Origin: a virus
Direction: 5' to 3' (one strand)
IMG/VR virus record: IMGVR_UViG_3300018423_000038
Coordinates: 1 to 31,475 of that record
Length of the DNA stretch: 31,475 nucleotides
In this document: positions 1 through 31,475 of the stretch, in pieces
Layout: each line of letters opens with the position of its first letter
Numbering within the stretch: position 1 is the stretch's first letter
Notes under the pieces: model-generated
What the model saw: only the letters and a program-made list of their open reading frames with translations
Databases searched by the model: none
What the model was told of the DNA's origin: nothing
Translations under genes and position numbers: made by a program

Positions 1-659
1 GCTCCAAGACCCCCTTTTTGAAATACCTCATTGGGGTCTTTTCCTCTGTATGGGGGCGTTGATACCCTCATGCCTTCTTTAGACATTTGAGATTTAAGCC
101 AAGAAGACTTCTTCTGCCCTGTCTCATCGTTATCATAAACGATATTAATTGTTGAGTGGTTGCGGTAAAACCTCTTGATCATTTCAAAAGACTTTGTGTC
201 CATCCCTGCTCTCAGAGTTGAAATGACAACATCGCCTTTTGGGACAACCTTCTCTAGCGCGATAAGGTCAAAGATACCCTCTACGACCCAAAGATCGTAG
301 CCTTCCCATAGTGCGCCAAAGGCGAGGTCTGCGCCTAGAAAGTAGGGATTCCAATTCGCATGGTCAGTCCGATACTGCATCACTTTCTTGGAGCCATCTT
401 CTTTGAAGGTACGAGCCTCAAAGCCTAAGAGTTTTGCGCGAGGGCTTAGTATAGGAGTGATGAGATGCCCTTTGATCCGCCACCCGTTATTTCCAAAGTT
501 AGCTTGGAATCGAGGGCAAGGGGCATTAATCTTAGGGGGGCTCCATGAGTAAAAAGAGACGCTAGAACGCCCATCTACTCCTCTTGTGCTCAAATACTCA
601 AGATGCAGAGAGCTTGGTGGGCTGAAGCCTTGCTCAAGCCAATCAGTTATGCTGCCCAT
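1..659 (-). CDS. DnaG-type TOPRIM primase, 3' end cut off by window edge
   Basis: Own translation of the minus strand gives an open frame from ATG at 659 to the window edge. It contains RIKGHLITPILSPRAKLLGF, a segment typical of the region before the TOPRIM fold in phage DnaG-like primases, then the TOPRIM signature: the glutamate strand WVVEGIFDLIAL and the DxD motif in IVYDNDETG, which bind the catalytic metal. Role: synthesis of RNA primers for phage DNA replication. No CxxC zinc ribbon precedes the core, and the frame is closed by a TGA six codons before this ATG, so the zinc-binding part is either absent or encoded elsewhere. It overlaps the upstream 60-residue gene by 13 bases, so it is likely translationally coupled to it. 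The C-terminal part lies outside the window. Identification as a TOPRIM primase is firm; the exact subfamily is not. Confidence 0.85.
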   Translation of the reverse strand, partial: MGSITDWLEQGFSPPSSLHLEYLSTRGVDGRSSVSFYSWSPPKINAPCPRFQANFGNNGWRIKGHLITPILSPRAKLLGFEARTFKEDGSKKVMQYRTDHANWNPYFLGADLAFGALWEGYDLWVVEGIFDLIALEKVVPKGDVVISTLRAGMDTKSFEMIKRFYRNHSTINIVYDNDETGQKKSSWLKSQMSKEGMRVSTPPYRGKDPNEVFQKGGLG

Positions 660-829
660 AGAGGTGCTTTTTCCTCACCTGCTTTTACTTTTTTGGCGAG
701 CAGATACCCCGACATATATATTTCATTGTTTTGATTTTGAGGTTCCTTGTCAGCCATAAAATCTAGATAACCTTGTATCTTCTCTGTAGGGGCGACCTCT
801 ACGGGAGTGCCTGTTCTCATCATAGCCAT
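647..829 (-). CDS. Small hypothetical protein (60 aa)
   Basis: Short protein with no recognisable domain; it is hydrophilic with a mixed-charge C-terminal half and no membrane segment or cysteines. It is accepted as real because it fills the space between two recognisable genes in the same operon: it overlaps the 3' end of the transglycosylase gene by 10 bases and the 5' end of the primase gene by 13 bases, and an AAAGGG stretch lies a suitable distance before its ATG. No function can be proposed beyond its likely cotranscription with the primase. Confidence 0.55.
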   Translation of the reverse strand: MAMMRTGTPVEVAPTEKIQGYLDFMADKEPQNQNNEIYMSGYLLAKKVKAGEEKAPLWAA

Positions 830-1392
830 TTTTTCACCCTTTCGTCACAAAGAACCGCGACAAGAGAGAAGTAGCCTTCCCAATACTTAACTCTCTCATC
901 GTACCAATCGTTGCATTTACCATAGATACCGCTGTTATGATGACATGAAGGAAGGTCACGGTCATCAAAGATGTCTAGGTATCTAGATAAGGTATTAACA
1001 GAATAAGAAACACGAGATAATTTCGCGCACTCTCTTGCTATTTCAAGTCGGTTTTCTTTCTCATCCCAATCTTTATACCCTCTCTTTCGTCTAAACATAG
1101 GGTACGAGTGACGGGCGTGTATTTGATAAATCCCACAAGCCTGACCCTTATCTCCTCTCCTCACGTTGACGCGCAGGCGACTCTCCATCCACGCAAGAGC
1201 AAAAAAGCGAGGGTCATACTCCCCGTTTTCTTCTAGAACTGCGTCATACAACCTAGATAGATATTTCTTACTTGCTCTTCTAGCAGAGCTGTTGATCTTG
1301 AATGGTTTTTGTATTTCAACCCCGCTCGCCCACTCTAAATGGTCAAGCACACATTGAGTCGAGAGGCTTAAAGACAAAAGTAGCGATAACAA
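820..1392 (-). CDS. Secreted lytic transglycosylase-like (SLT/lysozyme-fold) protein
   Basis: The protein starts with a hydrophobic stretch (MLSLLLSLSLS) that could be a signal or anchor sequence, followed by a soluble domain. The stretch FFALAWMESRLR with a glutamate at residue 70, then GDKGQACGIYQIH at about 80-92, matches the catalytic glutamate and the GxxQI motif of the SLT/lysozyme-fold lytic transglycosylases that cleave peptidoglycan. A late CHHNSG..C..WY segment resembles the end of that fold. The start is TTG, with AAGGAG seven bases before it; the first in-frame ATG would cut into the catalytic domain. The likely role is cell wall cleavage at entry or lysis. It sits, oddly, between an unknown gene and a primase gene, not in a lysis cassette. 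Family is fairly sure, role at entry or exit is not. Confidence 0.72.
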   Translation of the reverse strand: MLSLLLSLSLSTQCVLDHLEWASGVEIQKPFKINSSARRASKKYLSRLYDAVLEENGEYDPRFFALAWMESRLRVNVRRGDKGQACGIYQIHARHSYPMFRRKRGYKDWDEKENRLEIARECAKLSRVSYSVNTLSRYLDIFDDRDLPSCHHNSGIYGKCNDWYDERVKYWEGYFSLVAVLCDERVKKWL

Positions 1393-1400
1393 AATAATCT

Positions 1401-1415
1401 CCTTTTCTTAAAAGG
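1401..1415 (-). promoter_or_regulatory. Stem-loop carrying the transglycosylase ribosome binding site
   Basis: On the minus strand CCTTTT, loop AAG, AAAAGG forms a 6-bp stem directly before the TTG start of the transglycosylase gene. The 3' arm is part of the AAAAGGAG ribosome binding site, and the stem overlaps the stop codon of the preceding gene. It could hold back translation until a ribosome finishing the upstream gene opens it. Confidence 0.4.
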
Positions 1416-2415
1416 GTTGAGGAAGCCCGCCTTCTGAAATGATCGCAGAGGCGATAGAATAAGCAATAAGGTAAGTAAAGCCTGAGAGGTTTGAATCTAA
1501 CTTAGAGAAGTTGTCTCCCCCATCAGAGGAGACAGACATATTTGCCATTTCTTCTCGGACATAAACACAAATATCCTTCCTATGATCTACAGTCATATAG
1601 GGAGTTGCAAGACCCTCTATCATTTCGTGAAGGTCGGTAGAAGGAAAACTCTGCTTCAAGGCGCGGTCTAGTAAGTACATATTCAAAGGGCTACGCTCAA
1701 TAGCAGACACATCGGGTGCTTTATCGAGACAAAGCGCCACTTTGTAGTTCTTCTTAAAGATTGAAATAAACTTAGACACCAAGTCAGAGGGCAACTCCCA
1801 ATTTCTTGAAGCCTGAGAAAAGACGAAGCCACTCTCTGAGCCCATGAGGTAGTCATTCAGAATGACAGGGAATCTCTTGCTCCAGCTATCCTCTTTCTTA
1901 GAGGATAGAAAGTCGTTCAACACGTCATAACAAACATCGGAATTTAAGTTCACAGAGAACACCTTTGTTCTTGTTCTAGCAGGGCGAGTAGGGTCGTTCG
2001 ACAACTCAAAGTCATAGAAAGCCTCCATAAAAGAAGCTATCTTTCGTGCAACCCCGACATTGTTCGGGTCGCACCCCGACAAGAGAGCAATATCTCGCGT
2101 AGATAGCTTAATCTCGGAGTCTTTTGAGAGGCGTTTAAGAGCAGAGAAAAGATCGGGAGATAGAAAAACACAATTTTGGTCAACTTCTCTCGGTGTTTCT
2201 ACTGCTTCTCTGCTTTCTGATAAAGTAGTCTTGCCAAGATCATTAAGAAATGTCAGATAATACTGCTCAGGAATGTTGTAGCGTCGAGCTGTCTCAATCG
2301 AGCTTAAAACTTCCATCACCTTCTCAAAGCCAAAGTCTGAAATGACTCTTGAGGGATTTAGGTGTCCCTTAGACTCTAAGTCTTGAAGTAGGTCAAGAAC
2401 GGCTTTTAAATCCAT
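1408..2415 (-). CDS. Hypothetical protein with possible helix-turn-helix (335 aa)
   Basis: Not recognised as a known family. ATG at 2415 is preferred over an upstream in-frame start at 2451 because AAAGG lies just before it and the longer form would run through the start of the divergent sigma factor gene. Residues around 100-140 contain KLSTRDIALLSGCDPNNVG, which reads like a helix-turn-helix (a LSTRDIA.LSG first helix and turn), so DNA binding is possible but unproven. The rest looks largely alpha-helical and soluble, with no membrane segment. It is the first gene of the leftward operon that ends in the primase and is divergent from the sigma factor gene with 26 bases between start codons, which fits a regulator, though position alone does not prove it. 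Confidence 0.6.
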   Translation of the reverse strand: MDLKAVLDLLQDLESKGHLNPSRVISDFGFEKVMEVLSSIETARRYNIPEQYYLTFLNDLGKTTLSESREAVETPREVDQNCVFLSPDLFSALKRLSKDSEIKLSTRDIALLSGCDPNNVGVARKIASFMEAFYDFELSNDPTRPARTRTKVFSVNLNSDVCYDVLNDFLSSKKEDSWSKRFPVILNDYLMGSESGFVFSQASRNWELPSDLVSKFISIFKKNYKVALCLDKAPDVSAIERSPLNMYLLDRALKQSFPSTDLHEMIEGLATPYMTVDHRKDICVYVREEMANMSVSSDGGDNFSKLDSNLSGFTYLIAYSIASAIISEGGLPQPF

Positions 2416-2441
2416 TGGTATGCCTTTCTGTAGGAGATAAG

Positions 2442-3065
2442 ATGAACACACTCACATATAAGAGTGAGAGTCTTTTTCAGCGCCAAAAATGGCAAATCGG
2501 TATGTTTTCTCTTGAAGAGCTGACTCTTGAAATGACCCCAAGGGTACCTTTAGGTGTAGATCTTGAGAAAAGACACCATGAAGTAAAGAAGTTGTTCCTG
2601 AAACATTGTGCGAAGATGTGCCACGACAATAACTGTGATGTCGAGGATGTCTTACAGGAAGTGTACAAAGGGATTCTGATCCGAAATAAGGGTAAGTGTC
2701 CCTTCAACCCTAAAAAGTCCTCTTTCTCGACCTATGTCGTGATGGTAGCGAAATGCGTTTCGATCAACTACATCAACAAAACAAAAAAGAAAACAGAGAG
2801 AGAGTCCTACGGAAAATCCGACACCATAGAGTGTGAGCCTTACATGACAAATCTGAAATCAGAGGGGGGTCAACAACAAATGACAGACTTCCATGAAATG
2901 AGGCGACTCTTAAAAGGGGAAGCACTATACGTCTTTGATGATCTCATGGAGGGACACAGAGTGAGTCAAATTTCTCATCGCAGAAAAATGGACTCACGAA
3001 GGGTAAATAAGACAATCAAAGAGATCAAAAAGACTCTCCATCATTTCAGACCGCAGGAATTATAA
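2442..3065 (+). CDS. Phage sigma-70-family (ECF-like) RNA polymerase sigma factor
   Basis: 207 residues. Residues about 45-120 match sigma region 2: a helix LEKRHHEVKKLFLKHCAK, the DVEDVLQEVYKGIL segment, and SSFSTYVVMVAKCVSINYI, the region that binds core polymerase and reads the -10 element. Residues about 155-200 (ALYVFDDLMEGHRVSQISHRRKMDSRRVNKTI) look like region 4, a helix-turn-helix that reads the -35 element. The size and two-domain plan fit ECF-type or T4 gp55-type phage sigma factors that redirect host polymerase to phage promoters. ATG at 2442 is chosen over 2415 because TAGGAG lies before it. The stop overlaps the thymidine kinase ATG as TAATG, so the two genes are probably coupled. 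Family assignment is good; which promoters it serves is unknown. Confidence 0.8.
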   Translation: MNTLTYKSESLFQRQKWQIGMFSLEELTLEMTPRVPLGVDLEKRHHEVKKLFLKHCAKMCHDNNCDVEDVLQEVYKGILIRNKGKCPFNPKKSSFSTYVVMVAKCVSINYINKTKKKTERESYGKSDTIECEPYMTNLKSEGGQQQMTDFHEMRRLLKGEALYVFDDLMEGHRVSQISHRRKMDSRRVNKTIKEIKKTLHHFRPQEL

Positions 3066-3634
3066 TGCTGACTTTTGTCTACTCTACTGTCAACGCAGGT
3101 AAAACAGCCAACTTACTGATGAGAGCCCACTCTTGCTCTCAAAGAGACATCCCATTTCAAATCTTTGTCCCTAGCGTAGTCTCTAGTAGAGACGGAGATG
3201 CACAGGTGGCTTCGAGAGTAGGGTTCTCACATAAGGCTCAATCAGTAGGGAAAAATGACTGCCCTTATGAAATGTGTCTTGGAAGTAAGAGTAGACCACA
3301 GGTCATCTTTGCAGACGAGTCTCAGTTCTTCACGAAAGAACAGATACTTGGCTTCTCAAGGATTGTAGATGAGCTTGAAATACCTGTGTTCGCCTATGGC
3401 TTGAGGAGCGATTTCAAAGGGAACCCGTTTGAGGGGTCTATCTACCTAATGACATGGGCAGACAAGATCGAAGAAATCGCGACCTTTGCAGTCGGGGGGG
3501 GCAAAGCCATCTTCAACCAAAAAGTAGATGAAAGCGGTGAGCGCGTGACAGAAGGCGAAGTGGTGGACGCAGGGTTCCACTACCTACCTGTCACGCGCTC
3601 AGAGTTTGGGCTCAAGCACCATTGGAAGGGCTGA
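3065..3634 (+). CDS. tdk: Thymidine kinase (type II, TK1-like), zinc site lost
   Basis: Transfers phosphate from ATP to thymidine, feeding dTTP for phage DNA synthesis. Order of motifs: P-loop YSTVNAGKT (residues 6-14), Walker B DESQFF (84-89), then YGLRSDFKGNPFEGSIYLMTWADK-type lasso region starting at 111, all in the arrangement of the bacterial TK1-like enzymes, with a normal length of 189. Two oddities. The first glycine of the P-loop is a serine. The zinc ribbon is gone: the pair that is CxC in E. coli reads AVG here (142-144), and the late C..H pair reads VTRSEF, so all four zinc ligands are replaced. The gene is coupled to the sigma factor gene by a TAATG overlap. The family is clear; activity without the zinc site is an open question. 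Confidence 0.88.
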   Translation: MLTFVYSTVNAGKTANLLMRAHSCSQRDIPFQIFVPSVVSSRDGDAQVASRVGFSHKAQSVGKNDCPYEMCLGSKSRPQVIFADESQFFTKEQILGFSRIVDELEIPVFAYGLRSDFKGNPFEGSIYLMTWADKIEEIATFAVGGGKAIFNQKVDESGERVTEGEVVDAGFHYLPVTRSEFGLKHHWKG

Positions 3635-3646
3635 ACCTCTCAGCCC
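3628..3646. terminator. Hairpin between convergent genes
   Basis: GGGCTGA, loop ACCTC, TCAGCCC: a perfect 7-bp inverted repeat over the stop of the thymidine kinase gene and just before the stop of the convergent sheath gene. There is no T-run on either side, so it may be a weak bidirectional terminator or a transcript-end stabilising structure. Confidence 0.45.
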
Positions 3647-3647
3647 C

Positions 3648-6600
3648 TTAGACTGAGCTACGCACATTAAATGTGAACTGAATGTAGAGAAGTGGGAAGA
3701 TCGGCTTGTAGTAAACCTCAACCAAGAGCCCTGTAGGGTCTTCGGGGTCGGGGACTACTGAAAGATTCGTATAAGAATCAACGATCTGCTCCTTCACTAA
3801 GTCCTTGAACATCATGTTCACGCGACCCTCAATCTGACCCACAACAGTAGGCAAGTACTTCTGCCCGATGTATGTGTTCAAGAGGTTGCGAGCGCGGAGA
3901 TGCACCTCGTCTGCAATCTGAACAACAGTAGGGGTCTTAGAAAGAACGGAGCTCATATCCGTAGTCAATCCGTGACGGATATTCAGAGTCGCACCCTGTT
4001 GCTGAAGAATTGTAACACCACGATTTGCGGTGCGGTTCGCATCAACAGCGTCGAGAGTCCTCAAAAGACCATTGAAGCCCACGATAACAGAACGAGTCCA
4101 AGGCGTAGCAGCATCAATCGTACTCTTAGTCGTAGCACAGGCAACGGCAACAGCCATGTATCGTCCATCCACAATGAAGTTCTCTGTCACGCCTTGAGTG
4201 CTTGTGACTGAAATGCTCAAGATGTCGGGATACACGAGGCGAACACGGCTATTCTTAACACCCTGTGCGAGCGCAGACGCTTGCTCAGGTGTTGTACCTG
4301 CTGAACACCCTACAATTGCAGTACGCTCAGAACGATAGCGCAAGCTAGACTGCACATCACAATGGAGTGAAATGTCGCTCAAGAGCGTAGAAGAAGCAGG
4401 GAGTAAAGGAATGATGACAGAAGGAGAGAGCCCATTTCTGATCTCACCCTCTACATCAACAAGCGCCTGTCCCATCTGCTCGATAGAGGGCTCAGTCTGC
4501 CCTGCATCAAGAGGAATCTGCTTGAGAGCGATAGAACTCGCGCCATTAAGGAACGCGAGGTAAGCACCCAAGCTGAGAGGGTTCTGAGGAGAGATTTCGC
4601 CATACGCTGAAATCACATCAGAGAGACGAGTAAAGACACCTGTATTATACGTTGCCTTTCTACGAGTAAGGTCTAGGAAGTACTCTTGCCCATTATCGGG
4701 CTCTGGTCCTCCCTTAGCATACGTCTCAACGAGAGCGGTGTCCCCAATGAATGTTCCAACTGTGTTTGACACAATAATCTGAACACCAGGCACAACATTA
4801 ACAGGAATGTTCGCATTCGTAGTGACCCTATTTCCAACCTTAAAGCTAAGAGTAGCATTTACTCCCGTAGGGTAAGGCTGAGAACCTGCTCTAGGAAGAA
4901 GCGTGAAGCTAAAGCCTGTCACGTCATCGACATAAGTCTGTCCAATAACGCCATCTTGCCCGTCACCATTATTCAGAGTTGAAGTGTTAGCAGAGCCCGA
5001 TCCAAGGGGGTTCGTTGAAGTGACAAAGAATCCTTGATAAGCAACCTCTCCGACAGCTCCACTCGCTGTCGTGATGCCAAGACCCGAACCAACTGTAGTG
5101 ATAGAGCTACCCCCTGTGAAATTAATCACCGAGGAGCTACCTGCCGTCAAAGACTCGAACGAGACATAAGAAAAGCCCGTTTCATCGGTAGTCGTGTAGG
5201 CAATTCCGTCTGCGACAAAGCCCGTTACCGCAGCAGAGTCGCTGATAATGTACGCGACATTCGATGCGTAATCGCCTGCGTTCATCAGCGCAGAAGATAG
5301 AGCAACCGCGCTGACAAGACGTGGCGCTCTCACCGAGCCCGCTGAAAGATTAAAGAGATCATTTGCAGACCCCTCAAGGACTGAAATGTAGTCTAGCTCA
5401 GTAGCACCGCCGATGATGCGTAGGTTTGCACCCTCAATCTGCACCGAAAGACCAGCCGCCACGAGTTGAGCTGAGACAGAGCCCCCTGCGCTGAACAGGT
5501 CTGTGAGCAAGCCTGTATCTGAAGCGGTGAACTCTACGGAAATAAGAGTCCCCGACACGTCAAGGTTCAAGACGTTATTTGCAGGGTAGTTGGGGTCAGT
5601 CCCATCGTAGAAGATCACAGCAGGGCTTGAGGTGACAGTCGATTGCTCCGCCCAACCTGCACGAAGCAAGAGGCTCGGAGCCTCAACAATCGCTTTACGA
5701 GGAGCAAGTACAGTCTGAGCAGAAAGACCCGACTCTGAAAGGATAGAGCCACCAACAATTTCAACACCAAGCTCAACAGGTGGGAAATAATCATTTCCGA
5801 TGACAGCCCTGTTTCTAAGAACAATGCGATCCTTGTGAGGCTCCGCGAGATTCCCATTTCCAAGAATGTCTGTGGAAGCAACTCTTGCGACAGGGACAAT
5901 ACCGAACTTAGTCTGAGTACCGTCTGAGATGCCTGTGTCGATGCCTGCAATCCGCGCAAAGTCATCTGTAGGGTCAGCTTGGCTAATGAACTCAAGGTAG
6001 CCATAAGAATCCCCATTAGCGAGGTCGGTAAGGCTAAAGACCAAGTGACCTGAGAAGTTTGACACCTCTATAGCAATATCCGCAAGAGCGGCATCTCCTT
6101 GACCAAGAACAACGATAGCAGCGTCAATCTTAGTTTGAATCTGATCGACAAGTAGCTCTAAAGAGGCATAAGCCCCGTCTGCAATTGTGATGTCAATCTG
6201 AGCGTCCTTGACACTACTTCTATAGCGAATAGAAAGGAGATCGGACTCTCCCGCGACAATGCTTAGAGCACCCATTGGGGTCATGGCTGTGTAGCTCGCA
6301 GCCACAGCTTGAGACGCTGTATTGATCGCAGATACAATGTCCGATGCGGTGGCATTGACAAGAGCACCTGTCGCCACGCTAATGTCCTTGCCATCAATCT
6401 TAAAGAACAAGTCTCCATCAATGTTGCCAAGGTGTGCGTTATCTGACTCAGGCGTATAAGGGAGAGGCTCGCTCACAACACGAGTAAAGAAGCCCTCGTT
6501 TGTGTTTCCTGCGGGCGCGTCAAACAAGACCGATTTAGCCTTATTGACTCCATTATCCACGTCAAGAGTAAGAGACGCAGAAGTGGTGTCTGTGATCGAG

Positions 6601-8462
6601 TAAGGCGCGGCATTAGGAAGCGTAAAGACCGCAGGAGTAGGCTCGAAATCAGAAAGGGTGACAGTCACGCTCTCGTCTACAGGAGTTCCTACAGAAAGAT
6701 GGGCATCTGAAAGGATCTCTGTCCCCGATGGGAAAGCAAGCTCCGTCAGAGCAAGGTCAGAGCCCTTACCCTCAAATGTCACAGCTTTAAGAGGAAGCCC
6801 TCCATTTGAAATGGAGTATGTTCCTTGATTAGAAGCACCAACGCTTTCCACAGTAAGGGTGTAACCCCCACCTGCACTCTCATACTCGTCTTGGATATTA
6901 TTATAATATCCTGTAGCGAAAACCTTGTGTCCGAAAGGAACTGAGCGGCTAAGAGTAATTGTAGAGTCTGTAGGATTAACTCTCGTGACGACTACGGGGT
7001 CGCGCTCAAGAGCGTCTGAAATAGACACCCCTGTACGGACAGTAATAAGGTCGGTGCGAGAAGAGGGAGTCGCTGTCCCTGTTCCGTCCATTGGCTGAAA
7101 TGGAAGTCTAAAGACGTTAGGGAGCGTTCTCTGAGGGATCGTAGTGGTATCTGTCACATTTGAGCACTCAGCCATGAAGATGCGCTCATCTTTGAGTAGT
7201 GCTGTGACTTGAGTACCACCGAAGTTGATCTCCCCGTTCTGAATAGAGCCATCGGAGACAGAGGCGAATGTCCCCCAATAAATCTTATCGTCCTTGAGAA
7301 CCCAACTAGAGCCCTCAAAGTACAGACCTGAAGCCCCGCCACCTTCGGGCGTGATCCCTACGCGCTCAATCGACGTGACATCCCTTGAAGGAATGTAGTC
7401 GAAGAAGTCACGGAAAGAGTTGAAGGAATAAGAAATGCTGACTTCTTGACCAACCTTGGGGGCGGAGCTCAGGGTGATTGCACCTGTGGCTCCATCTACC
7501 GAAATAGGGGTGACTGCAACACCGTCAACGAGAACAGTCACATCAGAAGGATTGGTAGTCACCGCGCCTGCATTCGAGCCATCCACGATAGGGCTATAGC
7601 TTGTGTAGAACACAGCATTTCTAGCGCTACCTGTCTGACCTTGAGTGATCCCTAAAGCTTGGTTTGAGCTACCCGCTCCGACAAGAATCGAACCTTGAGC
7701 TGAGAGCTTAAGGTTTAGAGTCCCTAAGTTATTAGTATAGGCAGAAGCCGAGAGGGTCTGAGAAGTAGCCGCACCTGAGGCATTGATGCGAGAGACAACA
7801 GAGGCAAGGTGATCCTCTCTTGAAATACCATCACCCTTAATAGGAAGGGTGATGACAGAGGCGACACCATCTACAGTTAGAATCAGAGTGTTGCTCTGCC
7901 CTGTAATCTCAAAGTCTCCTGTGCCTGCAAAAAGCTCGGTGGCTGTTGGGGACACTTGAGCAGAAGCATCTTCATTAGAAACAAAGGTGTCTGTTCTGTT
8001 GAAGAAATAAGAAATACGGACATCATCCCCCTCTTTTGGAGCCTGAGAGAGATTGATGAGCCCTTCCTCTCCGTCAATGGAGAGGACAACAATCTGCTGA
8101 CCGTTTACAGTAGCAGTCACAGAGGAAGGGGAAATAGCAGTAGTACCTGTCCCATCTCCTGTAACGAGAGGCCATTGACGCGCTCTCACTTGGCGATCTA
8201 CACCATTGTAGCCCCCTAAGACATAGCTACCATTAGGTAGCTGACTTAGGACGATGCGCCCTTCAGTATCTTCCTCAACAATTTGCTGATCAATCGTAGA
8301 GGAAGAACCACGAACTAAGCTAATCGCCTTGACTGAGAAGGTCTCTGCGCCTGCTCCAATAAGGAGAGGGATTCGACCTGTAGGGTTATTCTGAGTTGTA
8401 GGGGAGTCAAAGACTGACTCTGTGTAGACTCCAGGGGGAGCGTAACCGCCTCTGATTGCCAT
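3648..8462 (-). CDS. Giant contractile tail sheath protein (1604 aa)
   Basis: The N-terminus (GYAPPGVYTE at 6-15) is the usual start of tail sheath subunits. The C-terminal third carries the conserved core: VGCSAGTTPEQA at 1384-1395, ATPWTRSVIVGFNGLLRTLDAVDANRTANRGV (begins 1452), ADEVHLRARNLLNTYIGQKY (about 1517-1536), and the final beta-rich segment ending YKPIFPLLYIQFTFNV. The subunits polymerise around the tail tube and contract at infection. Known sheaths are usually about 400-700 residues, so some 900 residues are extra. The insert is built of beta-rich repeats: two matching modules at about 113-154 and 306-348 (each with a DG..G.I.LS.AP..G pattern ending SY.FN), a weaker third at 488-522, and segments at about 191-275, 684-760 and 966-1039 that resemble the flagellar hook IN-type repeat. 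AGGAGA precedes the ATG. Sheath identity is secure. Confidence 0.93.
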   Translation of the reverse strand: MAIRGGYAPPGVYTESVFDSPTTQNNPTGRIPLLIGAGAETFSVKAISLVRGSSSTIDQQIVEEDTEGRIVLSQLPNGSYVLGGYNGVDRQVRARQWPLVTGDGTGTTAISPSSVTATVNGQQIVVLSIDGEEGLINLSQAPKEGDDVRISYFFNRTDTFVSNEDASAQVSPTATELFAGTGDFEITGQSNTLILTVDGVASVITLPIKGDGISREDHLASVVSRINASGAATSQTLSASAYTNNLGTLNLKLSAQGSILVGAGSSNQALGITQGQTGSARNAVFYTSYSPIVDGSNAGAVTTNPSDVTVLVDGVAVTPISVDGATGAITLSSAPKVGQEVSISYSFNSFRDFFDYIPSRDVTSIERVGITPEGGGASGLYFEGSSWVLKDDKIYWGTFASVSDGSIQNGEINFGGTQVTALLKDERIFMAECSNVTDTTTIPQRTLPNVFRLPFQPMDGTGTATPSSRTDLITVRTGVSISDALERDPVVVTRVNPTDSTITLSRSVPFGHKVFATGYYNNIQDEYESAGGGYTLTVESVGASNQGTYSISNGGLPLKAVTFEGKGSDLALTELAFPSGTEILSDAHLSVGTPVDESVTVTLSDFEPTPAVFTLPNAAPYSITDTTSASLTLDVDNGVNKAKSVLFDAPAGNTNEGFFTRVVSEPLPYTPESDNAHLGNIDGDLFFKIDGKDISVATGALVNATASDIVSAINTASQAVAASYTAMTPMGALSIVAGESDLLSIRYRSSVKDAQIDITIADGAYASLELLVDQIQTKIDAAIVVLGQGDAALADIAIEVSNFSGHLVFSLTDLANGDSYGYLEFISQADPTDDFARIAGIDTGISDGTQTKFGIVPVARVASTDILGNGNLAEPHKDRIVLRNRAVIGNDYFPPVELGVEIVGGSILSESGLSAQTVLAPRKAIVEAPSLLLRAGWAEQSTVTSSPAVIFYDGTDPNYPANNVLNLDVSGTLISVEFTASDTGLLTDLFSAGGSVSAQLVAAGLSVQIEGANLRIIGGATELDYISVLEGSANDLFNLSAGSVRAPRLVSAVALSSALMNAGDYASNVAYIISDSAAVTGFVADGIAYTTTDETGFSYVSFESLTAGSSSVINFTGGSSITTVGSGLGITTASGAVGEVAYQGFFVTSTNPLGSGSANTSTLNNGDGQDGVIGQTYVDDVTGFSFTLLPRAGSQPYPTGVNATLSFKVGNRVTTNANIPVNVVPGVQIIVSNTVGTFIGDTALVETYAKGGPEPDNGQEYFLDLTRRKATYNTGVFTRLSDVISAYGEISPQNPLSLGAYLAFLNGASSIALKQIPLDAGQTEPSIEQMGQALVDVEGEIRNGLSPSVIIPLLPASSTLLSDISLHCDVQSSLRYRSERTAIVGCSAGTTPEQASALAQGVKNSRVRLVYPDILSISVTSTQGVTENFIVDGRYMAVAVACATTKSTIDAATPWTRSVIVGFNGLLRTLDAVDANRTANRGVTILQQQGATLNIRHGLTTDMSSVLSKTPTVVQIADEVHLRARNLLNTYIGQKYLPTVVGQIEGRVNMMFKDLVKEQIVDSYTNLSVVPDPEDPTGLLVEVYYKPIFPLLYIQFTFNVRSSV

Positions 8463-8464
8463 GT

Positions 8465-8902
8465 TTATTTCTCCTGAGTAGAGGTTTCTGAGGTTTCTCT
8501 CTTAATAATATCCATAGCAGTCACCCTGCTAGTACGGAGAGTGTCTCCCATTTCAGGTAAGACCTCATACGTTTGATCTTCCATGCGGATTAAATCTTTA
8601 CCAAGAACATCATGCTTATGGATAAGATCCCACTTATCTCGTCTGCGCTGATAAATCTGCTCCCATTTCTGACGAGCATCTTCACCGATCACGCGATCAA
8701 AATCTAAATCGAATGAGTCCATCCCTGTGTCTTGTACCTTCATAGAGTTGTCCACCTGTGAGCTGAAGCCCACAGACAAGCCATTTCCTTCTTTTAAGGT
8801 CGCATCAGAACCACATTCGCATTTCAAAGACTGTATTGACCTTGAAACCCGCTTGGTTAAGAGTAAACCACAAGAATGACATTGGAACTTCACTATCGGC
8901 AT
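8465..8902 (-). CDS. Zinc-ribbon protein of the tail gene block (145 aa)
   Basis: ATG at 8902 is chosen because GGAGG lies seven bases before it; an open frame continues upstream to 9076 but only through the coding region of the neighbouring gene. The first 35 residues hold a four-cysteine ribbon, CHSCG at 8-12 and CECG at about 29-32, like the small FmdB-type or rubredoxin-like zinc ribbons. The remaining part is charged, with a helical EDARQKWEQIYQRRRDKWDL segment, and ends in a Thr/Glu-rich tail. It lies between a structural gene and the sheath gene, two bases before the latter, so it is almost surely cotranscribed with the sheath and could be a tail assembly factor or minor virion protein. 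No specific function is recognised. Confidence 0.7.
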   Translation of the reverse strand: MPIVKFQCHSCGLLLTKRVSRSIQSLKCECGSDATLKEGNGLSVGFSSQVDNSMKVQDTGMDSFDLDFDRVIGEDARQKWEQIYQRRRDKWDLIHKHDVLGKDLIRMEDQTYEVLPEMGDTLRTSRVTAMDIIKRETSETSTQEK

Positions 8903-8943
8903 GAGAACCCTCCGTATTTCTAAAAGTAAAGATAGAGGAACTA

Positions 8944-10062
8944 TCAGAGTAGCCTCTGTATCAACTCTGTTGTCTTTGACCCATTTCCTCTGACAGGAGC
9001 TTGCAGGGGAACAAGCTGCACCCCATAAGTTGAAATGCTTTGGATAGGGACTAGCAGAGGGAAATGAATAAACCAATCCACCTGCATGGTGAAGCTGATG
9101 CTCGCGGTGAAGAAGTAATCATCACCATTGTCGTCATAAACCTCTTCTGCCTCCCCCCCAAGAGAGACATCTGAGAGCTCCATACCCATACTCGCAAACT
9201 TAGGTCTTAAGGTAGACCATATCCACACGGCGGTTTGATCTGAAATATCCGCTTGAGAGTGAACGTCTCTCGCGATAATGTCTATGTCTAAAGAAACGTC
9301 CCAACGTCCCCCATATTCATGGCAGATCTCCTCCCGATCCTCTGCCACAATTACAGCGCACTCGTCATTGTGTTGGAGCCTTCTACCGAAAACAATCGTA
9401 GCTCCCTTAATGATCTCCCGATAGGCGCGAGAAGGCTCTACCCTAAAAGGACCTTCTCTCTCCATCTTCTCTGTATAAGTCACATACAGAGAAGTTCCTC
9501 TAGGGGAAGCCTCTGTCAGAGTAATCTTATTTCCCTCAAGAACATACTCCGTAAGACCAAGAATCCTCTGAGAAGGGTTCTCTAGGACTCGAAGCGAGTT
9601 CTCAATGGGTTCCCCCGAAAGAATGATCTCAGTATCTGACTGAAATACGAGCGCATCTTCTCTTACACGCCGATACCTCTCGTAATAGACATCATGCTCT
9701 CTCTTTGTAGGATCAACGCCATCAGTCTCAAAAATCGTCAAATGATAGATGCCAGGAGTCATTTCAGAAGGTGAAACCATCGGATCTTCTCTGACCCACT
9801 CCACGCTACCTAAGTAAGGCTTATTCGGAAATTGAGCCAAGCTCACATACCCCTCAACTGTCCCTATGAAATTGTTAGAGTCGAGGACGACATTAGAGGC
9901 TCCGCCAGTCTTAACGATCATCCCAAACTGAGGGCGCTCATCAAAGGCGTACTTACCCTGTATGTTCTGAGCGAAGTTGGGGTAGCGAGGGTGGTCTGAC
10001 CAAAATCCCCTTAGCTCTCTAATCACTCGATCTCTAACGGCTATCGACAAGTGGTGGTACAT
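8944..10062 (-). CDS. Virion structural protein, probably neck or tail (372 aa)
   Basis: No catalytic motif is visible. The protein begins MYHHLSIAVRDRVIRELRGFWSDHPRYP, with helices at the N-terminus, then is mostly beta-rich. The segment from about residue 145 to 205 (NPSQRILGLTEYVLEG, then NKITLTEASPRGTSLYVTY) resembles the beta repeats of the sheath gene downstream. The C-terminal third (WDVSLDIDIIARDVHSQADISDQTAVWIW onwards) looks like the fold of neck or tail-completion proteins, which is an inference from context and pattern only. GGAG lies five bases before the ATG at 10062. As first gene of the block that leads to the sheath, it is likely expressed with it. It could be a tail terminator or connector component. 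Confidence 0.6.
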   Translation of the reverse strand: MYHHLSIAVRDRVIRELRGFWSDHPRYPNFAQNIQGKYAFDERPQFGMIVKTGGASNVVLDSNNFIGTVEGYVSLAQFPNKPYLGSVEWVREDPMVSPSEMTPGIYHLTIFETDGVDPTKREHDVYYERYRRVREDALVFQSDTEIILSGEPIENSLRVLENPSQRILGLTEYVLEGNKITLTEASPRGTSLYVTYTEKMEREGPFRVEPSRAYREIIKGATIVFGRRLQHNDECAVIVAEDREEICHEYGGRWDVSLDIDIIARDVHSQADISDQTAVWIWSTLRPKFASMGMELSDVSLGGEAEEVYDDNGDDYFFTASISFTMQVDWFIHFPLLVPIQSISTYGVQLVPLQAPVRGNGSKTTELIQRLL

Positions 10063-10151
10063 GATCTCTCCTTTGACGAGTCACCATACCAACACCATAT
10101 AAAACCTCAACCATGCGGGGCAGTTATCAACTTTTTTTAGCTTTTTCGGTC

Positions 10152-10187
10152 AAGAGTAGAGAGCTTTCCTATAATAAGAGTAGAGAG
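10152..10187. repeat. Short direct repeat next to a TATAAT box
   Basis: AAGAGTAGAGAG occurs exactly twice, at 10152-10163 and 10176-10187, 24 bases apart, flanking a perfect TATAAT at 10170-10175. The spacing and symmetry around a -10-like box suggest a regulator binding site, but no protein can be assigned to it. Confidence 0.4.
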
Positions 10188-10238
10188 TCCTTCTCTCTCA
10201 CTATCATAGTGGGCTCAGAGAAAAAATCTCGTTTTCTC

Positions 10239-10266
10239 TTGACAAAGTACGGCGAACTCTTATATG
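10239..10266 (+). promoter_or_regulatory. Sigma-70-type promoter for the GHKL ATPase gene
   Basis: A perfect -35 hexamer TTGACA (10239-10244), a 16-base spacer and a -10-like TATATG (10261-10266). Transcription would begin near 10273, so the ATG inside the -10 at 10264 cannot be the start used, which supports the downstream start at 10336. Confidence 0.65.
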
Positions 10267-10335
10267 AGCCCCTCAGAGAGCGTCAAAAACCTCTCTACAA
10301 CCCCGACACACCCAACAATCGAGGAGATGCTTCCT

Positions 10336-12489
10336 ATGGGTATGAAACACATCCAAGACGTGAACACTCAGAACTCCATCGACAGGAAATTCCGAGACAT
10401 CCAAGATCCACAGCAGTATCTGAGAGAGCTTTATCAGAACTGCCTTGAGGCGGGGGCTACGCAGATTATGATCGAGCCCGAACCTGAGGCGTGGGAGAAC
10501 TTCAAAGTCCAACGTATGATGGTGCTTGACAACGGAACAGGGATGGACGAAGCGACACTCTTAAAGGTGTGTGACCTTAATGCGAGCACAAAGACGACAG
10601 GGGGGGAGCACGACAATTTCGGAGTGGGGGCTAAGATTTCATGCCTGCCCTTTAACAAGTTCGGCATGGTCATCGTCACATGGACGAAAGAGAACCCCGA
10701 AGGAGTTATGATCCGCTTGAAGGCAGATGATCATGGATATGGGTCAGAGGATGGAGAAGTCACAGGATATGGGGTGGACTCCGAAGACAATATCTTTGAA
10801 GATCAGATTCAAGGGTTCAACACCTTCAAGCCGCAGTACCTTGCTGATCTTGGGGTTGATTGGTCTAAGACTTTAGAGAAAGCAAAGGACTTGTTGACCG
10901 CTCAAGGCGCTCATTCGGAGAGTGGGACTCTTGTAGTCCTATGCGGAAATCACTTTTTCGACAATACGATGTTGAAGGACTCTATGGGGTCATATGCGAG
11001 TCGGGATAGTCGGTGCAACTACCTCAATCAGAGATATTTCAAGCTCCCTCAGAATGTCCAAACAAAGGTGGGGAGCATCCCCATTAAGGGTATCGACAAG
11101 AAGCCGAACCTCTTTGATGACTTCAAAGAGCTAGAAGAAAATATTTCATCTGCCGTAGACTCCAACTTCCCCATAGAGCTTTACTCTTACTTTTATGGAC
11201 AAGGGACTGAGCCCCTAAAAGAAGCTTCTACAACTGTGGGTCTTTGGCTAGAGGACTATGAGAGCAAGTATATGCCGAAAGAGATTCAAGAAGGAGGCTC
11301 TCTCCATAGACGTGGGAACACAAAAGGCTTCTTTGAGACGATCAAGGGGACTCCCTCTTATTGCTCCGCTTCGGGCAAGGTCGAGACAGGTGACGGAACG
11401 AACATCTATTGGTTCATCGTGGACTCGAAAGAACCTACAAAGAGAAGCATCCCGCTCTTTAAAGAGGACATGGTAGGCGGAATCCAAGTAGTCTATAAGG
11501 ACGAGCTTTACCTAAAGAAGAGCTCAAAAGACGGCAAGGGCTATTACCATACGGTTAGCTCATGGGGCATTCCGCACATTTCAGAGTCTCAAGACAACCG
11601 TCTGATCGACCGCATTAAGATTTTTGTAGAGTTCCCCCTGTACAAGAAGGGTGTGCGTGGGGGGGTCATTCCCGATGAGACACGCACTAACATTCATTGG
11701 ATGGACAAGAGCGGTGTCTCAAAGACACTCCCATACCCTTCAGATTATTTCGCAGAGAACTTACCCCAAGATATTTCAGACCTCATCGAGTCTTATCAAA
11801 AGGCTCAGGAGAGCTCATGTACTGACCTTGAAGAGATTCGGAAGAAGATTTCCTCTGTGCTTGAGAGTCTGAACAAGGTGTCGAAGTCCTCCAAAGACGT
11901 ACAAGATGTGGGCGGGGGAGACAAAGGCGGTAATGGGGGGGTGGGAAATAACAATGGGGGCGGCTCTACTCGCAACGGGTCTCGTCGCAACCCTTCTAGC
12001 TCTCGACAGACAGGGCTCGCGCTCCCTAAGCGCAACAAGCCCGCTGAGAGCGCAGTTGTGACCCCTGTCATTTATTGGAAGAAGCACCGCAAGGGCGCGG
12101 ATGATGCCGAGTTCCTAGACTTTGAGGACTCTGAGGGAAATTTGTTCGCCACAAGTCAGTTTACGATGAACTCATCGGGGGCATTTATCCATCTCAATGA
12201 AGACTTCCCCGTGTTCCAAAAGCTCCTCGAATCATATCGAAATAAGATCCGTAAAGAAGGACACGACCTGCTCTTAGAGACCGCTAAGAATATCTTTAAT
12301 GAGAAGATCGGCTCTGCCCTTTACGGCATCATGGCGCTACGCTCTAGCAAGATCATTTCTAAAGACAAGCTTGTGGGACCAGAGTCTCTGACTCAGCACT
12401 TCATTTCAATCTATGCAGACATCCCAAAGATCGAGAAGGAAATGGGTCAAGGGAAGCTCAAGGCTTATGTGATCAAGAGCAAGTCTTAA
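10336..12489 (+). CDS. GHKL-fold (Hsp90/histidine kinase/MutL-type) ATPase, possibly rIIA-like
   Basis: 717 residues from ATG at 10336, nine bases after GAGGAG; the longer frame begins inside the promoter. The GHKL (Bergerat) nucleotide-binding motifs are in order: N box ELYQNCLEAGA (E31, N35), G1 box LDNGTGM (64-70), and a G2-like lid GGEHDNFGVGAKIS (89-102). A middle domain follows, then a Gly/Asn/Ser-rich linker at about 524-560, and a C-terminal domain of about 150 residues with no known match. The phage T4 rIIA protein is of nearly the same length and also carries a GHKL ATPase domain, but I see no rIIA-specific sequence, so this is only a candidate. It stands alone on the plus strand behind its own promoter between two leftward blocks, so it is probably separately expressed. 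Confidence 0.78.
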   Translation: MGMKHIQDVNTQNSIDRKFRDIQDPQQYLRELYQNCLEAGATQIMIEPEPEAWENFKVQRMMVLDNGTGMDEATLLKVCDLNASTKTTGGEHDNFGVGAKISCLPFNKFGMVIVTWTKENPEGVMIRLKADDHGYGSEDGEVTGYGVDSEDNIFEDQIQGFNTFKPQYLADLGVDWSKTLEKAKDLLTAQGAHSESGTLVVLCGNHFFDNTMLKDSMGSYASRDSRCNYLNQRYFKLPQNVQTKVGSIPIKGIDKKPNLFDDFKELEENISSAVDSNFPIELYSYFYGQGTEPLKEASTTVGLWLEDYESKYMPKEIQEGGSLHRRGNTKGFFETIKGTPSYCSASGKVETGDGTNIYWFIVDSKEPTKRSIPLFKEDMVGGIQVVYKDELYLKKSSKDGKGYYHTVSSWGIPHISESQDNRLIDRIKIFVEFPLYKKGVRGGVIPDETRTNIHWMDKSGVSKTLPYPSDYFAENLPQDISDLIESYQKAQESSCTDLEEIRKKISSVLESLNKVSKSSKDVQDVGGGDKGGNGGVGNNNGGGSTRNGSRRNPSSSRQTGLALPKRNKPAESAVVTPVIYWKKHRKGADDAEFLDFEDSEGNLFATSQFTMNSSGAFIHLNEDFPVFQKLLESYRNKIRKEGHDLLLETAKNIFNEKIGSALYGIMALRSSKIISKDKLVGPESLTQHFISIYADIPKIEKEMGQGKLKAYVIKSKS

Positions 12490-12667
12490 CCTTTATCACA
12501 AGCGTGTCATTGATCATCTGAACGGAAATTACACCACTAAGCCGATGCTCTGAGGTGTAGACTCCGTTTTTATCCTCTGAAATAAGGGCTATATGATTAA
12601 AGCCACGCGCCTCTTGTTCATCTACCCCAAGTAAGATGACAGGTTGTGTTTTAGAGTGCTCCTTCAT
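12473..12667 (-). CDS. Small hypothetical protein (64 aa)
   Basis: A compact soluble protein, MKEHSKTQPVILLGVDEQEA onwards, with alternating beta-like stretches (HIALISEDKNG, VISVQMINDTLVIKVK) and no known domain. The start at 12667 is preferred over 12691 because GAGGGGG lies a few bases before it. It overlaps the convergent ATPase gene by 17 bases and follows the glutamine synthetase gene by 42 bases in the same direction. A 9-bp stem covers its ribosome binding site and start codon, so its translation may be controlled. Confidence 0.55.
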   Translation of the reverse strand: MKEHSKTQPVILLGVDEQEARGFNHIALISEDKNGVYTSEHRLSGVISVQMINDTLVIKVKTCS

Positions 12668-12702
12668 CAGACCCCCTCTCTCTTTAAACAAGAGGGTCTG
12701 AT
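12666..12702 (-). promoter_or_regulatory. Stem-loop over the start of the 64-residue gene
   Basis: ATCAGACCC and GGGTCTGAT form a 9-bp stem on the minus strand. The 3' arm contains the GGGG ribosome binding site and the first two bases of the ATG. It lies directly after the glutamine synthetase stop. No T-run follows, so a translation block is more likely than a simple terminator. Confidence 0.5.
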
Positions 12703-12709
12703 AAAGAGC

Positions 12710-13720
12710 TTATGAGAGCAGAGTTGAGTAAATCAGCTCTCTTACTACTTTATACGGGTCAGCGTTCGCATTGGGTCGTCTGTCCTCGAAATAGCCACTC
12801 CCTTCATTGGCTGTTTGAAGGGGAATACGGACGCTCGCTGTCCTATCAGAGACTCCCCATTTAAACTCGTCATAGCGACAAGTCTCATGGTGTCCTGTGA
12901 GCCTTATTTCATACCCATCGCCATAAGCATTAAGATGCCTCTCGATATTCTGAGGTTGACCCATCACACTAAGAATGGACTCAATCACCCGAAGCCCCTC
13001 ATTTGCGCGGGTCTTTTTAGTTGAGAAGTTAGTGTGCATACCCGCCCCATTCCAATCGCCCGCCACAGGCTTGGGGTCAAGCGTAGCTGAAATGCCAAAG
13101 TCCTCTCCAATACGATAGAGAAGCCAACGCGCAAGCCACAGCGAGTCTGAAGCCTCAAGAACATCACCGAAAACTTGGAACTCCCATTGACCAGGCATGA
13201 CCTCTGCGTTGATGCCCGTGAGTGGCAAGCCTGCTTTCAGACAAAGCTCTAAGTGCTTCTCGACAAGAGCCCGACCGCTCACCTCATCTGCACCCACCCC
13301 ACAATAGTAAGGTCCTTGTGCGGGGGGGAAGCGCCTTTCTGAAGGAAATCCTAAAGGTTTAGACCCGTCAAAAAGGGTGTACTCTTGCTCGAACCCTGCC
13401 CATGCCTCAAGACCATCAGTCTGATCGAGCAGATCTCTTAAAACAGCCCTTGTGTTACTCTCGACAGGAGTCACCCCATCTGCATGAAATACTTCACAAA
13501 GAACAAGGATATTATCCATACCCCTAATAGGATCGGGGACAATACGCACAGGCTTTAAAACGCAGTCAGAGCTATGCCCCTCTGCTTGGTTCGTAGAAGA
13601 ACCATCGAAAGACCAAAAAGGACAATCCCCAAAAGTCGTCCCGTCAGGAAGAACTTTAGTCTTAGAACGAACACGCGCTGTGGGAGTCCCCCCATCAATC
13701 CAAATATATTCTGCAAGCAT
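12710..13720 (-). CDS. Glutamine synthetase, type II (GSII, eukaryote-like)
   Basis: Makes glutamine from glutamate, ammonia and ATP. At 336 residues it has GSII size, well below the 450-470 of the bacterial GSI form. Motifs in order: WSFDGSSTNQA (36-46) of the N-terminal beta-grasp domain, EQEYTL (111-116) and NAEVMPGQWEFQ (171-182) with the metal-binding glutamates, GDWNGAGMHTN (221-231), the glutamate-binding GHHET (276-280), SVRIP (296-300) and FEDRRPNANADPY (321-333). All the expected active-site residues are present, so the enzyme should be active. There is no adenylylation loop, as usual for GSII. GAGGTG precedes the ATG. It lies 65 bases after the GNAT gene on the same strand. A metabolic gene of this class in a phage is unusual and was presumably acquired from a cellular genome. 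Confidence 0.93.
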   Translation of the reverse strand: MLAEYIWIDGGTPTARVRSKTKVLPDGTTFGDCPFWSFDGSSTNQAEGHSSDCVLKPVRIVPDPIRGMDNILVLCEVFHADGVTPVESNTRAVLRDLLDQTDGLEAWAGFEQEYTLFDGSKPLGFPSERRFPPAQGPYYCGVGADEVSGRALVEKHLELCLKAGLPLTGINAEVMPGQWEFQVFGDVLEASDSLWLARWLLYRIGEDFGISATLDPKPVAGDWNGAGMHTNFSTKKTRANEGLRVIESILSVMGQPQNIERHLNAYGDGYEIRLTGHHETCRYDEFKWGVSDRTASVRIPLQTANEGSGYFEDRRPNANADPYKVVRELIYSTLLS

Positions 13721-13785
13721 TAAAGCACCTCATAAGAAAGATTATGAACATAGTACCCTAAGGCAAAAGAAGTAGACCCAACAAG

Positions 13786-15138
13786 TTAATAAGAAAAAGA
13801 GCCCCTTACCCACTCCAAGTAAATACGATTAAGTTCCTTGCTGTTACGGAGGTTTATTTCTACGGGGAAGATGGAGTAGAATATATGCTCATGCTCTCTT
13901 TTTCTAAGGGGGAGAGTAGGACTTACCTGTTCAAGAGTTGTGTACTTAATACAATAAAAAATATTAAGAGTGCCTATGATATAGGGGCTCTTTCCTGACA
14001 TAACAACAACAAACCGCCCCCCTAATTTTGGAAGAAATCTCTCTATTTTAGGGGGATCCCCCCAATTTATAGGGTCCATCGGGTTGTACTTTTTGTGCTG
14101 AGTGTTTATTTTTTCAAAGGTCTTTGCCCACTCGTAACCTGAAATATTGTAAGGTTTGACCTCAGCTTTTGAATAATTACTCTTAGAGAGAAGCAGGTCA
14201 GATACGGATTTCTCAATACGATCTTCAAAGTCTTGAAGGGAAATTGAACCAAGCAATTTCCTAAACTGATCTATGTCCGAGTACTGTGCGAACTTTTCTC
14301 GGAGCCCAAGCCCTTCTTGGTCATTTGTTGTAAACTCTATTAACCTGCTTGCTTTTTTACTTATCATCTGCTTGCCTTTTTCAGAGAAAGTAGGGGTGTG
14401 AACGGGCTTCTGCCCACTTTTAGCTTTACTCTCCTCACGCCTCTTCTTACGAGCCAACGTAGCCCTCTGTTCTTTCGTGAGATCGTGGGCTTTGTCTCTC
14501 GGCATACACTTGAGTGGGTTCTTTCCCCCGTCTGTAATGGATGCCCACTCTGCTTCACTAGATACGGCACATGGGCCAACAATGTCTCCTGCCTCATAAG
14601 TCTTAGACTCCCCGTTTTCTTTCTTTACGGTGTGTTTGATCGGAGTGATGGCTATCCAATCACCCCATGTGGCTCGATCATCAGGCTTACCGCCACCATG
14701 ACCTGCAAACCAAGTATCTAACCCACCATGTCCTGTGTTCTTGAGCTTAGGGTCATCTCGCTTGGCTGAGGTTCTCACTCTTTTAGGGTTGCGAAGCATG
14801 GTATCCCTAGTCCTGAAGTCTTTATTTCTGCCCTTATTGGGAACAAAGCCAAAACGCCTATAGAACCTTGTAAGCCTAGCGACAGAAGTAGCCCCAAAGT
14901 CTGTACTAGGAGAAAGAGTAAGCATGACCCCATGAGTATCTGCCCAAGAAATAATCTGAGACATGATCTCTGAGCCTAACCCCTGCTTACGCTCATCTTT
15001 AGAGATTGAAATAGTATTTATCCTCACGACAGGGGGAGAATATTCATCTCCCCCTGACAGGTACGAGAGCATTAAGATAAGCCCCTTATATTTCGCCTCT
15101 AAAGCGTCTTGTAAGTCCCTCACAGATTGATCGTTCAT
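13786..15138 (-). CDS. GNAT acetyltransferase fused to DUF5872-like domain
   Basis: 450 residues in three parts. Residues about 1-110 form a GNAT N-acetyltransferase domain: the strand VVRINTISIS, the acetyl-CoA binding loop RKQGLG (50-55), and the late motif LTRFYRRFGFVPN (89-101). Residues about 138-248 match the pattern of the viral DUF5872 domain: LDTWF, WGDWIAI, then GDIVGPC, PLKCMPR and a basic tail LARKKRREE. The last 200 residues are not recognised. The GNAT part could acetylate a protein or small molecule; the substrate is unknown. The start codon overlaps the stop of the 835-residue gene by one base (TGATG), so the two are probably coupled and may act together; that gene also has a segment often found with DUF5872-type domains. 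Confidence 0.75.
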   Translation of the reverse strand: MNDQSVRDLQDALEAKYKGLILMLSYLSGGDEYSPPVVRINTISISKDERKQGLGSEIMSQIISWADTHGVMLTLSPSTDFGATSVARLTRFYRRFGFVPNKGRNKDFRTRDTMLRNPKRVRTSAKRDDPKLKNTGHGGLDTWFAGHGGGKPDDRATWGDWIAITPIKHTVKKENGESKTYEAGDIVGPCAVSSEAEWASITDGGKNPLKCMPRDKAHDLTKEQRATLARKKRREESKAKSGQKPVHTPTFSEKGKQMISKKASRLIEFTTNDQEGLGLREKFAQYSDIDQFRKLLGSISLQDFEDRIEKSVSDLLLSKSNYSKAEVKPYNISGYEWAKTFEKINTQHKKYNPMDPINWGDPPKIERFLPKLGGRFVVVMSGKSPYIIGTLNIFYCIKYTTLEQVSPTLPLRKREHEHIFYSIFPVEINLRNSKELNRIYLEWVRGSFSY

Positions 15139-17645
15139 CAGAGGTTCTCCTTATTTACAGCTTCATAGAAAAGCCCGACAGCCTTCTTCCAATTTCGGGG
15201 CTTGTACCTTTTAAGAGATTGAAAGAACTGACTGAGGCGTATGAACCTCTGAACAGACTTATTGTCGGGGCGAGAACCAAAGTTATCCCTAAAGTCCATA
15301 ATCTCATCTAATAGCCTCGTATAGAACTCGATGTCATCAAGAGCGTGGAGAGAAATGACGCTAGGGTTAAAACCCTCTCTACGATACTGATCTCTTAAAG
15401 ATTTGAGTTGTTCTTCTTTCTCTTCAAGATCCCTAGAGTCGAAGATATTAGGCTGTCTATATTCTGAGTCATATTTCTTTCTAGGCAGACCTGTGTCCAT
15501 GTACTCTCTTACATAGGAACTAGGATTAATAAGATTTGCCTTGAGCGCGATCTCTTTCTGCATAAGGTGTACAAGCTCGTGCCTCACCAATTTCCGCACT
15601 CTTTTTAGGTCGTGAGAAGCCCAAAAGGGTTTAGCTAAATCAAAGTAAATCGTGATGACGTGGGCTTTGTCACCAAAAAGATAGCTACCATCTGCCCTCA
15701 GTCCTTGTTTCCATTCTACTTCCACATAAAGAGGGAGAGACAAAAAAGGGTGAGTTACACGCCATTTGTAGCCCCCCTTAAAGAGCTTAGGTCTGTGGGA
15801 GTTCTTCTTAAAAGCTTGCTCGTAATCTGCCTCAGAGGACTCCAATATGAGCCCCTTCATGTTGGAGCTCGCTTCGGCATGAATACGAAAGAAGATCTTA
15901 GAGACTTTCTTTACGCTATCTTTGTAAACCTCGAATAGTTCTAAGACTGAAAGAGGGTCATAGGAGCTGACTTCTTTCTGAGCCTCTTTAATGAGAGGGA
16001 GATGCCGAGCTTCTGCTTTTTTCTCAAGACGCTTCAGGAAATTCTTGGCGTTCATTATCAGAAGCTGAATATCTTCTAACTCTTCTTCTCCCCTCTTAAT
16101 CCCTTTGGGGAGATAAGAGAACCCGTCTGAAAAAGACTCAAGCAGCTCGACTTCTTCCTCAGTATAGGTACTAAGAGTACGCAAGAAGAATAAGTGCTCT
16201 GCCAAGCCCCCTTGAGCTATTTCTGTGACCTCATCGAGCAAGTCTTGAGGGGGCGTTATGAGCCCTGCTTCTTTCTCTGAAGCTGACCTCATGCCCATGT
16301 CAGCTCTCTCTAAGAGATGAGTGAGTGTAGCCCTCTCCATGTACTTCTTATTTCTAGGAGTGAGGAGGTGGCTGATCTCGTTCCACTTAGAACCTCTATG
16401 AGAAAGAGCCCCTCTGAAATGATCTCTAATAGCTTCTCTCGTGAGGGAGTGCTTTGCTACTAAGTACTCCTCAGCCTCAAGCGCCACTTGCTGAAGATGA
16501 GCCTTCACCTCTGAGGGGCTATTGATGTATTTCTTAAAAGATACCAAATCGTTAGGGTGTCCACCGCCACCCGATAGAGTATAGAGTATCCGATCATAAG
16601 CGTGAGTGACCTCATGGGAGAGGGTACTCAGAAATGACTTTTTGAAGTCCCCTTCAAAATCCGCATACTTCTTGGCGAGCGCGTTCAAGATTGCAGTAGA
16701 ATAATCTCGTATGTTGATTGTGATCGAGTTATCTGAACGATTAAACTCGCCCTTCACTAAATCGCTGTTCTTCTTAACTACTACATACAGGTCAACTTTT
16801 TGCCCTCCTATTTCAAGAGGGGGTAGCTCGAAGGCAGGCACAGGCTTGATGACCTTTGAGATCGTAGCCTTCCCTTGCTCTTGAGCCTTCTCAGCATAAG
16901 AAACGACCTTATCCCAAGCGAGCTTAGTTCTAGCAAGCAGGGGTGCTCTATCTATACGGATAGGGCTCGCGCCTGTCTTGGAGTAGCAGTTCTTGTAGGG
17001 TCTGCAAGAGGCTTTCTCTGAGAAGCCCATTTCATCACAGGGTTTCTCTTCGCAGTAGTCTTTATCCCACTTGCGAGGCATCTTAAACTCACTACCCTCT
17101 TTTTTCCATTTCCCCCCAAGTCGTTTATATTGAGCGAGAGCCCAGCCATTGGCGTAAGCCGAGGGGAATATAGTAAAACCCTTGCCATCATTCACAGGGT
17201 TGACGGACTCCTTGCCCCTAGTCACAGGCTTAGAAGATTCGCCCTTGGCGAGAGCCTGTATTTCAGCCCACAGCTTTTCATTTACGGGGACATTTTTCCG
17301 TTTCGCGCCCCCTGCCTTTCTTAAAGCAGAGGAGTTGTTGGTGAATCCACTATTGTAGGGGATTACCCTTGCAGACCCGCTTCCGCTGTCTTGAACGTAG
17401 CCCAAGTCTTGGCTCTCAGCAGGAGTGCGCCCATAAGAGTCAGCTCGGTCAAGGTTTCTATATTTCAAGTTAGGCGAGTCGGGGCTTGGGCGACCTATAT
17501 TTCTAGCGGAATCCCCATTCGGAAGTGAGCTATGCGAGCTTTCTCCGTCGGGGTTATCAGAGCGCCCTACGGGAGTTCCTTGAGTGTAGCTTGAAAGCTG
17601 ATCAGGGGGAGACACCTCTCGATAAAAGTCGGCTATTTTTTTCAT
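15138..17645 (-). CDS. Large protein with two HExxH zincin metalloprotease-like motifs (835 aa)
   Basis: Residues 1-110 are low-complexity, rich in Ser, Pro, Asp and Gly. Residues about 120-220 hold a FPSAYANGWALAQYKRLGG motif and five cysteines, a segment of the kind that accompanies DUF5872-like domains in viral proteins. Two zincin signatures follow: LSHEVTHAYD with H344, E345, H348, and VRHELVHLMQ with H689, E690, H693. After the first comes SPSEVKAHLQQ (376-386), a plausible third-ligand glutamate; candidates after the second lie near DDIEFYTRLLDE (770-781). The strands before each motif (DNSITINIRDYS; AHVITIYFDLA) look alike, hinting at an internal duplication. It may be a protease acting on virion or host proteins. 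It overlaps the upstream membrane protein gene by 4 bases (ATGA) and the GNAT gene by 1. No signal peptide is visible. Confidence 0.75.
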   Translation of the reverse strand: MKKIADFYREVSPPDQLSSYTQGTPVGRSDNPDGESSHSSLPNGDSARNIGRPSPDSPNLKYRNLDRADSYGRTPAESQDLGYVQDSGSGSARVIPYNSGFTNNSSALRKAGGAKRKNVPVNEKLWAEIQALAKGESSKPVTRGKESVNPVNDGKGFTIFPSAYANGWALAQYKRLGGKWKKEGSEFKMPRKWDKDYCEEKPCDEMGFSEKASCRPYKNCYSKTGASPIRIDRAPLLARTKLAWDKVVSYAEKAQEQGKATISKVIKPVPAFELPPLEIGGQKVDLYVVVKKNSDLVKGEFNRSDNSITINIRDYSTAILNALAKKYADFEGDFKKSFLSTLSHEVTHAYDRILYTLSGGGGHPNDLVSFKKYINSPSEVKAHLQQVALEAEEYLVAKHSLTREAIRDHFRGALSHRGSKWNEISHLLTPRNKKYMERATLTHLLERADMGMRSASEKEAGLITPPQDLLDEVTEIAQGGLAEHLFFLRTLSTYTEEEVELLESFSDGFSYLPKGIKRGEEELEDIQLLIMNAKNFLKRLEKKAEARHLPLIKEAQKEVSSYDPLSVLELFEVYKDSVKKVSKIFFRIHAEASSNMKGLILESSEADYEQAFKKNSHRPKLFKGGYKWRVTHPFLSLPLYVEVEWKQGLRADGSYLFGDKAHVITIYFDLAKPFWASHDLKRVRKLVRHELVHLMQKEIALKANLINPSSYVREYMDTGLPRKKYDSEYRQPNIFDSRDLEEKEEQLKSLRDQYRREGFNPSVISLHALDDIEFYTRLLDEIMDFRDNFGSRPDNKSVQRFIRLSQFFQSLKRYKPRNWKKAVGLFYEAVNKENL

Positions 17646-18163
17646 TTCTTAGCCTTCTTAGAATTGTCCTGCTTGGGACTCTCTTGAGGCTTCTGATCTT
17701 CTTTTGAGGGATTTTCCTCGGACACCTTTGGAGTCCACTCATCTACAGCTTTTGGGAGAACGATGTCTTCCTCAGTACGTCTCGTTATTGGATTTCTTTC
17801 AAAGACAGAGAGCTTCTCAATTACCGCGCTCTGCAAGTCAAATATCTGCTCCCTCAAGAGTTGCATCTGAATCTGAGCGTCTCTCAAGCGACCAATTAGG
17901 GCTGCTCTGTCTGCATTCGCAGAAGATAGTTTATCTTTCAAATCCTCGACTTCTGAGGGGTCTCGCCCCGAAGCGATAGAGAGCATACTTGAAATAGATC
18001 CTGTCAACATACCAATGATGCCAATCAGGATGTCTCTATTCTTCTCTACTATTTCATGGGTCGAGAGGAAGTAGATGAGAACACAAATTAAGAACATAAA
18101 AACAACAGAGGCATACCAACCTCTGCGAGCTTTGTCTGTCTGAGAAAACTGCTTAGAACTCAT
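17642..18163 (-). CDS. Two-pass membrane protein with cytoplasmic coiled coil (173 aa)
   Basis: ATG at 18163 is part of a TAATG overlap with the cyclase stop and has AAAGGA before it; the longer frame from 18202 lies inside the cyclase gene. Two membrane segments are visible, about 16-34 (WYASVVFMFLICVLIYFL) and 44-63 (ILIGIIGMLTGSISSMLSIA), followed by a heptad-like helix at about 70-120 and a Lys/Glu/Pro-rich tail ending KKAKK. The arrangement resembles phage holin-like small membrane proteins but no holin family is recognised. No cyclic-nucleotide binding domain is visible. It is sandwiched between the cyclase and the zincin gene with overlaps on both sides, so it may be the membrane partner of one of them, or a holin. 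Confidence 0.7.
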   Translation of the reverse strand: MSSKQFSQTDKARRGWYASVVFMFLICVLIYFLSTHEIVEKNRDILIGIIGMLTGSISSMLSIASGRDPSEVEDLKDKLSSANADRAALIGRLRDAQIQMQLLREQIFDLQSAVIEKLSVFERNPITRRTEEDIVLPKAVDEWTPKVSEENPSKEDQKPQESPKQDNSKKAKK

Positions 18164-19026
18164 TATGTATGTCCTTTCAAAAAGGATATCACCGCATCCC
18201 AAAATTCTGAGATAACTTGGTTCACTTCATCTATCCCCGATAAGTATTGAAGACCTAGCAAGTCCCTACCTAAGTCGGTAGAGATGAACCTATAAAACAC
18301 AAACAAAAGAACCAAGAAAACGTAGAGAGATAGCTTTACGACGATAGCGTCTATTTTCTCTTGGGTGGTCAGTTTAGAGAAGGGGATTTTAATATTTCGA
18401 GGACCCTTTACTTTACGAGCTTTTTCTGTGTCTTTTGGGGGTTGCAAACTCTCAATAGTTTCGCCAACGGCGTAAATTTTCTGAGGCTCCTTCACGCCCT
18501 TAAATTTATAAGACCCTACAAAGACATATCTCGCAGACTTTGGCGTGTCATAATTAGTCCTACCTCGAACTGCACCCATCGCCTGATCTGTCAGCAAAAC
18601 TTGACTAGGACCACAGAGACTCATTGTTCTCGCGGCTATATTCTTAGCGAGCCCCTCTAGCTCTATTCTCTTAGCGTTTGCTGCGACCCAAACATCACTC
18701 TGATGAACCTCAATAATTGTGTCCCAATGGATTCCTATCCTACACCCTAGACCTGTTTTCTTTGGTATTGATCTCTGATAGTGAAGCGCGAAATTAATCG
18801 CTTCAATTGGGGTTTCAAAAGAGCAGAGAAAGCCATCAGATCGGTCTATCTCTCTGCCGTTAAATTTGTATAACATCGACCTTGTAAGTCGATCATGCAC
18901 TTGGAAATGTAGAGCCGCTCTTGCTGCGCCGTACTTCTGAACAAAAGAGGTGCTACCAATTAAATCAAGGAGAACTATTGCTAGTTTCCGCTCCTCCATT
19001 CTTATATTATTTCGGGGGAGTGCCAT
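18163..19026 (-). CDS. Class III (CHD) nucleotide cyclase with C-terminal membrane segment
   Basis: Start ATG at 19026, with AGGGGA before it; a GTG six codons upstream is less likely. The N-terminal 190 residues are a class III adenylate/guanylate cyclase catalytic domain: LAIVLLDLIGSTSF with metal-binding D21, EIDRSDGFLCSF with the second metal aspartate D64, a GIHWDT strand, and EGLAKNIAARTMSL with N129 and R133 in the positions that stabilise the transition state. The REIDRSDGFL version matches a bacterial subfamily of cyclases with DGFL instead of GDG. The usual lysine that selects adenine is not at its expected place, so the product (cAMP, cGMP or a pyrimidine cyclic nucleotide) cannot be read. 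A membrane segment follows at about 225-247. The stop overlaps the next gene's start. Nucleotide cyclase in a phage genome is unusual. Confidence 0.85.
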   Translation of the reverse strand: MALPRNNIRMEERKLAIVLLDLIGSTSFVQKYGAARAALHFQVHDRLTRSMLYKFNGREIDRSDGFLCSFETPIEAINFALHYQRSIPKKTGLGCRIGIHWDTIIEVHQSDVWVAANAKRIELEGLAKNIAARTMSLCGPSQVLLTDQAMGAVRGRTNYDTPKSARYVFVGSYKFKGVKEPQKIYAVGETIESLQPPKDTEKARKVKGPRNIKIPFSKLTTQEKIDAIVVKLSLYVFLVLLFVFYRFISTDLGRDLLGLQYLSGIDEVNQVISEFWDAVISFLKGHT

Positions 19027-19080
19027 ATTAGAGTCCCCTCTCACTCCATTATTGTTATGAACTGAGGGGGAATAAAAGAG

Positions 19081-19281
19081 CTAACGACCCCCGTACTTAC
19101 AATCCGTCAGCTTGCCTTCTAACACCTCGACTACTCGAAATAGCTTTGAACACTCATTCTCCTCAACCTTTGCACACTTCTTAAGATGCACTAAGGACTC
19201 TAAATAAGCCTTCTCGATGTCTCGGCAAGGCTTATTTAGAGTGGGGGATGAAATGAAAAGAAGTAGGATCAATTCTAACAT
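19081..19281 (-). CDS. Small secreted or membrane-anchored cysteine-rich protein (66 aa)
   Basis: Begins with a hydrophobic stretch MLELILLLFISSP, which could be a signal peptide or anchor, followed by a charged, helical domain with four cysteines (PCRD, KKCAK, NECSK, TDCKY) spaced so that two disulphides could form after export. No lipobox is present. GAGGAG lies six bases before the ATG, within a stem-loop. It lies 54 bases upstream of the cyclase gene in the same direction. Its size, export signal and position next to a holin-like gene would fit a spanin-like lysis accessory, but no such family is recognised. Confidence 0.55.
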   Translation of the reverse strand: MLELILLLFISSPTLNKPCRDIEKAYLESLVHLKKCAKVEENECSKLFRVVEVLEGKLTDCKYGGR

Positions 19282-19284
19282 GAG

Positions 19285-19307
19285 AGACTCCTCAGTTAAG
19301 GGAGTCT
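19285..19307 (-). promoter_or_regulatory. Stem-loop over the ribosome binding site of the 66-residue gene
   Basis: On the minus strand AGACTCC, a 9-base loop and GGAGTCT form a 7-bp stem; the 3' arm contains the GGAG used by the 66-residue gene, whose ATG begins four bases later. It could be opened by ribosomes finishing the upstream gene, whose stop is at 19315. Confidence 0.45.
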
Positions 19308-19314
19308 ATCTATA

Positions 19315-20958
19315 TCAGAAAGAGGGCGCTAAAAGAGCTTTCCTCACTTCAGAATAATGATATGAGGGTCTATCTTCTTGAATGAGAGATAAGAGAGAGC
19401 TTCGAGCTTTTGGATTTTCATACGCAGTACGAACGAGAGCTTTCTTTGAAATGAACTCCTTGGCAGTCGCCACCTCTTTCTTGGCAGGAATATAAAACTC
19501 CTCAATTACTTCGTCCATCAACTTTTTGCGATCCTCCTCCCCCTTCTCCTGAAGATGGTCATACATAGCCATATAGTCTATTTCACCATCTTCTGTCGCA
19601 AACTGATTTAAGAACTCTTGGTCGTTGAACATCTCCTCCATCTTTTTGGTGCTGTCCTTTGTCAGCTCCTGAAGATCAGAAATGAACTTCTTTGTCTCCT
19701 CAGGGTCAACAGAAGCGAAACGTCTCTTAGAGAAGCCTGCACCCCCGCCCTTCGGAGCGCCTCTGAGTACGTCTCCTGCCATAGAACAAGCCATGCCGAC
19801 TGCATAGAACCCAAGACCTGCGGTAGCGGTGGAGACTCCTGCTCTCATTTTCGACATGAATCCACGACCTTGATTGGCAGAGAACGTCTTTTCTACGTTC
19901 TTGTCAGACTCAGCTTTAGCCTCGTCAAACGCCTTTGAATCATAAGAAACACCTGCAATCTGAGAAGCCATCAAGCGGGCTGATGTCTGCTGCTTTTGCA
20001 GTTTCCCTTTTGCTGACCTTTGCGCCTTCTTGAGCTCTTTCTGAAATTCTTCTTTAGTGCTACCTGAAATCTTTTCCATTTCCTTGTCGTAGATGCTCTT
20101 AAGCTTACCCCCCACACCATCGGCATCCATGTCAGCACCCGAAATATCTAGCGCGACTTCTCCGATGGCTTTTAAGATTGTACCACCAATCTTGCCCGCC
20201 ACCTTAGCGCCAACCTTGGCGGCTTTTAGCATTGGCTTGGCAACAGTCCACGTTGCCTTACCCGCCCCAACGGTTTTATCCTTCACCTTCTTAGAGGTGT
20301 CCTTCACCTTCTTAGCCGCCCTTGCAACTGCCCTGCCCATGTCTTTCAGACTAGACCACTTATCCCCCATATAAGCTTTGACTGTAGATGCAGAAGCGAG
20401 ACCCTTTGAAGCAGACCCTTTAGCAACCCCTAAAGCAGACACCGCGCTCTCTGAAATGTACCTAGCGAAATCCCTGCTACTAGAGAGATATTTAGCGATG
20501 TCTTTTTTCATATCAGAGTCTGCATTGCTGTCTGTAAGAATATCAGCGGCATAAGAAGCGCTAATGTCCTTTTGACTCTTCTTCTTCCCTTTGACGGGGA
20601 CTCTGCGCTTCTCCTTCGACATCATACTTAAAAAGGACTCAGCGATCTGCCCATGAGCAGGGTTTGAAGGGTCAAACCCTAAAGAAAGCACCGTTTTTTC
20701 GACATACTTCTGAAGCTCTGCCTCAGACATATCTTCGGGGGGCGCGTCTTTAAGTGCTACTTTGATCAGACCCCTTCTTGAGGCGATCTTAGGGAGAACA
20801 TGAGATCGCAGCGAGGGCTCAACATAAGCAAGTTTTATTATGCGCTTTTCTAGGTCTTTTTCAGAAGAAGCGACCCTTGTAGTAAGAACGGGCAGTAGCA
20901 AACCCCTGATGTCCTCATTCTCATATGCAACTTTAATCAGCTCACTCTTTAAAGACAT
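19315..20958 (-). CDS. Unrecognised protein with repeated LI+LAYE motifs and hydrophobic segments (547 aa)
   Basis: Not a known family. Three copies of a 20-residue motif frame the protein: ELIKVAYENEDIRGLLLPVL at about 6-25, RIIKLAYVEPSLRSHVLPKI at about 39-58, and KALVRTAYENPKARSSLLSL near the C-terminus. The same motif opens the 562-residue protein at 24440-26128. The middle is Ala/Lys/Gly-rich and amphipathic (about 180-270), including VGAKVAGKIGGTILKAIGEVAL, and a second hydrophobic stretch, TATAGLGFYAVGMACSMAGD, lies near 380-400; these could associate with membranes. The C-terminal third is acidic and helical. GGGGG lies just before the ATG. A virion-packaged protein delivered with the DNA is one possible reading. 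Confidence 0.6.
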   Translation of the reverse strand: MSLKSELIKVAYENEDIRGLLLPVLTTRVASSEKDLEKRIIKLAYVEPSLRSHVLPKIASRRGLIKVALKDAPPEDMSEAELQKYVEKTVLSLGFDPSNPAHGQIAESFLSMMSKEKRRVPVKGKKKSQKDISASYAADILTDSNADSDMKKDIAKYLSSSRDFARYISESAVSALGVAKGSASKGLASASTVKAYMGDKWSSLKDMGRAVARAAKKVKDTSKKVKDKTVGAGKATWTVAKPMLKAAKVGAKVAGKIGGTILKAIGEVALDISGADMDADGVGGKLKSIYDKEMEKISGSTKEEFQKELKKAQRSAKGKLQKQQTSARLMASQIAGVSYDSKAFDEAKAESDKNVEKTFSANQGRGFMSKMRAGVSTATAGLGFYAVGMACSMAGDVLRGAPKGGGAGFSKRRFASVDPEETKKFISDLQELTKDSTKKMEEMFNDQEFLNQFATEDGEIDYMAMYDHLQEKGEEDRKKLMDEVIEEFYIPAKKEVATAKEFISKKALVRTAYENPKARSSLLSLIQEDRPSYHYSEVRKALLAPSF

Positions 20959-20971
20959 GGTAAACCCCCTG

Positions 20972-20997
20972 TTTTTATCTACACAAAAAGATAAAAA
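20972..20997. promoter_or_regulatory. A/T-rich inverted repeat in a divergent gap
   Basis: TTTTTATCT and AGATAAAAA form a 9-bp inverted repeat with an 8-base loop, 14 bases before the start of the leftward 547-residue gene and within the 130-base gap to the rightward gene at 21089. It may be an operator or a promoter-proximal structure. The rest of this gap is A/T-rich, with TTGAGT at 21015-21020, but I see no well-spaced -10. Confidence 0.35.
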
Positions 20998-21088
20998 AAC
21001 TATAGATGGGTAATTTGAGTCTTATTTTTTTGTTTATATCTCATAGATAAAGTCCTTCAATCTCATCAAACTAACAATGGGGAATCTT

Positions 21089-21886
21089 ATGAGAAGAACA
21101 GCAAGTGAAGTCCTAAGAGATTTAGAAATGAGAGTAAATCGCCTTGAAAAGAAAGCCTCTGATTTCGATCACCTTAAGAGCCCCCAAACAGGCAAGATAT
21201 ATGACCACCTGAGGGAGAGAGCTCCAAGAGGCGGGTTTCGTAGACTAGAGAAACTCTACGAGGAGATGAATGACCGCTATGATGGAAATCTAGAGGACTT
21301 GCTAGAAACCTTCCTAGAGCATGATGATATCCCGTACACCAAAGATGTTATGATTGGGGGCGTGGTTAAGAGGTCAAAGGATACTGTGTTCTTTGACATC
21401 TATGTGCCTGTAAATAATGGCGGGTATAGCATCCATAAGGCTGTTCTTAAAAACTTAGGTGAGTATGGTGTGACTATCCAAGAGCGTCTTGAAAGGAGAG
21501 CCTCTATGGGTGCTTCATTTACTGTGACAAGCAGTAAGTCAGAAGACCTTCAAGGTTGGGACGATGAGGGGCTCATGGATTATACAGACGAGATTGTCAC
21601 GGGAGAGGAAAAGGCAACTACAAAGACTTTGATGAGGGTTCTCTCTGAAATGACTCCGCCATACGATGAGTGGGATGAAGTTAGCTATGATTGGAAGTCT
21701 AGGGTCGTAATGCCAGGTCGAGATATTATCTTAGAAGTCAACTTCCTAAGAAATGCTAGGGAAAGAGACTACATCATCAATCTCGGAAATAGCGAGTATT
21801 ACAGTAAAACAGGAGAAAACCTCCCTGAGCCTCTGATTAGAAAGATCGAAAAGCACTTTGAGATTCAACGCCGTTTAAGAGTCTGA
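21089..21886 (+). CDS. Unrecognised protein with ASEVL N-terminal tag (265 aa)
   Basis: ATG at 21089 is chosen because GGGGA precedes it by six bases; a start 12 bases earlier has none. The first 24 residues, MRRTASEVLRDLEMRVNRLE and a basic continuation, are nearly the same as the start of the 144-residue protein at 26568-27002, although the rest differs. The body is acidic and mixed alpha/beta; it contains a repeat of the RLERRAS pattern near residue 136, which could mark the start of a second domain with alternating strands (FTVTSSKSEDLQGW). No catalytic motif is recognised. It is a single rightward gene between leftward ones; its 3' end overlaps the convergent 356-residue gene by 12 bases. 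Confidence 0.65.
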   Translation: MRRTASEVLRDLEMRVNRLEKKASDFDHLKSPQTGKIYDHLRERAPRGGFRRLEKLYEEMNDRYDGNLEDLLETFLEHDDIPYTKDVMIGGVVKRSKDTVFFDIYVPVNNGGYSIHKAVLKNLGEYGVTIQERLERRASMGASFTVTSSKSEDLQGWDDEGLMDYTDEIVTGEEKATTKTLMRVLSEMTPPYDEWDEVSYDWKSRVVMPGRDIILEVNFLRNARERDYIINLGNSEYYSKTGENLPEPLIRKIEKHFEIQRRLRV

Positions 21887-22945
21887 CCACTCTTCTTGCT
21901 TCTCTAAGAACAGATCAAAAGCTTCAGAGTCAAAGCCATCGACCCATCGAACAGACGAGGAGAAGTCCCCTGTAGGGAAATAGATGCGGCGGTTGGTCTG
22001 AGGCTCACGAAGAAGGGCGTTCTCAAGACAAGGGGAAACCCCATCTAGGAACAAGCCCCGTCCTCTCACAAAACAAGGGAGAGGTCTAGGCAGAAACAGA
22101 GGTAAGGACTCCCCTTGTATTTCAAGGGGGCGAACAAGATCTGTTATAACTTGGCGATACATTTTAGACATGACACTTCTTACAGCCTCTCGGTGCATGG
22201 CTAGTTTTCTCCTCTTTTTGTCTCGCCTGTTCTTCTGATCTTGGGTTGAAATGCCCCCGCCCCTAAGACGCTCATGTCGGTGCTTTCGGCTACGATAAAG
22301 CTTCATCCTACGCTTCACTCTAGTCTTATTTCTCCGATACCACCGCGCCCGTTCATTTCTCTTTGAGAGGGTGTTCTTTCTCTTATTTCTCTTATAATCT
22401 CTTGAAGTCTCCCATTTCATGCGACCTTTTTGCTCTCGTTGCCTGCGAACAGGGACGCGCAAAGATATGTCAGCCCTAGCCACGCCAAGTCGCTCAGAGT
22501 CTTCATCCGATGCAACCATAGGTCTACGAGCGATGCCTGTAGTCGATTTCCCATCTAAGTAGGGGTGTCCATATTCATCGCCAGGCATAGCAGAGGAGCG
22601 AGGGCGCTGATGAAGGGGCTTTCCTTCAGGCTGATTCGGTATCGCATTAGGGCTCACCTTAACCCCTCTATTTCGAGGTGAGCCTGAGCTGTCAGAGGGG
22701 GCGTTAAAAACAGGCGGACCCGCTCTTTGCTCGTCTCTGCCTTTAGGGTGTCCACTAGGGAGAGGGAGAACCCGATCTCGTCTAGGCTTCCCATCTTCGG
22801 ATGAAGAGGGCTCTTCCTTTTTGTTCGAGTCGTTCTGAATCTGATCTTGGCGAGTCTTATTAACCCACGTCTGAACGCCCGCGAGGTCTTGCATAATCCT
22901 CGCGGCTATTCTTTGAGAAGATTCCCTTCGAGACACCTCGTCCAT
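21875..22945 (-). CDS. Highly basic, proline-rich hypothetical protein (356 aa)
   Basis: Not assigned to a named family. The N-terminal 30 residues are helical (RESSQRIAARIMQDLAGVQT). Residues about 50-145 are proline-, serine- and glycine-rich with RVLPLPSGHPKGRDEQRAGP and a YGHPYLDG motif, and look disordered. Residues about 160-260 are very rich in Arg and Lys (for example RRNKTRVKRRMKLYRSRK), giving strong nucleic-acid-binding potential. The C-terminal 100 residues appear folded (VRGRGLFLDGVSPCLENALL). ATG at 22945 follows GAGG and almost touches the stop of the upstream gene, so the two are probably cotranscribed. DNA packaging, DNA condensation or a virion role are possible; none can be shown. 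Confidence 0.6.
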   Translation of the reverse strand: MDEVSRRESSQRIAARIMQDLAGVQTWVNKTRQDQIQNDSNKKEEPSSSEDGKPRRDRVLPLPSGHPKGRDEQRAGPPVFNAPSDSSGSPRNRGVKVSPNAIPNQPEGKPLHQRPRSSAMPGDEYGHPYLDGKSTTGIARRPMVASDEDSERLGVARADISLRVPVRRQREQKGRMKWETSRDYKRNKRKNTLSKRNERARWYRRNKTRVKRRMKLYRSRKHRHERLRGGGISTQDQKNRRDKKRRKLAMHREAVRSVMSKMYRQVITDLVRPLEIQGESLPLFLPRPLPCFVRGRGLFLDGVSPCLENALLREPQTNRRIYFPTGDFSSSVRWVDGFDSEAFDLFLEKQEEWSDS

Positions 22946-22946
22946 T

Positions 22947-23363
22947 TCAGCCTCTCTTACGGAGATACCTTTGAGCCACGCTCTCGGAGCCCATTCTCAA
23001 GTTCGCACCCTCAGAGTCTTTATAGACGGGCGCTGAGGGAGCAGGGGAGTGCTTCGCTGCGATGTCTACAAGCTCTCGATCACTATGAGGAAGTCTCTGT
23101 CGATAAAAATCAGAGCCCATCGTAATCAAGGCATAGTTAGTCTTATCTAAGTTGCGCTCTAACTTAGATAGGGCTTCAGGGATGGTAAGGAAGGTATCGC
23201 CACAGAGACGATATATTTCTTCCTCAGCGGGAGAGCCTCTTAGAGCCTCCACCATCTGACCTACTGCTATTCTGAGGCGATATGCTTCTACTCTAGCATC
23301 TGAAACACCGCCTGCTAAAATAGACCATGAAGCCTGACTTGAAGATATCTTCTTTGTACTCAT
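22947..23363 (-). CDS. Hypothetical helical protein (138 aa)
   Basis: ATG at 23363, eight bases after AAGGGG, is preferred over TTG at 23369. The protein is mainly alpha-helical (VEAYRLRIAVGQMVEALRGS; IPEALSKLERNLDKTNYALI) with a flexible Ser/Pro-rich C-terminal part. It has no signal peptide, membrane segment or recognisable motif. The ribosome binding site is in the 3' arm of a 9-bp stem-loop just upstream. It is followed directly by the basic 356-residue gene, and preceded by an acidic 316-residue gene, all leftward, which suggests a shared transcript and perhaps a common virion-assembly role. Confidence 0.55.
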   Translation of the reverse strand: MSTKKISSSQASWSILAGGVSDARVEAYRLRIAVGQMVEALRGSPAEEEIYRLCGDTFLTIPEALSKLERNLDKTNYALITMGSDFYRQRLPHSDRELVDIAAKHSPAPSAPVYKDSEGANLRMGSESVAQRYLRKRG

Positions 23364-23370
23364 ATTCAAC

Positions 23371-23395
23371 GCCCCTTCTTATTAAGAGAAGGGGC
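23371..23395 (-). promoter_or_regulatory. Stem-loop sequestering the ribosome binding site of the 138-residue gene
   Basis: GCCCCTTCT, a 7-base loop and AGAAGGGGC make a perfect 9-bp stem on the minus strand. The 3' arm contains the AAGGGG ribosome binding site of the gene starting at 23363. No T-run follows it, so it is more likely a translational control or RNA-processing element than a simple terminator. Confidence 0.5.
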
Positions 23396-23413
23396 TAGAT
23401 AAAGAGTCTAAAG

Positions 23414-24364
23414 TTAACCCTCGATGAGCTTCTTAAGAGCGTTAGCTACGCCCTTAGTCTCTACAGCGATGATTTCATCAAGAACCTCAGGTCGAGAGGA
23501 GTACTTCTCATAGGCGATCTTGGCTCTCTTTCTCCATTGAGGGCTCATATCCCACTCAACGCCACTTGGTAAGTGAGCCACCTTAGACTCATCCTTACCT
23601 ATAGATACCGCACCTTGATCGGGTTGTACTTCCCCATCAATCGCGCTCAGAATTTGAGAGTTCTCTACTGCCTCGGTGTCTTCGGGAGCTGAGGGCTCAA
23701 CATTTAAAGAGACTTCCACGTCATCTTCTACAGAGAGAGAATCTGATGCGGGCTTGCGCTCAATTACGTCCTCTCGGTCTAGGTTATCAAGCCTGCTGAT
23801 TTCCTGCGAAGCCTGCGAGCCATCTGAAATGACAGTCTTTTGCTTGCTCGCTGTCTTGATCTTAATTTGACCAACGGGCTCTGCACCCTGAGACTCTGAA
23901 ATCCCGCCGCCTGAAACCTCTGCACTAGAAGCTCCTGCGACAATCGCCCCGCTCTTGCTCTCCACGCTCGCAACTGAAATCATGTCCTCATCTTGAGACT
24001 CTACAACGAGAGGGAACTTCTTAGGCGCAGAAGCTTCCTTCGTAGCTCCCGTTGGTGCAACTTCAGAAACAGCTCTTTCTTCCTCATAGACTGTCTCGAC
24101 AGCCATTTCCTTCTTTGGCTTTGAGGGAGTTTGAGCCTCTATCGCCTCATCAACATTTTGAGGAGCGGAAGCGTCTGTGATTGTCAGCCAGCCCCGCTTC
24201 ACCCCTGCACGAAGCTCAGGCATAACTTCCGTAGTCCCGCCAAACTTTAGAGTATACCCATCATACTCTACGATGTCCCCCTTTCGGAGGTTCTTCTGAA
24301 GGCGACCCAAATGTACTGTCGTCTGTGCTTCGAGCAAGACAAATTCATCTCTCTTAAACTCCAT
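23414..24364 (-). CDS. Acidic hypothetical protein with small N-terminal domain (316 aa)
   Basis: Starts at ATG 24364, nine bases after GGAG; an in-frame ATG five codons upstream lacks a ribosome binding site. Residues about 1-65 appear folded: FVLLEAQTTVHLGRLQKNLR, then GDIVEYDGYTLKFGG and LRAGVKRGWLTITD. Residues about 70-260 are rich in Glu, Ser, Ala and Pro and likely disordered. The last 50 residues form a helical, mixed-charge segment (WRKRAKIAYEKYSSRPEVLD). No enzymatic motif. The long acidic linker is like that of capsid-assembly or vertex proteins, but nothing proves this. A candidate promoter lies 36 bases upstream. Confidence 0.6.
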   Translation of the reverse strand: MEFKRDEFVLLEAQTTVHLGRLQKNLRKGDIVEYDGYTLKFGGTTEVMPELRAGVKRGWLTITDASAPQNVDEAIEAQTPSKPKKEMAVETVYEEERAVSEVAPTGATKEASAPKKFPLVVESQDEDMISVASVESKSGAIVAGASSAEVSGGGISESQGAEPVGQIKIKTASKQKTVISDGSQASQEISRLDNLDREDVIERKPASDSLSVEDDVEVSLNVEPSAPEDTEAVENSQILSAIDGEVQPDQGAVSIGKDESKVAHLPSGVEWDMSPQWRKRAKIAYEKYSSRPEVLDEIIAVETKGVANALKKLIEG

Positions 24365-24399
24365 GTTTGTTCTCTCCATGTGAAAGGGTTAAGAAGTTA

Positions 24400-24427
24400 T
24401 ATATACTACCAATAAAAATCTAATCAA
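24400..24427 (-). promoter_or_regulatory. Candidate promoter for the 316-residue gene
   Basis: On the minus strand TTGATT (24427-24422), a 16-base spacer and TATATA (24405-24400). Spacing and the TATAT -10 are the same as in the promoter at 10239-10266. The start point would be near 24393, before the ATG at 24364. A short stem (CTCC, TGA, GGAG) followed by TTTTTT at the end of the upstream gene (24453-24433) may end the preceding transcript. Confidence 0.5.
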
Positions 24428-24439
24428 GAGGACAAAAAA

Positions 24440-26128
24440 CTACTCCTCAGGAGCAAACTTCTTCATCTTTTGATATTCAAGAGCCATCTCCATGTAGCTC
24501 TTATCTATTATTTCATCATTATTTTTAGCTCTCATAAGAGAGTCATATATTTCGTCTGAATAGTCAGAGATGTTCTTTTTAAGAAATTGCCTCGTCTGAG
24601 CACCCCTGTACGCATCTAGCACAGAGTACATTCTCATCACCATCAAGTCTCTTGAGATTTCTGCCTTGGCGGTGCGAGGGGGGGTGTCGCCAAACAAGTT
24701 CTTAACCGCACTAACTCCATCGGACACATAAGAGAGCGGTTCAAGAACATTAGATAAGAATCTAGTCCCCTTAGTAAGAGGATCTCTTAGGTCGTGAAGA
24801 GCATAAGACTCTGAAAGGGAACGGGCTTCTCCAACCCCTTCATTTAAGTAAGCCTCAAATACCCCGCCCATTTTTGAAATGGCTTCAGAAAGCTCTTCCT
24901 CAGAGCTTGCTGATTCAAGCTGCTTTTTAACACCTTCCATTTTAGAGGAATACTCCTCATTCAATTCAGAGGGGTTGTTTCTCGTATTAGCTAAAAACTT
25001 AAGAGCTTCCACGAGACTTTCGGGGGTGTCAGCTCTCTCTGACAATTTTGTTGAGATCTTGTCTATCGTCTCAACACAAGCATTCTCTAGGTAGCTTTTA
25101 ACATTGAAACCTAGAACACTAGACTCATCTAATTCACCACCGCTAAAACCAGGAATGTCCTCTAAAGAGAGCCCCATCTCTTTTAAGCCCTCAAGACCAA
25201 GCGAACCAATCGACCCTGCTATTTCATCAATAACAAAAGACCTGACAGCTTTAGCGCTATGTTGTAGTGCTTTTTTCCCGAACCGCTCTTTAAGAAGGCT
25301 CTCTATTTCTCCTTCATCTTTGCCCTGCATCTCTTTATTCAACTCTGAAATATCTTCCAAGCGGAAGAAAGATAAGACTTCAGACGCTTTTTGTGCAGAA
25401 GCTTGTGACAAAAGATAGCCGATAGCATAAGCCCCCCCTTGGACAAGTTCGCTTTTTTGTTGGGTTCTCTGCCACAGGAAGCTGTCGAGAAAGTTAGAAT
25501 AGAAATTCCTGCGCGTAGTGAAAGAATAAGCATTGAAACTGCCGTCTAGCCTTTTGCAAAAATCCAAAGCTTCAACCTTATCGGGACTAGACATTAGGCG
25601 ATTGATATTCTTCTTGAAGTCCTCATAGCTAACAACTGAGGAGTCAAGCTCTTCAAAGGCATCTGCCCGATCTTTATTTCTGCTGTAATAGTCTAGGTAG
25701 AGGTCGAGAAGGGTTTGCTCTGCCCACTTATTCTTCTTCTTAGCTTTAGAGATCAGAGTAGAAGCGGTGTTGGACTCTTCGGTGTCGGGGTCAACCCAAG
25801 GACCTAAAGAATCACTCTCAACCAAATAAGCATGAAATAAGAAATTGTTCTTAGCCTTCCTTAATGCTTCTTTACGTTCTAGTTCGTCCACCTCTTTTTG
25901 AAGCTTATCAACATTCCCTCCTTTTAACTCTTTCTCTCTTTCTAGCTGCTTCTTCTTCTCTTGTAGAGTTCTCTTCCGATCTCTCTTGTTTTGCTTCTTT
26001 CGGGCAAAACGATCTCCGAAGGTGTCACAGGATTCGCTCTGTAGACCATATAAAATATATGGAATTAAAATAGGTCTTAAATGAGGTTCCTCATAAGCGA
26101 GCCGTATTAGTTTGCCTAGTAAGTTCAT
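24440..26128 (-). CDS. Unrecognised helical protein with LI+LAYE tag and coiled coil (562 aa)
   Basis: ATG at 26128 is chosen because GGAGG precedes it by seven bases; an open frame reaches 26227 but covers the start of the divergent gene. The N-terminus LGKLIRLAYEEPHLRPILIP (4-23) is the motif repeated three times in the 547-residue protein. Residues about 40-100 are a highly charged coiled coil (KKKQLEREKELKGG; KEVDELERKEALRKAKN). The remainder is almost all alpha-helical with acidic patches, and no catalytic motif or membrane segment is seen. It belongs to the leftward block of likely virion-associated genes and has its own gap of 20 bases to its neighbours. Function unknown; internal head protein is one guess based on the shared tag. 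Confidence 0.6.
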   Translation of the reverse strand: MNLLGKLIRLAYEEPHLRPILIPYILYGLQSESCDTFGDRFARKKQNKRDRKRTLQEKKKQLEREKELKGGNVDKLQKEVDELERKEALRKAKNNFLFHAYLVESDSLGPWVDPDTEESNTASTLISKAKKKNKWAEQTLLDLYLDYYSRNKDRADAFEELDSSVVSYEDFKKNINRLMSSPDKVEALDFCKRLDGSFNAYSFTTRRNFYSNFLDSFLWQRTQQKSELVQGGAYAIGYLLSQASAQKASEVLSFFRLEDISELNKEMQGKDEGEIESLLKERFGKKALQHSAKAVRSFVIDEIAGSIGSLGLEGLKEMGLSLEDIPGFSGGELDESSVLGFNVKSYLENACVETIDKISTKLSERADTPESLVEALKFLANTRNNPSELNEEYSSKMEGVKKQLESASSEEELSEAISKMGGVFEAYLNEGVGEARSLSESYALHDLRDPLTKGTRFLSNVLEPLSYVSDGVSAVKNLFGDTPPRTAKAEISRDLMVMRMYSVLDAYRGAQTRQFLKKNISDYSDEIYDSLMRAKNNDEIIDKSYMEMALEYQKMKKFAPEE

Positions 26129-26160
26129 GTGAACCGCCTCCAACATTATTGAAAGAGAAG

Positions 26161-26571
26161 ATGAGATTGAGAAACTATTATTTCGCCTATGGACAGCACC
26201 TCTCTGAGTACCTCGCAACGACATCATTTCCTTCTGCTAGATTCTTTAAGTTCGCACTCGTCAAAGACTATAGGCTCTGTTTCAGCCCTCTAGGTCTTTG
26301 TGGCATCGTCAAATCTAAAGAAGGAGATTATGTCGAGGGTATTCTATACTCAATTGACGCAAATGAAATACCCGAACCTTTTGAGGGCAGTATAAAACTA
26401 AGCCTCCCCGTCCTTACAGACGAGGGGAGATGGGTCGATGCGATCACTTTTGTGAATAAAGAAAGTGAAAAAAGCGCAACCCCTGAGCAAGAGCTTCTTG
26501 ATTTGCTCTTTAAGAAATACCACGACTATGGGTTCAACCGAAAGAACCTAGAGTCGGCTCTCGAACCTTAG
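26161..26571 (+). CDS. Gamma-glutamylcyclotransferase-like (GGCT/AIG2 fold) protein
   Basis: 136 residues from ATG at 26161 after a purine-rich stretch; a TTG 12 bases earlier is possible. YYFAYGQHL (6-14) corresponds to the YFAYGSNM nucleotide of the GGCT-like fold, where the YGSN loop binds the substrate; here SN is changed to QH. It is followed by FALVKDYRLCFSPLG, GDYVEGILYSID and EIPEPFEGSIKL, the order typical of this fold, with Glu 75 in the position of the catalytic glutamate of the LD..EG motif. Family members cleave gamma-glutamyl amines or peptides, releasing 5-oxoproline. The changed loop makes its substrate uncertain. It lies alone on the plus strand, divergent from the 562-residue gene and overlapping the convergent 144-residue gene by 4 bases. 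Confidence 0.68.
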   Translation: MRLRNYYFAYGQHLSEYLATTSFPSARFFKFALVKDYRLCFSPLGLCGIVKSKEGDYVEGILYSIDANEIPEPFEGSIKLSLPVLTDEGRWVDAITFVNKESEKSATPEQELLDLLFKKYHDYGFNRKNLESALEP

Positions 26572-27002
26572 TGATATTTTCTTCTTATATGGACGTTTTT
26601 ATAAGAATTATCAGGCGCAGGATAATCATCAGACCAATCATTAGCTGGACCTATCACTTCAGGATAGGTTGGGTCAGGCACATCATCAGGAGTCACATAC
26701 CCACCCTTTAACATAAAATGCCGAACTACGGTATGAATCACTGGCGTACGAATCGAATATCTCTCTATATTACATTCCCTTGCAACAAGGCTTATTGTAT
26801 TATCTGAGATTGTTCGTTCAATTTCGCGAAGGGCAAGTTTAAAACGATCAGATTTAATTCTAGTTTGCCTAGAAACAGAGTCGAGTATCTCTTCAATTTT
26901 TCTGACGGCGGTCGGCACAGACATGAACCTGCCTGCTTGTCTTTCAAGACGAGCAACTCTTACTTGTAGCTCTTTTAGGACTTCACTTGCTGATCTTCTC
27001 AT
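26568..27002 (-). CDS. Hypothetical protein with ASEVL N-terminal tag (144 aa)
   Basis: The first 24 residues, MRRSASEVLKELQVRVARLE and a basic continuation, match the N-terminus of the 265-residue protein at 21089-21886. A helical middle follows (VRKIEEILDSVSRQTRIKSD), then a segment VIHTVVRHFMLKGGYVTPDD and a Pro/Asp-rich end. No known domain or catalytic residues. GGAGAGGA precedes the ATG. It is located directly after the major capsid transcript terminator, in the same direction, so it belongs to a separate transcript or depends on read-through. The shared tag suggests the two tagged proteins go to the same place or partner. Confidence 0.65.
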   Translation of the reverse strand: MRRSASEVLKELQVRVARLERQAGRFMSVPTAVRKIEEILDSVSRQTRIKSDRFKLALREIERTISDNTISLVARECNIERYSIRTPVIHTVVRHFMLKGGYVTPDDVPDPTYPEVIGPANDWSDDYPAPDNSYKNVHIRRKYH

Positions 27003-27063
27003 AATGGTTCCTCTCCATTAAGGTTAAGAAGGGCTAAAGGACACTCCATACAAGAGAGATAAA

Positions 27064-27102
27064 CAAAAAAAAAACCTCAACCCCCCGAAGGGAGCTGAGG
27101 TT
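27064..27102 (-). terminator. Strong intrinsic terminator after the major capsid gene
   Basis: On the minus strand AACCTCA, an inner GCTCCC/GGGGG part with a TTCG loop, and TGAGGTT form a long stem, followed by an unbroken run of ten T. It lies 53 bases after the capsid gene stop, which is the classic arrangement for closing a highly expressed transcript. Confidence 0.9.
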
Positions 27103-27154
27103 CTTTCTGAGTCTCACCTAGCGTCCTATTTCTAAGGCGCTATTTCACAAGCTA

Positions 27155-28030
27155 TTAGCGAGTGACGGTGAGGCGAGCAAGACCGCGAGGGTTGTACGCG
27201 CCAATACCGAGATTCTCAAACACGCTGAAGCCGATGGTACGAGCCTTCGGGTCGTCAGCAGAGAGAACAGTCAGCTCTGTACGGACAGGGATGCGACCGA
27301 ACATCTCAGGCTCACAAGCAACGTAGACAGTCCCCGCAGGAACAAGACGGCTAGTGATGACCTGTGCGCCCCAAAGGGTAGCCTGTAGACCTGTCTTAAG
27401 AAGAGCGGCTTGACTCTCGATGTCGAGAATGTCACGACCGAACTTACGGATGTCTGCGTAGTCGCGAGCGTTCATGTAAACGCGAGCAACACGGAGATCG
27501 TGACGCTCGATGAGCGCGTAAGCGTCAGCGAGGACAGCACCATTAAGAGGAGCGATGACAGGAATGTCAGCGTTCGTCTGACCAGGAAGGCTATCGAACC
27601 CACTTGTAGCAACTGCGTCAAGGATAGCGAATACACGCTCGTCCTCAGCAGCCTGAATCTGAGCGCGAGCCAAGTCCTGAGCTCTCTCAATCAGATCGAA
27701 GCGACGCTCCTTAATCTGAGTGAGGGGGATTTCGGGGTTTGACGCGATCTCAAATAGAGGGAAGATCACACGACGTGGCTTGGTGATGGCGAGAATGTTC
27801 TCGCCCTCTTCACCCACTACGAACGCGGTGACATCGGGGTCTTTGTCGTAGATAGGTAGAGCGCCATCGGGCAACTGCTCAACGAGGAAAGTCTTACGAC
27901 CAACGCTCGTATAGTCACGGCGAAGGCGAAGGGGCTGTGTCATTGAAGCGGCGAGCTTGCTACGACCCTGTGGGGTCTTGATGTAGTCAGCGATGAGCTT
28001 CTGCTTTACTGCGTTATCAACATTAGACAT
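27155..28030 (-). CDS. Major capsid protein, HK97-like
   Basis: 291 residues. The pattern of HK97-fold shells is visible: an N-terminal helical arm, then a P-domain-like region with a long spine helix (ERRFDLIERAQDLARAQIQA, about 105-127), an A-domain region (AYALIERHDLRVARVYMNA, VITSRLVPAGTVYVACEPE) and a final segment (IGFSVFENLGIGAYNPRGLA). It is short for a capsid protein and has no long N-terminal delta domain, consistent with a separate scaffold gene upstream. GGAG lies in front of the ATG, in the loop of a small hairpin. The gene is preceded by a probable decoration protein and followed by a strong terminator. Assignment is by pattern and position and is fairly firm. Confidence 0.82.
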   Translation of the reverse strand: MSNVDNAVKQKLIADYIKTPQGRSKLAASMTQPLRLRRDYTSVGRKTFLVEQLPDGALPIYDKDPDVTAFVVGEEGENILAITKPRRVIFPLFEIASNPEIPLTQIKERRFDLIERAQDLARAQIQAAEDERVFAILDAVATSGFDSLPGQTNADIPVIAPLNGAVLADAYALIERHDLRVARVYMNARDYADIRKFGRDILDIESQAALLKTGLQATLWGAQVITSRLVPAGTVYVACEPEMFGRIPVRTELTVLSADDPKARTIGFSVFENLGIGAYNPRGLARLTVTR

Positions 28031-28032
28031 AA

Positions 28033-28051
28033 CTGATCTCCTTTCTATCAG
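28033..28051 (-). promoter_or_regulatory. Small hairpin presenting the capsid gene ribosome binding site
   Basis: CTGAT and ATCAG form a 5-bp stem on the minus strand with AGAAAGGAG in the loop. Here the ribosome binding site is exposed instead of hidden, which could favour high translation of the capsid gene. Confidence 0.35.
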
Positions 28052-28638
28052 ATGCGTTGGTCATAAACCAACTCGTCTGAGTTGGAGTCAGGAACAATCT
28101 TAAGAACACCGATGACAAGACCACCGTCAACTGCGTGAGCAGACGCTGCGTCATTGGTAAGAAAGCCGTTGATTGAAGCAATAAGCTGATCACCGACAGT
28201 ATAGGTGAGATCACCGAAACCACCTGCCTGAGTCTGAGTCTCAAACAGCTTGTTGCCGTAGCAACCCTGTGCTGAGACGTATGGACCACGATTGCTCGCA
28301 ACGCCAGGCTGATTCTCAAAAGCATTTCCGACTGCATTGTTGATGAACACGCCAAGAACGCGCTCAGTTGCAGCAGGAGCAGCAGTAGGACCACCATGTG
28401 TGTTGTCACCATCGGGGCGAGCGAAAGCAATTGAACCCGAAAGAATACCGAGAACAACACCATCGAGAAGTCCTGATGCCTGTGTGACAGCGGCAGGGTC
28501 GGGAGAGTGGGCAGGGTTACTCTGAGTGAAAGCGTCTGCGGTAAGCTGTCCAACGGTGTTACGAACACCAACGTGCAGAATACGGAGTGCAGAGCTACTC
28601 TCAGTAAACCCACCACTAGCTTGTCCAAGTAGAGCCAT
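28048..28638 (-). CDS. Probable capsid decoration/head stabilisation protein (196 aa)
   Basis: A small Gly/Ala/Asn-rich, beta-type protein lacking catalytic motifs and lying immediately before the major capsid gene, the usual place of decoration proteins. Segments such as GVRNTVGQLTADAFTQ, LDGVVLGILSGSIAFARPDG, RVLGVFINNAVGNAFEN and GLVIGVLKIVPDSN alternate strands with loops, like small capsid-binding barrel proteins. AGGAG lies eight bases before the ATG. An overlapping frame from 28628 to 28023 is a shadow; the real frame has normal composition and its stop falls just before the capsid ATG. The assignment rests on position and composition, not on a recognised family signature. Confidence 0.65.
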   Translation of the reverse strand: MALLGQASGGFTESSSALRILHVGVRNTVGQLTADAFTQSNPAHSPDPAAVTQASGLLDGVVLGILSGSIAFARPDGDNTHGGPTAAPAATERVLGVFINNAVGNAFENQPGVASNRGPYVSAQGCYGNKLFETQTQAGGFGDLTYTVGDQLIASINGFLTNDAASAHAVDGGLVIGVLKIVPDSNSDELVYDQRI

Positions 28639-28696
28639 AGTTAATCTCCTAGAAGCTCATACTCCTTGTTTCCAAGAAGTAGTGTGTTTGTGAAAT

Positions 28697-28711
28697 GGGA
28701 GCGAGGCTCCC
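28697..28711 (-). promoter_or_regulatory. GC-rich hairpin in the leader of the decoration/capsid transcript
   Basis: GGGAGC, loop CTC, GCTCCC makes a 6-bp stem on the minus strand, 58 bases before the decoration protein ATG. No T-run follows. It may stabilise the 5' end of the capsid messenger RNA. Confidence 0.4.
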
Positions 28712-28744
28712 GAAAAGATTTACAACAATAATGCGTATTAAGAT

Positions 28745-28766
28745 AAAGGAACTAAAGAGTTCCTTT
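28745..28766 (-). terminator. Hairpin between scaffold-like gene and decoration gene
   Basis: AAAGGAACT, loop CTTT, AGTTCCTTT is a perfect 9-bp stem on the minus strand, seven bases after the stop of the 608-residue gene, with a short ATCTT tail. It is a probable partial terminator that would separate the scaffold-like gene from the decoration and capsid genes. The 134-base gap in which it lies may also hold a promoter, but I see no clear -35/-10 pair. Confidence 0.55.
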
Positions 28767-28772
28767 TATCCA

Positions 28773-30599
28773 TTAACCGAAATACTTGCTCACGTCGGGA
28801 GCTGACTCCCAAAGCTTAGAAAGCTCATCGGTTGCGCTAGATGCCTCGCGACTAATGTTGCCGAGAGTCTTAACAGAGGCTTGGCGAGTAGTCGTCTGAG
28901 GGCGGAAAGAAGCAGACTTCTTTGTAGCCTCCTCCTCAGAAGCCTCCTCCTCAGAAGCCTCCTCCTCAGAAGCCTCCTCCTCCGCAGCTTGGAAGATTCG
29001 AGCGAGCTTGGGGTCAATCCCCGCCTCTTCAGAAGCAACATCAAGACCCATGTGATCATGCGCCTCTGCCATCATGGTAGCGTCATGCGCCTCTGCCATC
29101 ATGGTAGCGTCATGCGCCCCTGCCATCATGGTAGCGTCATGCGCCCCTGCCATCATGGTAGCATCATGCTCCTCTGCCATCATGGTAGCGTCATGCTCCT
29201 CTGCCATGTTCATTTCAGCGAGCATCTCAGCGAGCATCTGATCTTCCTCTGCCGTAAGAACGTCCTCTGCGGTCATCTCAGCAACACGAGGATTCTCAGG
29301 CGTAGGCCAACCCTCAATCTCACCGCGATTCTTAGAGTAGTAGTTCTTGTTGTAGAACATCTTAGTCTTCTTGTTCCAATCAGAATCTCTGTTGGCACGA
29401 TTCTTAGCACGAACATCAGGGTCTTGATAACCAAAACCAGGAGCGGCTTCGCCGTACTGATTGATTACCTTGCGTGTACCCTTGTTATTTCCGCCTGAGC
29501 CTTTGCCACCTGCGAGCATTTCAAGCTCTGCGACCATCTCTGCGAACTCAGCGTCAGAAAGAATATCCTCTGCAAGGAAGTCAGAGCTCTGCTTCCGACG
29601 ACTCTTAGGGGCTTCAGAAGCAGTTCTGCCCGCAACCATTTCCATAGTTGCGAGAACCTCTGCCATAGTCTCCTCATCGCCTGCTTCGTGAGCCTCTGCC
29701 ATGATCTCTGAAAGAGTGTCCATCTGCTGTGCGAAGCTAGAGCCAACGCCACGAGAACCCTCTCCGCGAGAAATCATCCCGTCCATGTCCTCGTCAATCG
29801 CGTCAAAGGCATCGCTAGAACCGCCCCACTCGCCTTCTGAAATGAAGTCGTCATCATCGAGGTCATACTCGTCGAAAAGATCGTGAGCCAAACGAGAAGT
29901 AGGACCCTCGCTCTCACTATCATCGAGAGAGTCCTCGCTCTCATCGTGACCCTCGTATCCTGTGCCCTTCTGCACAACATCCTCTGCTACACGGCGAAGC
30001 TCCGCAGCAAGACGCTGATTTGCAGCCTTAAGCATAGCAATTTCCTCTGCGAGAACCTCAGCAGGAGAAACCATTTCAGACTCGATGTCATCAGCCATGA
30101 CGTTTCCTGGACCCATGTCCTCGCCCTCATAGCCTGTCGCCTCTTGCATCTCGTCACCTGCAAACTGCTCCGCAGCGATACGATTAAGTTTAGCGTTGAT
30201 GCTACGGGAAGGAAGATCCATATAACGGAGAGCAAGCTCCTCAATTTCTTCCTGAGAAGCGTACTTACCTAGACGGTTCTCTGCGATCTCAATGCACTTT
30301 GAAGCCTTGCGCTCCATAGCCTTTTTAAGGTTTGCATCGTGCAGGTCATGCGTCTCATCGAAGTCCTGCTCAAGACTCTTGTGAGTGGCAGGGTGGTCGG
30401 GACTCCAACCATAAGAAGCAGGGGCAGGTCCTGAGCGGTAAGGACCCTTGCGAACGCCCTCACCAAACTCAGAGTCGATGCCATAGTCATCAGCAGAAGG
30501 CTGACTCTTAGAAGCAGGGTGGTTGAAGCTCTCCCAACCGAGATTATCGTGACCAGGCAGGCTTGAGTTAGCCCTACGGGAACGGCTGTACCTTGACAT
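28773..30599 (-). CDS. Acidic scaffold-like head protein with EF-hand loops and tandem repeats (608 aa)
   Basis: Located between the presumed protease and the decoration/capsid genes, where phages encode the scaffold or internal head protein. Parts in order: basic Ser/Arg/Gly N-terminus (1-100); a helical segment KCIEIAENRLGKYASQEEIE to LNRIAAEQF (101-146); two TGYEG motifs (155-159, 213-217) around a coiled coil (180-208); two calcium-binding EF-hand-type loops, D246-E257 and D269-E280, with ligands at positions 1, 3, 5 and 12 in both; Met/Glu/Ala-rich helices; six copies of a nine-residue HDATMMAEA-type repeat (465-515); EEEAS repeats (540-559); and a C-terminal helical tail. It is strongly acidic. 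The scaffold role is inferred from location and composition. AAAGGA precedes the ATG. Confidence 0.65.
   Translation of the reverse strand: MSRYSRSRRANSSLPGHDNLGWESFNHPASKSQPSADDYGIDSEFGEGVRKGPYRSGPAPASYGWSPDHPATHKSLEQDFDETHDLHDANLKKAMERKASKCIEIAENRLGKYASQEEIEELALRYMDLPSRSINAKLNRIAAEQFAGDEMQEATGYEGEDMGPGNVMADDIESEMVSPAEVLAEEIAMLKAANQRLAAELRRVAEDVVQKGTGYEGHDESEDSLDDSESEGPTSRLAHDLFDEYDLDDDDFISEGEWGGSSDAFDAIDEDMDGMISRGEGSRGVGSSFAQQMDTLSEIMAEAHEAGDEETMAEVLATMEMVAGRTASEAPKSRRKQSSDFLAEDILSDAEFAEMVAELEMLAGGKGSGGNNKGTRKVINQYGEAAPGFGYQDPDVRAKNRANRDSDWNKKTKMFYNKNYYSKNRGEIEGWPTPENPRVAEMTAEDVLTAEEDQMLAEMLAEMNMAEEHDATMMAEEHDATMMAGAHDATMMAGAHDATMMAEAHDATMMAEAHDHMGLDVASEEAGIDPKLARIFQAAEEEASEEEASEEEASEEEATKKSASFRPQTTTRQASVKTLGNISREASSATDELSKLWESAPDVSKYFG
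28927..28986. repeat. 15-base tandem repeat, coding EEEAS
   Basis: GCCTCCTCCTCAGAA repeats three times exactly at 28927-28971, with a fourth degenerate copy at 28972-28986. It lies in frame in the scaffold-like gene and codes for a run of glutamates with Ala-Ser. Such a run can change in copy number without breaking the frame. Confidence 0.9.
29056..29208. repeat. 27-base tandem repeat, coding a His/Asp/Met-rich nonapeptide
   Basis: Five full units and a partial sixth, each beginning TCATGC and 27 bases long, differing at one to three positions. The repeat is in frame in the scaffold-like gene and codes for a nine-residue unit with HDATMM. The spread of a few shared substitutions over neighbouring units suggests recent duplication. 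Confidence 0.92.
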
Positions 30600-30638
30600 A
30601 GGTATGTCCTTTCTTTCTTGCGGGGCAGAAGCGCCCGA

Positions 30639-31475
30639 TTACAGAGACAAAAGCTTGGCTAATCTCACCAAGCGCAGTATGTCTTTTTGAGTGAGTTTTC
30701 CACCGTGAATATTCTCGGCAGAGGAAATAAGAGTACCCACCTTTTTGTATTTCTGAGCAGGTTGCATCTTCTCAGCGATTTTATACAGGTAAGGGGGTAG
30801 ATATACATCAAAGCGGTCGTTGACGAGGCGCACATTTGAAATGGCTTCACTTCTCGTACTCGCAACTTTGACGGCGACACCAAGCGCCTTTAAGTAAAGG
30901 CTTTGTCTTTTAGAGCCTTCCTTAATAATGGTGTCGTCTGTAGTGGTGGCATCTGACGTGGCGGGCTGAAGCTCTTTCTCCGCTAACCCCTCTCGGATCT
31001 CTTTCTCAAGCTTCTTACGGAGCCTGTCGATCACCGCGTCTTTTACGACACCTTCTATTTCATCAAGCATTGAGGCGGGGTCAGCGGGCTTCGCAGCCTC
31101 TTCTTTACTTTCCTCGCCCTCTCCCTCGTCCTCGCTAAAGTCGAAGGCAAGCTTTGAGCTTGCCGACTTGCTGAGCCATTGTTGAGGCACTTGATTTAGA
31201 GTATCATCGTGATTTGGGTTCGCGTCAAGGGAAGGCATTTCTAAAATATTTCTTGCGACAGCTCCCTTAAATGCAGGGACAGCAACCCAAGAAGCTTCGA
31301 TGAAAGTGACCCCACCTGTCTCACCTTCATTCTCATGCCCACAGAGTTCAGCCACTCTATGTTTGTTCCCCTGCTCATCGTAGAACACGTTGCCTTTTTC
31401 ATACTTAACGTGAGCACACATTTGAGGTTCATCAGCCGCGACATGACCGCATTTCGTACAAATGGTAAAGTCCAC
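30639..31475 (-). CDS. Probable prohead protease / head assembly protein, 5' end cut off by window edge
   Basis: The frame is open to the window end, so the true start lies beyond it. The visible 278 residues begin with a Cys/His cluster CTKCGHVAADEPQMCAHVKY, a likely zinc site, followed by RVAELCGH and GGVTFIEASWVAVPAFKGAV. The latter type of strand and ASWV..PA..GAV turn is seen at the end of the catalytic domain of phage prohead proteases and capsid maturation proteins; the catalytic His/Ser part would lie upstream, outside the window. After this come a long acidic linker and helical region (about 110-175) and a basic C-terminal helix (KDILRLVRLAKLLSL). It is the first visible gene of the head block, upstream of the scaffold-like gene. 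The protease call is tentative. Confidence 0.5.
   Translation of the reverse strand: MDFTICTKCGHVAADEPQMCAHVKYEKGNVFYDEQGNKHRVAELCGHENEGETGGVTFIEASWVAVPAFKGAVARNILEMPSLDANPNHDDTLNQVPQQWLSKSASSKLAFDFSEDEGEGEESKEEAAKPADPASMLDEIEGVVKDAVIDRLRKKLEKEIREGLAEKELQPATSDATTTDDTIIKEGSKRQSLYLKALGVAVKVASTRSEAISNVRLVNDRFDVYLPPYLYKIAEKMQPAQKYKKVGTLISSAENIHGGKLTQKDILRLVRLAKLLSL

Follow-up and report, generated by a model that had tools for sequence, protein, structure and literature searches.

Circuits built on cyclic mononucleotides are known from host regulation and from host defense against phage. Among the systems with which the present locus bears comparison are Pycsar, composed of a PycC cyclase and a PycTM or PycTIR effector (PMC11224242), and the SLATT proteins of Burroughs and Aravind, two-TM effectors predicted to form pores in response to nucleotide signals (PMC7159879). 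The closest solved structures to the cyclase described here are those of the mycobacterial class III enzymes Rv1900c (LipJ) and Ma1120, and the nearest cellular cyclase domain is that of TIGR04510, the 'putative peptide modification system cyclase' (for example in Rubrivivax/Rhizobacter, L087-L094). A literature search on TIGR04510 and phage-encoded cyclases gave no relevant paper, and no phage-owned cyclic mononucleotide circuit with a dedicated membrane partner was found in the open-access papers searched.

The window, meaning the whole stretch of DNA analyzed, is a virus record of 31,475 bases. It comes from a phage with a contractile tail, of which it is a fragment, since a tail sheath (phrog_2839) and a major head protein (phrog_2522) are both encoded in it, and the tailed phage named in the initial annotation is thus borne out. 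That annotation dealt with a class III nucleotide cyclase and missed its obligate two-TM partner gene; what the phage carries is a two-gene module, not a lone enzyme. Its features are as follows:

18163..19026, minus strand: class III nucleotidyl cyclase, putatively active, 287 aa; cyclase domain at about residues 12-190, then a basic linker and a C-terminal membrane segment
18964..18966, minus strand: D21, first metal aspartate, aligned to Rv1900c; present in 160/160 copies with the position
18835..18846, minus strand: D61-R62-S63-D64, shortened turn; D61 160/160, D64 160/160, R62 142/160
18661..18663, minus strand: E122, at the base-binding aspartate position; Glu in the 143 copies of type I, Asn or Ser in the 17 of type II
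18628..18642, minus strand: N129..R133, transition-state pair; N 158/161, R 161/161
18283..18354, minus strand: predicted transmembrane helix of the cyclase, residues ~225-248; 19-aa hydropathy 2.16; helix 221-248 in the model
17642..18163, minus strand: obligate partner, 173 aa; two TM helices followed by a long cytosolic helix, then a variable tail
17972..18037, minus strand: partner TM2, NRD.L.GI.G..TGSISSM.AIASGRDP, near-invariant in family alignments
17801..17959, minus strand: predicted cytosolic helix of the partner, coiled-coil-like, E.E.LKDKL..ANADREALI.RLRDAQIQ

The cyclase frame starts with an ATG at 19026, with an in-frame GTG at 19044. Against PF00211, the profile that the initial annotation had proposed, it reaches only 12.6 bits, under the curated cut-off of 21.9, and its identification rested instead on other profiles and on the fold; as these do identify a cyclase, the shortfall is a failure of sensitivity on the part of PF00211. 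The cyclase domain of NCBIfam TIGR04510 matches residues 16-205 with 145 bits (E=2.4e-42), and phmmer finds the Rv1900c cyclase (1ybt) at 5.7e-11, or 1.8e-21 when the family profile is used. An AF2 model built from 44 sequences has a pLDDT of 95.1 and a pTM of 0.85, and its first Foldseek match is again 1ybt, chain B (1ybt_B; E=1.2e-12, target TM-score 0.88, rmsd 1.8). The cyclase assignment of the initial annotation therefore stands, well beyond what chance would give, as does the membrane segment that it placed after the catalytic residues. The catalytic domain itself would be cytosolic, since the K/R-rich flank of the transmembrane helix sits on the catalytic side. It is under strong purifying selection: comparison with a near relative (L001, 97% identical) gives a dN/dS of 0.049, with 51 synonymous and 10 amino-acid codon differences, eight of the latter lying in the membrane and tail part.

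Residue counts are based on 163 aligned phage copies (72 distinct at 95% identity, a few with gaps), drawn from the IMG/VR cyclase scan, from which the best 80 of 193 relatives were taken, with further copies added via the partner scan. Pairwise identity among them falls to about 24%. The metal aspartates and the transition-state pair lie where the initial annotation had put them, D21, D64 and R133 being invariant and N129 nearly so; K119, E124 and G125 are likewise found in 160/160 copies with the position. It had also remarked that the base-selecting lysine was not where expected, and the alignment agrees. The turn before D64, the second metal aspartate, lacks one residue relative to that of Rv1900c and Ma1120, D61-R62 replaces their N-T or K-S, and D61 stands where the adenine lysine would be expected. 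Aligned to 1ybt and Ma1120, the phage enzymes lack the adenine-specifying Lys/Asp pair, having D61 and E122 (N122 in type II) in its place; the base positions are assigned by this sequence alignment.

Two types of base pocket are apparent. Type I, with R58, E59, R62, F66 and E122, comprises 140 copies, while about 16, L131 among them, are of type II, with Q, L or W, A or N, H, and N at the same five positions, and one or two are intermediate. From the alignment and from established class III knowledge, we take position 122 to be that of the base-binding Asp of other class III enzymes, and the two types therefore appear to differ in how they recognize the base. Three copies have A at position 129 (L152, L155 and L150). 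The last, encoded at L150:3127-3948, is the most divergent of the phage cyclases, with an LEKAEA pocket and an ordinary partner alongside, and offers a natural test of the need for N129. A separate pick-up of this copy from cells was considered and rejected: it branches deepest, yet its closest BLAST matches are phage copies.

The partner gene begins within the cyclase stop, the two sharing the overlap TAATG. In the partner model (pLDDT 76) helices span residues 4-36, 44-65 and 70-122, and hydropathy agrees on two TM segments. Both ends of the protein are probably cytosolic, as K/R residues precede TM1 (positive-inside rule). Its conservation runs from TM2 into the start of the following helix (NRD.L.GI.G..TGSISSM.AIASGRDP.E), and TM2 is more strongly conserved than the cyclase's own TM. 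Comparison with Pfam and PADLOC revealed no CNBD, no known nucleotide-binding domain and no match to a Pycsar effector, and a structure search with the partner model returned nothing.

The association of the two genes was examined at 165 loci (numbered with the prefix L), which represent 148 distinct contigs, 17 having been sampled twice. Both genes occur on all 144 of the sampled contigs that do not end at the pair; in the four single-gene cases (L002, L039, L068, L161) the contig ends exactly there. The pairing is thus obligate. Mostly the two genes overlap or abut, and since they lie more than 1 kb apart in six loci (L016, L131, L133, L147, L188, L190) and in reversed order in L008, operon inertia alone does not explain the link. 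No third gene is universal at these loci, the next commonest family having 89 members among the 165.

The pair also persists across very different phage neighborhoods. When loci are grouped by at least three other shared families they fall into sets of 96, 31, 16, 7, 4 and 3, plus eight singletons, though a looser grouping by a single shared family joins them all. In the window the pair lies in the head and tail region; in L055 it lies between the large terminase and a portal of phrog_113, with a major capsid protein of phrog_1005, and in L022 near a portal of another family, phrog_12. It is found among helicase genes in L041 and L016 and primase genes in L086. The initial annotation had suggested that the cyclase might signal to a membrane partner at lysis: the partner is real and encoded by the adjoining gene, but because the pair also lies among replication genes it has no special tie to the lysis stage.

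Several other genes of the window deserve mention in their own right. The sheath protein (3648-8462, minus strand) is of unusual length, 1604 aa, with the phrog_2839 match at its C-terminal end and a DUF2460 stretch near residues 305-348. On the opposite strand, 10264-12489 encodes a 741-aa protein with an HATPase_c_3 domain (PF13589) that has cluster members at ten of the cassette loci. A GlnII-like glutamine synthetase of 336 aa is encoded at 12710-13720 (minus strand); its match to NCBIfam NF041605 (E=9.7e-144) scores 478.6 bits, where the cut-off is 500. Immediately downstream of the cassette, also on the minus strand, are an 835-aa protein in which one stretch is weakly SprT-like (15138-17645) and a larger protein with a GNAT acetyltransferase domain (13786-15138; PF13508, 3e-6). 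Just upstream of the cyclase is a 66-aa frame (19081-19281, minus strand) with a Cys and a signal-like N-terminus, recognized by neither Pfam nor PHROGs, and then a 547-aa protein (19315-20958, minus strand) with a similar motif at each end, IKVAYENEDIRGLLLPVL and VRTAYENPKARSSLLSLI. Promoter, terminator and Rfam scans gave nothing exceeding chance.

Reciprocal scans of IMG/VR found 193 relatives starting from the cyclase and 297 from the partner, so that the module, always of two genes, is widespread. The carrier contigs, mostly fragments, range up to 376 kb. By tblastn, neither the cyclase (types I and II) nor the partner has a copy in INPHARED (50,697 phage records), and this absence from the phage isolate records searched marks the module as serving a function that laboratory phages lack. 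A family-pattern scan of 84,980 prokaryote genomes likewise found no phage-type copy, only relatives at 23-39% identity; among the plasmid matches listed there were only cellular cyclases, 22-29% identical, and the partner profile, run on 399 Pseudomonadota genomes, had a single marginal match, which lies within a frame of 535 aa. Tyrosine-integrase-like matches are weak and occur in 3 of 20 phage records. Given these few matches and the lack of a phage-type copy in prokaryotes, most of the carriers look virulent or appear to grow on unsampled hosts.

Of particular interest is the relation between the cyclase and partner trees. On the cyclase tree type II forms one clade (SH-aLRT 100) and a single change of pocket type suffices, whereas four are needed on the partner tree, where L016 (type I) falls in the same clade as L188 and L190 (type II) with 100% support; the trees are quick ones, the partner alignment has 161 columns and some branches are weak. 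Cyclases have thus been exchanged beside a constant partner. Between the types the partners are 65% identical, with one differing column, and the cyclases 39%. That one partner occurs naturally with either type of pocket is a ready-made experiment: should the two kinds of enzyme yield different nucleotides and still act through that partner, it could not be a base-specific receptor.

The obligate pairing suggests that these viruses run a signaling circuit of their own at the membrane of the infected cell. The locus would be a two-gene membrane signaling module carried by phages. Because the two metal aspartates and the N/R pair are all present in a single chain, its membrane-anchored cyclase would be expected to form a head-to-tail homodimer containing two active sites. 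The enzyme would convert an NTP to a 3',5'-cyclic NMP, the base being determined by something other than the usual adenine residues. The two-TM partner, its gene translationally overlapping, would sit beside the cyclase in the inner membrane, where cyclase activity, via its product or by contact, may shift the state of an oligomer of the partner's two-TM helices. That change could in turn alter the infected cell's membrane, for instance excluding rival phages or holding a productive state; for a virulent phage, inter-phage exclusion is the most likely putative purpose. To the partner as output of the cyclase we give somewhat less than an even chance. It has no known nucleotide-binding domain, its resemblance to SLATT is at noise level, and a pore lethal to the cell would be to a virulent phage's disadvantage. 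Nor does it track the pocket type, which would be odd for the receptor of a base-specific signal and fits a regulator or an anchor equally well; hence the doubt whether it is output or input.

As input, the partner would be a membrane sensor or regulatory subunit, and the product would reprogram the cell through host receptors, for example CRP-like ones. Both proteins being membrane-bound, and the partner being constant beside different pocket types, would suit such an arrangement, and any canonical receptor would need to come from the host, CNBDs (PF00027) being absent from 20 carrier phage records of up to 376 kb. The product would, however, need to function in many hosts, cAMP acting on CRP is made less likely by a pocket that lacks the adenine lysine, and a whole near-invariant TM helix (TGSISSM) exceeds what an anchor needs; we regard a regulatory partner as possible but doubtful. 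The same two-TM topology is holin-like, and several copies lie in late-gene modules, as would befit a lysis-timing or lysis-delay device in which cyclic nucleotide accumulates until the partner permeabilizes the membrane. Such a device is improbable, though: it would be one device kept across backbones of unlike gene order, other copies lie among replication genes, and no lytic-enzyme family was seen among the scanned neighbors.

A somewhat more improbable purpose is counter-defense, the phage's cyclic NMP jamming or mistriggering nucleotide-based host defenses while the partner merely localizes the cyclase. The swapping of pocket types beside one partner could reflect an arms race in signal chemistry, but the strict conservation of partner TM2 and the cytosolic helix would be left unexplained, and we know of no phage mechanism that acts on host defense in this way. 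Very improbable is a catalytically dead cyclase fold serving as a scaffold. The shortened turn, the missing adenine lysine and the A at position 129 of three copies might point to one, and against it stand the invariance of both metal aspartates and R133 in some 160 copies despite their divergence, and the selection on the catalytic domain. To return to the partner as output, the picture in its entirety would be of an obligate cyclase and two-TM-effector module shared by many uncultured phages, a phage-owned counterpart of Pycsar in which a non-canonical cyclic nucleotide acts on the membrane and cyclases of different base specificity are swapped beside the same effector; as a whole this is conceivable, though unlikely.

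The cellular TIGR04510 proteins share with the phage cyclase the GREIDR[S/T]DGF-type turn, D61, E122, K119, K128 and R133. They differ in having P or A in the N129 position and in being about 1000 aa long, with AAA and TPR domains in one that was scanned, whereas the phage enzyme is a single chain of 250-310 aa with a TM, 26-33% identical to them. Membership of TIGR04510 was rejected, since the match covers positions 7-204 only, against a cut-off of 400 bits over 814, and the four TIGR04510-type genomes searched hold no clear partner homologue. Rv1900c and Ma1120 align in fold and in the metal and transition-state positions. Their turn, however, is one residue longer, with N or K at the base position, and Rv1900c is fused to a hydrolase; we know of no membrane partner gene for either. 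The other viral guanylate-cyclase folds (pandoraviruses and 'uncultured Caudovirales phage' in BFVD) are 10-18% identical, of other architectures and outside this family.

The partner has the same order of parts as the SLATT proteins, two TM helices followed by a cytosolic helix. PF18142 (SLATT_fungal) matches 20 of 24 partners at E<=0.1 (best 2.1e-5), and the five matches listed score 16-20 bits, under the cut-off of 26.5. Reversed-sequence controls match other TM families with comparable E-values. For a small set of bacterial SLATT proteins, hhalign gives probabilities of 0.6-3.7 (0.1-1.1 when reversed), on a scale where, with shallow sets, SLATT_1 against SLATT_2 itself reaches only 14. SLATT membership is not established on this evidence: the weak Pfam matches are consistent, but neither the reversed sequences nor hhalign lend them support.

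The initial annotation had also raised a link to Pycsar, which by descent is not supported. No PADLOC PycC model matches the window protein; 10 of 44 family members do match (best E=0.0033), and the family profile reaches AnPycC (8jsz) only at E=0.049, against 1.8e-21 for Rv1900c. The module has no significant PycTM match either. With PADLOC and PDB matches this weak, membership by descent was rejected. Pycsar is moreover a host defense whereas this module is carried by phages, its cyclase has a TM of its own, and its partner has neither a CNBD nor a PADLOC effector match. In both, however, a cyclase of class III fold is encoded with a membrane protein as a two-gene unit, and the base pocket lacks the adenine lysine. 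The phage module is not a member of Pycsar, but by analogy it would work as Pycsar does, through a cyclase and a membrane protein.
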